From assembly GCF_900104475.1 (NCBI RefSeq), contig NZ_FNJR01000003.1, forward strand, positions 350,917 through 414,916: a DNA stretch of 64,000 bases, written 5' to 3'. The first letter of the stretch is position 1. Each line of letters starts with the position of its first letter. The notes below the pieces were generated by a model. It was not told the origin of the DNA. It ran no database searches and saw only the letters and a list, made by a program, of their open reading frames with translations. The translations under genes and the position numbers were made by a program. Shown here piece by piece: positions 1 to 64,000 of this stretch. This stretch comes from Actinopolyspora xinjiangensis (GTDB lineage Bacteria > Actinomycetota > Actinomycetes > Mycobacteriales > Pseudonocardiaceae).

Positions 1-943
1 AGCTCGCCTCCACCCCCTCGGGAACGTACTCCTCGAGTTCCCGTCGGGTGATGCGCTCACCGCGCTGGCGCTTCAGGGTCAGTGGCACGCCCAGCGTGAC
101 GAACCCCGTGGTCACCTTGTACTTCGCGCCGTCCTGCTCCACGAGCAACGCCGCGCTCTCGTCGACCCCCGCCAGCATGGAGCCGAGCATGACGCTGGAG
201 GCCCCGGCCGCGAGCGCCTTGACCATGTCGCCGGAGGAGCGGACACCGCCGTCGGCGACGACCGGTACGTCGAACTCGGCCGCGGCCTCGGCGCAGTCCA
301 TGATCGCGGTGATCTGCGGCACGCCGGCGCCGGCCACCTGCCGAGTCGTACAGATACCGCCCGGACCGATCCCCACCTTGACCGCCTGCGCGCCCGCCTC
401 GACGAGGTCACGGGTGCCATCCGCGGTGGCGACGTTACCCGCCATCAGCCCCACGTCCGGGTGGTTCTCCCGCAGTTTCTCCAGCGCTGCCAGGGTCTGC
501 GTCGAGTGGCCGTGGGCTATGTCGATGACGAGCACGTCGACCCCGGCATCGACCAGCTGCCTCGCGCGCTCCAGGAACTCGTCCCTGACACCGACGGCGG
601 CACCGACACGCAGCCTCCCCCACTCGTCCCGACTGGCGCCCGGAAAACTCGTCTCCTCGGCCGGGGTGCTCTTGACCTCGGCGACCTGTCGCGCCTGTTC
701 CTCGACGGGCTGCATCCGGTGCACGAAACCGCATCCACCGGCACGAGCCATGCCGACCGCCATCTCGGCCCCCGTGCACCACGGCGTGTTGGCCGAGACC
801 AGCGGCGTCCCCAGCGTGATGTCAGTGGTCAGCCGGGTCGACAGCTCCACATCGCGGCGGCTGTGCGCGCGTGTCCGCTGAGGAACCAGCAGCACGTCGT
901 CGAAGGACAGTCCGCTCCGAACTCTCGGTTTACGAAAAGACAC
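1..943 (-). CDS. GMP reductase/IMP dehydrogenase-like enzyme, 3' end outside window
   Basis: A TIM-barrel purine nucleotide oxidoreductase read from a GTG at 943, with GGAGG seven bases upstream. About 314 residues are visible and the C-terminus lies beyond the left edge. The N-terminal GLSFDDVLLVPQ signature, the loop GIGPGGICTTR (Cys is the catalytic residue; Gly replaces the usual Ser before IC) and VVADGGVRSSGD are clear. No CBS pair sits between the first strands and the catalytic loop, so it resembles GMP reductase and the GMPR-like enzymes of deazapurine clusters more than housekeeping GuaB. It is the fourth gene of the queD-queE-folE transcript, 42 bp after folE, which suggests it adjusts GMP/IMP flux toward GTP, the preQ0 precursor. 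IMPDH or GMPR direction cannot be settled from sequence. Confidence 0.85.
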   Translation of the reverse strand, partial: MSFRKPRVRSGLSFDDVLLVPQRTRAHSRRDVELSTRLTTDITLGTPLVSANTPWCTGAEMAVGMARAGGCGFVHRMQPVEEQARQVAEVKSTPAEETSFPGASRDEWGRLRVGAAVGVRDEFLERARQLVDAGVDVLVIDIAHGHSTQTLAALEKLRENHPDVGLMAGNVATADGTRDLVEAGAQAVKVGIGPGGICTTRQVAGAGVPQITAIMDCAEAAAEFDVPVVADGGVRSSGDMVKALAAGASSVMLGSMLAGVDESAALLVEQDGAKYKVTTGFVTLGVPLTLKRQRGERITRRELEEYVPEGVEAS

Positions 944-985
944 GAAACCTCCAAACGCGTTCCGTTCCGGTGCTGTGCCGGGAAG

Positions 986-1591
986 TCACGAACTCAGCCG
1001 GGTACGCAGTTCCGCGTTCCGCTCGAAATCTCCGCGCAGCACCGACGTGGACATGTCGGCCGAGGTGCGCACCCCGCGCATGGTCATGCACAGGTGCTCA
1101 CCGCGCGCGCGGACCGCCACGTCGGGTGAACCGGTGAACTCCTGCACGGAATCGGCTATCCCCGCGGTGAGGCGTTCCTGCACCTGCAACCGGTGGGCGT
1201 GCTTGTGAGCGATTCGGGCGAACTTGGACAGTCCGAGAATCTTGTTGCGGGCCACATAGGCGATGGAGACATCGCACCAGAACGGCAGGAGGTGGTGTTC
1301 GCACAGGGACCAGACCCTGATTCCGCTCACCTCGATCAACTGGTCGCTGCTCACCGAGTGGAAAGAGGTTTCGATCTTTCCCGGATCGTAGTCGATGAAC
1401 TCGCGCCACCATCGCGCGTAGCGCGCGGGTGTCTCACGCAGCCCGTCCCGATCCGGGTCCTCACCTATCTCCACCAACAACGATCTGGCGATCTGCTCCA
1501 GCGGATCGGAATCGACCCCCACTTCCTCACCGCTTTCGAAGTCGTCGTCGAAGGAATCGCTGCCACTCCTGGGCGGCGAAAAGGAAGTCAT
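986..1591 (-). CDS. folE: GTP cyclohydrolase I (FolE)
   Basis: Converts GTP to 7,8-dihydroneopterin triphosphate, the first step of both folate and 7-deazapurine synthesis. The 201-residue protein has the zinc and active-site signature SLCEHHLLPFWC and the later GEHLCMTMRGVR segment carrying the second zinc cysteine. An acidic N-terminal tail of about 30 residues precedes the conserved domain. The ATG at 1591 has GGAG eight bases upstream that lies inside the end of queE, and only three bases separate the two genes, so translation is probably coupled. Its position with queD and queE suggests a copy dedicated to preQ0 supply rather than the housekeeping folate enzyme. Confidence 0.95.
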   Translation of the reverse strand: MTSFSPPRSGSDSFDDDFESGEEVGVDSDPLEQIARSLLVEIGEDPDRDGLRETPARYARWWREFIDYDPGKIETSFHSVSSDQLIEVSGIRVWSLCEHHLLPFWCDVSIAYVARNKILGLSKFARIAHKHAHRLQVQERLTAGIADSVQEFTGSPDVAVRARGEHLCMTMRGVRTSADMSTSVLRGDFERNAELRTRLSS

Positions 1592-1594
1592 GTG

Positions 1595-2359
1595 TCACAC
1601 TCCTCGGGCGTCGTTCCAGGCAAGGATGTGCAGCCGACCGGTCAGATTCCACCTTCGCCGAACCACCTCGTCCGCGACGGCGGAAAGGTTCCGAACGAGA
1701 GTGTCGACATCGCGCCCCTCGGGCATTATCCACACCGGCCGCAGCGAGTTCGCCGCCACGATCCCGTCCACCTCGCTCAGGTCCTCCGGCGAGGTGACGA
1801 CGAACTTGAAGTCCGATTTCCCCAGCTCGCGGAACGAACGGAGCGCGGCGGCCGATATGCGGCGTCGTTCGCTGTCACCGGAGTGGGAGAGCTTCGGGGA
1901 GACGACGAAGCGGTCGACCAGCCGGGCCAACGGAGCGACCGGTTCGTGCGTGCCGTTGGTCTCCACCTCGACGGTCACCGCCTCGCTCGACAGGAGCTCC
2001 AGCAGCGGAACGAGCCTGTGCTGCTGGTTCAGCGGCTCCCCTCCGGAGACGATCACGCGGTCCACCCCGGTCGCGCGGATCCTGTCCGCCACCTCCTCCA
2101 CAGCGAGCAGGTGGAGTTCCTCGGCCGGATCGTGGGGGACCGGAGAAGCGATTCCGGTCCAGTCCCAGGTGTACGGCGTGTCGCACCAGCGGCAGGACAG
2201 ATTGCACCCGCCCAGCCTCACGAAGGCGCAGATCCTGCCCGCGCTGGGGCCTTCGCCCTGCACAGTGGGGCCGAATATCTCGTTCACCACCAGCCCCGAG
2301 CGGTCCGGGTGACCGGCCCCTCCCGAGCCGCTCACGGGATCGCACACGGTCTCGCTCAT
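1595..2359 (-). CDS. queE: 7-carboxy-7-deazaguanine synthase (radical SAM, QueE)
   Basis: Radical-SAM enzyme that rearranges 6-carboxytetrahydropterin to 7-carboxy-7-deazaguanine. The 254-residue protein shows the QueE opening FGPTVQGEGPSAGR, the cluster-binding CNLSCRWC motif (CX3CX2C) followed by DTPYTWDW, and VSGGEPLNQQ, typical of the family. The ATG at 2359 has GAGGAG eight bases upstream. It lies 48 bp after queD and is coupled to folE. No QueC (preQ0 synthase) gene is visible, so the pathway must be completed outside the window, probably beyond the left edge. Confidence 0.94.
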   Translation of the reverse strand: MSETVCDPVSGSGGAGHPDRSGLVVNEIFGPTVQGEGPSAGRICAFVRLGGCNLSCRWCDTPYTWDWTGIASPVPHDPAEELHLLAVEEVADRIRATGVDRVIVSGGEPLNQQHRLVPLLELLSSEAVTVEVETNGTHEPVAPLARLVDRFVVSPKLSHSGDSERRRISAAALRSFRELGKSDFKFVVTSPEDLSEVDGIVAANSLRPVWIMPEGRDVDTLVRNLSAVADEVVRRRWNLTGRLHILAWNDARGV

Positions 2360-2407
2360 ATACGACGCTCCTCGCGTAATCGGTTCACCCCACCACCGCT
2401 GCCGCGA

Positions 2408-2785
2408 TCAGGCGGGGCTCGGGGACGGGTGGTACCTGGCCCAGGTGCTGGGAGTCTCCGAGACGCAGACGGCCGACAGCTCCGGAATCTCTTCCTTCCA
2501 GTTCTCGTATATCCACTTCGATATGTTCTCGGCAGTGGGGTTCATACCACCCATGACATCGTTGAGGTGCCGGTGGTCGAAATTATCGTCCAACCACTTT
2601 TTAACCACCGACAATTCACCGAAATCACGAACGAAACCGGCGGAGTCCAGATCCTCGGGAGCGGCACTGAGCTCAATCACGACGAGATAGTTGTGGCCGT
2701 GCATCCGACCGCACTGATGCCCTTCGGGAAGATTGCCGAGCACATGACTCGCGGAAAAACGAAACTCTTTGCTGATCGTCAGCAT
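2408..2785 (-). CDS. queD: 6-carboxytetrahydropterin synthase (QueD)
   Basis: Converts dihydroneopterin triphosphate to 6-carboxy-5,6,7,8-tetrahydropterin. The 125-residue protein has the T-fold features of the family: FSASHVL with the first zinc His, CGRMHGHNY (active-site Cys and two zinc His), DFGELS, DHRHLND and the NPTAENISKWI helix. It is the first gene of the minus-strand transcript queD-queE-folE-GMPR-like, with a strong AAGGTGAAGG ribosome site directly before the ATG. Confidence 0.94.
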   Translation of the reverse strand: MLTISKEFRFSASHVLGNLPEGHQCGRMHGHNYLVVIELSAAPEDLDSAGFVRDFGELSVVKKWLDDNFDHRHLNDVMGGMNPTAENISKWIYENWKEEIPELSAVCVSETPSTWARYHPSPSPA

Positions 2786-3480
2786 CCTTCACCTTCGTTT
2801 CCCGTTATCGGTTTACGGGACACACCAACACGGAAAAGCTTTTCACGTCCCGGTGGCTAGGGTTCCGTCCGGCGGCTGACCTCCGGCAGCGGCCAGCTTC
2901 GACCTCCTCCGTGTGAACATCATGAGATTAACGTGATCCTCCTCCGGAGGAGGTACCGCCTATCGAGTGGTGTAAGAACACACTCCGTGGCACCGAACCT
3001 GTTCAATTGCCTTTTCGAATGAAATCCCGGTAACCCGTTCCCCACGAATCACCGAACGAGTCGCGGACGCAACCGCCGAACGGCCCACTCCACGACGAGC
3101 CCGCTCCTCTCCGGCACGCGGAGGCACGCACTGCTTCAGCGCACTCGGATCGGGAGAGCCGGTCGGTTCCGTGGCGGGCGAGCGAATCGTTCGGCCGGGG
3201 CAACGGAGAGTGAGCCGACACGGCATCCGGGACGGCGGCGGGGCGAGAGTCGGGTGGGGCGGGCACGATCCGGATACGACCGGAGCGAACACGACCCGTT
3301 CCTCGACCCCAGAGGGGACCGCGCGACGAAGCGCTCGGCACCCCGCAACCGAGGCTGAGCGCATCGCGCCGACCGAAGGCTCGCTCCTACCACGCGCCAC
3401 CGGTGATGCGATCCGCGCTCCTCCGAGGCAGCCTGGAACAGGAGCGTCCACGTTCCTGATCGGCGAACGAGGTGTATGGC
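2786..3480. other. Divergent intergenic region
   Basis: No convincing gene: overlapping frames on both strands lack family resemblance and ribosome sites. It should hold the promoters of queD (minus) and of the stress-protein gene (plus), and contains the 16-bp palindrome annotated separately. Confidence 0.5.
2938..2953. promoter_or_regulatory. 16-bp perfect palindrome
   Basis: CCTCCTCCGGAGGAGG reads identically on both strands, about 155 bp upstream of queD. It could be a repressor operator for the deazapurine operon or a hairpin. The sequence alone does not decide. Confidence 0.4.
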
Positions 3481-4284
3481 ATGGCCGCCTCGCACTACCG
3501 GATCCTCGTCGGGGCTGACGGCTCGGAGTCCGCTCGACGCGCGGCGGACTGGGCCGTCGCGGAGGCCCGTCGGCGCGGCGAAACTGCGAGTCTGGGGATC
3601 GTGCTGGTCAACGACGATCCGGCTCGTGAGGAATACGCGAGGGAGACGACTGCCGAGATCGAACATCGCTGCCGCGAGGCGCTCCCCCACCTGCGGGTGA
3701 ACAGCGAGGTGGTCGAAGGGCACCCGGTAGAGGGGTTGGCACGGCGGTCCACGAGAGCCGACCTGCTGGTACTGGGTTCGCGCGGCCACGGGCCGGTGGC
3801 CGACGCGCTGCTCGGCTCGGTCAGCGTCGGGGTGGCGAGGCGGACGCGTTGCCCACTGGTGGTGGTTCGAGGCGAGCAGGACGAACCCCGCGAGAAGGTC
3901 GTGGTGGGAGTGGACGACTCCGCCGCGAGCGATGCGGCGCTGGAGTTCGGGTTCGCTTCCGCGCGAGAACGCACCGCGGAACTGCTGGTGATGCGAGCAG
4001 CCCACCGGAAGCGGCGGGAGGCACACGACACGGACGGTCGGGACCTCACCGAACGGCTGAAGCGCTGGGGCGCGTGGTTCCCGGAGGTGACGGCGCGTCG
4101 AGTCGACGTGGAAGAGCATCCGGTCACCGGCCTGCTCGAACTCGCCCGCAGTGCGGACCTGGTGGTGGGACGTCGCGGCAGCGGCGGTTTCGGCGGGCTC
4201 ATGCTGGGCTCGGTGGCACGATCGGTGCTGCACCACGCGTCCTGCCCGGTGGCTGTGGTTCCCGGCGCTGAGGAGCAGGACTGA
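3481..4284 (+). CDS. Universal stress protein with two Usp domains
   Basis: About 267 residues forming a tandem UspA fold. Domain 1 (residues 3-130) ends with the ATP-binding pattern G2XG9XGS in LGSRGHGPVADALLGSVS. Domain 2 (residues 135-265) ends with GRRGSGGFGGLMLGSV, so both halves keep a nucleotide-binding motif. The ATG at 3481 is preferred over a GTG at 3472 because an AGG box sits eight bases upstream. The next gene, a nitroreductase, starts 76 bp later on the same strand. Actinobacterial dormancy regulons often pair these two families, which suggests hypoxia or redox stress control. No operator was identified. Confidence 0.92.
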   Translation: MAASHYRILVGADGSESARRAADWAVAEARRRGETASLGIVLVNDDPAREEYARETTAEIEHRCREALPHLRVNSEVVEGHPVEGLARRSTRADLLVLGSRGHGPVADALLGSVSVGVARRTRCPLVVVRGEQDEPREKVVVGVDDSAASDAALEFGFASARERTAELLVMRAAHRKRREAHDTDGRDLTERLKRWGAWFPEVTARRVDVEEHPVTGLLELARSADLVVGRRGSGGFGGLMLGSVARSVLHHASCPVAVVPGAEEQD

Positions 4285-4360
4285 CTCCCGAATCGGGACC
4301 GCGCGGCACGGACAGGGGCCGAGCGGCCACATCACCGGAGCAGCGGCTGGGAGGTACGGG

Positions 4361-5341
4361 ATGGGGGATTTTCCACCGGCGCTGGGGCTGTCGGCCGAGC
4401 GGACCGAACGAGTGATCCGGCTCGCGGCCACGGCTCCCTCGCTGCACAACCGGCAACCCTGGCGATTCCGGCCACTGCCCCACTCGATCGAACTGCACTA
4501 CGACCCGCGGGCGCGATTGCCCGCCACCGACCCGTGGGACCGGGAACTGCGGCTCGGGTGCGGTGCGGCGCTGCTGAACCTGCGGCTGGCGCTCTGGCAC
4601 GAAGGCATCGAGCCCGTCACCACACTGCTTCCGAACCTCGGTGAGGAAACGGCGCTGGCCGAAGTACGTGGGGAAGGTCGTTCGAGCGCTTCCCCGGAAC
4701 AGCGGACGCTGTATCAGGCGATCGGTGACCGCCACACCAACAGACGTCCGTTCCGGCCCGCCACGGTACCGGTGGAGCAGCGGCACTCGTTGATCGAAGC
4801 GGTGACGCGGGAGGGGTGCTGGCCGCACGTCGTGGAACGCGGCGAGCTGGGGCGGCTGGAGGACATGGTGCACCGTGCGCACCGAGTCCAGTTGGCCGAC
4901 CCGCGTTTCCGAGCGGAAATGACCAGGTGGACCGGGCAGGGTCCCGAGGCCAGCGAGGGAGTCCCCGCCTCGGCGGCGGGCCCCGAGCGGGAACCTCAGG
5001 ACCGTTGGGTACTGCGTGACTACTCGGCGGGGCGGGCGAAACAACGCGTTCCGGGCAAGGACTTCGAGGACGACCCGCTGCTGCTGGTCGTCTGCTCCTA
5101 CCACGAGGGCCGCGCGGCGGACCTGCGAGCGGGACAGGCCCTGCAACGGATGCTGCTGACCGCCACCTCCCACGGTTTGGTGGCCTCGCTGATGTCACAG
5201 GTGATCGAGGTCGAGGAAACCAGGCAGGAGTTGCGGCGACTGCTCGGGGGCAGCCCGCACCCACGAGCCCTGCTCCGGGTCGGGTACGGCTCGCACACCG
5301 CACCGACACCGCGACTCGAACCACGCGAGCTGCTGCTGTAG
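4361..5341 (+). CDS. Acg-family nitroreductase-like FMN protein
   Basis: 326 residues starting at an ATG with GGAGG seven bases upstream. The early ATAPSLHNRQPWRF segment is the nitroreductase/Acg signature for FMN contact, and a second nitroreductase-like half follows with LLVVCSYHEGRAADLRAGQALQRM and the C-terminal LRVGYG. Mycobacterial Acg (Rv2032) proteins are thought to bind FMN without ordinary nitroreductase activity, possibly storing flavin. It lies directly downstream of a Usp gene, as in DosR-type dormancy loci. Enzyme activity is not predicted. Confidence 0.85.
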   Translation: MGDFPPALGLSAERTERVIRLAATAPSLHNRQPWRFRPLPHSIELHYDPRARLPATDPWDRELRLGCGAALLNLRLALWHEGIEPVTTLLPNLGEETALAEVRGEGRSSASPEQRTLYQAIGDRHTNRRPFRPATVPVEQRHSLIEAVTREGCWPHVVERGELGRLEDMVHRAHRVQLADPRFRAEMTRWTGQGPEASEGVPASAAGPEREPQDRWVLRDYSAGRAKQRVPGKDFEDDPLLLVVCSYHEGRAADLRAGQALQRMLLTATSHGLVASLMSQVIEVEETRQELRRLLGGSPHPRALLRVGYGSHTAPTPRLEPRELLL

Positions 5342-5964
5342 CTTCCACGCCGTCCGCGCTACCGCCCGGCCGCTCCGACATCACGTGCCGTCGCTTCCGA
5401 GGGGCGAGCTCGTCGGAGCCGCCCGGAGCACGACCACCGGACGGCGCGCGCGTGCCGCACACGGTACCGGGCTACCGAGCCCGACAGAGCGGCCGCGAAC
5501 CCACCCGATCCTCGCTGCTTCCGACCACCAGCGGGTCGGCGTTGGACTCGCTCACCTCCTCCAGCGGCGACTCGGACGGACATCTCCCCTCCCCACCGTG
5601 TCGTCCCGGACGCGAGCGGATCGGCGGTTCGGGCTCACGACGCGGTTCAGGGGCACTCGCCGAAGTCCCGAGTGCTCGCCGAAGCGGGGAAGCCGGCCGA
5701 GGACGACTTCTGGGCCGTGGGGTCCGGTCGCACGGTTCGCGGGAGCGTACGGCGGGATGCGGGCCTCTGCCGATCGTGATCGCGGCCCGACCACCGGGAT
5801 CACCGACAAAGGCCCGTCCACCGCCCGTTCCGGAGAATTCAACGAGGTCTTCCGAGATTTCGACGACACGGAAGCGCGGCTGGATCCGAGCGAAGACACC
5901 GGCAACCGCGCATTCCCGCCGAAGGAAAGGGAGACCTCAACCGGACGGTCTTTCAGAACAGCGG
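5342..5964. other. Intergenic region, no supported gene
   Basis: Several long overlapping frames exist here, as is common in GC-rich DNA, but none has a ribosome site, family motif or composition that marks it as coding. Confidence 0.5.
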
Positions 5965-6597
5965 TCAGGATTCACATTTCTTCCAGGAAAAGTGGTAGGT
6001 GGTCTTGATGCTCCCGTCTGTCGAATCCATGGTCATGAAGCTGGTCTCGCTCGAGTCCGAGGTGCCCGCGTTCACGCGCAATTCCGTGTTGATGTTGAAG
6101 TTGCGCTGCACGCCGCAGGGCTTGTAGACGACGTCGCCGATCTCGGTCTCGTCGGTGACCTGCCAGTTGTCGCTGTAGGCCCCCTCGAACGTCTCGCTGG
6201 AGTGCGTCGTCCTGGAGTCACCCTGGAAGTAGTAACTGGCCTGGTGGGTGCCGGTTGCCCCCTCGGCCAGATGCGCGAAACCGCGGTAGTCGGCCCGGGC
6301 GATCCCGTAGGTGAGCCCCTGGGGCACGTGCACGACGAGATTGAGCTGGCAGTTCTTCCGGAACGCCGTGGGGTCCGAGTCCGGTCCCACCTCGGCGAGG
6401 TAATCGCTGTAGGTGACGGTGAAGGCCTTGTTATCGGGGGAAACGGCCACGTCGGCCGTCCCCTCCGGACATCCGGAGCCGTTCACGGTGGCGACGTCGA
6501 TTACTATCTCGTCCGAAGGCGGCGAGTCGAACTCCACCGCTGTCGGAGCGAAGAGAGTGGACAACGCCATACCGGACGCGATCAGACTGCTTAACAC
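5965..6597 (-). CDS. Secreted DUF4360 protein
   Basis: 210 residues from a GTG at 6597 with a good AGAGGTG box. A signal peptide (SLIASGMALSTLFAPTAV) is followed by the DUF4360 domain: GSGCPEGTADVAVSPDNKAF, FRKNCQLNLVVHVPQG, the DYRGFAHLAEGATG segment and ASYYFQG. Conserved cysteines (GSGCP, KNCQ, KPCG, KKCES) suggest two disulfides. The family is exported and of unknown function. The gene stands alone, with an AT-rich upstream region that probably carries its promoter. Confidence 0.9.
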   Translation of the reverse strand: MLSSLIASGMALSTLFAPTAVEFDSPPSDEIVIDVATVNGSGCPEGTADVAVSPDNKAFTVTYSDYLAEVGPDSDPTAFRKNCQLNLVVHVPQGLTYGIARADYRGFAHLAEGATGTHQASYYFQGDSRTTHSSETFEGAYSDNWQVTDETEIGDVVYKPCGVQRNFNINTELRVNAGTSDSSETSFMTMDSTDGSIKTTYHFSWKKCES

Positions 6598-6952
6598 CGA
6601 ATTTCACCTCTTCGAGTGAAAAATGACAACACTGTTCGTTCCCGCAGCACGGAAAACGGCTGCCCCATTTATCTCGGCAGCTTGGATCACTTTATGAGAA
6701 CGCTCCCATACGTCACAGATCCTTTCGGAGTAGTATCGCTTCCACGTTCGTGTCGAAATGCAGACAAAGAACCAATGGTAGGATGACCCGGAATTCCGAA
6801 AACGGCGTCCATACCGAGATCACCTGAAAGTACCAACGTGCCACTCGGATTTTTCCGGAACGCCGCGCGGACCGCGAATTCTCCCGAAACGTGTCACCGC
6901 GTTCCCCGCCTCGTTCGCGGCGGTCGGGGACGTCCCGCGCGGAATACCCGCC
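6598..6952. other. AT-rich upstream region of the DUF4360 gene
   Basis: The stretch 6,620-6,840 is markedly richer in A and T than its surroundings and probably holds the DUF4360 promoter. A long plus-strand frame crosses it, but that frame is only real from about 8,050 onward. Confidence 0.45.
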
Positions 6953-7915
6953 TCAGTCGTACCAACGCATCCAGGCACCGTGGGGGTCGGTCGATGCCAG
7001 CACCTCGCTGCCGTCCCGGACCAGGACGAACGAGTCGTTCGGGGCGTCGACGGTTTCGACCGGACCGATCACACCGGGCGCTTCGTTGGACAGCCAGACC
7101 GCTCCGAGCTCGCGCACGGCAGCGGCGAAGTCACGACGAACGGACTCGGGCACGTAGGCCAACACGGCCGAGTGATACACCACCAGGGTGGCCCCCGCCG
7201 GGGCGTCGGCGGCGATCCGCCCGAGGTCCTCGAGGAGGTCACCACGATGGACGACAGGACGGTGCCGGGCGGCGGTGCGCAACGCCGCACGCAGCCGTTC
7301 CCGACGGCTCTCCTCCCCCGGCCAGAGCAGGCACTCCAGCCAGTTCGCGTGATCCTCCGCCCCGACGTCGAGCGGAGCGGTGTCGATCCCCGCCCGCCAC
7401 ACGACGGTGGGAACCCTGTCGGGCAGCGGTACCGGACCGTGTGGACGGCAGCGCAGCACCGGGGCCTCGGGATCGGTGCCGATCACGTGGTGGCCCGTGT
7501 AGTCGTAGGAGTAGTGGTCGGGCAGCAGGTTCAACCCCGCCGAGGCTCCCACCTCCAGCAGCGTCAGCGGCTCCCGCAGCCGGGCCAGCGCGGGAAGCAG
7601 CGTGGCGCAGCGCCCCGCCTCGTTGGTCTGGGTGCGCCGGGCCAGCACCACCGCGGTCAGCTCCCCGGCGCGTTCGCGGACGAGTCCGCGCAGGGTGGCG
7701 GGTTCGGGCGGAGCACCGAGCAGGTACCGCGCGGCGGCGAACAACAGGTTCGGTTGGCGCTTGTCGCCCGGCAGCGTGGCCAGCAGCCCCAGGATCTCCT
7801 CGTCGTCGGCGACCGCCTCGGCGAGGGCGCCGTACTCCGGTGAGCGCTCGGCGACCGCCGCGGCGAACCGCCGGTAGTTCTCGGCGGTGCTCAGGTCCTG
7901 TTCGTGGCCCGCCAT
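6953..7915 (-). CDS. DUF2332 family protein
   Basis: 320 residues if started at the ATG at 7915; an upstream ATG at 7957 would add 14 residues but has no ribosome site. The family pattern is clear: an N-terminal YRRFAAAVAERSPEY helix, LLEVGASAGLNLLPDHYSYD, HANWLECLLWPGE, VVHRGDLLEDL and LVVYHSAVLAYVP, with a WLSNEAPGV segment near the end. The GASAGLN loop resembles a SAM-binding glycine loop, but the family's reaction is unknown. It is divergent from the DUF4185 gene. Confidence 0.87.
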   Translation of the reverse strand: MAGHEQDLSTAENYRRFAAAVAERSPEYGALAEAVADDEEILGLLATLPGDKRQPNLLFAAARYLLGAPPEPATLRGLVRERAGELTAVVLARRTQTNEAGRCATLLPALARLREPLTLLEVGASAGLNLLPDHYSYDYTGHHVIGTDPEAPVLRCRPHGPVPLPDRVPTVVWRAGIDTAPLDVGAEDHANWLECLLWPGEESRRERLRAALRTAARHRPVVHRGDLLEDLGRIAADAPAGATLVVYHSAVLAYVPESVRRDFAAAVRELGAVWLSNEAPGVIGPVETVDAPNDSFVLVRDGSEVLASTDPHGAWMRWYD

Positions 7916-8049
7916 GCCTCGTGCACCCGGGCCTCCGCACCACTGTCGATCGTCCATCCCGGATGGGATGCCCGAAACCGGGAGCGGTGGCGAGCGGCTG
8001 TTTCCGTTACCTCGCTCACCCGGCCAGGCTCGAACGGAAAACCGGGTGG

Positions 8050-9099
8050 ATGGGTGAGGATCGGTGGCGGAGACCGCGAAGGCCCGAGCTGGTGGGAACG
8101 GGGGCGACGGTGCGCAAGATACGGGATCTGACCGGGCCGGGGGTGACCGGCGAGTTCGGGATCGGGGGCACCGATCTGGGGGTGATGGCCACCGCTCCGG
8201 ACGGCAGGTTGGTGGCGGTGTTCGGGGACACTTTCGAGCGGGCCGGTGTGGGAGGGCCCGGCTGGCGCTCCCCGGTGGTGCTGTTCGGTGCCCCGGAAAC
8301 GGCGCGCACCGGGATCCAGTGGGTCGGCGCGGCGGGCCGGGGCCGCTACGCCGAGCAGATCCTGCCCTACCGGCACGACTCGATCATCCACGGCAGGCGC
8401 GTGAGCACCGTGATCCCCACCGATGTCATCACGATCGGCGCGACGATGTACCTGCACGTGATGGTCTGCGCGGGCATCGGCAGGGTGCACTGGACCGAGG
8501 TGCACCGCTCCACCGACAACGGCGAGACCTGGCACCACACCGGGACCACCTGGCCGGGTGACCACCACGGCGGGCTGTTCCAGATGCTGACCTGGGCGCT
8601 CGGCGACGACGGCTACGTCTACGCCTTCTCCACCGGTTTCCAGCGGGACAAGGGGCTGTTGTTGCATCGGGTCCCCGCCGAGCGCCTCACCGACCCCGCC
8701 GCGTGGCAGGGCTGGGGCCGCCGCGACGGCGCGTGGTCGTGGGGCGATCCGCCGACGGTCGTGCTGAACGGCTCCTACGGTGAACTGTGCCTGCGCCGCG
8801 TGGCGGACCAGTGGTTGCTGTGCCTGTTCGACGCGGGCAACTACCGCATCGACGTGTCGCGACCGGCCCACCCGAACTCGAACCCGCACGAGGCGCCGCG
8901 CACCACGGTGCTGCGCGGCAGCTCCTGGCACGACGAGGACCACGCGAGCGGACGCGTCGCCCAGCTCTACGGCGGCTACATCGTCCCGACGACCACGTTG
9001 GACGACCTGCACCTCGTGGTCAGCCAGTGGAACACCGCCAGGAACTGGCCCTACCGGTCCATGCAGTTCGCCGGTGATCTGTCCCGTCTGGCCGGATAG
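8050..9099 (+). CDS. DUF4185 beta-propeller protein
   Basis: About 349 residues. TDLGVMATAPDGRLVAVFGD and the Asp-box-like STDNGETW followed by HHTGTTWPG are typical of DUF4185, a sialidase-like propeller family with no assigned reaction. Later blades carry GYIVPTTTLDDLHLVVSQWN. A longer open frame runs upstream to 6,838 but lacks family sequence and overlaps the DUF2332 gene, so a start near 8050 is chosen; GTG codons at 8092 and 8110 are alternatives. No convincing signal peptide follows the chosen start. Confidence 0.82.
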   Translation: MGEDRWRRPRRPELVGTGATVRKIRDLTGPGVTGEFGIGGTDLGVMATAPDGRLVAVFGDTFERAGVGGPGWRSPVVLFGAPETARTGIQWVGAAGRGRYAEQILPYRHDSIIHGRRVSTVIPTDVITIGATMYLHVMVCAGIGRVHWTEVHRSTDNGETWHHTGTTWPGDHHGGLFQMLTWALGDDGYVYAFSTGFQRDKGLLLHRVPAERLTDPAAWQGWGRRDGAWSWGDPPTVVLNGSYGELCLRRVADQWLLCLFDAGNYRIDVSRPAHPNSNPHEAPRTTVLRGSSWHDEDHASGRVAQLYGGYIVPTTTLDDLHLVVSQWNTARNWPYRSMQFAGDLSRLAG

Positions 9100-9221
9100 G
9101 GCGGTCACGACGTGTCCGGCTCATCGCGCACCGACCGAGCCGGAAGCTCTTGCCGGTACGGTGCTCGGTGTCCGGTTCGGCAAGCGCACCACCGGCGAGC
9201 CCGTCCGGCCGGCACGCTCGG

Positions 9222-10439
9222 CTACCGGGCCGGTTCGACCCGCTCGTGGTCACGCCGTTCGAGCAGTTTGCGGATCGGGCCGAGTGCGGTGTTCACCCCG
9301 ACCAGCGCGGTGGCGAAGTCCCGGACCCGGCAGAGCGTCCTGCCTCGGCGCATCATCAGACCGGCCAGCTGGCGTGAGTTGCGCTGCGCCGACTCGACTC
9401 GGGGGCGCTGGACGCGTTCGTAGTCCCGCAGCGCCTGGCCCACCGAGGTGCTGTCGGTCGTGGCGAGGCGCCGCGCCAGGGCACCGGCGGACTCCATCGC
9501 CATGGCCGCGCCCACCCCGGCGGTGGGCAGGAAACCGGCCGCGGCGTCTCCGAGCAGGGCGACGCGTCCCGCGGTCCATTCCGCGCACCGCACGTCGGAC
9601 AGGCTCCAGTAGTGGTTCTCCGGGCTGGTGGCAAGCCCGGTGAGGGCGCGGGAGCAACGGGCGTCGAGGGTGCGCAGCCTGTCGCGAATCAGTTCGGCGA
9701 ACGCGGCCGGTCCCCGCCGCGTGTCCGCACGGGGGCCACCGACGAACACGCCGAGCCGTCCCGGCACGGGGTAGAGCCCCACGAAGCATCCCGGCCCCCA
9801 GACCTCCTGGTAGAGGTCGGGACGCTCGTCGGACTCGGTCCAGGTCACCCAACCGCCCCAGGCGGTGTCGTAGGTGCGCACCCGTTCGGGGCCGAGCACC
9901 AGTTCCCTGGTGGCCGAGTGTATCCCGTCGGCGGCGATGACGGCGTCGAACTCCACCTCGAACTCGGTCCCGTCCTCGGTCAGACCGACCCGAACGGTCC
10001 GTCCGCTGTGGTCGATCCGCGTCGGTCGGGTTCGCCAGGCGACCGGGACGTCGTCGGTGGCCAGCAGTTCGAGCAGCTCGCCGCGCTCGATGCCCCGGTA
10101 GTGGCCGAACTCGCCCAACGCGGTGGCCACCGAGTAGTCGTGGAGCCTCGCACCGGTCGAGGAGCACAGCCGGTACTCGCGCACGGCCACGCTCCGCTCC
10201 AGATAGCCGCGTTCCAGGCCGAGTTCGCGGATCACGGGATCGACGAAGGGCATCAGCCCGAGCATGTAGCCGGACTCGTGGCGCTGTTCCGCCCGCTCGA
10301 CGAGCACGGGGTGCAGTCCCCGGTCGCGCAACGACCGGGCCAGTGTCACTCCGGCCACCCCGGCACCGACGATCAGGGTTCGCGGTTCGCGCTCGCCGAC
10401 GGCGGCGAGCTGCTCGGTCACTGTTGTGGGGACGAACAT
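9222..10439 (-). CDS. FAD-dependent aromatic-type monooxygenase
   Basis: 405-residue group A flavoprotein hydroxylase. It shows the FAD-binding GAGVAG at residue 23, the DG motif AADGIHSATRE in the middle and the GD motif LLGDAAAGFLPTAG near residue 310. The substrate is unknown. It is transcribed away from the TetR gene at 10533, and two near-identical palindromes occupy the 93-bp intergenic space, so it is very likely the TetR target. This points to a detoxification or small-molecule modification role induced by its substrate. Confidence 0.9.
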   Translation of the reverse strand: MFVPTTVTEQLAAVGEREPRTLIVGAGVAGVTLARSLRDRGLHPVLVERAEQRHESGYMLGLMPFVDPVIRELGLERGYLERSVAVREYRLCSSTGARLHDYSVATALGEFGHYRGIERGELLELLATDDVPVAWRTRPTRIDHSGRTVRVGLTEDGTEFEVEFDAVIAADGIHSATRELVLGPERVRTYDTAWGGWVTWTESDERPDLYQEVWGPGCFVGLYPVPGRLGVFVGGPRADTRRGPAAFAELIRDRLRTLDARCSRALTGLATSPENHYWSLSDVRCAEWTAGRVALLGDAAAGFLPTAGVGAAMAMESAGALARRLATTDSTSVGQALRDYERVQRPRVESAQRNSRQLAGLMMRRGRTLCRVRDFATALVGVNTALGPIRKLLERRDHERVEPAR

Positions 10440-10463
10440 CGCTGGTTACCTCCGCACCTAGTT

Positions 10464-10479
10464 TGGACCACCTGGTCCA
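10464..10479. promoter_or_regulatory. TetR operator box 1
   Basis: Inverted repeat TGGACCA-CC-TGGTCCA, perfect over 7-bp arms, 24 bp upstream of the monooxygenase start. It shares its arms with box 2. Confidence 0.75.
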
Positions 10480-10497
10480 CAGCAACGGTAGCAGCGC

Positions 10498-10515
10498 TTG
10501 GACCGGCTGGTCCAA
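10498..10515. promoter_or_regulatory. TetR operator box 2
   Basis: Inverted repeat TTGGACC-GGCT-GGTCCAA, 17 bp upstream of the tetR-type ATG. Its centre is 35 bp from that of box 1, placing one box at each divergent promoter. This is the classic autoregulated TetR arrangement. Confidence 0.75.
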
Positions 10516-10532
10516 TGCCTTAGGGTGAGCGC

Positions 10533-11168
10533 ATGGCACTACACGATCCGTCCCCGGAACGGCGCGAACGGGTATTGGAGACGGCCACGCGCGAGTTCGC
10601 CCGCCGTGGGTACGAGCACGCCTCGCTGAACTCGATCATCCGGGCGTGCGGAATGAGCAAGAGCTCCTTCTACCACTTCTTCGGCTCGAAGGCGGCGCTG
10701 TTCGAGACGGTGGTGACCGAGGCGATGCGGCTGCTGGGGCGGGAGATCGACGTGCCGACCCCTCGGGAGCTGGCCGGTCCCCGCTTCTGGGACCACATCA
10801 CCCGACTCGTCACCGAGCTGCTGGAGCTGGCGGGCCGGGGAAGCTGGTTCGCCGAAGCGGGGAAACTGTTCTACTCGGCCGATTCCCCCGTCGAGCACAG
10901 CCCGGCGCTGCGCGGCGCGATCTCGTCCGTGCGGGGCTGGCTCGACGAGGCGCTCGAGGTCGGACGGGAGTGCGGCGCGGTGCGGGACGACCTGCCGAGC
11001 TCGCTGCAGGCCTCGCTCGTGTTCGCGGCGCTGCGGTGCCTGGACGACTGGTCACTGCACCACCTGCACGAGTACTCGGAACGGGAGCGCGAGCGGATCG
11101 CGCGGGCACAGCTGGAAACGCTGTACCGGATGCTGGCCCGCGACACCGGCGCCGCCGGAGGCTGGTGA
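10533..11168 (+). CDS. TetR-family transcriptional repressor
   Basis: 211 residues. The N-terminal helix-turn-helix is clear (TREFARRGYEHASLNSIIRA, then CGMSKSSFYHFFGSKAALFE), followed by a variable helical ligand domain ending in LETLYRMLARDTG. Divergent from the FAD monooxygenase, with two operators between them, it should repress both genes. The inducer is unknown. An inverted repeat downstream probably ends the transcript. Confidence 0.93.
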   Translation: MALHDPSPERRERVLETATREFARRGYEHASLNSIIRACGMSKSSFYHFFGSKAALFETVVTEAMRLLGREIDVPTPRELAGPRFWDHITRLVTELLELAGRGSWFAEAGKLFYSADSPVEHSPALRGAISSVRGWLDEALEVGRECGAVRDDLPSSLQASLVFAALRCLDDWSLHHLHEYSERERERIARAQLETLYRMLARDTGAAGGW

Positions 11169-11273
11169 CGCGGGATCGACCGCAGCCGTGCACGAGGCGC
11201 GTCTCCGAGATCCGGACGGCCGATGGCCGAGAACGCGGTCGGGGGAAACGTGTTCGGAGCCTCGACGACGAAC

Positions 11274-11306
11274 GCGCCCCGCCGGACACCCTGTTCGGCG
11301 GGGCGC
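11274..11306. terminator. Hairpin between convergent tetR and fprB
   Basis: Arms GCGCCCCGCCG and CGGCGGGGCGC pair over 11 bp around an 11-base loop. There is no T-run, but the position between two converging genes fits a bidirectional terminator. Confidence 0.6.
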
Positions 11307-11326
11307 GGTAGCGGTCGTCGTGACCG

Positions 11327-12937
11327 TCAGCCGAGGCGGGCGGCTCCGCCGGACAACTTCGCGCGCAGCCGCGACAGCGGCCCGTCCATCCCGGAGTTCC
11401 GGGCGCTCGGTTCGGTCAGCCGCCCGGCCACCGCGTCGTCGAGCAGCGTGCCGACCGTCTCCTTGGCGCAGGCGCGGTTCGCGCCGATCCCGCCGGAAGG
11501 ACCGCGCTTGATCCACCCCACCACGTAGGTTCCCGGCCGGTCGCTGACCCGACCGGCGGAGTTCGGCACGGTCGCGGTCCGTTCGTCGAACGGCAGTCCG
11601 GGCAGCGGCACGCCGCGGTAGCCGACCGCTTTGACCACCAGACCGGCGGGGATCTCGACGTCCCGGTCGCCCGCCCCGGCGCGGATTCCGCGCACCTCGG
11701 TCTCGCCCACCAGCTCCACCGGGGCGGAGTGGAACCGCAGCACGATACGCTTCCGGCCGCTCGTTCCCGCACCACCGGCGGGAGCGGACCAGTCGACGGA
11801 CTCGCGGCCGAGCTCCCGCAGCAACCCCGCCTTGTCGTCGTTGTCGGCGGCGTCGATGGTCGGCGCGATGCGCGGGTCGTGCGTGTCCACCACGAGCTCG
11901 ATGTCGTCGCGCTGCACGAGTTCGAGCAGCTCCGGCCTGGTGTAGGCGGCGTGCTCGGGGCCTCTGCGTCCCAGCAGCACCACCTCGCGGACCCTGCTGG
12001 AGCGCAACTGCCGCAGGGCTCGCGGCGAGATCGGGGTGTCGGCGAGCCGGTCGGGATCGGTGGTCAGCACCCGGGCCACGTCCAGCGCGACGTTGCCGTT
12101 ACCCACCACGACCACTCGCTCGGCCGAGAGGTCGACGGCGTCGGCGACCGCGTCGGGGTGGCCGTTGTACCAGGACACCACCGAGGTGGCACTGACGCTG
12201 CCCGCCAGGTCCTCGCCCGCCACGCCGAGTTCCCGCGCGGAGGAAGCGCCGACCGCGTAGATCACCGCGTCGTGGCGGGAGGCCAGCTCCTCGGCGGAGA
12301 CGTCCCTGCCGACCTCGACCCCGAGCCTCATTCGGAGCCGGGGGTGGGTGTGGAACCGGGCGAACGTCTCGCCGATCCGTCTCGTGGACGGGTGGTCGGG
12401 GGCGACCCCGTAGCGCACGAGGCCTCCCGCCACGGGGAGCCGGTCCAGCAGCGTCACCCGGGAGTTGGTGTGCAGCAGCAGGTCCTCGACGGCGTACATC
12501 CCCGCCGGACCGGTGCCGACCACCGCGACGTCCAGCGGCGCGAAGTCACTGGGGATGACGCGGTCGAACACCGGCGGCGACCAGGAGTGGAAGTTCGGCG
12601 AGGGCTTCGGCTTGGACTCGGTTGTGGCAGTGTTCGAGGCCGTCTCCGAGGTCGTCTCCGCCGCCGAGTCGGCGCCGGTGTCGCGCTTGGCGTAGTACTC
12701 GGCGTTGATGTCGGCGTACGCCTTGAGGGAACCGGTGAGCCGGTCGACCGGGAACACCGCGTCCACCGGGCACGCGTCGGCGCAGGCACCGCAGTCGATG
12801 CAGGTGCTCGGGTCGACGTAGAGCATCTCGGTGGAGCCGAAGTCCGGCTCGTCCGGCGTGGGGTGGATGCAGTTGACCGGGCACGCCGCGATGCAGGAGG
12901 CGTCCGTGCAGCAGGTCTGGGTAATCGCGTAGGCCAT
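11327..12937 (-). CDS. fprB: Ferredoxin fused to ferredoxin-NADP reductase (FprB type)
   Basis: 536 residues. The first 75 form a 7Fe/8Fe-type ferredoxin with CTDASCIAACPVNCIHP and CIDCGACADACPVDAVFP. A low-complexity Thr/Ser/Pro linker follows, then an adrenodoxin reductase-like FAD/NADPH domain (VAVVGTGPAGMYAVEDLL, VVVVGNGNVALDVARVL and the C-terminal GWIKRGPSGGIGANRA). It should pass electrons from NADPH through FAD to the iron-sulfur clusters. It starts three bases after the AurF-like oxygenase, so it is the likely redox partner of that enzyme. The same gene pair is, as I recall, conserved in mycobacteria (Rv0885-Rv0886). Confidence 0.93.
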   Translation of the reverse strand: MAYAITQTCCTDASCIAACPVNCIHPTPDEPDFGSTEMLYVDPSTCIDCGACADACPVDAVFPVDRLTGSLKAYADINAEYYAKRDTGADSAAETTSETASNTATTESKPKPSPNFHSWSPPVFDRVIPSDFAPLDVAVVGTGPAGMYAVEDLLLHTNSRVTLLDRLPVAGGLVRYGVAPDHPSTRRIGETFARFHTHPRLRMRLGVEVGRDVSAEELASRHDAVIYAVGASSARELGVAGEDLAGSVSATSVVSWYNGHPDAVADAVDLSAERVVVVGNGNVALDVARVLTTDPDRLADTPISPRALRQLRSSRVREVVLLGRRGPEHAAYTRPELLELVQRDDIELVVDTHDPRIAPTIDAADNDDKAGLLRELGRESVDWSAPAGGAGTSGRKRIVLRFHSAPVELVGETEVRGIRAGAGDRDVEIPAGLVVKAVGYRGVPLPGLPFDERTATVPNSAGRVSDRPGTYVVGWIKRGPSGGIGANRACAKETVGTLLDDAVAGRLTEPSARNSGMDGPLSRLRAKLSGGAARLG

Positions 12938-12940
12938 GTA

Positions 12941-13858
12941 TCAGATCAGATTCGCTCGCTTGTAGAACCAGGTGGCGGGCTTGGTGAGCAGTCCGGCCGA
13001 GTCGAGGAACTCCATCAGTCCGGCGCAGCTGGAGCGCACCAGGGACTTGTAGTGCTGGTTCGCCTTGGCCTCGCGGACGGCTCGGTCCACGTCCAGTCCC
13101 GCGTTCTCGTAGACCTTCTTGTTCACCATGCTGGTGACGATGAAGTACGAGGCGGCGGCGACCACCACGGATTGGATCTGCCTGCGCACCGGCCCCACCC
13201 CACGAAGACGCTCCTTGGTCTCCTGTCGGGCGAACTTCATGTGCCGCGACTCCTCGACCACGTGGATGTTGTTGATGGTGCGAACGAAGGGGGCGACCCG
13301 TTCGTCGCGCATCCAGTCCCGCTGCATCACGTCGAGGACTTCCTCCGCGACCAGGATCGCGGCATAGGCGGCCTCGCCGAAGGCCAACGTCTTGAACGCC
13401 CGGCCGAGTTCGAGCACGGGACGGGGCGGCCGGTAGGCGGGTGCGCGCAGTTTCGCGGCGCCGCGGCCGAACATGATGGAGTGTCGGCACTCATCGGCGA
13501 TCTCGGTCAGCGCCCACTGGAAAGCGGGGTCGGCCGGGTCCTTGGCGTAGAAGTCCCGCAGCACCATCTGCTGCAGGATCATCTCGAACCAGATGCCGGT
13601 GCTGGCCACGCAGGCGGCTTCCTGCCTGGTGAGCTCCCGCTGCTGCTCCGGGGTCATCTCGGACCAGTAGGCGGTGCCGTAGAGCGTGCTCCACTCCGGA
13701 CTCGCACCGTGATAGTCGGTGTCGAGCGGCGTTTCCCAGTCGACCTCCTGGACCGGGTCGTAGGACAGCGTCTCCGAGGAGTCCAGCAACCTGCGGGCCA
13801 CCTCCTCGCGGTCGGGCGTCGCAGCGGTCGCGTCTGATCCGGTGATACTGCTGGTCAT
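12941..13858 (-). CDS. AurF-like diiron oxygenase
   Basis: 305 residues from the ATG at 13858 (AGGGAG box eight bases upstream; a GTG two codons earlier is less well placed). Diiron ligand motifs match the p-aminobenzoate N-oxygenase family: an early Glu in GIWFEMILQQ, TEIADECRHSIMF (EXXH), a Glu in ILVAEEVLDV, and HVVEESRHMKF, in which His, Glu and His are spaced +4 and +7 as in AurF. The substrate is not known: AurF oxidises arylamines, but actinobacterial core copies are uncharacterised. It is co-transcribed with the ferredoxin-FprB gene. Two inverted repeats precede the operon. Confidence 0.88.
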   Translation of the reverse strand: MTSSITGSDATAATPDREEVARRLLDSSETLSYDPVQEVDWETPLDTDYHGASPEWSTLYGTAYWSEMTPEQQRELTRQEAACVASTGIWFEMILQQMVLRDFYAKDPADPAFQWALTEIADECRHSIMFGRGAAKLRAPAYRPPRPVLELGRAFKTLAFGEAAYAAILVAEEVLDVMQRDWMRDERVAPFVRTINNIHVVEESRHMKFARQETKERLRGVGPVRRQIQSVVVAAASYFIVTSMVNKKVYENAGLDVDRAVREAKANQHYKSLVRSSCAGLMEFLDSAGLLTKPATWFYKRANLI

Positions 13859-13885
13859 GGGCACTCCCTACCGAAATGACGACGA

Positions 13886-13906
13886 TATTTCGGTGCCGCC
13901 GAAATA
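13886..13906. promoter_or_regulatory. Inverted repeat upstream of the diiron oxygenase operon
   Basis: Arms TATTTCGG and CCGAAATA are perfect over 8 bp with a 5-base loop, 28 bp before the start codon. A repressor operator is likely. No cognate regulator is adjacent. Confidence 0.55.
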
Positions 13907-13907
13907 G

Positions 13908-13924
13908 TGTTACTGAAGGTAACA
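13908..13924. promoter_or_regulatory. Second inverted repeat upstream of the diiron oxygenase operon
   Basis: TGTTAC-TGAAG-GTAACA, perfect 6-bp arms, starting two bases beyond the first repeat. Its unrelated sequence suggests a different regulator from that of the first repeat. Confidence 0.5.
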
Positions 13925-14192
13925 GCTACTCGCGCGTAACCGCGAGAGTGCGACATACGCTACATGTGTGACTTACGTCACGACAAACCCCGCGTTGTCG
14001 GCGTGACCGCGCGATCCGCCCCGGACGGAGCGCGCGGCGGGTCGGTCGCCGTCGGGGCCGGATCCGGTGCGCGGGCCCCGTCCCGTCGGCGGGAGCGCGG
14101 GCTCGTCCGGACGGGCACGAAGTTTCCGGACAGCACCCGGTGGGTGCAGAGTGGGGAACGAGCCTGACCCCACGCGGAAACGAGCGGGACCG

Positions 14193-14939
14193 ATGAGCGA
14201 ACACGAGGAGATCCGGGCCGAGGACTCCGAAAAGCGCGTGCGCACCATGCTGGCGGGGCGGGTGGTGGCCGACACCCGGCGACCGGTTCTCGTCTGGGAG
14301 CACCCCCACTACCCCACCTACTACGTCCCGCGTGAGGACGTGCGGGCCGAGCTGACCGACACCGGCGAAGTGCGGCGGTCGCGGCGGCTGGGCGAGGGCA
14401 CGATCTACGACGTCGTCACCGCTTCGGCGACGGCACCGGCCGCCGCGATCGGCTACCGGGACTGCCCGCTGCCCCGACTGCGCGACCTGGTCCGGATCGA
14501 CTGGAACTCGATGGACGAGTGGTTCGAGGAGGACGAGCCGGTCTACGTCCACCCCCGCGACCCTTACACGCGGGTGGACGTCCTGGAGAGCTCACGGCAC
14601 GTGGAGATCCGGCTCGACGGCGTCACCCTCGCCGACTCGCACCACCCGCGAATCCTGTTCGAGACCGGCCTGCCGCCCCGCTACTACCTGCCGCTGCCCG
14701 ACGTGCGGATGGACCTGCTTCGGCCCAGCGACCACGAGACCCACTGCCCGTACAAGGGGACCGCGAGCTACTGGCACGTGCACACCGGCGAGGCCGAACA
14801 TCCCGACACCGTGTGGACCTACCGCACCCCGCTGCCGGAGAGCCACAAGATCGCCGGGCTGGCGTGCTTCTACGACGAACGCGTGGACGTCCTCCTGGAC
14901 GGCGAGCTCCAGCGGCGACCCGAGACTCCGTTCTCCTGA
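14193..14939 (+). CDS. DUF427 family protein, two-domain
   Basis: 248 residues with two copies of the DUF427 beta-barrel. Repeat 1 (about residues 15-95) contains VVADTRRPVLVWEHPHYPTY and a YYVPREDV strand; repeat 2 (about 130-235) contains VTLADSHHPRILFETGLPPR, YYLPLPDVRMDLL and the characteristic CPYKGTASYW, then VWTYRTPLPE and IAGLACFYDERVDVLLDG. The reaction is unknown. The ribosome site (GAGCGGG) is weak. It is the last ordinary gene before the disturbed island. Confidence 0.88.
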   Translation: MSEHEEIRAEDSEKRVRTMLAGRVVADTRRPVLVWEHPHYPTYYVPREDVRAELTDTGEVRRSRRLGEGTIYDVVTASATAPAAAIGYRDCPLPRLRDLVRIDWNSMDEWFEEDEPVYVHPRDPYTRVDVLESSRHVEIRLDGVTLADSHHPRILFETGLPPRYYLPLPDVRMDLLRPSDHETHCPYKGTASYWHVHTGEAEHPDTVWTYRTPLPESHKIAGLACFYDERVDVLLDGELQRRPETPFS

Positions 14940-14988
14940 CGGAGATCCCACCACAGTGGCCGGGAACGGTCGGGAAAGTGCGGCTCTC

Positions 14989-15068
14989 ACGACCAGTGAC
15001 CACCCACCACAACCCCGACCGAATTCGGCTCACTCGATCACAAGAGCTCACCGGACTCGAACCCCGAC
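14989..15068 (+). repeat. Direct repeat copy 1, left side of island
   Basis: About 75 bp that closely match 17514-17589, sharing ACGACCAGTG, the 10-bp palindrome CCGAATTCGG and ACAAGAGCTCACC. Copy 2 lies at the 3' end of a decayed integrase, so these may be attachment-site or element-end sequences. The rest of the gap 14,940-15,362 shows no gene. Confidence 0.7.
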
Positions 15069-15362
15069 CAGCAGCGGCGTCAGACATTCCCGCAGTCGTT
15101 GCAGACCTTCCCGCCTCGTTGACCGCTACAGCGTTGTGAGTAACCAGCCGCGCTGATTCTTCCACGGAAAAGTCGGCCCGCGCGGCGTTAATGCGAACGG
15201 CCAGCGCCTCGATAAGCCGTGCTGGGCAGCTGCCCCTGCTTCTGGGAGCTGTGAACGTTTGGGCAACTTGGCGGTGTTTGTCCCGTTCGTGGATAGCGAT
15301 GATCACAAGCGCACATCACACGACGACAATGCCGCCAAGAGACAGGAAAGACACTGGGTGAG

Positions 15363-16427
15363 ATGCGTACGCGACGCTTGGTAACGGGGCTGGTGGTTGC
15401 GACCTCTGTTCTGGCGACCGGTAGCAACGCGATCGCTGTCGCCGATCAATCCCCCACAGCAGGGACAACTCCGTCCGAATTCACCGAGACGGTGACCAAG
15501 GAAGTGGTCAGCACCTCGAACACCGCTGATTTTTGGACGAAGGAACGGATGCGACGGGCCGTGCCGGCGCCGATGCCGCGGCCGAGCGATGGCCAGGTTT
15601 CCGATCCCGAGGAGCAGGAAAACGTTCTGCCGCAGCAGTCGGAACAGGGAAGCCTCCCGCGAGGAGTTTCCACCCCGCAGTCGTCGACCGAGCCGCGGGC
15701 GAGTGCGATATCCCGAGCTCAGCGATGGACAGAGCCCGGCATTCCGGCCTCGACCACGGGCAAGATCTTCGCCGAAGGCCCTCAGGGGCAACTTTACGAG
15801 TGCAGCGGTTCGGTAATCACTGCCGACAATCAGAACACGGTCTGGACCGCCGGTCACTGTCTCCACAACGGAAACGGACAGTTCTACAGCAACATCACGT
15901 TCGTGCCAGCCCATGACAATGGAGAGGCACCCTACGGTGAGTGAAATGCCAGCTACATGGTGACTACCACGGGCTGGGCCGAAAACAGGGACTGGGGATA
16001 CGACATCGCCGCGTTCGCGGTATTTCCGCAGTCGTCCGACCTCGAACACAGGGTAGGTTCACAAGGATACCGATTCAACGCGGGCCAGGAATTCACGGAT
16101 GTGCGTGTGTTCGGATACCCGGCAGCGGGATACCAACGCACAGATTTCAATGGTGAACTGCTGTGGTACTGCCGCGGCGACACAGTCGATGCGAGTTCCT
16201 GGAACCCCCTGAACGAAAAGGTGCGCACCGACTGCGACATGCACAGCGGGGCAAGCGGTGGACCGTGGATCGACGACATGAACTCGAACGGTCTCGGCTA
16301 CATCATCGGGGCCTCAAGCCACCGACAAACTGACCCTGACACTGGAGATTTGATCAACAACTACTTTTTCTCGTCCAATCACGGCGACGCGGCGATAAAC
16401 GTCCACGAGGACGCCTCGACCTACTGA
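15363..16427 (+). pseudogene. Secreted trypsin-like serine protease interrupted by one in-frame TGA
   Basis: A 355-codon frame with a single TGA at 15942-15944. Codons 1-27 encode a signal peptide (LVTGLVVATSVLATGSNAIA). The propeptide is followed by the catalytic His in WTAGHC. The stop falls in YGE*NASYMV, and downstream in the same frame come the Asp in WGYDIA and the Ser in HSGASGGPW. All three triad residues and the C-terminus are intact, so the damage looks like one base change (probably TGG Trp to TGA), either recent or a sequencing error. Without readthrough the product would be an inactive 193-residue fragment. A second start (ATG 15957) would give an exportless remnant. Confidence 0.85.
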
Positions 16428-16456
16428 CCTCCCACTCGGCTCCTACTGCTACGTCC

Positions 16457-16483
16457 GCGGGATGGCACGGTCAGCCATCCCGC
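16457..16483. terminator. Hairpin between convergent protease and small membrane gene
   Basis: Arms GCGGGATGGC and GCCATCCCGC, perfect over 10 bp, loop of 7. The hairpin overlaps the stop of the minus-strand gene and lies 30 bp after the protease stop, so it can serve both. Confidence 0.65.
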
Positions 16484-16707
16484 AGGTCCTCGACAGGGTC
16501 CTTGAACGTAGCTCCTTCTTCCTTCAACCGTCTCCACGGAACGCCCTCATTCCGTTCCACGTCGGTGGAAACCACGCCCGCGCCAGGGGTACCCCCCGGT
16601 GATTCGGACTCGGATGAGGAGCCATCCATCCGCGCGATCCCCCAAGCTCCCAGGAGCAGAACACCAACAGCGACTGCGCTGCCAAGTAACCACATTCCAC
16701 GCCGCAT
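16471..16707 (-). CDS. Small membrane-anchored protein
   Basis: 78 residues beginning MRRGMWLLGSAVAVGVLLLG, a single N-terminal transmembrane helix, followed by a Ser/Glu/Gly-rich extracytoplasmic tail containing VPWRRLKEEGATFKDP. The ATG has an excellent AAGGAGG box eight bases upstream, which is the main support that it is real. No family recognised. It converges with the broken protease gene. Confidence 0.65.
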   Translation of the reverse strand: MRRGMWLLGSAVAVGVLLLGAWGIARMDGSSSESESPGGTPGAGVVSTDVERNEGVPWRRLKEEGATFKDPVEDLRDG

Positions 16708-16959
16708 GGCACTACCTCCTTCGCAGGGAGGACGCGACGCAACCGTCTCACGGTTGCACAGTTACAACGGTCCGTGCCGGTAAGTCCGACCATCTCCCAA
16801 CACTCTTACTCGACCGCCCTCGACGAAAAGGGTCCTGCGGGGACGTGACGCATCACTTACCCAGAATGCCGAGGCATGTCAGTAGGTGAATGACGGCCTT
16901 TCGGGACGACTGCCCGATCGCGGCGTCCACCGTCTGTTGCCCGGCCGCCGAAATCCGGG

Positions 16960-17513
16960 TGATGCGGACTCGGTCTGCCGGGATTGCGCGGGCATCACCC
17001 GCGACTTCGTCTGCGGACGATGCGGATTCGAGGGCTGCCTGCTGGGCGGGCGCCGCTGCGAACCCCGCACCCTGGCTACAAGCTCACCCAGCCCCTCGAC
17101 GACGGCGCCGGGCAGATCCGCCCGGAACTGGTGCCGGCGCTGGAAGGTGTCCTGGCGACTCGGCACCCGAAACGAGACCTGGACTGGCTCGCGGTCACCC
17201 GGCCCCGCTCCGCTGACGACCGTGGCTCACGGAGAGCTTCCCATGACGCAAGAAGCACTGGCCGCACTGTCGGACCGGCACACAGCCTCCTTCGTCCGCG
17301 AACCAGGCCAACCTCTCCAGCCACGCAGCCTCAGCGAGTCCCTCCACCACAAACGGCGTCCCCACCCGAACCGGACGCACCTCAGCCCTGTGCCCCCTCA
17401 TGCTTCAAGCCCCAGCACCCTTCGCCGCCACCCTGCTCGACTTCCACGACAAACACACCACCCGCGTCCTGACCGAAGCCGGAGGAACCTGGAACCGCTA
17501 CGCCCCAGCCACC
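16960..17513 (+). pseudogene. Decayed actinobacterial integrase (tyrosine recombinase) fragment
   Basis: Pieces of a zinc-ribbon-bearing site-specific integrase are spread over shifted frames. In one frame: CRDCAGITRDFVCGRCGFEG. Next frame: a DDGAGQIRPELVPALEGVL segment. Back to the first: VAHGELPMTQEALAALSDR. Near 17400: APFAATLLDFHDKHTTRVL followed by TWNRYA, which resembles the C-terminal tail of the same family. The catalytic Arg-His-Arg-Tyr region is missing, so there are at least two frameshifts and a large internal deletion. Family assignment is from memory of these motifs. Repeat copy 2 follows immediately. Confidence 0.65.
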
Positions 17514-17589
17514 ACGACCAGTGCCCCCACCACACCCCGACCGAATTCGGATCACTCGACTACAAGAGCTCACCAGGATCAAGCCCCGA
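17514..17589 (+). repeat. Direct repeat copy 2, after integrase remnant
   Basis: Partner of 14989-15068 with the same orientation and the same CCGAATTCGG palindrome and CAAGAGCTCACC block. Lying just beyond the integrase 3' end, it is where an attachment site or element boundary would be expected. Confidence 0.7.
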
Positions 17590-17628
17590 TCTCAGGACAT
17601 CCGGCCTGATCCGTGGTGTGATCGGGTT

Positions 17629-17796
17629 ATGCGACGAGGACGCAACGGGCATCCGTGCGAACCGGACACCTCGCGGATCGGGCTGTGGCGCTGTGAGGAG
17701 TGCGGACAGCAGTGGGAGATCCACGGTGTCGCCGACAACCCCAGGATCCGCAAGGTCAGCCGGATCGGGTGGTTCTTCGCCAAGCTCTTCGGGTGA
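17629..17796 (+). CDS. Small zinc-ribbon-like protein
   Basis: 55 residues starting MRRGRNGHPCEPD. Four cysteines or nearby polar ligands (PCEPD and GLWRCEECGQQWEI with CXXC) suggest a single zinc site, and the C-terminus is basic and hydrophobic (RIGWFFAKLFG). No clear ribosome site is visible, and the family is not recognised. It sits between the integrase remnant and the kinase locus. Confidence 0.5.
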   Translation: MRRGRNGHPCEPDTSRIGLWRCEECGQQWEIHGVADNPRIRKVSRIGWFFAKLFG

Positions 17797-17926
17797 GCGG
17801 TGCCGGTTGAACGGTGCCGGCCGCCGCTCAGCCGACGAGCCGTGCGGGCTCGGCACGTGGCTCGCGGGAACCACCATGGCGACGGCTCCCGGCGCCGCGA
17901 AAGGCCGGGACGCGCTGGCGTGCGGT

Positions 17927-18550
17927 TCATCGCCCCAGTTCGTCGAGCCGGGCCAGCATCCGGCGTGCCTGCTCGGCGTGGAGCTGGGACTCCTCGGTGG
18001 TGGCGGCGGCCAGCACCTGCCGCAGCAGTTCCCTGGCCGCGTTCGTCTCACCGGTGTTCGACAGCAGCGTCGCGAGCTGGACACGAACCTCCAGGATGCG
18101 TTCCAGCTCGCTCGGCAGCAGGCGCAGGTATTCGTTGAGCAGTGAGCGGAGTTCGCGGGCCGCCCGCTGGTCCTCGCCGAGCTCCATGCGGCAGGTCGCG
18201 GCCATGAACCGGCACTCCAGCACGGACGCGACCGGGACGCCCGAATCGTCGCCGAACTCCGCGAGCAGCGTGGTGTACTCCTCCAGCGCCGCCCGGTAGT
18301 CGCCGCCGAGGAAGTGGAAGGTCGCGAGGTTGCGCCTGATCTTCGTTCTGCGCTCCGGGGTGAGCCGTCGCCGCAACGAGCGGTCCAGCAGCAACGAGCG
18401 CAGCAGTTCCGCCGCCTGCGTGAAGCGTGCCTCGTCGACCAGTTCGTTGGCCCGCTGCTGCTCCGAGCGGATGCGTTCCTCGGCCGCTCGCGGGTCGGCG
18501 ACCGGAACCTCGCCGGGAGGCTCGGTGGACTCGGGCCGACGTCGCGAGGA
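17927..18550 (-). pseudogene. TPR-like domain cut off from the upstream kinase by an in-frame stop
   Basis: The frame continues directly from the kinase gene after its TGA and stays open for about 207 codons. It encodes a helical, TPR-like region: RANELVDEARFTQAAELLRS, LATFHFLGGDYRAALEEYTT, CRMELGEDQRAARELRSLL, TGETNAARELLRQVLAAA. No ATG or GTG start with a ribosome site occurs near its beginning (a TTG at 18394 is the only option). Kinase-TPR fusions of this kind are common in actinobacteria, so this looks like the lost C-terminal half of the kinase. Confidence 0.7.
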
Positions 18551-19459
18551 TCACGGGGCGTGCGGATGCCGGTAGGGAGCTGTCGGGTCACCGCTGTCGA
18601 TGACGGAGGCGGAGTCCTCCGGCGCGGGCAGGTACGGCAGCAGCCGCCGGTAGACCTCCCTCGCGTCCTCGGGGCGCTGCTGCGGGTTCTTGGCCAGCAG
18701 ATCGAGCACGAGCCGTTCCAGCTCCGCCGGAACCGCCACGCCGCACTCCCGCAACGGGGTCGGTGGCACGCTCATGTGCTTGTGGACGATCGCGGGCGCA
18801 CCGGGAGCGTCGAACACCCGTTCACCGCTGAGCAGTTCGTGCAGCACGTATCCCAGCGAGTACAGGTCACCGGCCGGGGTGGCGGTGTTGTGCATGGCCT
18901 GTTCCGGTGCCATGTAGGCGGGGGTGCCCATACTGTCGCCCGCACGGGTGAGTTTGGTGTGCCCGCCTTCCAGCACGGCCGCGATGCCGAAGTCGAGCAC
19001 TTTGACCGTGCCGCTCTCGGCGATCATCACATTGCTCGGTTTGAGATCGCGGTGGATCAACGAGGCCTCGTGAGCCGAGGTCAGCACGGCGGCGATCTGC
19101 GCGGTGACCGACACCGCCCAGGACACCGACAGCGGCGCGTGCTCGGCGATGATGTCGGCGAGATCGGTGCCGGAGATCCGTTGCATGACCAGGAACAGCT
19201 CGTCACCCTCGGTGCCGACGTCGTGCACCGCCGGAACGCCGGGGTGTTCGACCTTGGCGGTGAGCTGCGCCTCGCGCACGAACCGCTTGGTCAACAGCTG
19301 CGGGTCGTCGGCTTCGGCCAGCTTGGCCGAAGGCAGCAGCTTCACCGCTATCCGCCGGTCCAGTCGCTGGTCGTAGCCGGACCAGACCTCGCCCATCGAT
19401 CCCCGCCCGATCGGCGAGGTCAACTCGTAGCGCCGCGCGATCACCCGGTTGCCGCTCAC
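18551..19459 (-). CDS. Serine/threonine protein kinase (probably truncated)
   Basis: 302 residues from GTG 19459 with GAGGAGGA a few bases upstream. A full PknB-type kinase domain is present: GRGSMGEVW glycine loop, VKLLPSAK, HRDLKPSNV catalytic loop, DFGIA, GTPAYMAPEQ activation segment and DLYSLGYVLHELL. It ends after a short GDPTAPYRHPHAP linker. There is no transmembrane segment. The same frame then runs on into a TPR-like region, so a CGA-to-TGA change probably removed the sensor or scaffold half. The kinase domain itself looks catalytically intact and could act alone. Confidence 0.88.
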   Translation of the reverse strand: MSGNRVIARRYELTSPIGRGSMGEVWSGYDQRLDRRIAVKLLPSAKLAEADDPQLLTKRFVREAQLTAKVEHPGVPAVHDVGTEGDELFLVMQRISGTDLADIIAEHAPLSVSWAVSVTAQIAAVLTSAHEASLIHRDLKPSNVMIAESGTVKVLDFGIAAVLEGGHTKLTRAGDSMGTPAYMAPEQAMHNTATPAGDLYSLGYVLHELLSGERVFDAPGAPAIVHKHMSVPPTPLRECGVAVPAELERLVLDLLAKNPQQRPEDAREVYRRLLPYLPAPEDSASVIDSGDPTAPYRHPHAP

Positions 19460-19679
19460 CGGCTCCTCCTCGTCACCTTCCACCGTCACGCCGCACCCGA
19501 GCACCACTCCGGCGGGCGAGCCCGAGCCACCCGGAACCGCGTGTCCCGCCCGATGCGTCCGGTGCGCGCCGACCGCCACCGCCGCGAGGGCCGGCGAGAG
19601 GTTCCGCCGAATGACCGCCCGAAACCGGGACGACAGCGTCCCACTACCAACGCACGGACAGAAGATCATCCGTATCACC

Positions 19680-19945
19680 CCGGAGAACAGCGGTCAAAAC
19701 AGCGGGCAAGGCGATGTGTCGTCCGCTGCGACTCGTCTGTCGGACCTCGCGGTTTCCCGATGGGGCCGCGCTCGCGCTGACTCGTCGCTACCCCGAGCCT
19801 CGGAGATTTTGCTTCGAGTTCGCAGCGCACCGGCTCCCAGTGAGGTCCAGAGACCTCCCCTGCGTTCGGGGCTGATCCCGGTCTCGGACCGCGGCCCCCG
19901 ACAGTCTCACCCGGCCCCGGAACCAGGCCGCCGTCCGTCTTTTGA
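19680..19945. repeat. Dispersed imperfect repeat, copy A
   Basis: Shares several blocks in order with 24395-24572, the longest being CCCCGGAACCAGGCCGCCGT. The same minus-strand translations recur (DGGLVPG and GKPR). It is probably a mobile or recombinogenic non-coding segment. Confidence 0.5.
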
Positions 19946-20364
19946 GCCGGAGGCGATGCCGGGGCTCGGGAACCGCGTGGACCCGTAAGGCTGCGAGCCC
20001 CCCTCGATCTCGGGTGAGCCGTGAAACGGACACAGTTCTCCTGGGATCGAGGGGGAGGTGAAGGTCTCGGTCTACCGGAATTGTGACTTCGGAGCTTCAC
20101 CCCGCGAGCCGGATTAAGGGCTCGCCGAGCCGGGGGTTACGGGCAGAGCGGCGATGATGGGCCGATAGTGCCCGAACATGAACGCCAGGGCTTACCAAGG
20201 ACACGGCCGGGTTCGCCTGGATCGTGCGTTGCCTGACGCGCGAGCTGCACGCCCTCTGACGGCGGCCCGCACGGCTGTGAACCGTGGCCAGGACTTGTAA
20301 CCCTCCCCACACGCTGCCTGGACCGCATGTGGCGGGAAGCGTATTCCGTGCTACGCTCAGCACT

Positions 20365-20396
20365 GTTATTTTGCTTCTTGGCGGATACAAAATAAC
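20365..20396. repeat. AT-rich inverted repeat
   Basis: Arms GTTATTTTG and CAAAATAAC pair over 9 bp around a 14-base loop in otherwise GC-rich DNA. It lies just before a rho-independent-like terminator. It may be an operator, attenuator or element end. Confidence 0.5.
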
Positions 20397-20401
20397 ACGG
20401 A

Positions 20402-20425
20402 GTCCCCTGGTCACGATCAGGGGAC
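20402..20425 (+). terminator. Rho-independent-like terminator
   Basis: Stem GTCCCCTG/CAGGGGAC (8 bp, 8-base loop) followed by TCTTCTTTGTT on the plus strand. No plus-strand gene ends immediately upstream, so the transcript it ends is unknown. Confidence 0.6.
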
Positions 20426-20463
20426 TCTTCTTTGTTCGTGACCGATCGTGCACACGATAGAAA

Positions 20464-20490
20464 GCACCCCCGGAACGAATCCGAGGGTGC
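20464..20490 (-). terminator. Terminator of DUF397 gene 1
   Basis: On the minus strand, GCACCCTCGG pairs with CCGGGGGTGC and is followed by TTTCTA, 20 bp after the DUF397 stop. The same hairpin recurs after DUF397 gene 3. Confidence 0.7.
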
Positions 20491-20509
20491 GAAGCAGTTC
20501 GGCTGTTGG

Positions 20510-20704
20510 TCAGTCGAACCGGCTGGTCTTCACGGCGTCGAGGAAGGCCGACCACTGCGAGCCGGTAGCGGTGAAGAAACCAGCCTCGCGGTCCTTGCTG
20601 TCACGAACGCCTACGTTGTCTGAAGTCACCGCGACCTCGACGCACTGACCGCCTTGCCCGGAGCACGAGCTCGGACGCCACGCGCTCATGGTGCGTTCCC
20701 TCAT
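20510..20704 (-). CDS. DUF397 protein, copy 1
   Basis: 64 residues if started at ATG 20704, which aligns its Trp9 with the other copies. DUF397 proteins are small partners of XRE-DUF5753 regulators (BldB/WhiJ-type families) in actinobacteria. The core VAVTSDNVGVRDSKDREAGF and TATGSQWSAFLDAVKTSRFD is identical to copy 2, and DNA identity over about 135 bp is nearly complete. Upstream in the same direction lies only a 3' fragment of an XRE regulator, so this copy has lost its usual partner. Confidence 0.85.
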   Translation of the reverse strand: MRERTMSAWRPSSCSGQGGQCVEVAVTSDNVGVRDSKDREAGFFTATGSQWSAFLDAVKTSRFD

Positions 20705-20715
20705 GTCGCATCCGC

Positions 20716-20805
20716 TCATGCGGGGATCATCGTACGCGCCAACTTCACGGACTCCCGCTGCGACAGCGTTGCCGAGCGGACCTCGTCGAAGATGTAATGA
20801 AGTCG
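20716..20805 (-). pseudogene. 3' fragment of an XRE-DUF5753 regulator
   Basis: The minus strand reads YIFDEVRSATLSQRESVKLA then RTMIPA and stop, matching the C-terminus of the intact regulator at 22630 (LFDELRSSAMPQRESIDLVR). It ends 11 bp before the DUF397 copy 1 start, the normal spacing for such a pair. Everything upstream of it is replaced by an unrelated metalloprotease fragment, marking a recombination breakpoint near 20805. Confidence 0.75.
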
Positions 20806-21152
20806 ACGCTGCTGACCGGGACTGGAGTGCCTTGGGAAGCATTGACGTCCGCCCGGACAGTGCCGGTGTCTACGCGGATGTGAACGTCATGGATGCCTAT
20901 GAAGAGACAGCCGACTGGTCGGGCCTGTGGACGGCCACCGTCGGTTCTCACGAGATCCATCTGAATAATTATTTTTTGCAGGACTACAGCCTGTACAACA
21001 GGCAGGCCGTCGTCGAACACGAGTTCGGTCATGCGTTGAAATCGGGGCACCGAAATGATCGATACACGCTCATGTATTGCTACGACGACAGTAGAGTGCC
21101 CAACGCTCCGGCGCAGTCGGACATAGCGCAGTACCGTTCATATTGGGGTTGA
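20806..21152 (+). pseudogene. 5'-truncated secreted metalloprotease-like protein
   Basis: Residues from DRDWSALGSIDVRPDSAG through VVEHEFGHALKSGHRNDRYT to the stop at 21152. HEFGHALKSGH is the zinc-binding HEXXHXXGXXH signature of metzincin-type proteases. The frame is open upstream to 20688 but that part is antisense to the XRE fragment and DUF397 copy 1, so the native N-terminus, including any signal peptide, is missing. Its stop lies two bases before the next ATG, suggesting an original two-gene operon. Confidence 0.7.
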
Positions 21153-21154
21153 TC

Positions 21155-21871
21155 ATGAACAGAACGAAACGCATCTCGCTGTGGGCCGGAGCCCTCGTCG
21201 GTGCCGTGGGAATCGCGTTCGGAGTGGGCTGGTTTTTCGTGATGCCCACTCAGCCGGGCGAGGCTGAGGCGACCTACGCTTTCAAGCTGGATACACCGAA
21301 AAAAGCAGCCGGGTGGGCCGATGATGTCTTCGTCGCCCGGATCACGAGCAAGATCGGCTCGGAAAACAGCCCGTCCGGTATCCCGTACACCAAGTACCGG
21401 GCCGAGGTGGTGTCCACGCTCAAAGGCAAGGCCGAGGGAACAGTGCGGGTCGCGCGGATCGGCAGTGAGAACCCTGTGACCCGGGACAACGTGCGAGTAG
21501 GAGACTCTCCCTCGCTACGTGCGGGACAGACCTACGTTCTCGCCAGTCGGCTGAACACCCAAGCCGGATGGCACAATGTTCCCTCTTCGTTCGAACCGAG
21601 CGAGGTCAGCGGCATCGACGATCCCGCGATGGAGCAATGGAAAAACGCCGTGAAAAACGGGAAGCTTCCCCAAGGGGCCAAGCCTTCTCAACTCGACCGG
21701 TCGATATCGCTGAATGATGCCTACGGAAGGCTCGCCTCGACTGAGCGAGCCCCAACGGGTGCGGCCGAATTCGTGTTCGGTCGCACCCGACAGTCCGACC
21801 GGAAAACTTCATTCAGTCGAACCGGCTGGTCTTCACGGCGTCGAGGAAGGCCGACCACTGCGAGCCGGTAG
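21155..21871 (+). CDS. Membrane-anchored extracytoplasmic protein with altered C-terminus
   Basis: About 238 residues. An N-terminal transmembrane helix (LWAGALVGAVGIAFGVGWFF) is followed by an extracytoplasmic domain containing ADDVFVARITSKIGSE, YTKYRAEVVSTLKGKAEGTV and LRAGQTYVLASRLNTQ. It looks like a beta-rich secreted domain but no named family is assigned. The last 20 or so codons (SRTGWSSRRRGRP) are read antisense through DUF397 copy 2, so the native C-terminus has probably been replaced. It is coupled to the truncated metalloprotease upstream. Confidence 0.7.
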   Translation: MNRTKRISLWAGALVGAVGIAFGVGWFFVMPTQPGEAEATYAFKLDTPKKAAGWADDVFVARITSKIGSENSPSGIPYTKYRAEVVSTLKGKAEGTVRVARIGSENPVTRDNVRVGDSPSLRAGQTYVLASRLNTQAGWHNVPSSFEPSEVSGIDDPAMEQWKNAVKNGKLPQGAKPSQLDRSISLNDAYGRLASTERAPTGAAEFVFGRTRQSDRKTSFSRTGWSSRRRGRPTTASR

Positions 21872-22007
21872 CGGTGAAGAAACCAGCCTCGCGGTCCTTG
21901 CTGTCGCGAACGCCTACGTTGTCTGAAGTCACCGCGACCTCAACGCAGTTGTCCGCGCCCTGCGAGCGGCTGGACTTCCGCCAGGTCACGCCGGTCAGAT
22001 CAGCCAT
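21813..22007 (-). CDS. DUF397 protein, copy 2
   Basis: 64 residues with the family start TWRKSSRSQGADNCVEV. Its last 44 residues equal those of copy 1, and the DNA differs at only about two positions over 135 bp, far less than from copy 3. It begins six bases after the small gene at 22014, suggesting a shared transcript. Its 3' end overlaps the plus-strand membrane protein gene, consistent with the same rearrangement that created copy 1. Confidence 0.88.
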   Translation of the reverse strand: MADLTGVTWRKSSRSQGADNCVEVAVTSDNVGVRDSKDREAGFFTATGSQWSAFLDAVKTSRFD

Positions 22008-22013
22008 GTTTAC

Positions 22014-22211
22014 CTACTCCGTGGTCTGGTGTCGCAGCTCCTTGATTCGACGGTCAAGCATCGTCGCGGTTTCGCGCTCGGACGCCGCCGCCGCGCGCAG
22101 CCTATCGAATCGACCGCTTGTCGGCGACAGTTTCCATCCGCTGCCGAGCACGACGTACTCGCCGGTCGTGAACGGGATTACCCGCGGAACGACGTTGTAG
22201 CGCTTGGTCAT
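22014..22211 (-). CDS. Small conserved-looking protein of unknown function
   Basis: 65 residues: a beta-like N-terminal half (NVVPRVIPFTTGEYVVLGSG) and a helical C-terminal half (LRAAAASERETATMLDRRIK). No family recognised. Its ATG overlaps the stop of an upstream fragment (ATGA) and its stop is six bases before DUF397 copy 2, so it is embedded in a minus-strand operon. Confidence 0.6.
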   Translation of the reverse strand: MTKRYNVVPRVIPFTTGEYVVLGSGWKLSPTSGRFDRLRAAAASERETATMLDRRIKELRHQTTE

Positions 22212-22294
22212 CTCGCGCGGGTGTTGAAGCTGATCACGAACACCTGGTATTCACCGATCTGTCGATACAGCGTGGCTTCGCCGTTCGCTACCGA
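22208..22294 (-). pseudogene. 3' fragment of an unidentified gene
   Basis: The frame reads NGEATLYRQIGEYQVFVISF then NTRAR and stop, overlapping the next ATG by four bases as in a real operon. No start codon with a ribosome site lies between it and the DUF397 copy 3 terminator, so its 5' part seems to have been replaced. Confidence 0.4.
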
Positions 22295-22312
22295 CTGTGC
22301 ACGCGATAAAAA

Positions 22313-22339
22313 GCACCCCCGGAACGGATCCGAGGGTGC
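22313..22339 (-). terminator. Terminator of DUF397 gene 3
   Basis: On the minus strand, GCACCC...GGGTGC with an inner CGGATCCGTTCCG followed by TTTTTATC, 20 bp after the gene. It is nearly identical to the hairpin after copy 1. Confidence 0.75.
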
Positions 22340-22358
22340 GATGCTCTCCGGCTGTCGA

Positions 22359-22553
22359 TCAATCGAACCGGTTGGCCTTAACAGCATCGATGAAGGCGTA
22401 CCACTGCGCGGGGGCCGCTGCGAAGTGACCGGCCGCACGGTCTTTGCTGTCACGAACCCCGACGACCTCCGAGGTCACCGCAACCTCAACACAGTTGCCA
22501 CCGTTTCCGCTGCGCGAGCTTGTCCGCCACGTCGCGCGCGACAGGTCTGCCAT
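22359..22553 (-). CDS. DUF397 protein, copy 3, partner of the XRE regulator
   Basis: 64 residues (TWRTSSRSGNGGNCVEVAVT, SKDRAAGHFAAAPAQWYAFI). It follows the XRE-DUF5753 gene by 76 bp on the same strand, the standard arrangement, and has its own rho-independent-like terminator. In Streptomyces such pairs affect development or antibiotic production; here the targets are unknown. Confidence 0.9.
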   Translation of the reverse strand: MADLSRATWRTSSRSGNGGNCVEVAVTSEVVGVRDSKDRAAGHFAAAPAQWYAFIDAVKANRFD

Positions 22554-22629
22554 TGCCGCCCCTTTCGAAGTCTCGATCTCGCCGAGGGCATCGTACGACC
22601 CCAGACTAACGAGACAGGGCAGGGGCGAA

Positions 22630-23487
22630 CTACGCAGTCAGAGGCTGCCCTGGGGCGATTTCGCGCACCAGGTCGATGGACTCGCGCTGCGGCATCGCCG
22701 AGGATCGCAGTTCGTCGAACAAGTTCCGCAGCAGCGTCACGTCCGAGTTGTCCTCGATCACGTGCCCTCCCAACGGACCATCCATGTAAGCCACGTCAGG
22801 GTCGGTTTGTTCCGCGAAACTCAGCACCGCGAAACCGGATGTCATCGAGGCATGTGCCCCAGTATCGTACGGGACGACTTGGAACATCACATTCGGTCGT
22901 TCGGCCAGAGCCAACAGGTGTTCCAGCTGCTCACTCCAAACTTTCCTGCCGCCCACCTTGCGGTGTAGGGCCGCCTCGCTGACCACCCCACGCAGTTCCA
23001 GCGGATTGTCCTTGTCCAACAGACGGCGTTGCCGTTCCATCCGTGCGGCCACGCGTTTCTCGACATCCTCGGGATCGGTGATGTGTCCACCCGAGGTGTG
23101 GATCGCCCGAGCGTAATCCTCGGTCTGTAGCAAGCCGGGGATCAATTCCTGCTCGAAGTTGCACACCAACGCGGCATCACTTTCGAGACCGACGAACGGC
23201 TTGAACCACTCGGGGAGACGGTAGGTCGACCACCAGCTGCGCTTGGAGCCTTCCCGGCGCGCGTCCTCCAAAGTCTGTCGAACTTCGTGGGGTGCGTCGT
23301 AGAGCTCCAACAGGGCGGCCAGCTCCATCTTCTTCATGCTGGCCTGGCCCTTTTCCCAGTTACGGATGGTCTGCGGCGACGCGCCCATGTGCTCGCCCAC
23401 ACCGGAGACGGTAAGCCCCGCCTTCTCGCGAAGCTCGGAAAGATGCGCGCCCAACCGTCGTCTACGTGCTGTTGGTCCGAGTGCCAT
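22630..23487 (-). CDS. XRE-family regulator with DUF5753 domain
   Basis: 285 residues from ATG 23487. The N-terminal helix-turn-helix is HLSELREKAGLTVSGVGEHM then GASPQTIRNWEKGQ; a linker WWSTYRLPEWFKPFVGLE leads into the DUF5753 domain (IPGLLQTEDYARAIH, RQRRLLDKDNPLELRGVVSE, MFQVVPYDTGAHASM). It pairs with the DUF397 gene just downstream. The upstream gap to the divergent gene at 23687 is AT-rich and holds both promoters. Confidence 0.92.
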   Translation of the reverse strand: MALGPTARRRRLGAHLSELREKAGLTVSGVGEHMGASPQTIRNWEKGQASMKKMELAALLELYDAPHEVRQTLEDARREGSKRSWWSTYRLPEWFKPFVGLESDAALVCNFEQELIPGLLQTEDYARAIHTSGGHITDPEDVEKRVAARMERQRRLLDKDNPLELRGVVSEAALHRKVGGRKVWSEQLEHLLALAERPNVMFQVVPYDTGAHASMTSGFAVLSFAEQTDPDVAYMDGPLGGHVIEDNSDVTLLRNLFDELRSSAMPQRESIDLVREIAPGQPLTA

Positions 23488-23686
23488 AGCCAAGCACTGT
23501 AGTCGATCAACTATCTCACGACTATCACCTAAATGAGCTACGCATCTATGTTGTTCAAATCTTGAGTCAAAGATTTCAGTTCGCTAGTGTGACTGATCGT
23601 GAGCACAGCGCAATCACCACGGCCGATCAGCGCCGTGTGGGCAGGCCGCGATCTGGGGCGGGCTGCCGTGGAACGGGGGGAGCTCT

Positions 23687-23935
23687 GTGGAGATCGGTGA
23701 GGAGATGGAGCGCATCGCGGTGTACTGGTTCACTCCGGAAGGAGATCGCTACCAGCACGCGACGTTGCGCGAGCCACCGGCCGAAGGTGGGCCGGTGCTG
23801 ACCTTGGGGCGACATGCCTACGCCGAAGCTCCCCCGGTCGAAGACCGGCGCATGAACCATATTCGACCGTTCTGCGAGGACTGCTTCAACGAATACCTGC
23901 GGCTGGACCGTGGACAACCGAGCTGGAAGGACTAA
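23687..23935 (+). CDS. Small protein of unknown function
   Basis: 82 residues from GTG 23687 with GGGGGAG five bases upstream. It contains AVYWFTPEGDRYQHATLREP and a C-terminal IRPFCEDCFNEYLRLD with a CXXC pair. Divergent from the XRE gene and two bases before the next small gene, it looks like a regulated accessory operon of short proteins leading to a Nudix gene. Function unknown. Confidence 0.6.
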   Translation: MEIGEEMERIAVYWFTPEGDRYQHATLREPPAEGGPVLTLGRHAYAEAPPVEDRRMNHIRPFCEDCFNEYLRLDRGQPSWKD

Positions 23936-23937
23936 CC

Positions 23938-24210
23938 GTGGACACCGTCGAACGACAGCACTACTGGCTACCCGTGCCGAGCCGGAGCGGGTTTCAGTGG
24001 CACCGGCACGCCTTCCGGGGCAAGCACTGGGACGGCCGACCGGCCGACACCTCGGTGTGCGGCAAGCCGTGCGCGATGGCCAAACCCAGCGAACTGGACT
24101 GGTTCCAGGCCCCCACCTGCCCGGACTGCACCGAACTCCTGATCACCGAACAGTCAGGCACCGCCAGTGCCGAGCAGCCGGATACCGGCAGCCCCGAGGG
24201 GGAACGGTGA
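23938..24210 (+). CDS. Small zinc-finger-like protein
   Basis: 90 residues. SGFQWHRHAFRGKHWDG and DTSVCGKPCAMAKPSELDWF, with a later PTCPDCTELL, give a CXXXC/CXXC set that could bind one zinc ion. Similar short proteins lie beside XRE regulators in actinobacteria. It starts at GTG 23938, two bases after the previous stop, and overlaps the next small gene (GTGA). Confidence 0.65.
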   Translation: MDTVERQHYWLPVPSRSGFQWHRHAFRGKHWDGRPADTSVCGKPCAMAKPSELDWFQAPTCPDCTELLITEQSGTASAEQPDTGSPEGER

Positions 24211-24350
24211 CCGGACGGCACCGCGAGCCGGACCGCGTACGCGGCTACGTCCCCGCCTTCTCCGGCGACCTGTACGAACCACCGAAGAGACGAACCACGG
24301 TGCCGTACTCGATGCTCGTACGAGTACTCGACGGACTCCGAAGGCTCTGA
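24207..24350 (+). CDS. 47-residue basic protein
   Basis: Starts at a GTG overlapping the previous stop (GTGA) and reads VTGRHREPDRVRGYVPAF to a stop at 24350, ending MLVRVLDGLRRL. Its tight overlap suggests translational coupling. No family is known, and it may simply be an extension of the operon. Confidence 0.45.
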   Translation: MTGRHREPDRVRGYVPAFSGDLYEPPKRRTTVPYSMLVRVLDGLRRL

Positions 24351-24394
24351 GAACGCCCACGGGGGAAAGGAACACCGACAAGCGAGTGTCCTCG

Positions 24395-24572
24395 TCACCC
24401 CTGGATACGACGGTCGAACCAGCGGATAAGGCACCGTATTGCCCCCTGTGGACCATCTGTTGGCCATCGCGGTTTTCCGCTGGTTCCCCGGTCGTGCCGA
24501 CTCGGTGTTGGTCTCGGATCGCAACCCACTGCAGCCTTACACAGCCCCGGAACCAGGCCGCCGTCCGGGACA
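24395..24572. repeat. Dispersed imperfect repeat, copy B
   Basis: Counterpart of 19680-19945 in the same orientation, sharing CCCCGGAACCAGGCCGCCGT and surrounding blocks. It sits directly upstream of a truncated coding fragment. Confidence 0.5.
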
Positions 24573-24717
24573 GTTCCCCACCGCCGACGCGCTGGCACGG
24601 CACACTCTCAAGCTGCCCGTGCCTCACGACGATGACGGCCTCACCGAGTGCTGTCTCGCCGCGTTCGACGAAATCTGGACCCATCGTCACGATCTGAAAG
24701 AAGGCATCCTCGCATGA
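24573..24717 (+). pseudogene. 3' coding fragment resembling an aminotransferase tail
   Basis: The frame reads FPTADALARHTLKLPVPHDD then CLAAFDEIWTHRHDLKEG and stops, overlapping the Nudix ATG by four bases. The pattern resembles the C-terminus of DegT-type PLP aminotransferases, but this is a weak match by eye. The native 5' part is absent and replaced by the dispersed repeat. Confidence 0.4.
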
Positions 24718-25202
24718 ACACACCCGAGTTGGACGAACTCACCCATGCCGACGCCGCCGACGGCATCGACCAACACGTCGTCGGCGCCGTCATCGACCAC
24801 GGCGGCACGCTCCTCCTGCTCAAACGCCCCGCCGACGACTTCCGCGGCGGCACCTGGGAACTACCCTCCGGCAAAGTCGAACCCACTGATACCGACCTGT
24901 ACGCCGCGCTTCACCGCGAAGTCACCGAAGAAACCGGCCTGACCATCTCGACCATCACCGGCTACCTCGGCGCGTTCGACTACACCTCCGGCTCCGGCAA
25001 GCACACCCGCCAACACACCTGGACCGTCACCGTGGCCAACCCCGCCGAGGTACACCTCAGCGAACACGACGAGTCCGCCTGGGTGGTCACCACCGACCAG
25101 CATCCGGTCAGCGCCGAAGTACAACGACTCATCGACGCCCACCTCGCCAGCCCCGCACACCGCCTACACACACTGAACAACCCCGCAAGCACCTACAGCT
25201 AG
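24715..25202 (+). CDS. Nudix hydrolase
   Basis: 162 residues. The Nudix box is SGKVEPTDTDLYAALHREV followed by TEETGL: the catalytic REVTEETGL half is intact, but between the leading Gly and Arg there is one extra residue, and Asp replaces the usual first Glu. Substrate (nucleotide or related) unknown. The ATG is coupled (ATGA) to the upstream fragment. It lies at the end of the small-protein operon divergent from the XRE regulator. Confidence 0.88.
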
Positions 25203-25225
25203 GACTTGCTCCGCAGTCGGATACG

Positions 25226-25336
25226 GTGCGCTGTTCGGGCACGTTCCTGGCGGATCCGTTGGAGGTTCCCACTGCTGTGGTGGACCTTCTGGCAGGACAG
25301 CTGAAGATTGCTGAGCCGCCGTGTGCGAAGTCCTCC
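25226..25336 (+). pseudogene. N-terminal fragment of a Tn3-family transposase (part A)
   Basis: The frame reads VRCSGTFLADPLEVPTAVVD then LLAGQLKIAEPPCAK, the DUF4158-type N-terminus of Tn3 transposases by my recollection of the family. It degenerates after about 25,340. The next portion of the same protein is found at 27056, so the gene seems to have been split. Confidence 0.65.
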
Positions 25337-25811
25337 GGACAGCGCCACGATCACACTGGACCTCGGACACCTACACCATGCCGCGTGAGGCGCCGCAGCG
25401 CTACACCGAGGGCCAACGTCGGCAGGCCGGCCACGAGGGCGGGCCCCTGACCGAGGAGCGCCAGGACCTGGCCGAGTTGGCCGGTGGCCCGCGCGAGCGT
25501 ATCGATCAGGCGGAGTAATACCCGTCCGCACATCGCCGACGAGTTGAACGATGCCGCTCTCGGCGGCAGACACGAAAACACCCCCTCCCGGCCGGGAAAA
25601 CCCGGAAAGGAAGGGGTCGTTTCTGCTGTTCACAGAGTCAGAGATGCTGAGTGTCGCTTTGTGGGCAGCGTAGAACGATCCGGATGTTCGGGGTTCCGGC
25701 GCGGGTTCTCGTGAGTGCGGACTGGCTATCCGGCCCCACTGTCCCTTTCGGCCCTTTCGGGCGTATCTTGGCCGCACTCGCCTCAGGCCAGTCTTGGGAG
25801 CACGAGGCCGA
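25337..25811. other. Intergenic stretch after the transposase fragment
   Basis: One 65-codon frame (25321-25518) has no family resemblance and no ribosome site. The only clear signal is the terminator hairpin at 25580. Confidence 0.45.
25580..25617 (-). terminator. Terminator of the membrane protein operon
   Basis: On the minus strand ACCCCTTCC pairs with a GGGAGGGGGT arm, with an inner CCGGG-TTTT-CCCGG stem, followed by GTTTTCG. It lies about 195 bp after the gene at 25812. Confidence 0.5.
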
Positions 25812-26225
25812 CTAGCACTGTTGGGACTGGATGCCGTGGTTCCGACGGGGCATGGATACCCGCAGGAGCACGGTCGCGGTCACGATACCGATCACTCCGC
25901 TGAGCCCGGACCAGACATTCTGGTCAGCGAAGGTGAATATGCCGGTAGCGCCGAACGCGAACAGGACGATCAGCCCACCCAGCCCCGCCAGGCCAACACG
26001 CAGCGCATCACTCCCACCCGAGCGGATCGCGACCCACCCTGTCACGAGGATCGCCTGCACGCCGGTGAATACAGCGGCACACACGAACGCCGACACCCCG
26101 GCCCAGCCCAGCGCGATCACAGCGGCCAGGGCCACAACGACAGCGAGCCCCGTGGTGGCCAGGCGTGGCCCGCCGAAGAAGCCCTCGAACTTCGTAGCCA
26201 CACTCCGGTGTTGTGTATCAGACAC
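25812..26225 (-). CDS. Small polytopic membrane protein, possible immunity protein
   Basis: 137 residues from GTG 26225. Four hydrophobic segments are visible (TTGLAVVVALAAVIALGWAG, AFVCAAVFTGVQAILVTGWV, VGLAGLGGLIVLFAFGATG, SGLSGVIGIVTATVLL). The start overlaps the stop of the upstream bacteriocin-like gene, so the two are translationally coupled. Small membrane proteins encoded right after secreted bacteriocin precursors often give self-immunity or export. That role is inferred from position only. Confidence 0.65.
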   Translation of the reverse strand: MSDTQHRSVATKFEGFFGGPRLATTGLAVVVALAAVIALGWAGVSAFVCAAVFTGVQAILVTGWVAIRSGGSDALRVGLAGLGGLIVLFAFGATGIFTFADQNVWSGLSGVIGIVTATVLLRVSMPRRNHGIQSQQC

Positions 26226-26799
26226 ATTTCCGGACGATACCACTGACACAACTCATTGTACCAATAACGCCGAACCGAGGCACCAGAAACTTCGTAGCCT
26301 TCTGCCATGTGACGAATTGTTCGACCATAGCTCCCCAGGAACTGAGCGCGGCGACAGAAACGCCGAGGCACCCAGCGACGACCTTCTTGATCTCGTGCTT
26401 CACCCCCATAGGACGGACACCTGAGTCCTCAGCAGTTCCATCGGGCCCGTGCCGTGTCTGCGTTGTCCCACCGGAAAGATGGACGATTACAGAGCCATCC
26501 GTACGAAATTCCAGCTCCGTGGCATCTTCCGGAAGTGGGTCGTTACCGGCCTCGACCAAGTGCTCGTTGAATTTATCGATTTTGTCCGGATCGAGCTCTT
26601 CGACGTACCGCGTGTCCCGTGGCTTTTCGGGGTTGTCCGCTGCTTACGCCATCTCCTTCCTCGACGTGTCCGCAACACAAGTGTGTTCTTGCGTAGCGGG
26701 TCGGTCGGTCGCGGCCTGCGCCACCCCTCCGGATAAACCAATTGCCAAAGCCGCCGAAAGTGCCAGTGTCGTAACACGTACTGCCGAACGTTTCACCAT
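26218..26799 (-). pseudogene. Secreted bacteriocin-like precursor with one in-frame TAA
   Basis: From ATG 26799 a signal peptide (TLALSAALAIGLSGGVAQAA) leads to codon 51, where TAA (26644-26646) interrupts the frame. The same frame then continues for 141 codons: an acidic middle region (EELDPDKIDKFNEHLVEAG, TELEFRTDGSVIV), then a hydrophobic, cysteine-bearing C-terminus (KKVVAGCLGVSVAALSSWGA, VEQFVTWQKATKFLVPRFGV). The layout of leader, acidic spacer and amphipathic core resembles leadered secreted bacteriocins, but no named family is claimed. A start at 26559 would give an unexported product. Confidence 0.6.
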
Positions 26800-26937
26800 G
26801 TGATACCCCAGATAGTTCGAGGAGAGTTGAACAAATAGAAACTTACATGATCTCAGCCGACTGCGAATAACCCTTGACCCCAATCGATTTATGCAATCGC
26901 AGGAGCGATAATCACAGCGACCACACAATCAGCACAA

Positions 26938-26963
26938 GGCACTATGATGATCACCATAGTGCC
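26938..26963. repeat. Inverted repeat in AT-rich region
   Basis: Arms GGCACTATG and CATAGTGCC pair over 9 bp with an 8-base loop, followed by CTATTTTCG. It could terminate plus-strand transcription or act as an operator for the minus-strand bacteriocin-like operon starting 140 bp away. Confidence 0.5.
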
Positions 26964-27055
26964 CTATTTTCGTTTGACAGCATCCAAGCGAAAATTCAAT
27001 TCAGTCAAATGCATAGAAACATACTTCGGATGGGTGTTTACGATCCTCCATTTGT

Positions 27056-27270
27056 TTGAAGTGGCGGGAGTTCTCCGACGTCGAGGGCGAGCTGGGCGAG
27101 TGGATCGAGGTCCGCGCCTGGACCACCAGAGAGGGGCCGAAGGCGCTGTTCATGCGGCCGTGGTGTGGGTGCGCGAACGGAAGGTGCTGTCGCCGGGAGT
27201 GTCGACGCTGGTGCGGCTCGCGGCTGGGCGGCGTGAGACGGCGAATCAGCGGTTGTGGGGGCGCCCCGGA
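27056..27270 (+). pseudogene. Tn3-family transposase fragment (part B)
   Basis: Begins WREFSDVEGELGEWIEVRAW then TTREGPKALF, then shifts frame into VRERKVLSPGVSTLVRLAAG and NQRLWGR. These are consecutive pieces of the N-terminal region of Tn3 transposases, continuing where part A (25226-25336) stops. One frameshift is visible near 27160. The rest of the transposase is missing. Confidence 0.65.
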
Positions 27271-27517
27271 CGGGCAGCGGGTGCTGGCCGCGCTCCTGAG
27301 CCCTAACTCGCTGATCGTCCACACCGGACAGCACTGCACCACGACTGGCGTGGCGTGCCTACGTAGCGATTCCGACACGGTCGGCTGACTTTTGACGCGG
27401 GAGAGGATCTTTCGCAACGGCTTCGTCCATTGGAGAGCTTCCACTGTCGGTTGGCGGGGCTACCGTCGAGCCATGCGACAACGGGGAACGAGCGCGCTAC
27501 GTGGGGAGGGAACCGTC

Positions 27518-27973
27518 GTGACAATTCGTGCCAAGCACTTCGAATTAGAACCGGATAGCACGGTGACTGAGAACCTTCGCGAATCAACTCTGGTGACGGA
27601 CAGCGAGGTGGAGACGTTCCTGGCGGAGCTGTCGGACCCGAATGCGAACGAAGCGATACTGACCCACGAATCTCGACCGATGAAACAGCACCCACGGACG
27701 GGCCGGTTGGCCCCTGATCACTCGCTCAAGATCGCGGTCGCTGGTGGATACGGCTACGCCGAGTACACCGGACCGGGGCATTGGTGCCAGGCAGTGGGAG
27801 ACCCGGCCTCGCGGGAGTACCACACCAGCCGTTCGCACACGATGCGTGCCGGAAACGGGCTCTCGTTTCCTACGTTGACACGCCTTGTCACCGAATTCCT
27901 GGAGACGGGTGAACTCCCTCAGCTAGTCACATGGCGTGAGCAGTCCGACCCCTCTGTTGCTCACCCATCATGA
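27518..27973 (+). CDS. Imm1-family immunity protein, copy 1
   Basis: 151 residues from GTG 27518 with GGGGAGGG eight bases upstream. Imm1 features are visible: LVTDSEVETFLAELSDPNAN, ILTHESRPMKQHPRTGRLAP, KIAVAGGYGYAEYTG, and the C-terminal GELPQLVTWRE. Imm1 proteins neutralise polymorphic toxins, reportedly often deaminase-type (SCP1.201-like), but no toxin gene is present nearby. It overlaps the next Imm1 gene by four bases. Confidence 0.8.
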   Translation: MTIRAKHFELEPDSTVTENLRESTLVTDSEVETFLAELSDPNANEAILTHESRPMKQHPRTGRLAPDHSLKIAVAGGYGYAEYTGPGHWCQAVGDPASREYHTSRSHTMRAGNGLSFPTLTRLVTEFLETGELPQLVTWREQSDPSVAHPS

Positions 27974-28479
27974 TCATCAGCGCACTCGTTCATGACCAGT
28001 TTCATCACGTGGAGCGCTGGGACGACGTTGACCGTGTGATCGATGAGGCCATCGATTGTTCCCTGCCTGGATCGACGGATGCGCCGCTTCCACCGGGTGA
28101 GGTGGCCCAGTTCTACTGCGCCGCCCAACCCTGGACCGATGAGGTCCTTGAGTGGGCACCGGACAACTTCCTCCAGCTCGCCAGCAATCCCTCCGCGGGC
28201 TATGCTGCGCTGACCTGGATGGGTTTCCGAGGAGAAGCCACGATGGAAACGTTCGTCTCCTTCGGCATGGACGCTCCGTTGAGCACCCCACCCCGCCTGG
28301 TCATCGATCCTGGCTACCCGTACGACCATGACCCACGCAGCGCACTTCCCCTCGAACAGGCCCGCACCGCCGTCCGGGAGTTCTGCCGTACAGGCGGCGC
28401 ACGGCCACAGTCGGTGACCTGGGTACGCGGCGATTTCACCGGTGCCATCCTGCAACCGTTGCCGGACATCGTCGCCTAG
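27970..28479 (+). CDS. Imm1-family immunity protein, copy 2
   Basis: 169 residues starting at an ATG that overlaps the previous stop (ATGA). It has the Imm1 layout: VDRVIDEAIDCSLPGS, FLQLASNPSAGYAALTWMGF, PRLVIDPGYPYDHDPRSALP and a final RPQSVTWVRGDFTG. It is clearly diverged from copy 1, so the pair probably guards against different toxin variants. It is followed by a hairpin shared with the converging HsdR remnant. Confidence 0.75.
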   Translation: MIISALVHDQFHHVERWDDVDRVIDEAIDCSLPGSTDAPLPPGEVAQFYCAAQPWTDEVLEWAPDNFLQLASNPSAGYAALTWMGFRGEATMETFVSFGMDAPLSTPPRLVIDPGYPYDHDPRSALPLEQARTAVREFCRTGGARPQSVTWVRGDFTGAILQPLPDIVA

Positions 28480-28626
28480 GGCGTGACTGCAAATCACCGG
28501 GAGGAGTCGGCGGATTCTCTCGTACGGCTCTCGCGAGGAAGGCCCGACGTCGTGCAGTAGCTACCCGATGTCGGTGTTGCCGCAACGAGACGAGCCGTGA
28601 GATTCCACCACCCAACTCCTGTGGTC

Positions 28627-28648
28627 GGCGATTTCTCGCGAAATCGCC
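28627..28648. terminator. Hairpin between Imm1 genes and HsdR remnant
   Basis: GGCGATTTC-TCGC-GAAATCGCC, perfect 9-bp arms with a 4-base loop, between converging genes. There is no T-run, so its function is tentative. The rest of the gap 28,480-28,689 shows nothing. Confidence 0.5.
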
Positions 28649-28689
28649 GCACCAGCCACCCGACCACCCACGAAACTCCCCCGCACTGG

Positions 28690-29085
28690 TCAGGCAACCT
28701 CCCGGTGAATCATCTCGTAGGCCCGCCTGCGCGCCAGTCGGATGTAGTCGTCCCGCGCCTCCTGGTCGTCCAGGAACTTCCGCAGGAACTTGGTGTTGTC
28801 CTCGCCGCGTTCGATCACCTTGTCCTCGAACCTGGAGTCGAACACGTCGGCGAAGGTCTCCTCACTGTTGTTCAGCGCCGCCGCCCGCACGTGCCCGTCC
28901 GCGATGACCCGCTCCACGTCGGCGAGCATGTCGTGCTCGCCGAGGTTGGTGCCGTGTCGCTCGTTGAACTCGGCCAGCAGCTCGGCCAGCGTGACCTTCT
29001 CCGGTTCGGCCGCCGCGCCCGAGCCGCCACCGCTGAACCCGAGCAGCACCTGCTCGCCCTCGGGAACGACTCTGGACTGAGAACA
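28690..29085 (-). pseudogene. C-terminal remnant of type I restriction subunit HsdR
   Basis: The minus-strand frame reads VTLAELLAEFNERHGTNLGE, DMLADVERVIADGHV, RAAALNNSEETFADVFDSRF and DDYIRLARRRAYEMIHREV, which matches the C-terminal helical tail of HsdR. Upstream of about 29,085 the similarity stops and no helicase or nuclease domain is present, so only the last tenth of the gene survives. It shows that a restriction system once occupied this site. Confidence 0.72.
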
Positions 29086-29538
29086 AGCGTACCGGCGACA
29101 GGACAGGGCTCGCGCTGTGCGGCGAGACGGGGTGCAGACCTGGGTTTCTGGTTGGATGGTCTCGCACTACCCGGGACGCCGGGTCACTCGATCGGCGGAA
29201 TCTACCGCCGCGCTCGATCCGGGTGACCCGACAGCGGGCAGGTAGCAGCTGTCCGGGTGATCGAAGAGCACGACTCGACAACGGGCGGCCGAGCCCCACC
29301 GCGATGGCCGTCCGTCCCGCTCGGCCACTCGGGACACCGTCGCTGCCGGCACACCGACAACCCACCTGCCCTGCCGGAACCCGAACGGCGAGTGCTAGAA
29401 CAGCGGCGGAACACGATACGCCGGAAATCGGCGGCTGCTCGTTCGAAAGCACTGTCGTCCCGAACACCGACGACGCGCCCGCGCGACAGGAAGTCGCCCG
29501 CCCGTTTCGACAACGCGATCCCCGCGAGGAGAACAACT

Positions 29539-32500
29539 TTGACGATCGGCAGGGAGCAAGCGGGGCCGGACTCCCCCGACCAACCGGACACCGAAGCTCC
29601 GAACATCGAGGGCCCAGGCACCGAAGACCCGAGCACCGAAGACGAAGCGCGACCGCCGATCCGGGAGAACGACCCGCTGGCCGACCGCGCGCGACGGCTG
29701 TTCCAGTTCCTCGGCGAAGCGCAACGACTGCGCACCACCCCGATCCACACCGTCGAGAAGTACCAGTCGGTTCGCTGGACGAGTGGAATCCCCGAGCACC
29801 CGGCCGTCTCGCTCGCGGGCCGCGACAGCGACCCCGCCGAGAGCGAGTACGTGCTCAGCGTCGAACGGCTGCCCAAACAGGACCCGCCCCAGCCGTCGAC
29901 GCGGCTGGCCGAATGGCTCGACGGCCCGATCGACGACCCGGCGAAAACGCCCCGGCCGCGCGACACGGTTCCGGCCGCCGCCGCACCGACGACCGAACGC
30001 GGCAGCGACGAGCTCGGCACGGAACGGCTGCGGCGCGAGAACCACCCGGAGATCGACGAGGACCACGAGGACTGGCTCGCGGAGTGGAGCCTCTGGGCCG
30101 AGCGGGAACTGGCCGATCGGCCGGTGCGGGAGCTCTACAACGAGCTGTTCAGCACCTACACCGAGATCGGCAACAACCCTGAGTCGCTGGAACTGGTGCT
30201 GGGAATCGGCTGCCTGAGCTGGCAGCCCGACAGCCGCCCCCGGATCGAACGGCACCTGCTGACCACCGCCGCCGGTGTCCACCTCGACGACGACTCCGGC
30301 ACACTCACCGTCGTTCGTTCCGAGGAGAGCGCGGACGAGTTCACCCTCGAACGGGACATGCTCGCCCCCGAGCTGCTCACCGACGCCGAGAAGCTCAACG
30401 AGCTGGCCGCCGAGGCCGCCACACTGGACTCCCACCCGCTCGACCGGGAACAACTGGCCGGAGTGATCCGCCGGTTCGTGCACACCCTCGACCCCGACGG
30501 CCAGTACCGGGACGAGGACGAGCCCGCGCGCGCCCAGTCCCACCCCGTCGCCACTTTCGCCCCCGCGATCATCACCCGGAAGCGTTCGCAGCGCGGGATC
30601 GTGCGGATCTTCGAGTCGATCGCCGAGCAGCTCGCCGAGACCGGCGTCGTCCCCTCGGGAGTGCGTCCGCTGGTCGACCCCGACCAGCAGCCCGTCGGCT
30701 CCGAGAACATCGGCTCCACCGACGGTCGGGAGAACGTCGACGAGGAGACCTTCCTCCCGCTTCCGGTCAACGAGAAGCAGCTGCGGGTGGTGCGGCACGT
30801 CGACTCGAAACCGCAGACCCTGGTGCAGGGCCCGCCCGGCACCGGCAAGACCCACACCACGGCCGCGCTGCTGGCGCACCTGCTCGCGCAGGGCAAGCGC
30901 GTGCTGGTCACCGCGCACACCGACCGCGCGCTGCAGGAGGTGCGCGACAAGCTCCCCGAGGAGATCAAACCGCTGTCGGTGGCAGTGGTGGGAAGCTCGC
31001 GGCAGGACATGTCGGACCTGCGGGTGGCCGTGGACACGATCGCCGACAACACCGAGGAGTACGACGACGAGCGCGCCACCGAGATCGTCACGGAGTGCTC
31101 GAACCGGATCGAGGAGGCGCGGCGGGAACGCGCCAGGCTGCACCACCAGCTGGTCGAGGCCAGGCAGCACGAGACCAGGGAACACTCCGTGGGCGGCTAT
31201 CAGGGCACGCTGTCGACGATCGCCCAGCGGCACGCCGCCGACGCGGAACGCTACGAGTGGCTGGCCGAGTTCGCCTCGGTTTCGGCCGACAGCGCACCGC
31301 CGCTGGACAACGCCGAGATCAACGAGTGGCGCGCCGCGCTGTACGACCGGGAGATGTCGGCGGAGGAACCGTGGGCACGGCAACGACTGGTCGACCCCGC
31401 CGAGATCGCCGCGCCCGAGGAGTTCGCCGATCTGGTCGCCGCCGAGTCCAAGGCGGGCGAGGAGGAACAGCGGCACGGCGAACTCAAGGGGCACGCCGCG
31501 TTCGACGCGGTGAGCGCACTGGACCAGGCGACGCGGCAGTCGCTGCGGCAACGCCTGCTCGAACTCGCCGACACCGCCGATGAACTCGCGGGAGGTTCGC
31601 AGGAGTGGCTGAGCACCGCCCTGCACGACGTGCTCTCGGGCCGTGGTGAGGTCTGGCGTTCCCGCGCCAGCCGGATCGACGAACTCGCCGAACGCTGCGA
31701 AACCACGTTGCAAGAGCTGGACCCGCTGACCGAGGTGCGGGTCGCGGGCGACATCCCCACGCTGACGAGCCTGGCCACGGGAGCACTCGAACAGCTGAAC
31801 AACGGTGGGAGGATCAAGACCCGATCCGACGGCAGCGTCAAGCTCGGGATGTTCACCGCCAAGTGGATCAAACACGCCGAACCGCTCTTCCGGCAGGTTC
31901 GGCTCAACGGCCGCTGCCCCACCACGGTCGAACAACTGCGGGCCTTCCTGCACTGGGCCGAGTGCTACCGAGCGCTGATCGCGCTGGACCAGGCATGGCC
32001 CGAGGACATGGTGATCACCGCCGAGGACACGTTCCGCGAACGGCTGGACTGGCACCTCGCCCAGGTCAACCAGCTGAAACGGGTGCTGAGTCTCGGCGAG
32101 GAACTGGCCACCGAGGAACAGCACCTGTCCCGGCGGGGACTGCCGAAACCCGACTGGAACGACCTCGCGGCGGTGCGGCGCTACGCCGCACTGGCAGACG
32201 CCGCGGCAGCCGTGGAGGCCACGGCTGCGGCGAGCGCGCCGCTGCGGGAGCTCGAGAACCAGCTGGCGGGTGAGACACGCTGGTCCGACACCGGTGAGTG
32301 CGTCCACGCGCTGCTGGAGGCCGCGCGGGCACGCGACATCGACAACTACGCCGCGCACCACCGCAGGCTGCTGCACCTGTTGGAGATCCGACGACGCCTC
32401 CGGAGGCGCGACGAGCTGGAACAGCGGCTGAGCGAAGCCCTACCTCGGCTGCGCACGGAGATCGAGGCCGCCGACACCACGGCGGAGCTCTGGGCCGAGC

Positions 32501-34956
32501 GGCTGGCGGACTTCGAGGCGGCCTGGCGATGGCTGGCCGTGCGGGACTGGGTGCTGCGGCAGCACACGGTCGACGAGAACGAACTGCGGGCCAGGATCAA
32601 CAGTCTGGAGAACGTGATCCGGGAGCAGAGCGAGCGGCTGTACGCCACACGGGCATGGAGCCACGCCGTCGCCCCGGAACGGCTCGGAGGCGGCGCACGG
32701 GCCGATCTGCGTAACTACTCCAACCTGGTCCGCCGACTGGGCAAGGGCACCGGAACCCACGCCGAACGGCGACGTTCGGAGATCCGCGAGGCCATGATGC
32801 GCTGCAGGCCGTCCGTGCCGGTGTGGATCATGCCGATCTACCGGATCGCCGAACAGTTCCGGATCCAGCCGGACATGTTCGACGTGGTCGTGGTGGACGA
32901 GGCGTCGCAGGCCGGGCTGGAGGCGGTGTTCCTGCAGTACCTGGCGCCGAAAATGGTCGTCATCGGCGACGACAAGCAGGTCTCGCCGATGGGCGTGGGC
33001 CTGGACCAGGAGGACCTGCGCAACCTCGCCGGGCAGTACATCGCCGACGACCGCTATCGCAACGCCTGGCAGGACCCGCTGCACAGCCTGTTCGACGACG
33101 CCAAGATGCGCTACGGCGGCCAGATCACGCTGACCGAGCACCGGCGGTGCGTGCCGGAGATCATCGAGTTCTCCAACCGCATCGCCTACCGACCGGACAA
33201 CATCAGGCTGAGCCCGGTGCGCCAGTACGACGCCGACAGGCTCGAACCGTTCCGGGCCCGCCACGTCACCGAGGGCCACCGGAAGGGCGAGGTGAACGAG
33301 CCCGAGGCCCAGGCACTGGTCGAGGAGATCGTGCGCTGCGCGGCCGACCCGCGCTACGACGGGAAGACCTTCGGGGTCATCTCGCTGCTCGGGGACGCGC
33401 GGCAGGCCCGGCTGATCGAGCGGAAGCTGCTGGAACGGCTCTCGCCGCAGGAGATCGAACGACGTCAGCTGCGGTGCGGCACCCCACCCGACTTCCAGGG
33501 CGCCGAGCGCGACGTGATCTTCCTGTCCATGGTGGAGGCAGCCAGGGAGGGCAAGCGGATCAGCTCGCTGACCGCGCCGCAACACGTGCAGCGCTACAAC
33601 GTGGCGGTCTCCCGCGCCAAGGATCAGGTCTGGCTGTTCCACTCGGTGGGCCTTTCCGAGCTGCACAACCGGGAGGACATGCGCTACCAACTGCTGGAGC
33701 ACTGCTACAGCATGATCGACGGCGCTGCCCGAAGTGACTCGGACGAACTGGTGAGCGCGGTCTCCGAGGAACACCGTGACACCAGGTTCGACTCGCTGTT
33801 CGAACAGCGGGTGTTCAACCGGCTGGTCGAGCGCGGCTACTCGGTGATCCCGCAGTACTCCGTGGAGCCCTACAAGATCGACCTGGTGGTGATCGGCAGC
33901 AAGGCGCGACTGGCGGTGGAGTGCGACGGCGACGCCTGGCACGGCCCGGAAGCCTACGAGCGCGACCTGACACGGCAGCGCGAGCTGGAGCGCTGCGGCT
34001 GGACCTTCCACCGCATCCGGGAGTCGGCGTTCTACGTGGACCAGGCTCAGGAACTCGACTCGCTCTGGAAGGCCCTGAGTGAGCAGGGGATCCATCCGCG
34101 CGGAGCCGAACCGGAAGCCGTGGAGCAGGCGAGTGCGGCGGCCGTCACCGAGTCGGTCGCGACAGCGACGGCGGTCGAGGCCGCGGCGGTCGGCACCGCG
34201 GAGGTGGTGATCGCGGAACCGTCCGAACCGGTCCCGGCTAGGGCAGTGGAGGACGGTACCGCCGAGTCGGACGTCGTCGGGCGAGCGGCCGCGCCGCTCG
34301 TGGTACCGGAGGAGGACGAGACCACCGGGCACGAGACCGTGATCGGAGGTTCGGAACCCGAGCCGGACGACGACCCCGACTCGGTCGCCGGAGACACCGG
34401 GGAAACCGCCGAGGCGTCCGAGCCGAGCGGTGAGACCTCGATTTCCGAGCACGCCGAGTACGTGGAGTACAGCGGCACGCTGCCGCATCCGCAGCACCTC
34501 GCGCGCAAGCAGCTCGCCGAAGGATTGACGGAAATCGTGGCCACCGAGGGGCCGGTGCTCGGGGACCGACTGGCCAGGCTCTACGCCCGCGCCTACGGCG
34601 GACGGCGCACCGGGGAGATCTCCAAAACCCTCAACGAGGGCATTTCCACGGCCGTGCGCCACGAGATGCTGGTGGAGGACAACCCGCTGGGAGACAACCG
34701 AATCGCTCACCGCACCTTCCGGCTGCCCGAACAACCGGAGGCGCGGGTCCGCACCGCCGGGCCGCGCACCATCGACGAGATTCCACCCCGCGAGCTGGCG
34801 ACCGTGCTCGGAGAACAGGCCCTGCTGCACGGCTGGCTGGACGAGAAGGGACTGTTCCGGGCGGTGGTGCGCCGGTTCGGCTGGCGACAGCTCAGCGCCA
34901 AGGCGCAGCAGCGGCTGCGTGCCGTCACACCGCTCGTGGACGAGAAGGACGCCTGA
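29539..34956 (+). CDS. Giant SF1 helicase with C-terminal Vsr/DUF559-like nuclease (defence candidate)
   Basis: 1,805 residues if started at TTG 29539, which has GAGGAG seven bases upstream; the frame is open further upstream but lacks support. The N-terminal 420 residues form an accessory region. The UPF1-type helicase has Walker A GPPGTGKT (431-438), a long helical insertion, VVVDEASQ (about 1117-1124), VIGDDKQVSP and the C-terminal NVAVSRAKDQVWLF. A PD-(D/E)XK nuclease domain of the Vsr/DUF559 type follows (YKIDLVVIGSKARLAVECDG, then DAWHGPEAYERD, about 1417-1515). After an acidic low-complexity linker, a winged-helix-like tail (1640-1805) ends the protein. Related helicase-Vsr proteins are reported as phage-defence genes. 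It is flanked by an HsdR remnant and Imm1 genes. Confidence 0.85.
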   Translation: MTIGREQAGPDSPDQPDTEAPNIEGPGTEDPSTEDEARPPIRENDPLADRARRLFQFLGEAQRLRTTPIHTVEKYQSVRWTSGIPEHPAVSLAGRDSDPAESEYVLSVERLPKQDPPQPSTRLAEWLDGPIDDPAKTPRPRDTVPAAAAPTTERGSDELGTERLRRENHPEIDEDHEDWLAEWSLWAERELADRPVRELYNELFSTYTEIGNNPESLELVLGIGCLSWQPDSRPRIERHLLTTAAGVHLDDDSGTLTVVRSEESADEFTLERDMLAPELLTDAEKLNELAAEAATLDSHPLDREQLAGVIRRFVHTLDPDGQYRDEDEPARAQSHPVATFAPAIITRKRSQRGIVRIFESIAEQLAETGVVPSGVRPLVDPDQQPVGSENIGSTDGRENVDEETFLPLPVNEKQLRVVRHVDSKPQTLVQGPPGTGKTHTTAALLAHLLAQGKRVLVTAHTDRALQEVRDKLPEEIKPLSVAVVGSSRQDMSDLRVAVDTIADNTEEYDDERATEIVTECSNRIEEARRERARLHHQLVEARQHETREHSVGGYQGTLSTIAQRHAADAERYEWLAEFASVSADSAPPLDNAEINEWRAALYDREMSAEEPWARQRLVDPAEIAAPEEFADLVAAESKAGEEEQRHGELKGHAAFDAVSALDQATRQSLRQRLLELADTADELAGGSQEWLSTALHDVLSGRGEVWRSRASRIDELAERCETTLQELDPLTEVRVAGDIPTLTSLATGALEQLNNGGRIKTRSDGSVKLGMFTAKWIKHAEPLFRQVRLNGRCPTTVEQLRAFLHWAECYRALIALDQAWPEDMVITAEDTFRERLDWHLAQVNQLKRVLSLGEELATEEQHLSRRGLPKPDWNDLAAVRRYAALADAAAAVEATAAASAPLRELENQLAGETRWSDTGECVHALLEAARARDIDNYAAHHRRLLHLLEIRRRLRRRDELEQRLSEALPRLRTEIEAADTTAELWAERLADFEAAWRWLAVRDWVLRQHTVDENELRARINSLENVIREQSERLYATRAWSHAVAPERLGGGARADLRNYSNLVRRLGKGTGTHAERRRSEIREAMMRCRPSVPVWIMPIYRIAEQFRIQPDMFDVVVVDEASQAGLEAVFLQYLAPKMVVIGDDKQVSPMGVGLDQEDLRNLAGQYIADDRYRNAWQDPLHSLFDDAKMRYGGQITLTEHRRCVPEIIEFSNRIAYRPDNIRLSPVRQYDADRLEPFRARHVTEGHRKGEVNEPEAQALVEEIVRCAADPRYDGKTFGVISLLGDARQARLIERKLLERLSPQEIERRQLRCGTPPDFQGAERDVIFLSMVEAAREGKRISSLTAPQHVQRYNVAVSRAKDQVWLFHSVGLSELHNREDMRYQLLEHCYSMIDGAARSDSDELVSAVSEEHRDTRFDSLFEQRVFNRLVERGYSVIPQYSVEPYKIDLVVIGSKARLAVECDGDAWHGPEAYERDLTRQRELERCGWTFHRIRESAFYVDQAQELDSLWKALSEQGIHPRGAEPEAVEQASAAAVTESVATATAVEAAAVGTAEVVIAEPSEPVPARAVEDGTAESDVVGRAAAPLVVPEEDETTGHETVIGGSEPEPDDDPDSVAGDTGETAEASEPSGETSISEHAEYVEYSGTLPHPQHLARKQLAEGLTEIVATEGPVLGDRLARLYARAYGGRRTGEISKTLNEGISTAVRHEMLVEDNPLGDNRIAHRTFRLPEQPEARVRTAGPRTIDEIPPRELATVLGEQALLHGWLDEKGLFRAVVRRFGWRQLSAKAQQRLRAVTPLVDEKDA

Positions 34957-35951
34957 CACCACCGCCGCACCAGGCGGGTCATGGCTGGTGAGCGGAGGGG
35001 GCGCGTAGGGCCACCACCACACGATCGGTCGGGTGGAGTCGACGTGATCGTGTGGTGGGCCGCGAGTACCGGTCGGACACCGCTCGGCCGATGGCCCTCG
35101 GGGCAGGCACCGGCCGGGCGGTGGGCGGCCCGGCGCCGGATATCGGAGTTCGGCGGCCGTGAGCCGGCGGACGGGCGTGGCTTACCGCGCCCGCGGCCCG
35201 GCGGGCACGCGCGAAGCGGACTCGGAACTCGGAAACGTCGAGCGCGTCCGACACACCGCCCCCAGCTGACGGCCCGGATCGATGACCGCTGCCTGCTCGC
35301 CGCCGCGCTACAAGCCGACAGTGGCGGCTTTCCGGCCCCGGTGAGCGGTTCGTGCGGGCAGCTGTGCCGCTCCCGTCGCCACGTGGGAGATGCTTTGTGG
35401 ACGAAGTCGCCCACCGACTCGACGGCGAACAATTCCCGCCCGACAGGCGCCGGAACACGACCGACGAGCTCGCGGCCACGCTGTTCGAGAACCGCGACGA
35501 GCCGAGCGCACTCACCGCCACTGCCGGCGAGCGAGCCACGATGCCAGGGGCCGATCCGCGACCGCCACGCTCCCACCAGCGAAAAGACTCCCCACGAATG
35601 ACCCCACGACCCGACGGTTCTCGCCCGCTTCCCCGGCGGGTTCATCGCCCAGCGAGCCGGGCCCCGGAACCGGGGAACCCGCGCACACCATAGGAATGAT
35701 CAGCGGGATGACGACGCATCTCGCCTCCTCCGTATGACCGGCTTACCAACGCGGCGGGATCGGCTCGCGCGACAACACTCGACAGTGGCTCCGCACTACC
35801 TGATTGGCGGCTGGTGGCAGCTGCTACGGAGCGCGCAATCTGGAACAGCTGTCTCTGCCGAGCAGCGATGGAGATACGCAAAACGGGAATAACGACGAGT
35901 GGCCGACATCCGACCATGTCGAACCCCTCACCCGTAAAGGAGGTTCCCCGA
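34957..35951. other. Long intergenic region
   Basis: About 1 kb with no supported gene. Frames on both strands lack ribosome sites and recognisable domains. It starts with the strong hairpin at 35014 and ends with the upstream region of the secreted protein gene. Confidence 0.5.
35014..35058. terminator. Strong hairpin after the helicase-nuclease gene
   Basis: CCACCACACGATC pairs perfectly with GATCGTGTGGTGG (13 bp, 19-base loop), 58 bp after the stop. A diverged copy of the same structure follows the small membrane gene near 37,073, so it may be a dispersed terminator-like repeat. Confidence 0.65.
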
Positions 35952-36443
35952 ATGTCGAAACGTCTACCAATTCTGATTTCGACGATCGCCGCCTTCGTGC
36001 TGTCGGTCGGGCTGGCGCCCGCCATAGCGGAAGCATCAGCCCTTCGAGGCTCGACAGCATCCGATCATCCGGCGTCGACCACGTCGGCCACGGCACCGCG
36101 AGATGCCGACGAGCTGACGATGAAGGTACGCAAAGCGGCCCCTGGGAAGTGGTGTGTCCGTGGCTACTACAAGAACATCTACCGCGGTACGGGGTGCTTC
36201 AGGAATAAAGGCGATCATGTGACCGCCTATGATGGATACAAGGACGGTATGCACATCAGAACGGACTGGCACACCGACTACGGCCGCGATGGAGCGTGCG
36301 CGGACGGTGGCGACGCCGGCAGGGACGACTGTAACTACAACATGCGGGAAAGCGGCTCCCTGAAGTTCCAGGTGGAACTCCGGGACAAGAAAGAGCTGAT
36401 CGCTCAAACCCAATGGACCGGATACCTTCCGATCGGCCAGTGA
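35952..36443 (+). CDS. Small secreted cysteine-containing protein
   Basis: 163 residues from ATG 35952, behind AAAGGAGG. The signal peptide is LPILISTIAAFVLSVGLAPA. After a Ser/Thr-rich spacer, the mature part carries GKWCVRGYYKNIYRGTGCFR, HIRTDWHTDYGRDGACADGG and DDCNYNM, four cysteines likely forming two disulfides, then a beta-like ending (LKFQVELRDKKELIAQTQW). No family recognised. Size and fold hints fit a secreted toxin, inhibitor or binding protein, but that is speculation. Confidence 0.75.
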   Translation: MSKRLPILISTIAAFVLSVGLAPAIAEASALRGSTASDHPASTTSATAPRDADELTMKVRKAAPGKWCVRGYYKNIYRGTGCFRNKGDHVTAYDGYKDGMHIRTDWHTDYGRDGACADGGDAGRDDCNYNMRESGSLKFQVELRDKKELIAQTQWTGYLPIGQ

Positions 36444-36796
36444 GCCGGTCCGCCCAGGAACGCTCGCCCCGCACGGTTGCCGAAGAACGTTGCCTCGGCA
36501 ACCTGGGGCAGCGCTTCACCACGGTGAGACGGACAGCCGGTCGCACGAACCGCTCACCGGAAACCACTCCGCTCGCGGGGAAGCTGTTCCAACTGTCGGT
36601 TCGGCCGGGTTCATGGAGATCACACGCGCTTCCTTCTCCTTTTCGCGGGAGAGACACCGCGGGACTGATGCTCGGTCAGGAGTCAACGCACACCTCAGCG
36701 CGTTGCTCGCCGCACCGGCTACCGCTCCGATCACGGTCCCGCAACGGCCGATGATCCCCGTCGTGAAGTGCGCCGGTAGCTGGGTACCTTGAGACC
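36444..36796. other. Intergenic region, nothing identified
   Basis: No gene, hairpin or repeat of note was seen. The promoter of the membrane protein gene at 36797 should lie near its right end. Confidence 0.4.
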
Positions 36797-37066
36797 ATGC
36801 GGCGATACGTGCCACCGGATATGCCCGTCAAGGTGTCGAGCCGGACGGCACGGCGGATCATGGTCGCCTGCGTCGTCCTGTGCGCGCTGAGCGGAGCCGT
36901 CGTGGTGCTCTACCTCGCCACGCCCTACGTGACCGGACGAATCGGCTCGCCTCAGTTCCTGCTGTCATGGCTGTTCTGCACCTTGACATTCGGCATCCAG
37001 ATATACAGCTGGCGCTCGATCCAGCAGAAGGCACTGCGGCAGGAAGCCGAGCGGACGAACGACTGA
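36797..37066 (+). CDS. Small two-helix membrane protein, paralog 1
   Basis: 89 residues: a basic N-terminus (MRRYVPPDMPVKVSSRTARR), two transmembrane helices (IMVACVVLCALSGAVVVLYL and LLSWLFCTLTFGIQIY) and a charged tail QQKALRQEAERTND. It aligns along its full length with the gene at 37235, so the two arose by tandem duplication. Function unknown. Confidence 0.7.
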   Translation: MRRYVPPDMPVKVSSRTARRIMVACVVLCALSGAVVVLYLATPYVTGRIGSPQFLLSWLFCTLTFGIQIYSWRSIQQKALRQEAERTND

Positions 37067-37072
37067 GCAAGA

Positions 37073-37123
37073 CCACCACGTGATCAGACCGGGTCGGAGT
37101 GACCGATGAGGTCGTGTGGTGAC
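37073..37123. repeat. Diverged copy of the hairpin at 35014
   Basis: ACCACCACGTGATCA and the following GGGTCGGAGTGACCGATGAG then GTCGTGTGGTG correspond block by block to 35014-35058, but the arms are no longer perfect. Both copies lie just after plus-strand genes. Confidence 0.5.
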
Positions 37124-37234
37124 CACGAGCGCCGATCGGCGGAATCCAGGACCGCACCGACACCGCGATCACGGTTCCGCGGCGTTCGACGATCTCCGCC
37201 GAGCCGGGACGAGGCACACCGATAGCGTGGGAGC

Positions 37235-37525
37235 ATGCAGCGCTACTCCCCACCCAATGCACAGGTGAAGGCATCGAGCAGGACGGTGTGGTGGTTCACC
37301 GCTGTCTGCGCTTCCTTATGTGGCCTGACCGGACTGGCCGCGGTGGTCCTCCCGACACTGTCCTACGTGTCCGGAGGCCCCGTCTCGTTGGAGCTTCCGA
37401 TGAGTTTGCTGTGGAAGAGCATCTTCTTCGGAATCCTCACCTACATCTTTCGGCTGATCCACCACAAGGCGCTGCGGCAGGAGGCCGAACGGGCGAAACG
37501 AGCTGGGACGCCGGCGAACGACTGA
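37235..37525 (+). CDS. Small two-helix membrane protein, paralog 2
   Basis: 96 residues. MQRYSPPNAQVKASSRTVWW, then helices FTAVCASLCGLTGLAAVVLP and MSLLWKSIFFGILTYIFRLI, then HHKALRQEAERAKRAGTPAN. The start, helix positions and the KALRQEAER tail match paralog 1. It converges with the DUF574 methyltransferase gene 20 bp downstream. Confidence 0.7.
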   Translation: MQRYSPPNAQVKASSRTVWWFTAVCASLCGLTGLAAVVLPTLSYVSGGPVSLELPMSLLWKSIFFGILTYIFRLIHHKALRQEAERAKRAGTPAND

Positions 37526-37545
37526 AAGCAGGACGAGGGGAAAGC

Positions 37546-38349
37546 TCAGCACCTGCCGACCGCGGCCCAGAACGCGTTGCGGGCCCCCTCGGGGACCTCG
37601 CCCGGATCCGGGTGCCAGTCGACGGCGTGCACCAGCCCCGGCTCCACCAGTTCGAGATCCCCCAACAGCGCGGCGAACTCCTCCACCGAACGGTGCATGG
37701 CCGTGTGGCTGGTGTCGCGGTACAGCCGCGAGATCTCCTCGACGCGGTCGGGCTCGTCGTAGTGGTCGGTGATGTGCGAGACCACCAGGAAACTGCCCGG
37801 CGCCACGGCCCGGCGGTAGGAGTCGACGATCTCGGCGGGGCGCTCATCGTCGCCGATGAAGTGCAGCACGGCCGCCGCGAGCACCGCCATCGGCTCGTCG
37901 AAGTCGAGCAGCCCGGTGACCCCCGGTTCGGCCAGCACCTCCTCGGGCCGACGCAGGTCCGCCGGGCTGATCGTGGCTCCCGTCACTCCTTCGAGGAGCT
38001 GGCGGGTGTGGGCCACGGCCACGGGCTCGTTGTCGACGTAGGCCACACGTGCCGAGGAGTCCCGCGCCTGGGCGATCTCGTGCACGTGCCCCACCGTCGG
38101 AATGCCGGACCCAAGGTCCAGGAACTGGCGAATCCCCTGGTCCAGGCAGAAGCGGACCGCCCGCTGCAGGAACGCCCGGTTGGCCCGCGCACCCGGGATC
38201 ATGGCCGGCGTGATCGACACCGCCCGCTCGGCCGCGCTCCGGTCAGCGGCGAAGTTGTGCGACCCGCCGAGGTAGTAGTCGTACATCCGCGCCGCGTTCG
38301 GCGTCGTGACGTCGATGCCCTCGCTCCACGCCGGTTCCCCGATCGACAT
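37546..38349 (-). CDS. DUF574 SAM-dependent methyltransferase-like protein
   Basis: 267 residues from ATG 38349. Family pattern: TTPNAARMYDYYLGGSHNFA, a SAM-binding QFLDLGSGIPTVGHVHEIAQ, VAYVDNEPVAVAH, AVLAAAVLHFIGDDERP and PGSFLVVSHITDH. DUF574 proteins are abundant in actinobacteria; their substrates are mostly unknown. It is monocistronic between converging and divergent neighbours. Confidence 0.92.
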   Translation of the reverse strand: MSIGEPAWSEGIDVTTPNAARMYDYYLGGSHNFAADRSAAERAVSITPAMIPGARANRAFLQRAVRFCLDQGIRQFLDLGSGIPTVGHVHEIAQARDSSARVAYVDNEPVAVAHTRQLLEGVTGATISPADLRRPEEVLAEPGVTGLLDFDEPMAVLAAAVLHFIGDDERPAEIVDSYRRAVAPGSFLVVSHITDHYDEPDRVEEISRLYRDTSHTAMHRSVEEFAALLGDLELVEPGLVHAVDWHPDPGEVPEGARNAFWAAVGRC

Positions 38350-38478
38350 GCCACCCACTCCCCACAGCCGGAATCGTCTACCAATCCGGCAGCGTACACA
38401 CCCGGGCACACGCCGCGAAGAACGGCGGAACCCCGGAACCGGGAGAGAGTATCACCGAAGGGATGGCGGCGCTCGGCG

Positions 38479-39468
38479 TCAGGCCGCCGCGTCGACCATT
38501 CCGCTGACCTCGGCCACCAGTTCGAAGGAGCGCAGCCAGGCGTCCCGCTCGGGTGCCAGCGAGGTGACCATCAGCTCGTCGGCCCGGGCGTGCTCGGCGA
38601 AACCGTCCAGATAGTTCCTGACCTCGTCGGCGGTCCCGACCGCGGAGTAAGTCAGCATCTGCTGAGCCTGCTGCCCGGCGGGTGAGTCCAGGGCGCTGTC
38701 GGCCTCCTCCCGGGTCAGGTTCCGGCCGGTGAGCAACCGCAGCCTGCTGCGCTTGGCGGCCTGGAACTGCTCCCGCGCCTGCTCGGCCGAGTCGGCGGCG
38801 ACGATGTTGACTCCCGCGATGACGTGGGGTTGCGACAGCTGCTCGGACGGGGTGAACTGACGCCGGTAGACCGAGACCGCGTCCTCCAGCGCGTTCGGGG
38901 CGAAGTGCGAGGCGAACGAGTACGGCAACCCGAGCGCGGCGGCGAGCTTGGCGCCGAACAGCGAGGAGCCCAGGATGTAGAGCGGGACGCCGGTCCCCCT
39001 GCCCGGCACGGCCTGCACCCCCTGCACCAGGGATTCCTCGCCCAGGTAGCCCTGCAGCTCCCGCACGTCCTGCGGGAAGGTCTCGGCGGCCTTCGGATCG
39101 CGGCGCAGCGCCCGCGCGGTCTGCTGGTCACTGCCCGGCGCCCTGCCCAGGCCGAGATCGATCCGTCCCGGGTGCAGGGTCTCCAGCGTTCCGAACTGCT
39201 CGGCGACGGTCAGCGGAGCGTGGTTCGGCAGCATGATGCCACCCGCGCCGACGCGGATGGAACTGGTGTGCGCGGCGATGTGTCCGATGATGACGCTGGT
39301 CGCCGAGGAGGCGATGCGCGGCATGTTGTGGTGTTCGGCGTACCAGATGCGCCGGTACCCCCACCGCTCGGCTCGCTGCGCCAGATCGATGCTGGCCCGA
39401 AGGCTGTCACCCGGGGTCTCGTCCCGACCGACGTTGGCGAGATCGAGGATGGACAGCGGAACACCCAT
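38479..39468 (-). CDS. Luciferase-like flavin-dependent oxidoreductase
   Basis: 329 residues from ATG 39468. It is a TIM-barrel flavin monooxygenase of the LLM class: [73 protein letters not shown] and [20 protein letters not shown]. It should use reduced FMN or F420 on an unknown substrate. The upstream region contains a near-repeat of TGTGACAGATTCTGACACAG that may be an operator. Confidence 0.92.
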
Positions 39469-39634
39469 GGCAAACGCACCCTTCCACACAGATACTGTGA
39501 CAGATTCTGACACAGTTTTTCCGGCCAACCGTTCGAACGCGCTCGACCGGAAGGGGTATTCCCGGCATCGCACGGATCACATGTTCGCCGTCACGGTCCC
39601 GCCCGGTGCGGGACCGCTACCGGCCCGCGCACCG

Positions 39635-42600
39635 TCACCGCCCGCCGAGCGGGCGGATGCCACCGTCCTCCCGTCCGAGGAACCTCTCGTCGAAGAGCCG
39701 CCATGCGGGCACGCGGAACGCGGCGCGCCCCTCCTCCGGGGCCGCCAGCAGTCGGCTGTGTTCGTACCGTAAGCGAAGATGACGCCCGGGAGGCATCTCA
39801 CCGTACCCCCTGTCGAGTAATACGGCGGTCTCTCCGGCCCCTTCGCTAACCAGCACGTCGGCACGGTGGCCGCGCACCTCCTCCGCCAACGAACACTCAC
39901 CACTCGTACGAGAGCTGAGCTGCTTGTACAGCCTCATCAGGAGGCGATCCTCGGTAAGATCCGGCTCATCCCACGGACCGCTCCCATCATTGCCGGCGAT
40001 CTCGGCGAGGTACCCGCCGATGCCGCCCTGTTTACGCCATACCTCACGGTCACCTACCACGATGAGGTGGGAACGTGCGCGAGTGATCGCGACGTTCCAG
40101 AGGTTCCACTGGTTGTTGAGCCACGCCCGGGTACCGGGTTTTACCTCAGCACCCGCTACCAGAGAGAACACGATCGCGTCACGTTCAGACCCCTGGAACC
40201 GGTGCACGGTGCCCACCTGGACACGATCTTCGTCGCCACACCATCGCTGCAACAGCTTCGCCTGCGCGGCGAACGGGGTCACGATCCCCACCTCACCGTC
40301 TTCGGGAAGTTTTCGAAGCAGATACCGCACCGACTCGACCACCCGAAGAGCCTCGTCCTGATTCACCCACGAACCGTCACGTTGGCGCTGGGCTCGCCCT
40401 GACACATCGGACCACACCACTGGAGGGCGGTCGATACCACGCTGTCTACCCACATCGGTGAGCACGGCAAGTTGACGGCCGTAGAACGAGGCGTTGGACA
40501 CGGTGGCGATACGCGGATGGCAGCGAAAGTGCTCGTCGAGCAGCAGACTCCCGCCCGTATGCCGACGGAAGGCATGGAACGCGGAGTGTCGATGATAGGT
40601 ACGGCGCTGTTCTTCCAGCCAGCCTCCGTCGATACCGGCTTCGCGACGCGCTTCGGCCTCCCGCGTGCTGCTGAGCGTCACCACGGGAGGCAACTGCATC
40701 GGATCTCCGATGATCAGCACGCGTTTGGCCCGGTAAAGCACCGGAAGCACCTGGGGGATCGAGCACTGACTCGCCTCGTCCACGATCGCGAGGTCGAACA
40801 GTCTCGGTGCGAGCGGAAACCGGCTCGCACTCTGGTTCGTGACCGCCCAGCCGCGCACGTGGCGAAGCACCGTCCGAAGCTCGGACCAGTCCTTCCCCTG
40901 CGCGTGGAGTAGTGCGAGGATGTCTTGCCGTCCCGCACGGGCCGCGTCGGCGACACTCTGTTCGAGCATCCGACGGGACAGTTCGTGCAGTCTCCGGTTC
41001 GCTTGTTCCAGATTCTCCCGTTGGGTGTCATCCCCGGCCAAAGCATCGGCACGCACGACCGCCTCGCGCCACAGCCGCTCGATCCTGGCCCACCGCCCGA
41101 TAGATTCGCACAATTCCGATGTGGGGTTTATCCCCTTCCTCACATTCCTGCGCAGGAACCTCGCACGACGTCGACGCCCGAACCACCTCGCTCCGGCTAC
41201 GCGTTCGGCCCGACGGGCGAGAGACTCCAGATCGGTTCTGCCACCGAGCTCGCGAGACAGCCCCGCGAGCGTGTCGTCCAACTGCCCGACGAGTTCGGCA
41301 CGCTGTTCCCCCAACGACAGCAGCTCACTCTCACACTCGGCCTTGGTGGCGATCCACTTCCTGGCCTGATCCAACTCCTCATTGGCCCACTTGAGTTCGG
41401 CGGAGACAGTGGCACGATTCGTGTTCGATCCGTCGTTGTCGAGTACTTTCCGCAGTTCCTCCCGCTCCTTATCCCGGTAGTTGACCCGTGTGTAGGCGCT
41501 GCCGGTACGGATCAGCGAGCCCGGCACGAGATCCGAACAGCGCTGCCACACCTCATCCACTGCGCGATTGTTGCTGGAAGTCATCAACACTGACTGGCCT
41601 GCGGACACCGCGGTGGCGACGAGATTGGCCACGAGTTGACTCTTGCCCGTCCCCGGAGGTCCGGTCGCGACGGTGAGCGTCCTGCTCATCGCGGACGCGA
41701 GAATCTCCTCCTGTCTTTCGTTCAGCGGTCGGGGCGCGACCCGTTGCCATCTCCTGGTCTCGTCCCACTCGATCTCGCCGGTAAGCAAAGGCGACAACGC
41801 GGTTCTGCGGAGTGTTTTCGTGTCCGATGTGGCTATCTTCTCGAGCTCTTCGAGTAGCTTCTTGTTCGCTTGATTCCGTGTGGGCAGAGAAAACAGGACG
41901 GCAGCGTTGCGCGCACCTTCCGCAGGGGTCCTGCGATCGATATTCGGTTCCAGTTCGAGCGGACGCAACGGCTCGACCTCCCGGAGTCGGAACTCCTCAC
42001 GGAGGTAGTAGCTTGTCTCCTGCACGAGCTGGTTGTGCATACCAGCGCGCCAGTGAGAATAAAAGGTCTCCCTGAGCTTGGCTGCTCCCTCAGTTCCCAT
42101 CGTCCGTTCCGCCAACTGCGGATGTGGAAGGATCTCTCCCTGGGGTTCGAGCCGTTCGTTGCCCTCGTCGTCTGAGACCACATGAACACGGCGGACGAAC
42201 AGTGGGGCGAACTGGGGCGTCCGATACCGCTGCCCACGGGCGTCATGTCGCAGCACCACAGCCGGATAGCCGTACCAGAGCTCGTCACCGTCGTGCACGG
42301 TCTGGTCAACGAAAGACGTCGCTTCCTCCGGCACGGGGAGCGTCCCGTTCTCGTCCAAGTCTCCCGAGAGCAGGCACTCGCTGCCCGTTAGACACACATA
42401 ACGCTCATCAGACTGGTCAACCCCCATAAGGGGCATAGTGTCCTCACCGTCTCGAAGACACCGACGGTAATAGTCCAACAACACGGACCAGCGGGTTTCC
42501 GATCCCGTGTCCGAGGCAACCGTTCGGGGCAGCGACTTCGCTTCCTCGGCCGAAGGCGCGGGAGCAGGTTTTAGCGGGGGACCCGAGTACGCACGTGCCA

Positions 42601-43360
42601 GCACGATGTCCGCGTTGACCTTGTCGGACGAGAAGGTGGGGAACTGCTCCGACTCGGCATCCTCACGGTTCCGCATCCGGTTGCTGACGTATCGGAACAA
42701 CTCGTCCACGGATACGAGACCGTCATTGTCGGTGTCGCAGCGTCCGGTACGCAACGCCTCGAGCACTTCACCCGTGAACACCGAAGGAAGTGGACCATCC
42801 GGTGTTTCCTCGCCGCCCCAGGACTTCTCGTTCGGCCCGGACGAGGAAACGACATAGACGCCACGACTGTTGAGAAGCTTGGGGGAAGGGCCAGCCGACT
42901 TAGACTCACGAGTACGTATTCCGAGACTGTAACCACCGCTGTAACAGCAGTCGAGCATCGCGACCTTCTGCGGGGCGGCACACAGCTCCAAGTATTCGTT
43001 GACGAAGGACGCTCCGACGCCGGTGTTCTCTATGCTGTCAGCGTCGGAACTGTCGCTGTCGGAGGCGAGGAAGAAGAACTCTCCACTGGAAAGAACCCGT
43101 GTGCCGTGACCGCTGATGTAGAGCAATCCCAGATCCTGGGCTCCGAGACCGCCGAGGAACTCCGCGATCACTCGCGACATCTCCACGGCGGTCGGATCGA
43201 GTACCACTCCTACATCGGTGAACGCCCCGATAGCGGGGTGTTCCAGTACCTGTCGCAGCTGGGTGATGTCGGCTCTCGCGCACCGCAGCTCCCCCAGATC
43301 AGGGTCGTCGTAGCTCTCAGTCCCGATTAGCAGTGCTCGCTTGTACAGGTGGTCACTCAC
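39635..43360 (-). CDS. Metacaspase-EF hand-SF1 helicase fusion (conflict-system effector candidate)
   Basis: 1,241 residues from GTG 43360, overlapping the stop of the EACC1-like gene (GTGA). The N-terminus is a caspase-like (C14) protease with catalytic His85 in YISGHGTRV and Cys139 in MLDCCYSGG. Residues 209-220 (DTDNDGLVSVDE) form a perfect EF-hand loop, suggesting Ca2+ control. A DUF-like linker follows, then an SF1 (UPF1/DNA2-type) helicase: Walker A GPPGTGKS (567-574), a coiled-coil insertion (about 650-800), VDEAS (860-864), GDPMQLPPV, HRFQGSERD (1053) and NVAITRAR (1089). Protease and NTPase motifs all look intact. It is inferred to act as a nucleic-acid- or phage-triggered suicide effector. 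Confidence 0.85.
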   Translation of the reverse strand: MSDHLYKRALLIGTESYDDPDLGELRCARADITQLRQVLEHPAIGAFTDVGVVLDPTAVEMSRVIAEFLGGLGAQDLGLLYISGHGTRVLSSGEFFFLASDSDSSDADSIENTGVGASFVNEYLELCAAPQKVAMLDCCYSGGYSLGIRTRESKSAGPSPKLLNSRGVYVVSSSGPNEKSWGGEETPDGPLPSVFTGEVLEALRTGRCDTDNDGLVSVDELFRYVSNRMRNREDAESEQFPTFSSDKVNADIVLARAYSGPPLKPAPAPSAEEAKSLPRTVASDTGSETRWSVLLDYYRRCLRDGEDTMPLMGVDQSDERYVCLTGSECLLSGDLDENGTLPVPEEATSFVDQTVHDGDELWYGYPAVVLRHDARGQRYRTPQFAPLFVRRVHVVSDDEGNERLEPQGEILPHPQLAERTMGTEGAAKLRETFYSHWRAGMHNQLVQETSYYLREEFRLREVEPLRPLELEPNIDRRTPAEGARNAAVLFSLPTRNQANKKLLEELEKIATSDTKTLRRTALSPLLTGEIEWDETRRWQRVAPRPLNERQEEILASAMSRTLTVATGPPGTGKSQLVANLVATAVSAGQSVLMTSSNNRAVDEVWQRCSDLVPGSLIRTGSAYTRVNYRDKEREELRKVLDNDGSNTNRATVSAELKWANEELDQARKWIATKAECESELLSLGEQRAELVGQLDDTLAGLSRELGGRTDLESLARRAERVAGARWFGRRRRARFLRRNVRKGINPTSELCESIGRWARIERLWREAVVRADALAGDDTQRENLEQANRRLHELSRRMLEQSVADAARAGRQDILALLHAQGKDWSELRTVLRHVRGWAVTNQSASRFPLAPRLFDLAIVDEASQCSIPQVLPVLYRAKRVLIIGDPMQLPPVVTLSSTREAEARREAGIDGGWLEEQRRTYHRHSAFHAFRRHTGGSLLLDEHFRCHPRIATVSNASFYGRQLAVLTDVGRQRGIDRPPVVWSDVSGRAQRQRDGSWVNQDEALRVVESVRYLLRKLPEDGEVGIVTPFAAQAKLLQRWCGDEDRVQVGTVHRFQGSERDAIVFSLVAGAEVKPGTRAWLNNQWNLWNVAITRARSHLIVVGDREVWRKQGGIGGYLAEIAGNDGSGPWDEPDLTEDRLLMRLYKQLSSRTSGECSLAEEVRGHRADVLVSEGAGETAVLLDRGYGEMPPGRHLRLRYEHSRLLAAPEEGRAAFRVPAWRLFDERFLGREDGGIRPLGGR

Positions 43361-43740
43361 GAGCGTTCGTTCTCCAGGATTCGTTCGACGAGATGCCGCT
43401 GGGTTTCGTCCGTGTCAGGTGGAAGCCTGTACTCCGCACCGTCCTTAGTCCGGAGATGCACGATGCGGTCATGCTGCTTGGCCGACCAGGCCCGGATGCT
43501 TTCCAGCAGTACGGAAACGGTGCCCTTCCCCGTGGTCACCAGAGCGATCGCCAGAGCGAGTTCCCCGAGTACGGAGCCGCTCTTCTCCCCACCCGAGGCG
43601 GGCTCGGAGTCAGCCGTGATTCGGATGTTCACTCCTTCCACCTCCGCGAGGTGGGTACGCAACGAACGCAGCAACCGCTCCTCGAGAACGGCGTTACCTG
43701 CCACGGGCACTCGGAGTTCCAAGGCGGATTCATTGATCAT
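43357..43740 (-). CDS. EACC1-like effector-associated component
   Basis: 127 residues from ATG 43740 with GGAGG six bases upstream. The fold pattern is LELRVPVAGNAVLEERLLRS, a variable middle, GSVLGELALAIALVTTGKGT with a hydrophobic helix, SIRAWSAKQHDRIVHLRTKD and a final QRHLVERILENE. This matches the effector-associated constant component EACC1 family described in NTP-dependent conflict systems, as I recall it. It is coupled to the caspase-helicase gene, making a two-component unit. Its likely role is to tether or gate the effector. Confidence 0.7.
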   Translation of the reverse strand: MINESALELRVPVAGNAVLEERLLRSLRTHLAEVEGVNIRITADSEPASGGEKSGSVLGELALAIALVTTGKGTVSVLLESIRAWSAKQHDRIVHLRTKDGAEYRLPPDTDETQRHLVERILENERS

Positions 43741-43894
43741 GCTTACCTCCACAAGATCACTTTCTCGCGGAGAGCGTATTACAACGGTGAGTAGCCACAC
43801 AGGATGTTGTTCGAGAGATCGCGCTCCAGTACCTCTAGAAACTCTCTCTGCCTCAATCGAACGTGGTTCCCGCCGCGGCGACGGGACACAGCGA

Positions 43895-45172
43895 CTACGA
43901 CTCCCCCGTCGCGCGGTGCTTCTCCCCCGCCCCGGCGGGGACCCGGGAGGGATCCCGGAAGACCTCCTCGGTGATGACGCTCGTCCCGCCCCGCACCGCC
44001 GCGGTGAAACCGTGGACCGAGGCGGTGATGGGACACACCGCCGTTTCCCCCGCGACCGTTCGAGCTCGCAGCTCCCGCATCGCGGTCGGAACCACGTAGG
44101 GCGAGACCGTGGCGAAGTAACCACCGAGCACCACGCCCCCCGGGTTCAGCATGTTGACCGCGATCGAGATCCCGACACCGAGCCAACGCCCGATCTCGTC
44201 GAGCCCGGTCAGCGCCTGTGGGTTGCCGGCTTCCGCACGGCGGAGCAGTATGCGCGCCTGCTCCTCGGGCTCGCGGAAGGTCCCGACCAGATCCGGCGCG
44301 GCGGTCCGGGCCGCCGCCGCGAGTCCGATCTTGGTTTCCAGGCAACCGTTCTGCCCGCAGCGGCACTTTCGCCCGTAGGGATCCACCGGAACGTGCCCGA
44401 TCTCCCCGCTGTAGCCGTCCGACCCCCGCAACAGTCCACCCTCGGAGATCAACCCGGCGCCGATGCCGAGTTCTCCCGTCAGGTACACGAGTTCCGAGAC
44501 CGTGTTCGACTCGTCGCCGAACTCGGCCAACGCGGCCAGGTTGGCCTCGTTGTCGACCGTGATCGTGGTCTCCTCACCGAGGGCGAGTCGACGGCGCAGC
44601 CACTCGGTGATCGGCACGTCCTGCCAGTACAGGTTCGGCGCGTAGCGCACGGTGCCGCTCGGCACGTCCACCAGACCGGGAACCGCCACCCCGATGCCGA
44701 CCAGATGCGCTCCCGACTCCGCAAGCTCGGCGATGGCCTCGCCGGCGAGCCGTGCCAGCTCCCCCACCGTGCGGGAGGCGCCCACCCGGACGGCGTCGAA
44801 GGCGATCCGGCGATCGAGCAGCACCCGGTCCGCTAGGTCGACCGCTCGCACGGCGAGGTAGTTCGCGTTGACCTCCAGCCCCAGCGCCGCCGAGGACCCG
44901 CCGTCGAGTTCGAGTATCCGCCCCGGTCGGCCGACGTTGCCCGCCTGCCGCCTGCCGGTCTCACGGACCAGGCCCCGTTCGATCAGCTCGTTGACGAGGT
45001 TGGACACCGTGGCCTTGGTGAGCCCGGTCCGCGTGGCCAGCGCCGCGCGGGAATGCGTTCCGGAGAACCTGACCTCACCGAGCACCCGGGCCAGATTGCT
45101 CCGCCGCACGGCGGACTGAGCGATGGCTCCCCGCCGGCTGTCCCGGTTGGCTTCGTCGCCGTGGCCGCGCAC
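43895..45172 (-). CDS. ROK-family repressor (XylR type)
   Basis: 425 residues from GTG 45172 with a GGGGGAA box. The N-terminal winged helix is HSRAALATRTGLTKATVSNL then VNELIERGLVRETGRRQAG. The ROK domain carries ALGLEVNANYLAVRAVD, GIGVAVPGLVDVPSGTV, the zinc motif CRCGQNGCLE and GEIGHVPVDPYGRK. ROK/XylR proteins sense xylose or glucose-type sugars. Neighbouring GH10/GH11 xylanases suggest control of xylan use, though no operator linking them was proven. Confidence 0.92.
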   Translation of the reverse strand: MRGHGDEANRDSRRGAIAQSAVRRSNLARVLGEVRFSGTHSRAALATRTGLTKATVSNLVNELIERGLVRETGRRQAGNVGRPGRILELDGGSSAALGLEVNANYLAVRAVDLADRVLLDRRIAFDAVRVGASRTVGELARLAGEAIAELAESGAHLVGIGVAVPGLVDVPSGTVRYAPNLYWQDVPITEWLRRRLALGEETTITVDNEANLAALAEFGDESNTVSELVYLTGELGIGAGLISEGGLLRGSDGYSGEIGHVPVDPYGRKCRCGQNGCLETKIGLAAAARTAAPDLVGTFREPEEQARILLRRAEAGNPQALTGLDEIGRWLGVGISIAVNMLNPGGVVLGGYFATVSPYVVPTAMRELRARTVAGETAVCPITASVHGFTAAVRGGTSVITEEVFRDPSRVPAGAGEKHRATGES

Positions 45173-46081
45173 TGGGTTCCCCCTTCTCGAATAAGGATAG
45201 TGGATAAACTAACCCAGTGTGATCCAGAACGCCATACTGCACACGAAGGAACAAAACCTCCGACACGAACACGAGCCAACACTGGCGAAGACCACTTGAC
45301 CAGCAACTTTTCGCCCGCACCCTTGACAGAGCAAACACCTTCTGAGACTCTGATCACACTATAGTTCGTTCGGCTGCCAAACCAATTGATCAGCTCATCC
45401 GGAGGAGTCGATGCGAACACCCCATTCGCTCCCGCACGAACGCCACCACCACCGAGAACGAACTCGGGCCCACACCGGCCGCGCGGAACGGGCCACGTGA
45501 CGCCTCTAGCCGGTGCCACGACGAGCACACGGCCCGAACCGAGCCGCCGTCACCACGACTCCGCGCGCTGTTCCACTCCGAACGGACGGACAGGCCGCGC
45601 GTCCACCCCGGAGAAACCGAACGCGACTACACCGACTCCACGAAGAGGATTTGGGATCCGCGAGGAGGAGCTGGGAACGGAGCGGAACTCACCGCCGCGA
45701 ACGGATGAATCCCGAAGAACACCGTCGATTCCACGCTAGGGAACACCGCGATCGGACGGACGAGAGCCAGCGATATCTCGCTTTCCGAAACCGCGACCGA
45801 CAACACTTCAACGCGCCGAAAAACGGAACAGATCATTCTCACCGCGACGGCGTTGTCGCTGCCGCGATTTTTTCATGTCACGATACGGGGAATCGTCATC
45901 TCTCGACGACCGCTCCCCCCAAGAACGCTGAAATCTACCCGGAAAATGAATTTCCGGACGTCCGTCACCGTTCGACCTCGGGGCGGGCGCGACTTCCCAC
46001 CGCGACACGGCACCGCGCGGCCCGGACTCGCCGACGCGAGCGGGCCGCACGGTGCCGGTGGTGAATCCGGACGCGCCTCGC
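45173..46081. other. Long intergenic region upstream of the ROK gene
   Basis: No confident gene. A -35-like TTGACA at 45323 and a TATAGT at 45360 are badly spaced (31 bp). A 29-codon His/Arg-rich frame at 45411-45500 follows a GGAGGAG box and might be a leader peptide. The right part is AT-rich around 45,830-45,960. Confidence 0.4.
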
Positions 46082-46795
46082 TCAACCGGTGCGAGCGGGA
46101 AGCGTGAACCGCCACCCCTCGCCACGCAGCCGCGGGATCACGCGGGAGACCGCGTCCACCGTCTGGGCACGCTCACCACCACCGTCGTGCAGCAGCACGA
46201 CACTGCCCCGCGAGATGCCGTTCATCAGCCGCTGGACGAGCACGTCCGTACCGGGACGGTTCCAGTCCCGCACCGACAGCCGCCAGCCCAGCGGCTGCAT
46301 CCCCATGTCGGCGGCCACCTCCGGTGTCCGCCCCCACGCACCGTAGGGGGCACGGAAGTACCGGATCTCGGCCCCGGGTACCACGTCGTGGATCACCTCG
46401 TTGGTGGCACGCAGGTTCGCCCTGATCTCCTGCGGGGACCAGGTGCTCATGTTCTCGTGCCGCATCGTGTGGTTGCACAGGACGTGCCCCTCGGCGACGA
46501 TCCGACGCACCAGATCGGGGTGCTGTCGCACGTGTTGACCCCACAGGCAGAAGACGGCCCTGACGTCGCGGGTTCCGAGCACGTCGAGCAGCCGCGAAGT
46601 CTCCCCCGCGTTGGGGCCGTCGTCGAAGGTCAGGGCCACGGTACGGCCCGGTTGTCCGGTGGAGTCCACCACGGTGGAGTTCGCCGTTCGGCCGGGCCCT
46701 GCCCACGCGGTGCTCGTCACACCGAGCGAGAGCCCGAGAACCAGCAGGGCGGCGAGCAGTCGTCCCGGTGTGCGCCGATGTCCTCGAACGGTCAT
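46082..46795 (-). CDS. Secreted polysaccharide deacetylase (NodB domain)
   Basis: 237 residues from ATG 46795. Signal peptide (LLAALLVLGLSLGVTSTAWA), then the NodB catalytic domain: VALTFDDGPNAG (motif 1, metal Asp), HVLCNHTMRHENM (motif 2, HXXXH), YFRAPYGAWG (motif 3), and PLGWRLSVRDW and VVLLHDGGGER (motifs 4 and 5). Substrate may be chitin, xylan acetyl groups or peptidoglycan. Beside xylanases, an acetylxylan role is reasonable but unproven. Confidence 0.92.
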   Translation of the reverse strand: MTVRGHRRTPGRLLAALLVLGLSLGVTSTAWAGPGRTANSTVVDSTGQPGRTVALTFDDGPNAGETSRLLDVLGTRDVRAVFCLWGQHVRQHPDLVRRIVAEGHVLCNHTMRHENMSTWSPQEIRANLRATNEVIHDVVPGAEIRYFRAPYGAWGRTPEVAADMGMQPLGWRLSVRDWNRPGTDVLVQRLMNGISRGSVVLLHDGGGERAQTVDAVSRVIPRLRGEGWRFTLPARTG

Positions 46796-47222
46796 GACAG
46801 GTCCCCTTCGGAGTGTGCCGCACGCGGCTCCGGGAAGCAGCCGGTGGAAATTCCAGGAATACGAGGAATATAGGGTCACCCGCAGGTGCTGTCAAACTCG
46901 TCGAAGGCATGTCGCCGAACTCCGACACGACCCCGCGATCACGAAGACAAACTAATTCGAAACACAATCCACAGTGTACTTGTTTTTATCTGGACATATT
47001 TAGTATTAACCGCCCTACCGCGCTTCCACCAGCACTGATCCTCCAGTTCCGGAATGTCAGGGGAAAGCATTGACAACCGGGGGAGGCCTGTCCAACATTG
47101 CTCGTTGTCGACAGATCCCGGTCACTGTTGGTCCGGGATCGTTCACTCGAATCGATCGGCCGACGGACCGTCGATTCGCGTCACCCTGTCCGAACTCCGT
47201 TCACCCCTCGACAGGAGGAATC
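46796..47222. other. Promoter region between deacetylase and GH11 xylanase
   Basis: Contains an AT-rich segment (about 46,940-47,010) suited to divergent promoters. No gene and no clear operator recognised. Confidence 0.45.
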
Positions 47223-47915
47223 ATGAACACCGACGATGCTGCCCCCGCTCCCTTCGACCGCAGGAGCTTCCTCGGCGGCGCGGGCGCACTGGCGCTGGGC
47301 GCGTCCGCGCTGCTGCTGCCCGGAACCGCCTACGCCGCCAGGACCATCACGTGGAACGAGACCGGAACCCACAACGGATTCTACTACTCGTTCTGGACCA
47401 ACGGCGGTGGCTCGGTCTCCATGACCCTGTCCTCCGGGGGCAGTTACAGCACCTCGTGGACCGACTGCGGAAACTTCGTCTGCGGCAAGGGGTGGAGTTA
47501 CGGCGCTCGGCGGAACGTGTACTACTCCGGCAACTTCTACCCGTCCGGCAACGGCTATCTGACCCTCTACGGGTGGACCTCGAACCCGCTCGTGGAGTAC
47601 TACATCGTCGAGAACTACGGAACCTACCGTCCCGGTGGAAGCGACCACAGAGGCACGGTCTACAGCGACGGCAGCACGTACGACATCTACCGGACGATGC
47701 GGTACAACGCTCCCTCCGTGGAGGGCACCGCGACCTTCCCGCAGTTCTGGAGCGTCCGGCAGTCACCGAGAACGGGCGGAACCATCACCACCGGCAACCA
47801 CTTCGACGCCTGGGCCCGGGCCGGTATGACGCTGGGCAGCTTCGACCACTACATGATCCTCGCGACGGAGGGCTACCAGAGCAGCGGCAGCTCCAACATA
47901 ACGGTCAGCGGCTGA
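47223..47915 (+). CDS. Tat-exported GH11 endo-1,4-beta-xylanase
   Basis: 230 residues with AGGAGGA before the ATG. A twin-arginine signal peptide ([20 protein letters not shown]) precedes a GH11 beta-jelly roll: [40 protein letters not shown], the nucleophile Glu in [32 protein letters not shown] and the acid/base Glu in [11 protein letters not shown]. There is no carbohydrate-binding module. It cleaves xylan outside the cell. The GH10 gene follows on the same strand. Confidence 0.96.
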
Positions 47916-48093
47916 CGGGTTCACCGGTATCCGCGGCGCCGTCCACGAGGGGCCTCACGCGAACGCACTCCTCGTTCGACGACCGCTCGCCGGTGGGCTC
48001 GCCGACGCGTCGGCGAGCCCACCGGTCCCTTCCGGCCCTCACCGGAGAAGGAGCCGGCGCCCCGAGAAGCGGGGAAGACCTCGCGTGTCTCTT

Positions 48094-48108
48094 TTGGGAG
48101 CGCTCCAA
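48094..48108. promoter_or_regulatory. CebR-like operator upstream of GH10 xylanase
   Basis: TTGGGAGCGCTCCAA matches 13 of 14 positions of the known actinobacterial LacI-type (CebR) palindrome TGGGAGCGCTCCCA, 27 bp before the xylanase start. It should make expression depend on cello- or xylo-oligosaccharides. The regulator is not encoded in the window unless the LacI protein at 55609 binds it, which its own putative boxes argue against. Confidence 0.75.
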
Positions 48109-48135
48109 ATCCTTGAGAAGAAAGGAACACTGAGA

Positions 48136-49224
48136 ATGCCGAGAACGAGAGGAAAGCTCTGCCGCCTCGGCCGCCTGGGCGCGGTGCTGGCGGCGAGCGC
48201 CGGGCTGTTCGCCTCGCAGGCGGCCCCGGCACTGGCCACGCCCGAGCCTCCCGAGCGGGAGATCTCCGGCACGGCCGCGCCGTCCCCGGCGCGAACCCCG
48301 CTGAAGGATCTCACCGACAACCACGTCGGCAGTGCGGTGAACGCCTCGGCGCTCGCGAACGAGGCCGACTACCGATCGGTGCTCACCAGCGAGTTCAACA
48401 GTGTGACCGCCGAGAACGCGATGAAGTGGTCGGTCGTGGAACCGAACCGCGGCCAGTACGACTGGTCCGGTGCCGACTCCGTGGTGAACTACGCCCAGCG
48501 GAACGGCCACAGCGTACGCGGCCACACCCTGCTCTGGCACAAGCAACGCCCGGGCTGGCTGGACAACCTTTCGGCCTCCGAACTGCGTTCGGCGGTCAAA
48601 GACCACATCACCACGGTGGTGAACCGCTACGAGGGCGAGATCCGGGCCTGGGACGTGGTCAACGAGGTGTTCGACTCCGACGGCACCCGCCGGGACTCGA
48701 TCTTCCAGCGGAAGCTGGGCGACGGCTGGATCGCCGACGCCTTCCGCTGGGCCCACCAGGCCGATCCCTCGGCCGAACTCTACATCAACGACTACAACAC
48801 CGGCTGGGTCAACGACAAGAGCAACGCGATCCACGACCTGGTGAGCTCGCTGCGGCAGCGGGGCGTGCCGATCCACGGCGTCGGTTTCCAGACGCACCTG
48901 TCCATCGACTACAGCTTCCCCGGCGGTTTCCAGTCGAACCTGCAGCGGTTCGCCGACCTCGGCGTCGACGTCGCGATCACCGAGGCCGACGTGCGGATGA
49001 CGTTGCCCGCCACCGACAGCGAACTCACCACCCAGGCCGACTACTACGAGCGGATCTGGAACGCCTGCGAGGCGGTCTCGCGCTGCGTGGAGTTCACCAC
49101 GTGGGGCTACACCGACCGGCACTCCTGGGTCCCCAACACGTTCGACGGCCAGGGCGCGGCCTGCCTGTTCGACGACTCGTTGAACCCGAAGCCCGCCTAC
49201 AACCGGATCAACCCCTCCATCTGA
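48136..49224 (+). CDS. Secreted GH10 endo-1,4-beta-xylanase
   Basis: 362 residues from ATG 48136. Signal peptide LGAVLAASAGLFASQAAPAL; catalytic domain with VTAENAMKWSVVEPNRGQYD, RGHTLLWHKQRPGW, acid/base Glu in AWDVVNEVFDSDG, HGVGFQTHLS and nucleophile Glu in VAITEADVRM, ending WGYTDRHSWVP. No binding module. Together with GH11 it degrades xylan to oligosaccharides that the nearby ABC system could import. A CebR-like operator precedes it. Confidence 0.95.
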   Translation: MPRTRGKLCRLGRLGAVLAASAGLFASQAAPALATPEPPEREISGTAAPSPARTPLKDLTDNHVGSAVNASALANEADYRSVLTSEFNSVTAENAMKWSVVEPNRGQYDWSGADSVVNYAQRNGHSVRGHTLLWHKQRPGWLDNLSASELRSAVKDHITTVVNRYEGEIRAWDVVNEVFDSDGTRRDSIFQRKLGDGWIADAFRWAHQADPSAELYINDYNTGWVNDKSNAIHDLVSSLRQRGVPIHGVGFQTHLSIDYSFPGGFQSNLQRFADLGVDVAITEADVRMTLPATDSELTTQADYYERIWNACEAVSRCVEFTTWGYTDRHSWVPNTFDGQGAACLFDDSLNPKPAYNRINPSI

Positions 49225-49310
49225 GCGGCACCGCCGTGGGGCGCCCGCCGTGTCAACGGTGTGGCTCCCCACCGCGTGCACGCGGAAACGACGGAGTCCG
49301 GCACCTCGAC

Positions 49311-50393
49311 TCACGCCGCGATGCGCTCCCCGGTGGTCGGCGCGAACACGTGCACGGCCTCCGGCCGAACGCCCAACCGCACCGCGTCCCCGAGGGCGGG
49401 CGCCGAGCGCGGCTCGGCACGCACGACGACCCCGCCACGCGCCTCCGGCAGGCCGCAGTGCAGGTACACATCGGCCCCGAGCTCCTCGACCAGGTCGACG
49501 GTCGTGGAGATCCCCGGTTCCTCCGCTCCGACGAGGCTCACGTCCTCGGGCCGGAACCCGAGCGTGACCGTCCCCGAACTCACCTCCTGCCGCACGGCGG
49601 GCGGGAGCGGAATCGCGCTTCCCCCGACCCGAGCCCCGTCGGCGTCGAGTTCGCAGTCGAGCAGGTTCATCGGGGGAGAACCGATGAACCCCGCCACGAA
49701 CGCGTTGGCGGGTCGCTCGTAGAGCTCCCGAGGACTCGCGCACTGCTGCAGCACACCCTCGTGCAGCACGGCCACGCGGTCGCCCATGGTCATCGCCTCG
49801 ACCTGGTCGTGGGTGACGTAAACCGTGCTCACGCCCAACCTGCGCTGCAGTGAAGCGATCTGTGAACGGGTGGAGACCCGCAGCTTGGCATCCAGGTTGG
49901 ACAACGGCTCGTCCATCAGGAAGGCCCGTGGTTGCCGCACGATCGCGCGCCCCATCGCCACCCGCTGGCGCTGACCACCGGACAGCGCCCTGGGTTTGCG
50001 GTCCAGGTACGGCTCCAGGTCCAGCAGCTTGGCCGCCTCGCTCACGCGACGTTCGATCTCGGCCTTGGGCGTCTTGGCCATCCGGAGCGCGAACCCCATG
50101 TTGTCAGCGACGCTCATGTGCGGGTACAACGCGTAGTTCTGGAACACCATGGCGATGTCGCGGTCCTTCGGCGAGAGACCGGTGACCTCGCGCTCCCCGA
50201 TGTGGATCGCGCCCGAGTCCACCTCCTCCAACCCGGCGAGCATCCGCAGGCTGGTGGACTTGCCGCACCCGGACGGCCCCACGAGCACGAGGAACTCGCC
50301 GTCTTCGATGTGCAGGTCGAGACCGTCGACCGCCGGGTGATCGGCCCCCGGGTAGATCCGGGTGGTCCCGTCGTAGGTGATTGTCGCCATCAT
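49311..50393 (-). CDS. Sugar ABC transporter ATPase (MsiK/UgpC type)
   Basis: 360 residues. Walker A GPSGCGKST, Q-loop FQNYALYPHM, signature LSGGQRQRVAMGRAIV, Walker B FLMDEPLSNLDAK, and a C-terminal regulatory domain (TVTLGFRPEDVSLVGAEEPG). Such ATPases usually serve several sugar transporters; here the gene ends the minus-strand operon of a binding protein, two permeases and an alpha-glucosidase, so it energises that system at least. It converges with the GH10 gene. Confidence 0.95.
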   Translation of the reverse strand: MMATITYDGTTRIYPGADHPAVDGLDLHIEDGEFLVLVGPSGCGKSTSLRMLAGLEEVDSGAIHIGEREVTGLSPKDRDIAMVFQNYALYPHMSVADNMGFALRMAKTPKAEIERRVSEAAKLLDLEPYLDRKPRALSGGQRQRVAMGRAIVRQPRAFLMDEPLSNLDAKLRVSTRSQIASLQRRLGVSTVYVTHDQVEAMTMGDRVAVLHEGVLQQCASPRELYERPANAFVAGFIGSPPMNLLDCELDADGARVGGSAIPLPPAVRQEVSSGTVTLGFRPEDVSLVGAEEPGISTTVDLVEELGADVYLHCGLPEARGGVVVRAEPRSAPALGDAVRLGVRPEAVHVFAPTTGERIAA

Positions 50394-50418
50394 CGACCCC
50401 TTTCGCGCGGGTGGCTGG

Positions 50419-52074
50419 TCACAGCGCCAACCAGACGGCGGTGTCCGGCGGCAGGGCCGAGCCGTCCAGCTCGCCGCTCGCCAGCAGGACCCGCTCGTGG
50501 TCGGGTAGTTCGCACGGTTCGGTGGACAGGTTCACCACGCAGCCGAAACCGGGAGTCCGGTTGAACGACAGCACCCCCTCCGGCGAGTCGTTCCAGACGA
50601 GATCGCCCTCACCGAGCGCGGGGTGCTCCCGGCGGATTGCCAGGGCGGAACGGTAGAGCTCCAGCATCGAGCCGGGCCGCCCCCGCTGGTGCTCCACGGT
50701 GTGCTCGGCCCAGTCGTCCGGTTGCGGCAACCAGGGCTCGACCGTCTCCGAGGGACCGAAGCCGAACGGAGGCCGAGAACCGGACCAGGGCAGCGGCACG
50801 CGGCAGCCGTCGCGGCCGCGCTCGGTGTGGCCGGTGCGCTCCCAGATCGGGTCCTGCAGGAACCGCTCCGGGATGTCCTCGACCTCCGGCAGTCCGAGTT
50901 CCTCTCCCTGGTACACGTAGGCACCACCGGGAAGGGACAGCATGAGCAGCGCGGCCGCCCGCGCCCGCCGCGTTCCCAGCTCCAAGTCGACCGGTCCCTC
51001 GGCGCGGTAGTTCTCCCCCGCCTCCCACTTGTGCTGCGGTCTGCCGTAGCGGCTGAGGTGACGCATCACGTCGTGGTTGGACAACACCCAGGTGGACGGG
51101 GCACCGACCCGCCCGAGGGTCGATGTGGTGGACTCGACGGTCTCGCGCAGCTCCCGGGCGTCCCAGCGGCACCGGAGGAACTCGAAGTTGAAGGCGGTGT
51201 GCAGCCTCTCGGGACGGACGTAGTTGGCCAACCGGTGCGGGCTGTCGGCTCCCGCCTCGGCCACGAACTTGCGCTCCCCCGGGTACTCCTCGGCGATCGC
51301 GCGCCACCGCCGGTAGATCTCGTGCACCTCGTCGCGGTCCCAGTGCGGGTGCTGGCCGTCCGGATAGCCCCGCGTGTTGTCGCTGGAGATCGCGTCCGGC
51401 AGTTCGGCGTCCTTGACCAGCCCGTGGGCCACGTCGATCCGGAAACCGTCCACGCCGCGGTCGAACCAGAACCGGAGGATGTCCTCGAACTCCGCGCGAA
51501 CCTCCGGGTGGTCCCAGTTCAGGTCCGGCTGCTCGGGGGCGAACAGGTGCAGGTACCACTCCCCCGGCGTGCCGTCCGGTTCGGTCACCCGGGTCCACGC
51601 GGGGCCGCCGAACCGGGAGACCCAGTTGTTGGGTGGGTGCTCGCCGTGCTCGCCGCGCCCCGGTCGGAAGACGTAGCGGGCGCGCTCGGCGCTTGCCGGA
51701 CCAGCCGCCAGCGCGGCGCGGAACCACTCGTGCTGGTCGGAGGTGTGGTTGGGCACGATGTCGGGGATGACCCGGATGTCGTGCTCGTGGGCCTCGATGA
51801 TCAGCTTCTCGGCCTCGGCGAGCGTGCCGAAGCGGGGGTCGATGTCGCGGAAGTCGGCGACGTCGTAACCGGCGTCGGCCTGGGGTGAGACGTACCAGGG
51901 CGTGATCCAGATGGCGTCGATGCCCAGCTCCCGCAAGTAGGGCAACCTCGAACGGATCCCCTCGATGTCTCCCATGCCGTCCCCGTCGCCGTCGGCGAAA
52001 CTGCGGATGTAGATCTGGTAGATCACCGCGTCGCGCCACCAGGGCGTGGCTGGGGAGTCGGACGAGTTCCGCAA
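50419..52074 (-). CDS. GH13 alpha-glucosidase/oligo-1,6-glucosidase
   Basis: 551 residues, no signal peptide, so cytoplasmic. The GH13 motifs are visible: PDIVPNHTSDQHEW (region I), GFRIDVAHGLVKD (II, nucleophile Asp), FVAEAGADSPHRL (III, acid Glu) and WVLSNHDVMRHL (IV). It lies between the permeases and the ATPase. It would cleave alpha-glucosides (maltose, trehalose, sucrose type) after import, indicating the transporter handles alpha-linked sugars rather than xylan fragments. Confidence 0.94.
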   Translation of the reverse strand: MRNSSDSPATPWWRDAVIYQIYIRSFADGDGDGMGDIEGIRSRLPYLRELGIDAIWITPWYVSPQADAGYDVADFRDIDPRFGTLAEAEKLIIEAHEHDIRVIPDIVPNHTSDQHEWFRAALAAGPASAERARYVFRPGRGEHGEHPPNNWVSRFGGPAWTRVTEPDGTPGEWYLHLFAPEQPDLNWDHPEVRAEFEDILRFWFDRGVDGFRIDVAHGLVKDAELPDAISSDNTRGYPDGQHPHWDRDEVHEIYRRWRAIAEEYPGERKFVAEAGADSPHRLANYVRPERLHTAFNFEFLRCRWDARELRETVESTTSTLGRVGAPSTWVLSNHDVMRHLSRYGRPQHKWEAGENYRAEGPVDLELGTRRARAAALLMLSLPGGAYVYQGEELGLPEVEDIPERFLQDPIWERTGHTERGRDGCRVPLPWSGSRPPFGFGPSETVEPWLPQPDDWAEHTVEHQRGRPGSMLELYRSALAIRREHPALGEGDLVWNDSPEGVLSFNRTPGFGCVVNLSTEPCELPDHERVLLASGELDGSALPPDTAVWLAL

Positions 52075-52138
52075 AGCGCGCTCCTTCGATGACTTCGGAC
52101 CTGAGCGGTCACGCCGAGTCGCGCGTGACCGGCTGGTG

Positions 52139-53005
52139 CTACTTCAAACCGCCGGAGGTGAGACCGGCGATGATCCTTCGCTGGAAAATGAGCACCCCGA
52201 TGACCAGTGGGATCGTGACGATGACCCCGGCGGCCATCTGGGTGCCGAAGGGCTGGTCGTACTGCGTGGCGCCGGTGAACTTCGAGATCGCCACGGTGAC
52301 GGTCTGCATCTCCCGTTCGTTGACCATGGAGAGGGCGATGATGAACTCGTTCCAGGCCAGGATGAAGGTCAGGATCGCCGTGGTGAACATGCCGGGCGCG
52401 GCCAGCGGCACGATGATCTTGCGAAACGCCTGGCCGGGTGTGCAGCCGTCCACCATGGCGGCCTGCTCCAGTTCCTGCGGCATCTGCCGGAAGAACATGG
52501 TCAGGTTCCACACCGCGAGCGGAAGCGCGAACGACAGGCTGGGCAGGATCATCGCCTGGTAGGTGTTGATCCAGCCGATGTCGGTGAACAGCCGAAGCAG
52601 CGGGACGATCAGCGAGATCCCCGGGAACATGCTGGTCGCGATGATCAGCGACAGCACCAGGTTCTTCCCCCGGAAGGCCAGCCTGGCCAGCGCGTAGGCC
52701 GTCGAGGTGCCGATGACCAGCGTCAGGACGGTGGTCGTCGACGCCACGATCAAACTGTTCAGCAGGGCTCGGCCGAATCCGGTGCCGGGTTCGAACACGG
52801 CCCGGAAGTTCTCCACCGACCAGGTGCGTGGCAGCGGGCTCAGGTCGTACTGGTCGGCGGGTCTGCGGAACGCGGTGACCACCATCCAGTAGAAGGGGGC
52901 CAGGCAGTACAGCACGATGCCTGCCACGCCCAGCACCGGAAGCCACTTCCTGGCATCGAAGCGGCGGCGCGTGGTTCGACGTGCCGTCTCGGTCGCCGTG
53001 GTCAT
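52139..53005 (-). CDS. Sugar ABC transporter permease 2 (MalG type)
   Basis: 288 residues, six predicted helices, with the EAA loop EQAAMVDGCTPGQAFRKIIV then PLAAPG near residue 190. Its ATG overlaps the stop of permease 1 (ATGA, 53002-53005). It forms the membrane channel with permease 1. Confidence 0.93.
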   Translation of the reverse strand: MTTATETARRTTRRRFDARKWLPVLGVAGIVLYCLAPFYWMVVTAFRRPADQYDLSPLPRTWSVENFRAVFEPGTGFGRALLNSLIVASTTTVLTLVIGTSTAYALARLAFRGKNLVLSLIIATSMFPGISLIVPLLRLFTDIGWINTYQAMILPSLSFALPLAVWNLTMFFRQMPQELEQAAMVDGCTPGQAFRKIIVPLAAPGMFTTAILTFILAWNEFIIALSMVNEREMQTVTVAISKFTGATQYDQPFGTQMAAGVIVTIPLVIGVLIFQRRIIAGLTSGGLK

Positions 53006-54042
53006 CGGGCACTCCCCTTTCCGCGCCGCGAACGAATTCCGCCTCTCCTGGGAACCTGCGAACGCACCTCACCGATCACGTCCGCGCCGAGCAACTTGAC
53101 GAACACGAACGCGATCAGTGCGACGTAGGCGAACAGCAGGGTGGCGTAGGCGGCGGCCGGGCCGTAGTGCACGTTCGTCGCTTCGGAGAAGGCCAGCATG
53201 GACAACGTCTCCACCGAGTCCTTCTGCTGACCGATCAGAATGAACGGCAGGTCGAACATGCGCAGCGCATCGAGCATCCGGAACAGCACCGCCACCACCA
53301 GGGCCGGTTTCACCAGCGGCAGCGTGATGTGCCAGAAGCGCCGCCAGGCCCCGGCACCGTCCACAGTGGCCGCCTCGTGCACCTCGCGGGAGATGACCTG
53401 CAACCCCGCCAACACCAGCAGACCCACGAACGGGGCCGTCTTCCAGACCTCGGCGGTGATCACGGCGATCTTCGAGGCGAGGGCCTGCGAGCTCCACAGC
53501 ACCTGGTGGCCCAGCACCGCGTTCGCCACCCCGTCCGGCGCGAAGATCCACCGCCACAGCAGCGCGGAAACCGCGGTCGGGATCGCCCACGGCACGAGCA
53601 CGCTCGCGCGCACCAGCCCGCGTCCCCGGAAGGCCTGGTGCATCACCAGGGCCATGGCCATCCCCAGCACGGCCTCCAACGTGACCGTGACCACCGTGAA
53701 GAAGGTGGTGTTCCAGAAGGCGTTCCAGAATCGTTCGGCCGCCGGGCCGAACAGGATGTCCGCGTAGGTTCCCAGCCCGACGAATTCCCGCCCCTCGACT
53801 ACGAACCCCTGTGCGTCGAGCCGCTGCCCGGAGACGAACAGCGACTGGTACAGCGCGGCCAGTATCGGATACATCACCACCACGGCCAGCACCAGCAGCG
53901 TCGGCGAGACCAGCGCCGAGGCCAACCTGGCCGTGCCCGCCGCGGAGCCCGACCTTCGTCTCCCCGGCGATCCCGGGGGACCGCTCCCCGGTTTGCCCGC
54001 CTCGGCGGCCGAGTTCGTCGAAGCATCGGTCGTCATCGACAT
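53002..54042 (-). CDS. Sugar ABC transporter permease 1 (MalF type)
   Basis: 346 residues from ATG 54042 with GGGAG upstream. A disordered Gly/Ser/Pro-rich N-terminus precedes the membrane part; EAA loop HEAATVDGAGAWRRFWHITL then PLVKPAL. It follows the binding-protein gene by about 70 bp and is coupled to permease 2. Confidence 0.93.
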   Translation of the reverse strand: MSMTTDASTNSAAEAGKPGSGPPGSPGRRRSGSAAGTARLASALVSPTLLVLAVVVMYPILAALYQSLFVSGQRLDAQGFVVEGREFVGLGTYADILFGPAAERFWNAFWNTTFFTVVTVTLEAVLGMAMALVMHQAFRGRGLVRASVLVPWAIPTAVSALLWRWIFAPDGVANAVLGHQVLWSSQALASKIAVITAEVWKTAPFVGLLVLAGLQVISREVHEAATVDGAGAWRRFWHITLPLVKPALVVAVLFRMLDALRMFDLPFILIGQQKDSVETLSMLAFSEATNVHYGPAAAYATLLFAYVALIAFVFVKLLGADVIGEVRSQVPRRGGIRSRRGKGSAR

Positions 54043-54113
54043 GGACTCCCCTCTCCCGTCACCCGGCGGGCGGACCGGAATCCGCCCGCCGGGGTGGGTC
54101 GCGAAGGCGTGGA

Positions 54114-55400
54114 TCACCGCTCGATCAGCTTTTCCAGCCTGCGTTGCAGGTCGCTCAACGCCTGTCGCGGCTGCTTGTCCCCCTTGAGCGCGGCGTAGAC
54201 CTCGTCCTGGATGGCCAGCGTGACGTCGCCGTAGTTGACCACACGCGGGCGCGGCTCGGCACTCTCGATGGACTTCTTCAGGGTGTCCAGGTACGGGTAC
54301 TTCTCCCGCAGTTCCGGGTCGTCGTAGAGGGCGCTGCGAGTGGGCGCCAGCGACCCCTTGACCAAACGCTGCCGCTGCTGCTTCTTCGAGGTGTAGAACT
54401 TGATGAAGTCCAGGGCGGTGGCCTTGTTCTCCGCGAAGGACGAGATCGCGAGATTGTGCCCACCGAGGCTGGACACGCCCTTGCCGGTGATTCCGGGCAA
54501 CGGTGCGACCCCGAAATCGCCCGCGACCTTCGACGAACCGTCGTCGGCGTTGGCCTGCGACCACATGAACGGCCAGTTGCGGCTGAAGACGAGTTCACCG
54601 CCGATGAACGCGCGCTTGTTCGGCTGCTCCTTGTAGGCGATCGCCGCGCGCGGGATCGTGCCGGAACGGAAGCCCTCGACCATGGTTTCGAGTCCGCGCA
54701 GCGCCTCCGGCGAGTCCACCGTGGGTTGTCCCCGGTCATCGACGATCCGCCCGCCCGCGCCGTGCACGGCCTCGGCGAAGTTGACCGTCAGCCCCTCGTA
54801 CTTGGCGTGCTGGCCCGCGTAGCAGGACATCCCCTCGGCGGCCGGGAGTTTCAGCACCTCGGCGCATATCTCGCGCATTTCCTCGCGCGTCGTCGGTGGC
54901 TCGGCGCCGACCTCGCCGAGCAGGTCCTTCCGGTAGTACAGCAGGCCACCGTCGGAGTAGGCGGGCACGGAGAAGAGCTTGCCGCGGTACTCGGCCGTTT
55001 TCATCGCGGATTCCAGGAACGGCGAGAAGTCGAACTCCTTCCTCGGCAGTTCGACGACCCACCGATTCGCGGCGAACTCGGCGTTCCAGACGTTGTCCAG
55101 ATCGAGGACCGTGAAAGCACCCGATTCGGTCTGGGCGTTCTGCACCATCTGCTGGCGCTGCTGGTCCCCGTCGGCGGGCAGCTCGATCAGCCGGACCCGC
55201 TGCTCGGGGTGGGAGTCGTTCCACGTCTCGACGGCCTGGGTGACGGCTCCGGTCACATCCTTGCCGGTGGCGAAGGTGATGGGACCTCGACCGCTGATCT
55301 CGCTCGACGCCGACGAATCACCACCGCCGCCGCCACAGCCCGCGACGGCGAGAGCCACGATCGCCGCCACGGATGCGGCTCTCCAGCGTAATGGCTTCAT
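54114..55400 (-). CDS. Sugar-binding lipoprotein of ABC transporter
   Basis: 428 residues. The lipobox LAVAGC at residue 22 marks lipid anchoring after signal peptidase II cleavage. The mature protein has the family-1 solute-binding fold (DVTGAVTQAVETWNDSHPEQ, VLDLDNVWNAEFAANRWVVE, FSVPAYSDGGLLYYRKDLL). First gene of the uptake operon, 209 bp from the lacI-type gene transcribed the same way. It determines substrate choice; alpha-glucosides are inferred from the GH13 partner. Confidence 0.95.
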   Translation of the reverse strand: MKPLRWRAASVAAIVALAVAGCGGGGGDSSASSEISGRGPITFATGKDVTGAVTQAVETWNDSHPEQRVRLIELPADGDQQRQQMVQNAQTESGAFTVLDLDNVWNAEFAANRWVVELPRKEFDFSPFLESAMKTAEYRGKLFSVPAYSDGGLLYYRKDLLGEVGAEPPTTREEMREICAEVLKLPAAEGMSCYAGQHAKYEGLTVNFAEAVHGAGGRIVDDRGQPTVDSPEALRGLETMVEGFRSGTIPRAAIAYKEQPNKRAFIGGELVFSRNWPFMWSQANADDGSSKVAGDFGVAPLPGITGKGVSSLGGHNLAISSFAENKATALDFIKFYTSKKQQRQRLVKGSLAPTRSALYDDPELREKYPYLDTLKKSIESAEPRPRVVNYGDVTLAIQDEVYAALKGDKQPRQALSDLQRRLEKLIER

Positions 55401-55608
55401 ACCGATCTCCTCGAATCGAATCGATCAAAAACTCACGACGGATTCCGCTCGCACGTTGCGTCCCGAAATCATCGGAACCAACAATCTACGGCCGAACGGC
55501 CGAACTCGTTTCGGGAATTCGCCCCACTGCGATCACACCGCGACCGCCCAGCGGTTCGGGCTTTCGCCAGTTCCCGAGGGCGCCGTACGGCGCCCTCGGG
55601 AGTCAGAA

Positions 55609-56616
55609 TCACATGGAATCGTGACCGGTGGTCGACGAGCGCACCACCAGTTCCGTGGGCAGCACCACGTCACGGGTCTCGGCGCCGCCCTGTTCGAGCT
55701 GTTCCAACAGCAGCCTCGCCGCCGCTGCACCCTCCTCGTGTACCGGCTGCACCACAGTGGACAGCCCGGAGCACTCGGCCATCTCGTGCCCGTCGAATCC
55801 CACTATCACCATTTCCCGCGGCACCGAGAGCTTGTGGTCGCGCAACGCGTGCAACGCGCCGAAAGCCATTTCGTCCGACATGGCGAAAACCGCCGTCGGA
55901 CGCAGCTCGTCGGCGAGTATCCGGTTCATGGCCCGTCTTCCCCCCGAAACGGAGAAGTCACCGGTGCACAACCAGCTCTCCCGGACCGGCACGCCGTACT
56001 CGGCCATCGCGTCCCGGAATGCGGTGCAGCGCTCGTGCGGGGCGGGCAGGTTCAACGAGTCGGGCGCGCCACCGTGGATCAACGCGATGTCCCGATGCCC
56101 CTGGTTGAGCAGGTGCCGCACGGCGAGCATGCCACCGCCGTAATCGTCGATCCACACCGAGTTGAAGCCGTCCATCCTGCCGCCCACGAATCCCAACGGG
56201 ACACCGAGTTCACGCAGCCGGTCGGCCTCCCTCTCGCGCAACGAAAGAGTCAGCACCAGCACGGCGTCGACACTGCGGCGCACCGGGAGCTCTCGGAAGA
56301 ACCGCTCGCGACCTTCCCGGTCCCCCACCACGTAGAGCATCAGGTCGTAGCCCGCCGAGCGCAGCACCTCCTCGGCACCGGCCAGCACCTGCCCGAAGAA
56401 CCAGCGCGAGACGTAGGGCACCAGCACCCCGATACGCCGCGTCCGTCCGGTGGCCAGGCCGGAGGCCGATCTGGAGATGGAGTAGTCCAGCTCCTCGGCA
56501 ACGGTGCGCACCCGTTGCCGGGTTCGTTCGGACACCCCGGATTGTTCCCGCAACGCCCGGGAGACTGTCGCCGTGGACACACCGGCCGCTCGTGCGACCT
56601 CCTCGATCGTGGCCAT
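55609..56616 (-). CDS. LacI-family transcriptional regulator
   Basis: 335 residues from ATG 56616 with GGGAG five bases upstream. N-terminal helix-turn-helix IEEVARAAGVSTATVSRALR then SGVSERTRQRVRTVAEEL; periplasmic-binding-like sensor with IGVLVPYVSRWFFGQVLAG, RDIALIHGGAPDS and PTAVFAMSDEMAFGALHALR. Directly upstream of the sugar-uptake operon, it should repress that operon and itself. Two identical boxes at its promoter support autoregulation. Confidence 0.95.
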   Translation of the reverse strand: MATIEEVARAAGVSTATVSRALREQSGVSERTRQRVRTVAEELDYSISRSASGLATGRTRRIGVLVPYVSRWFFGQVLAGAEEVLRSAGYDLMLYVVGDREGRERFFRELPVRRSVDAVLVLTLSLREREADRLRELGVPLGFVGGRMDGFNSVWIDDYGGGMLAVRHLLNQGHRDIALIHGGAPDSLNLPAPHERCTAFRDAMAEYGVPVRESWLCTGDFSVSGGRRAMNRILADELRPTAVFAMSDEMAFGALHALRDHKLSVPREMVIVGFDGHEMAECSGLSTVVQPVHEEGAAAARLLLEQLEQGGAETRDVVLPTELVVRSSTTGHDSM

Positions 56617-56681
56617 TGTGCTCCCTGTCACGTTGCTGTCCTCGGTTGATCCGGAAGACTAAATGTGACCCACAACGCAAC

Positions 56682-56693
56682 ACAAGCGTTTAC
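56682..56693. promoter_or_regulatory. LacI operator box 1
   Basis: ACAAGCGTTTAC, 66 bp upstream of the regulator start. It shares the CAAGCGTTT core with box 2 and is palindrome-like as expected for LacI/GalR proteins. Confidence 0.7.
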
Positions 56694-56748
56694 GTAGATC
56701 GAGTGAAGATTTTTTCCGATAAAGCTTGTGAGCTGCGGATATGACAAC

Positions 56749-56760
56749 GCAAGCGTTTGC
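56749..56760. promoter_or_regulatory. LacI operator box 2
   Basis: GCAAGCGTTTGC, near-palindromic (10 of 12 positions), 67 bp from box 1. It resembles actinobacterial maltose/alpha-glucoside regulator sites. Confidence 0.7.
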
Positions 56761-56857
56761 AATCAAGGCACGCGCGGGAGTCGCGAACCATGCGAACGGG
56801 CAACGATGCGGCACCGCCGACGGTTATTCACCACCGGCACGGCCGAACGGGTGACGC

Positions 56858-57604
56858 TCAGAGCCGGTGGTCGTCGACCAGGTCACGTGCCACGGTCAAC
56901 ACGGACTCGTCCAAGTTCGCCGGCGCGAGACCGAAACGGCGCTCGTAACGACCGATAAGCCCGCTCTCGAAGGCGTCGAGGTCGAGCGCGGGAGCCTCAG
57001 CACGTATCGAACCGACCGAATCACCGTCGAAGTCGAGTCCCAGCGCTCGGTAGACCTCGGCGAGCAGTGGACGCAACACCTCGGCGCCGTCGAAGACGGC
57101 CACGGCACTGAACAGCCAGGCACGCCGCAGAATCCGCTGCGCGGTGCCGACGAGCTTGACCCTCCCCCTGGCGTTCACGCTGTGGGCTCCCGGGCAATAC
57201 TCGCCCGGAACGGCACCGACCCGCGCGTCGACTCCGTACTCGGCCAACAACCCGGCCCACATCTCCGCGTAGCCGGTGAACCTGGCGTCCATCCCGGCCA
57301 GCGAGTCCTCCTCGGCCGCGATGTGATCGACCACCAGTGAGTCCTCGGTGTAGGCGACCGCACGTCCTCCCGGAGCACGCACGACCGGCGTGAACCCGGC
57401 CTCCCGAACCAGGCCGACCGCCTCGCGGAAGCCGGGCCGCGACGTGTCGCGGCGGCCGAAGGCGACGGTGGGAGCCGTGGGACGGTACACCCGCAGTACC
57501 GAACCGCCCGCCCCGTCACCGGCTCGGCGCACGAAGGCGTGTGCCAGCGCGACCTCGAACGCCTGGTCCGCGCCCACCCCGAGCGCTTCCCGATACAGCT
57601 CCAC
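56858..57604 (-). CDS. Lipoate-protein ligase A-like protein
   Basis: 248 residues from GTG 57604. BPL/LPL catalytic domain: VYRPTAPTVAFGRRDTSRPG, VVRAPGGRAVAYTEDSLVVD, CPGAHSVNARGRVKLVGTAQ (with the conserved Lys) and RILRRAWLFSAVAVFDG. It would attach lipoate or octanoate to carrier domains, or act on another small acid. Stand-alone; no partner genes adjacent. Start choice is tentative because the ribosome site is weak. Confidence 0.85.
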   Translation of the reverse strand: MELYREALGVGADQAFEVALAHAFVRRAGDGAGGSVLRVYRPTAPTVAFGRRDTSRPGFREAVGLVREAGFTPVVRAPGGRAVAYTEDSLVVDHIAAEEDSLAGMDARFTGYAEMWAGLLAEYGVDARVGAVPGEYCPGAHSVNARGRVKLVGTAQRILRRAWLFSAVAVFDGAEVLRPLLAEVYRALGLDFDGDSVGSIRAEAPALDLDAFESGLIGRYERRFGLAPANLDESVLTVARDLVDDHRL

Positions 57605-58659
57605 ACATCAAGCCTACGCAACGCCCCCCGCAGGACGGCCGTGACAGGTCACGGGGACCCAGCCGGTGGTACGGACTCACGGCCGCACGAGCGGCCCCGA
57701 GCTTCGCGAACGGGGAGTGAGTTCGGCGCGACACCGATCTCGCCAGAGGACCGCCCCGGAGCCGCCACCCGCGAGCCGCCCTCACGGCACCTCAGCGCGC
57801 CGCCGATCCACGACGCCCCACCCACCCGAGAAGCGCCTCGGACCCGCCGATCCACGACGGACGAATCCACGTAACAAGCACGCCGCTCCGACGCAATAGA
57901 CATAACCAAAATCTGACAATTCCGGACGCATCTTCAGAATATTTGCCGTTATATTTTCGTTATAATATTCGAGTTGAATTCGTCCGGTTTTCGGGGTTAG
58001 ATTCTTCGTGCAGCTGACGACCGTTCGAGAACGCGAGATCCCCCTGTTCGGTCATCAGCGACGAACCCTGACCACCTATTCCTGGGGAAGCGATCGAGTT
58101 GGACTCTTCACAAGGCCACACCGCTGAGGACCGCCCCCTCGAACGAACCACCGCGCGGCGGCGCTCGGCCGCCGCCCGAAAGCCACCCCCGTCGGCCGCG
58201 GCGAACCACCGAATTCGCAGACCTCCACCGACGAGATCCACGACGCGATGCGTCCCCGCCGCCGGTCCAGTGCGCGTGAGCCCGCGTCCCCGCCACACCT
58301 CCCTCCCGGCGCCGGAACCGCGTTCCCCCGACGGGACGTTTCCGAAGACACCGACTCGGACCTCCTCACCACACCGAGCGGAATTCTTCCGACCGAGGAC
58401 GGTCCTTTCCGCATAACTCCCCGACGGAAACACGAAACAAGCGGCACCGGCCGAATTCGTGAACAACCACCCGGCAGGACTCGAAGAAAAGATCGCACAG
58501 CGATCACCCGGAGAGGGCATTCGTCTCCTTTCCGGCCGAACCAGAACCCCGCGTACGCGCCGATCCGCTTCCAGCTTCGGCGAAAACGCGTCGAACATCG
58601 GCTCCCGGAAACGACGGCTCCCGACCGGTCGTGCCGTCCGGAACGAATCGAGGTCCCAG
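57605..58659. other. Intergenic region upstream of the NRPS gene
   Basis: Over 1 kb with no supported gene. The exceptional AT-rich block at about 57,890-57,990 contains TATAAT at 57961 and probably includes the promoter for the biosynthetic operon. The open frame before the NRPS start shows no domain sequence. Confidence 0.5.
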
Positions 58660-61600
58660 ATGGACAACAACGGGAAAACACTCGTGCACGAGCGCTTCTC
58701 CCACCGCGCCGCCCTGCGCCCCGAAGCCGTCGCCGTGGAACAGGGCGACCGACGGATCAGCTACGCCGAGCTCGAAAGGCGGTCGAATCACCTCTCCCAC
58801 CGATTACGGATCCACGGCATCGGCCCCGGATCGACCGTCATGGTCCACATGGAGCGGTCGATCGACGTCGTCGTCTCGCTGCTGGCCACGCTGAAGGCCG
58901 GCGCGAGCTACCTCCCGGTCGATCCGGGCGTCCCCGACCACCGCATCGCGACACTCATCGGGGAAACCGGCTGCGGAGCCGTCATCACGGGCGCCGGAAA
59001 CGTTCCCCACCTCGCCGAGCACAGTCTCGTTCTCCTGGAGCCGGAATCCGGACGAGATCCGTCCCTCGCGCTTCCCGACACTCCTCCCGAGGTCCCCCTC
59101 GCGGAGACCGACTGCGCTTACACGATCTACACCTCGGGATCGACCGGCGCCCCCAAGGGGATAAGGGTCGCTCACGCCTCCCTCCGCTACCTCCTGGACG
59201 AGATCAACCGGCGATACGGCATAACCCCGGACGACCGGGTGCTGCAGTTCGCCTCGATCACTTTCGACACCTCCATCGAGCAGATTCTCAACACCCTGCT
59301 GAACGGGGCGACGCTGGTACTGCCGGACGATGTCTGGCCTCCCGGCGAACTGCCGCTGGAGCTGACCAGACACCGGGTGTCGGTGATGGACCTGACCCCG
59401 TCGTACTGGCGCGCCTTCCTGGCCGAACTGGCCACCACGCCGACCGAACCGCCGGTGCGACTGACGATCGTGGGAGGAAGCGCGGTCCACGCGCAGGACT
59501 GCCGAACCGCGCTGCGTCTGATGCCGAACTCCCGGCTCGTCAACGCCTACGGTCTGACCGAAACGACGATCACCTCCTGCACGATGGAGATCACCACCGG
59601 TACGCTTCCCGAGAGCGGCTCGGCCCCGGCCGGCCGCCCGTTACCGGGCACCGTCGTACACGTCCTCGACGAGCACGCGCGTCCCGTCCCGCCGGGCCAG
59701 GCCGGTGAGGTCCACATCTCGGGCCAGGGGGTGGCGCTCGGTTACCTCACGCGAAGCGCTGACCACTCACGCTTCCGGCCTGACCCCTGGGCCGAGCGGG
59801 GCGACACGCGGATGTACCGCACCGGCGACCTCGGAAGCTGGACGCACGACGGAAACCTGGAAATTCTCGGTCGGGCCGACCGCCAGCTCAAGGTACGCGG
59901 GTTCCGAGTCGAACCGGCCGAGATCGAGGCCGCTCTCACCGCGCACGAGATGATCGCGGACGCGGCGGTGGAGCCCTACGACCGCGACGGCGAGACGGAG
60001 ATCGCGGCGTACTACGTCCCGGCCGAGGAGGATGCGCCACCGCTCGGCACCCGAGAGCTGCGCTCCCACGTCAACGAGTGGCTGCCCGGCTACATGATCC
60101 CGGCGACGTTCGTCCGGCTCGCCGAGATGCCGCTGAAGGACAACGGCAAAGTGGACGTGGCGGCCCTGCCACCTCCCGAACGAACGGCCGAGCCGCGTTC
60201 GAAGGAACGGGCCGACGACTCGGACCCGGCCGTGGGGCTCGTGGAACGGGCCGTGGCGGAGATGTGGCGACAGGTCCTCGGCCTGGAGCACGTGGCCCCC
60301 GACGACGGATTCTTCGAGCTGGGCGGAAACTCGATCAGAGCCGCCGAGCTGCTGGCCAAGGTCCGGGCCTCACTGGGGATCATGATCACCCAGGTGCGAC
60401 CGTTGATCCGGTCACTGCTCGACGGTGCGACGCTGCGCGGCTTCGCCGCCGCCGTCGAGTCGGCCAGGGCCGGAACGTTCTCCGTCGACGCGGAGAGTGT
60501 CGATTTCGATACCGAGACGGCGCTGAACGTCCCCGTCGGCGACTCACCTCCCGATCCGGCCGACTGGAAGAACCCCGCCAACATCCTGCTCACCGGAGCG
60601 ACCGGTTTCCTCGGCATATACCTCCTGCGCGAACTGCTGACCACCACCGACGCGACGGTCCACTGCCTGGTCAGGGCCGACGACCCCGACCGGGCGATGG
60701 AACGCCTGCGGGCGAACGCACGGCACTACTTCGGCCACGAGCTGGACGAGTACCGGCGGAACGAGCGCATCCGGGCGGTACCGGGCGATCTGGCCGAAGA
60801 ACGGCTTGGCCTGTCCGAGGAGCAGTTCGACCGGCTCTCCCGGCTGGTCGACGTGATCCACCACCCGGGCGGGCTCGTCAACTTCATCTACCCCTACACG
60901 CACATGCGCGCGGCCAACGTCGAGGGCACCCGCGAGATCATCCGCATGGCGGCCAGGTACCGCAACGCACCGGTGCACTACACATCGACCATGGCGGTGA
61001 TCTCGGGCTTCGGCACCGCGGGGGTCGGTCACGTCACCGAGGAGACCCCCGCCGACCACGTGGACCACCTGTCGGTCGGCTACGTCGAGAGCAAGTGGGT
61101 CGCCGAGGAACTGCTGCGGAAAGCCGCACGACGGGGACTTCCGGTCGCCGTGTACCGGGCGGCCGACATCTCGGGGGACAGTGCGACGGGGGTCTGGAAC
61201 ACGACGACCGAGATGTGCGCGATGAAGAAGTTCATCGTCGACACGGGCACCGCACCCGTCGCCGAGCTTCCCCTCGACTACACGCCGGTCGACCGCTTCG
61301 CGGCCGCGGTGTCCCACATCGCCTCCAGCGGACCACCGGGCGGCGAGGTCTACCACCTCACCAACCCGGGCAAGGCGAACATCTCCCTGCTCGTCGAGCG
61401 ACTGCGATCCCACGGTCACGACGTCAGGACCGTGTCGTGGAACGAGTGGGTGGAACGGATCGTCGAGGTCGCGGTGGAGCAGCCCGAGCACCCCATGACC
61501 CCCTTCGCCCCGCTGTTCATCGACCGGTGCTCCACCGCGGCGATGAGCGTGGCGGAGATGTACCTGGAAACGACCTTCCCCACCTTCTCCAGGAACAACG

Positions 61601-61701
61601 TGGAGAAGGCGCTGCAAGGCAGCGGAATCACGATCCCGCCGGTGGACGGCGAGATGCTCGACCGCTACATCCGGCATCTGACCGCCATCGACTTCCTGTG
61701 A
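58660..61701 (+). CDS. NRPS module A-T-R (adenylation, carrier, thioester reductase)
   Basis: 1,013 residues from ATG 58660. Adenylation domain (1 to about 535): IYTSGSTGAPKG (156-167), FDTSIEQ, NAYGLTETTITS, YRTGDLGSW and PLKDNGKVD. Carrier domain with DDGFFELGGNSIRAAELL (Ser558 for phosphopantetheine). Reductase domain (about 640-1013): LLTGATGFLGIYLL and YVESKWVAEELL (Tyr/Lys). By eye the specificity code reads D-T-E-D-I-G-A-I-T plus Lys, somewhat like codes reported for basic amino acids. The product should be an amino aldehyde or alcohol. There is no condensation domain. Confidence 0.93.
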   Translation: MDNNGKTLVHERFSHRAALRPEAVAVEQGDRRISYAELERRSNHLSHRLRIHGIGPGSTVMVHMERSIDVVVSLLATLKAGASYLPVDPGVPDHRIATLIGETGCGAVITGAGNVPHLAEHSLVLLEPESGRDPSLALPDTPPEVPLAETDCAYTIYTSGSTGAPKGIRVAHASLRYLLDEINRRYGITPDDRVLQFASITFDTSIEQILNTLLNGATLVLPDDVWPPGELPLELTRHRVSVMDLTPSYWRAFLAELATTPTEPPVRLTIVGGSAVHAQDCRTALRLMPNSRLVNAYGLTETTITSCTMEITTGTLPESGSAPAGRPLPGTVVHVLDEHARPVPPGQAGEVHISGQGVALGYLTRSADHSRFRPDPWAERGDTRMYRTGDLGSWTHDGNLEILGRADRQLKVRGFRVEPAEIEAALTAHEMIADAAVEPYDRDGETEIAAYYVPAEEDAPPLGTRELRSHVNEWLPGYMIPATFVRLAEMPLKDNGKVDVAALPPPERTAEPRSKERADDSDPAVGLVERAVAEMWRQVLGLEHVAPDDGFFELGGNSIRAAELLAKVRASLGIMITQVRPLIRSLLDGATLRGFAAAVESARAGTFSVDAESVDFDTETALNVPVGDSPPDPADWKNPANILLTGATGFLGIYLLRELLTTTDATVHCLVRADDPDRAMERLRANARHYFGHELDEYRRNERIRAVPGDLAEERLGLSEEQFDRLSRLVDVIHHPGGLVNFIYPYTHMRAANVEGTREIIRMAARYRNAPVHYTSTMAVISGFGTAGVGHVTEETPADHVDHLSVGYVESKWVAEELLRKAARRGLPVAVYRAADISGDSATGVWNTTTEMCAMKKFIVDTGTAPVAELPLDYTPVDRFAAAVSHIASSGPPGGEVYHLTNPGKANISLLVERLRSHGHDVRTVSWNEWVERIVEVAVEQPEHPMTPFAPLFIDRCSTAAMSVAEMYLETTFPTFSRNNVEKALQGSGITIPPVDGEMLDRYIRHLTAIDFL

Positions 61702-61708
61702 GGCTGGT

Positions 61709-62494
61709 ATGACGAACACGGTCTCGTCCCGGTCCGAATCGCCCTGGTCGACGGTGGACCTGACGGACGCTCCCTCCGACGGCCCCGTGGCGTTCGGCGG
61801 TGACCTGCGCCCCCACAACCTGCTCGCCGCCTACCGGCGAGGGCTGTACCCCTTCCCGGCCGAGACGGTCGAGCACCGACTGTTCAACGAGATGAGCTAC
61901 GAGTCCGACGTGGCGACGGGCAGGGTGAAACTCGTCCCGGGAGCCGAGGAACCCTATTCCCTGGCCTGGTGCTCCCCCGATCCTCGCCCGCTCATCCCCG
62001 TTACCCGGGCCCGCGTGCGGCGCAGCCTGCGCCAACAGCTGCGCCGGACGACGAACTGGACCACCACGGTCGACGTGCGCTTCGAGGAGGTCGCCACCCG
62101 GTCCCGCGAGGGCCGTGAACGGCAGTGGCTGACCGACGAGCTGCTGAACGGCCTGTGCCGACTCCACGAGGACGGACACGCCCACAGCGTCGAGGTCTGG
62201 GACGGGGCCGAGCTCATCGGCGGCACGTTCGGCGTACGGGTCGGAGCGGTGTTCAGCGCGGACTCGCAGTTCACCCGCCGCAGCGGCGCCGGAAAGGTCG
62301 CCGTCACCGACCTGACGCGTCGCTTCGCCGAGGCGGGGGGAACCGCTGTCGACGTTCAGTACGACAGCGAGCACGCCAGACTCCTCGGCGCCCGCCCCAC
62401 TCCCCGTCCGCGCTACCTCGAACTACTCCGCTCCACCACCGAAGGCGCGGCTGTCCCGACCGGAGCGCTGCCCGCTCATCGCCTGGCCGACTGA
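61709..62494 (+). CDS. Aat-like aminoacyl-tRNA-dependent transferase
   Basis: 261 residues starting seven bases after the NRPS stop. It resembles leucyl/phenylalanyl-tRNA-protein transferase: AFGGDLRPHNLLAAYRRGLY then PFPAE, LAWCSPDPRPLIP, HSVEVWDGAELIGGTFGVRV and VQYDSEHARLLGARPTPR. Housekeeping Aat tags proteins for degradation; here its location in a biosynthetic operon suggests it transfers an amino acid from tRNA to the NRPS-derived amine. Weak conservation of some catalytic motifs means that role is inferred. Confidence 0.78.
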   Translation: MTNTVSSRSESPWSTVDLTDAPSDGPVAFGGDLRPHNLLAAYRRGLYPFPAETVEHRLFNEMSYESDVATGRVKLVPGAEEPYSLAWCSPDPRPLIPVTRARVRRSLRQQLRRTTNWTTTVDVRFEEVATRSREGRERQWLTDELLNGLCRLHEDGHAHSVEVWDGAELIGGTFGVRVGAVFSADSQFTRRSGAGKVAVTDLTRRFAEAGGTAVDVQYDSEHARLLGARPTPRPRYLELLRSTTEGAAVPTGALPAHRLAD

Positions 62495-62535
62495 CCCCGA
62501 AGAGGTTCTCCCCGACACCGCCGTAGGAGAAGCCC

Positions 62536-63312
62536 ATGCCCACCGATCTCGCCGACACGGCACCACGCGTCGCCAGCCTGGCCGAGCGCCCCGACCTGGA
62601 GCCGGCCGTGCTGGCCATGGACTCGTCCTGGCCGGACTACATCCGCCCCGACCCCGTTCTCGTCCACTGGGCGTTCGAACGTCACGCACGACATCAGCTC
62701 GTGGCGCTCGACGACGAGACGGACGAGGTCGTGGCCCGCGCGGCCAGCGTCCCCCTGCGCTGGAGCGGCGCCACGGACGACCTCCCCGACACCGGATGGG
62801 ACGAGGCGCTGCGCCAGTGCTTGGCCGACACCCACTCCGGCCGGGAACCCAACACCCTGTGCGCGTTGGAAGTCGCCGTGGCGCCCGACCACAAGGAGCG
62901 GAAGCTGTCGGGACGACTCCTCGAAGCGCTCAAGGAGCACGCTCGCGGCTCGGCCCATCACAGCGTGGTGGTGCCGGTCCGTCCCAGCCGCAAGCACACT
63001 CGCCCGGACCTCTCGATGAGCGAGTACCTCGCCCTCACCCGTCCGGACGGCCTGCCCGAGGACCCCTGGCTGCGCGTGCACGTACGCCTGGGCGGTGAGC
63101 CGCTCAAGATCTGCCCGGTGTCGATGACGATCTCCGGGAGCCTGGCGCAGTGGCGGGAGTGGACCGGTCTGCCGTTCGACACCAGCGGTCCCGTCGAAGT
63201 CCCCGGCGCACTCGCTCCGGTCGCCGTGGATGTCGAACACGATCACGCGATCTACGTCGAACCCAACGTCTGGGTGCGCCACGCGCTCTCCGAAGCGCCA
63301 CGACGCGCCTGA
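62536..63312 (+). CDS. GNAT-like acyltransferase family protein
   Basis: 258 residues behind GTAGGAG. Pattern: MDSSWPDYIRPDPVLVHWAF, LDDETDEVVARAASVPLRWS, LCALEVAVAPDHKERKLSGR, then VVPVRPSRKHTRPDLSMSEY, RPDGLPEDPWLRVHVRLGGE and IYVEPNVWVRHAL. Similar proteins accompany adenylation or acyl-CoA ligase genes in actinobacteria. It probably acylates or otherwise tailors the product. The 41-bp gap from the Aat-like gene suggests co-transcription. Confidence 0.7.
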   Translation: MPTDLADTAPRVASLAERPDLEPAVLAMDSSWPDYIRPDPVLVHWAFERHARHQLVALDDETDEVVARAASVPLRWSGATDDLPDTGWDEALRQCLADTHSGREPNTLCALEVAVAPDHKERKLSGRLLEALKEHARGSAHHSVVVPVRPSRKHTRPDLSMSEYLALTRPDGLPEDPWLRVHVRLGGEPLKICPVSMTISGSLAQWREWTGLPFDTSGPVEVPGALAPVAVDVEHDHAIYVEPNVWVRHALSEAPRRA

Positions 63313-63387
63313 ACCGCCCGAACCCCCGAACCACGCGGGCCCGGCCGAGCCGGTCGCCGCGATCACCGAACCCGGAGGAAGACAACG

Positions 63388-64000
63388 ATGACCACGACCG
63401 AAACGGGCAGCACCGAGAAGATGGACCTGCGCGCCGCGCTGATCGAGCGGATCGGCGGCTACATGACCAGTCACTCGATCGGGGTGGCAGCCGAACTCGG
63501 CCTCGCCGACCTGCTCGGGGACGGGGTTCGCGGCAGCGAGGAGCTGGCCGCGGCGAGCGGGACCCACGAGCCCTCGCTGCGGCGGTTGCTGCGCACCCTG
63601 ACGGCGGTCGGGATCACCGTCGAGCCGGAAGCCGGCCGTTTCGCCCTGACCGAGGTCGGAAGCCAGCTGCGCTCGGACTCGCCCGACTCGCTGCGCGCCT
63701 TCTCCCGAATGTTCTGCCACCCCGTGGTGCTCCGGGCCTGGCTGGGCCTGGAGCACTCGGTCACCACGGGCGAACGGGCTTTCGACCACGTTTACGGCAA
63801 GGATTTCTACAGCTACCTCGCCGAGGACGGGAGAACCAGCGAGCTGTTCAACGAGGCGATGAGCGAGGAGTCGAGGATCGCCGCCGAACGACTGGCAGCG
63901 GGCTACGACTTCTCGGGCTTCGAGAAGGTGGTGGACCTCGGCGGTGGTGACGGCACCCTGCTGGCGGCGGTCCTGCCCGACCGGCCGCGGCTGCGGGGCG
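63388..64000 (+). CDS. O-methyltransferase (PF00891 type), 3' end outside window
   Basis: About 204 residues visible, starting at ATG 63388 with GGAGGAA. N-terminal dimerisation helices (IGGYMTSHSIGVAAELGLAD) and the winged helix (EPSLRRLLRTLTAVGI) precede the SAM-binding VVDLGGGDGTLL. It should methylate a hydroxyl (or amine) on the NRPS product or a precursor. Continues past the right edge. Confidence 0.88.
   Translation, partial: MTTTETGSTEKMDLRAALIERIGGYMTSHSIGVAAELGLADLLGDGVRGSEELAAASGTHEPSLRRLLRTLTAVGITVEPEAGRFALTEVGSQLRSDSPDSLRAFSRMFCHPVVLRAWLGLEHSVTTGERAFDHVYGKDFYSYLAEDGRTSELFNEAMSEESRIAAERLAAGYDFSGFEKVVDLGGGDGTLLAAVLPDRPRLRG

Follow-up and report, generated by a model that had tools for sequence, protein, structure and literature searches.

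A candidate EACC1-caspase module with a fused SF1 helicase in Actinopolyspora xinjiangensis

A 64,000-nucleotide stretch of the Actinopolyspora xinjiangensis genome (contig NZ_FNJR01000003.1, positions 350,917 to 414,916), referred to here as the window, was found to carry two overlapping genes, one for an EACC1 protein and one for a fusion of a caspase with an SF1 helicase (Table 1). The coordinates, strand and reading frames given for both genes in a preliminary description of this DNA were right, as was its claim that the GTG start of the fusion gene overlaps the stop codon of the EACC1 gene. A Shine-Dalgarno-like GGAG(G), judged by eye, preceded the start of each gene; the overlapping genes are probably co-translated. 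EACC1 lay directly upstream in 24 of the 41 loci scanned, and the 4-base overlap (a spacing of -4) was present in the window and in 18 of the 23 other EACC1-bearing loci. The EACC1-like identity proposed for the partner held up in an HMM search, its product matching Pfam PF19953 above the cut-off (E 7.3e-7; 29.6 bits versus 23.6), and this was the single EACC1 match in its own genome.

Table 1. Positions of the genes, domains and surrounding slot within the window
Feature	Position	Strand	Details
EACC1 gene	43357..43740	(-)	127 aa; start ATG (at 43740), stop TGA; PF19953 match
Caspase-SF1 helicase fusion gene	39635..43360	(-)	1241 aa; start GTG
GTGA stop/start overlap, 4 bases	43357..43360	(-)	EACC1 TGA (43357-43359) and fusion GTG
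Caspase domain, residues 8-231	42668..43339	(-)	NF047832; His85 43106-43108, Cys139 42944-42946
EF-hand-like loop, residues 209-220	42701..42736	(-)	DTDNDGLVSVDE; within caspase model
Conserved middle domain, residues about 285-545	41726..42508	(-)	aligned in 19 sequences, 3 of them caspase-free
SF1 helicase, AAA_11 part	40679..41725	(-)	E 1e-25; Walker A 41639-41662, DEASQ 40766-40780
SF1 helicase, AAA_12 part	40046..40579	(-)	E 2.5e-33
REase_MTES_1575-related C-terminal domain, residues about 1142-1226	39683..39937	(-)	catalytic Glu position is Leu
Variable slot	39583..43917	.	flanked by two genes, named by eye as LLM-type oxidoreductase and ROK-type

The N-terminal domain of the fusion scored 148.2 bits with the NCBIfam model NF047832, "caspase, EACC1-associated type", above its cut-off of 140, but Pfam Peptidase_C14, the model suggested earlier, gave no match to the fusion protein at E<=1. 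When searched against the PDB as a single sequence, the domain reached MALT1 at an E value of 0.05 only; as a 15-sequence profile it reached MALT1 at 7e-11 and also matched metacaspases; the caspase fold is thereby supported at the level of profiles. The predicted protease dyad, His85 and Cys139, was present and had been numbered correctly. A Pro/Ala-rich linker follows the domain. The tails of 20 sister caspases, hand-picked from the family match list, included FtsK, NACHT, nSTAND1, WD40, DnaJ, cyclophilin and periplasmic-binding domains and others among the matches listed.

The perfect EF-hand loop of the preliminary description is literally present, but it does not form a third domain, because it lies within the caspase model and the Pfam EF-hand_1 score of this single loop is below the cut-off (12.9 versus 25.4 bits). 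Among the 24 dyad-intact helicase fusions the loop had its strict form in 6 and its loose form in 10, and was degenerate by the loose pattern in 14; an EF-like loop was present in all 20 sampled caspases of the same type with other tails. By this comparison the loop is part of the caspase and common in the EACC1-associated type. Its perfect copy in the window, the strict copies elsewhere and the 20 sister loops would suit a calcium-gated metacaspase with the loop as its main switch, which we nevertheless consider highly improbable, given a lone loop at half of the Pfam cut-off and degenerate in most of the fusions. An EF hand acting as a separate main calcium switch was rejected on the same score, position and degeneracy.

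The complete UPF1-type helicase described earlier was borne out by the HMM matches in Table 1 and by intact Walker A (GPPGTGKS), Walker B (DEASQ) and motif VI (NVAITRAR) sequences. TIGR00376 (IGHMBP2 family) gave an E value of 7.5e-44 on the helicase, yet remained under its own cut-off, and the nearest solved chains were Sen1, DNA2 and UPF1. For the middle domain, no Pfam match was obtained and a PDB profile search returned nothing under E 0.1. The C-terminal piece of the window protein alone likewise had no match in Pfam; it aligned with the domain of caspase-free relatives at an hhalign probability of 98.0 (E 1.5e-13), and Pfam MTES_1575 scored above its cut-off in two of these, L052 and L146. 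In the window, Leu stands in place of the glutamate of the IECDG/VEVDG motif, a hallmark of active REase_MTES_1575, and the C-terminus of the fusion is, on these comparisons, a dead MTES_1575-type nuclease. Neither the middle domain nor this C-terminal domain had been recognized in the preliminary description.

By sequence, some relatives of the helicase lack a caspase and carry an REase-type nuclease at the C-terminus. The nuclease glutamate was retained in five of five caspase-free, Zn-ribbon-like forms (L050, L051, L052, L145 and L146) and in none of the other 54 rows. Of the five, L050 lacked the first acidic residue and L051 had Glu there and lacked the second Asp, leaving the acidic motif apparently fully intact in L052, L145 and L146 only. 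A rule confining loss of the glutamate to caspase-bearing rows failed, and its loss alone is no proof of replacement by the caspase, because caspase-free decayed rows (family code f19) also lacked it.

Near-full-length relatives, with a match from residue <=89 to >=1224, were present in 18 of 297 family genomes, the window's own included; among these 18, the caspase was frameshifted in L014 and L017 and the dyad was lost in L018. Two further family genomes had a broken or contig-cut copy, and loci of five other family codes had the same architecture. This conserved architecture rules out a chance fusion or an assembly artefact, for which no evidence emerged and to which we attach next to no weight. 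Within the genus, EACC1 was found in 1 of 10 genomes and the intact module was missing from the nine others. Searches of 72,556 plasmid and 50,697 phage records gave partial matches in 9 and 6 of them, respectively, and no match spanned 80% of the protein. For the comparison of loci, 36 of the 43 matches from other genomes were fetched with their flanks. L020 (internal stop) and L021 (contig end) were excluded from the table and tree, L002 and L053 are the window, and L006, L036 and L032 are apparently one S. spinosa locus, represented by L036 only.

In the resulting 57-row table, each of the 24 dyad-intact loci kept the helicase motifs, and two clades with broken helicase motifs (18 and 8 rows) contained no intact dyad. 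No EACC1 was found when these two clades, including L129 to L144, were searched for it. Two clades therefore show a joint loss of EACC1, the caspase dyad and the helicase motifs, in a tree whose root was the analyst's choice. A sign test on the joint loss gave p 0.5, because there were only two independent joint losses. The three features were also seen apart: L033, L040 and L042 kept dyad and helicase although a search of their loci found no EACC1, L033 being the row nearest the window in the tree, and L048 kept EACC1 and helicase with the dyad lost.

The two genes occupy a slot whose GC content was 0.628, versus 0.680 and 0.665 alongside. The slot was empty in G177 and G117, with G177 retaining a remnant that agrees with the end of the gene at 116 of 132 positions, and held other content in G165, G072 and G134. 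Neighbouring genes were scanned at 11 of 16 loci, using 75 genes from crude GC3-based calls with short genes dropped, 10 then being scanned singly. Defence-gene matches lay within 8 kb at 5 of 11 relatives' loci, an uncontrolled count among the matches listed, and comprised DISARM DrmD and DrmMI, PglW, PDC-S37/Hhe-like, SspF/SspH-like (partial) and STAND_TPR. The homologous operons examined were not in a housekeeping context only, the setting that the preliminary description had named as counting against a conflict system.

Several known systems resemble the module in part. The helicase core is similar to that of Mokosh (MkoC, 204 bits; MkoA, 199 bits), but the best stretches lay only on the helicase side (residues 847-1112 and 447-1110). 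Mokosh is either a kinase-helicase, with its kinase part, or a helicase-PLD protein, and no kinase or PLD domain was matched by Pfam in the window's two proteins. Hel308 is an SF2 helicase. Hachiman HamAB, as described in the available sections of two reports, pairs a helicase sensor with an effector and in some variants has a fused protease, but HamB is likened to Hel308 and the protease is trypsin-like, activating a separate MBL-fold nuclease (PMC12278908, PMC12799240). Canu uses a bacterial caspase as the central protease of phage defence, but has an Ig-like fold, CanB and an MBL-fold nuclease (PMC12799240, available sections); no Ig-like or MBL-fold Pfam match was obtained in the window's two proteins. 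The closest plan is that of the EACC1-caspase two-gene "System 4" predicted by Kaur et al. (2020, eLife), which, in the portion of the paper available, has a 5' EACC1 gene and a 3' gene with an N-terminal caspase and a variable C-terminal domain, the latter taken as the effector, EACC1 systems being reported from 671 organisms (PMC7159879). All of these elements occur here, and by its predicted architecture the module is a form of System 4, differing in its C-terminal SF1 helicase and dead REase-type domain; no helicase is named in the System 4 section (PMC7159879). Among 671 prokaryotic metacaspases, Asplund-Samuelsson et al. (2012) counted 12 that had helicase activity, likewise joining a caspase and a helicase-type domain in one chain, but the available part of that paper mentions no EACC1 partner, dead nuclease or family decay (PMC3501461). 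The claim that the fusion is not a described system thus stands in part: no EACC1-caspase-helicase publication was found in literature searches with supplements and most subscription papers outside their scope, but the two-gene plan (PMC7159879) and helicase metacaspases (PMC3501461) had been published. What appears new is the distribution of relatives, the variable slot, the defence-gene matches near relatives' loci, the joint losses and the putatively dead C-terminal nuclease with its glutamate in five caspase-free relatives only.

The reading we favour, at a probability of about 0.48, is that of an EACC1-caspase defence module with the caspase fused to an SF1 helicase, in which sensing would fall to the helicase and the effector role to the caspase, which would have taken the nuclease's place. 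The helicase would bind and move along invader or damaged nucleic acid, an ATP-driven change in it would turn on the attached caspase with EACC1 helping, and the caspase would cut partner or cell proteins, leading to growth arrest or death and limiting phage. Of the NTP- and calcium-gated suicide module proposed earlier, an NTP-dependent protease with a nucleic-acid trigger can be inferred from the joint losses, defence neighbours and variable slot, but calcium gating is weakened by the few strict loops. A wider version holds that the published EACC1-caspase logic was inverted in this lineage, the caspase acting and the variable C-terminus sensing: a nuclease-armed helicase that senses nucleic acid would have gained EACC1-caspase, its own nuclease would have died, and some descendants would have lost all enzymatic motifs and become resident proteins. 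We take this history as the less likely, and confidence in it was lowered because no more than three of the five relatives lacking a caspase keep the whole acidic motif.

Two other readings weigh against these. In that of Kaur et al., published for System 4 (PMC7159879), a membrane-side EACC1 sensor activates the caspase, and self-cleavage frees the helicase as an effector against invader nucleic acid; a single conserved transmembrane helix in EACC1 is part of the System 4 plan. The Pro/Ala-rich linker would suit such a cut, and the best 19-residue stretch of the window EACC1 has a mean hydropathy of 1.78; across 24 EACC1 proteins, however, this value ranged from 1.19 to 2.20, and a membrane helix is not assured because only 11 of them reach 1.60. 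The nuclease glutamate is also gone in every fused row, which ill suits a freed nucleic-acid effector, and three dyad-intact fusions have no detectable EACC1; we judge this reading unlikely. A role in cell physiology (stress or development) instead of defence seems more doubtful still. It draws on decayed relatives that still have long open reading frames and common flanking genes, as expected of a resident gene: all 28 pairs of the eight f22 loci had 2 to 12 flanking genes in common. Eleven active loci, either intact or EACC1-free, form 55 pairs, of which 53 had no flanking gene in common and two had one, a contrast confounded by relatedness. Four g46 loci likewise shared 2 to 6 flanking genes, and the same-genus active pairs L036/L037 and L038/L039 shared none. 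Against it, the same f22 relatives lack the dyad, the ATPase motifs and EACC1, the intact form is absent from the other genus genomes, the slot varies, and defence matches lie near some loci in the uncontrolled count given above.

In the defence reading that we prefer, the module may be an optional defence device in which a nucleic-acid-cutting effector was perhaps exchanged for a protein-cutting one. Literature searches on EACC1 returned only the computational work of Kaur et al., and which end of EACC1-caspase proteins senses and which acts has seemingly been addressed, in the literature searched, only by computational proposals. The helicase partner has a guessable ligand class, and the sensor/effector question is therefore testable in this module. 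In animals, the link between a nucleic-acid-sensing helicase and a caspase is made through separate proteins; if the proposal is true, the bacterial module would have the nucleic-acid-sensing helicase and the caspase connected within a single chain.

The EACC1-like partner proposed in the preliminary description was borne out by a Pfam match above the cut-off, and its stop was found to share four bases with the GTG start of the caspase-helicase fusion gene. The helicase was confirmed by Pfam matches to AAA_11 (residues 546 to 894) and AAA_12 (residues 928 to 1105). The caspase with its His85/Cys139 dyad was detected over residues 8 to 231 by the NCBIfam model "caspase, EACC1-associated type" (148.2 versus a cut-off of 140) and not by Pfam Peptidase_C14, which had been suggested for the search, and in a PDB search with a profile built from 15 caspase-domain sequences, MALT1 was matched, as were several metacaspases. 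One match per family was found in the whole genome.

Coordinates of the two-gene module, its flanking genes, and open frames occupying the same slot in related genomes
Feature	Coordinates	Strand	Basis or remark
EACC1 gene, 127 aa	43357-43740	minus	Pfam EACC1 29.6 bits, cut-off 23.6
Caspase-helicase fusion gene, 1241 aa, GTG start	39635-43360	minus	Open frame and domain matches
LLM-type oxidoreductase gene	38479-39573		Flank of module; named by eye
ROK-type gene	43895-45172		Flank of module; named by eye
P-loop open frames in slot, ~1160 codons	L105:2359-5862, L107:2733-6218		Related genomes

The loop previously described as a perfect EF hand, DTDNDGLVSVDE, is real but lies inside the caspase model and scored half the Pfam cut-off. 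An EF-like loop was present in all 20 of the sister caspases sampled, which are of this type and match the window protein no further than the caspase, and among 24 dyad-intact helicase fusions a strict loop was kept in 6 and a looser one in 10. We therefore rejected the EF hand as a third part of the fusion; it is a caspase-family feature that has decayed in 14 of the 24 dyad-intact fusions.

The module has the same two-gene EACC1-caspase plan as System 4 of Kaur et al. (PMC7159879), and caspase-helicase chains made up 12 of the 671 prokaryotic metacaspases counted in 2012 (PMC3501461). Judged by the portions covered of these two papers and of PMC12799240, PMC12278908, and PMC8195603, in which the EACC1-caspase-helicase form is not described, the plan and the chains are known and the helicase-fused form of that plan appears to be new. 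Copies matching from residue 89 or earlier to at least residue 1224 were found in 18 of 297 family genomes (the window's own included), of which two have a caspase frameshift and one no longer has the dyad; two further family genomes hold a copy that is broken or cut by a contig end. The module was not found in any of the nine other same-genus genomes, and EACC1 was present in 1 of 10 genus genomes. At class level, the middle-plus-helicase query matched 39 of 394 genomes at E 1e-40, own included, and the loci read by eye included nine that looked dyad intact (L054-L057, L059-L062, L069), one split (L058), and fifteen with a degenerate caspase (L063-L068, L070, L071, L073-L077, L080, L081). At phylum level (1e-60), 4 of 296 matched, own included, two of them with a CxxC-rich start (a Zn ribbon by eye) and no caspase.

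EACC1 lay directly upstream of the fusion gene at 24 of 41 loci scanned. The stop/start spacing was -4 in 18 EACC1-bearing loci besides the window; the GTGA junction of the window was also seen at L047, L087, and L090, where the frame is broken or the start was set elsewhere by the script, and the remaining two had spacings of -1 and +6. Among the 20 sister loci sampled, an EACC1 frame lay directly downstream of the caspase at L111 and on the opposite strand at L121 and L123, and none was found in the fetched stretch of six others.

No Pfam match was obtained for the C-terminal 132 residues of the window protein. Of the caspase-free relatives, L052 and L146 exceeded the cut-off for Pfam REase_MTES_1575, L145 fell just under it, and L051 scored 29.1 bits; a profile alignment of 17 fused-clade C-termini with five caspase-free ones gave a probability of 98.0 (E 1.5e-13). 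The IECDG/VEVDG glutamate is kept in 5/5 of these caspase-free relatives (L050, L051, L052, L145, L146), whereas another residue stands there in the window protein and the other 53 rows of our 57-row motif table. Only three of the five look fully intact in sequence, because the first acidic residue is missing from L050 and is a Glu in L051, which also lacks a later Asp. The glutamate is gone from decayed caspase-free rows as well, so it was probably lost at the root of the fused clade. The caspase may have replaced the nuclease. The five relatives combine a CxxC-rich N-terminus (Zn-ribbon by eye) with an SF1 helicase and an MTES_1575-related C-terminus, and they are a candidate family of nuclease-helicases akin to the window protein.

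Among the rows of the motif table, the helicase motifs (Walker A, Walker B, and motif VI) were kept in 24/24 dyad-intact loci. In a quick maximum-likelihood tree of the middle and helicase columns, with motif columns removed and the root placed by us on L050-L052, these motifs were broken in two clades, one of 18 rows (all family f19) and one of 8 rows (f22). Neither contained an intact dyad, and EACC1 was not found near any locus of either. Within the f19 clade, the cysteine position was lost in L101, L102, and L135, and the caspase profile matched none of the other 15 rows. Joint loss is a pattern rather than proof, since it comprises only two events (sign test, p 0.5). Counterexamples are L033, L040, and L042, with dyad and helicase and no detectable EACC1, and L048, with EACC1 and helicase and the dyad lost. 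Frameshifts were located in the caspase in L044 and L047 and farther on in L087.

The f22 loci (L092-L096, L098-L100) encode full-length caspase-helicase relatives in which GHG has become GYA, removing the histidine, and Walker A/B and motif VI are broken; they have flanking genes in common, and by sequence the gene appears to be a dead double enzyme retained as a resident. The f19 loci L129-L134 and L136-L144 hold decayed helicase relatives without a caspase and with a broken Walker A (e.g., APPGSGAH); the six of these that were compared have 3 or 4 flanking genes each, of which 1 to 3 are common. Four f19 genomes (G333, G528, G641, G678) carry an intact copy elsewhere besides the decayed one, and the decayed form is therefore a separate locus there. 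At L101, an open frame ending ~0.24 kb ahead of the assigned start of the decayed gene resembles, by eye, a roadblock/LC7-type small protein.

In the window genome, 4450 bases separate the matched parts of the flanking genes; the corresponding distances in G177 and G117 are 384 and 186 bases. G177 aligns with the window up to 39766 (95.8% DNA identity) and retains a 132-base remnant (L103:2613-2744; 116 bases identical to the 3' end of the fusion gene), so the module was probably once present there and then deleted. In G165, G072, and G134, ~3.7 kb separates the flanking genes, and the slots of G165 and G134, the two translated, each hold one open frame (1161-1170 codons) with a P-loop. The G165 frame (L105) had a weak nSTAND5 match under the cut-off (E 0.003) and no PADLOC match. 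The P-loop frame of this slot is possibly an unrecognised defence gene. Slot comparison was impossible in the other four genus genomes, because the flanking genes are far apart. The GC content of the slot was 0.628, compared to 0.680 and 0.665 on its sides.

Neighbours were scanned as 75 hand-picked crude gene calls at 11 relatives' loci (10 scanned singly). Among the matches listed in this uncontrolled scan, defence matches at E 1e-30 or better occurred at five of the 11 loci, and the Pfam tally of the 75 calls also held ordinary metabolic families. Matches comprised DISARM DrmD and DrmMI 0.2 kb downstream at L034, PglW at L038, PDC-S37/Hhe-like at L036, STAND_TPR at L088, and partial SspF- and SspH-like matches (118-128 bits) at L041.

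Kaur et al. regarded the variable domain as a released effector, which we consider less likely for the helicase. The nuclease-armed relatives and the dead nuclease of the fused form favour a helicase sensor instead, as do some partners of the sister caspases (among the families listed, NACHT 3, nSTAND1 3, WD40 2, and periplasmic-binding 2 of 20); FtsK (4), DnaJ (2), and cyclophilin (2) fit neither view clearly. The case for a sensor is slightly weakened by the partial degeneration of L050 and L051 and by the defence-neighbour count. We tentatively favour the sensor, at a probability of about 0.48, and infer each of its steps beyond the sequence: the helicase part would sense nucleic acid, an ATP-driven change in it would switch on the attached caspase, and the probably co-translated EACC1 may act as regulator or substrate.
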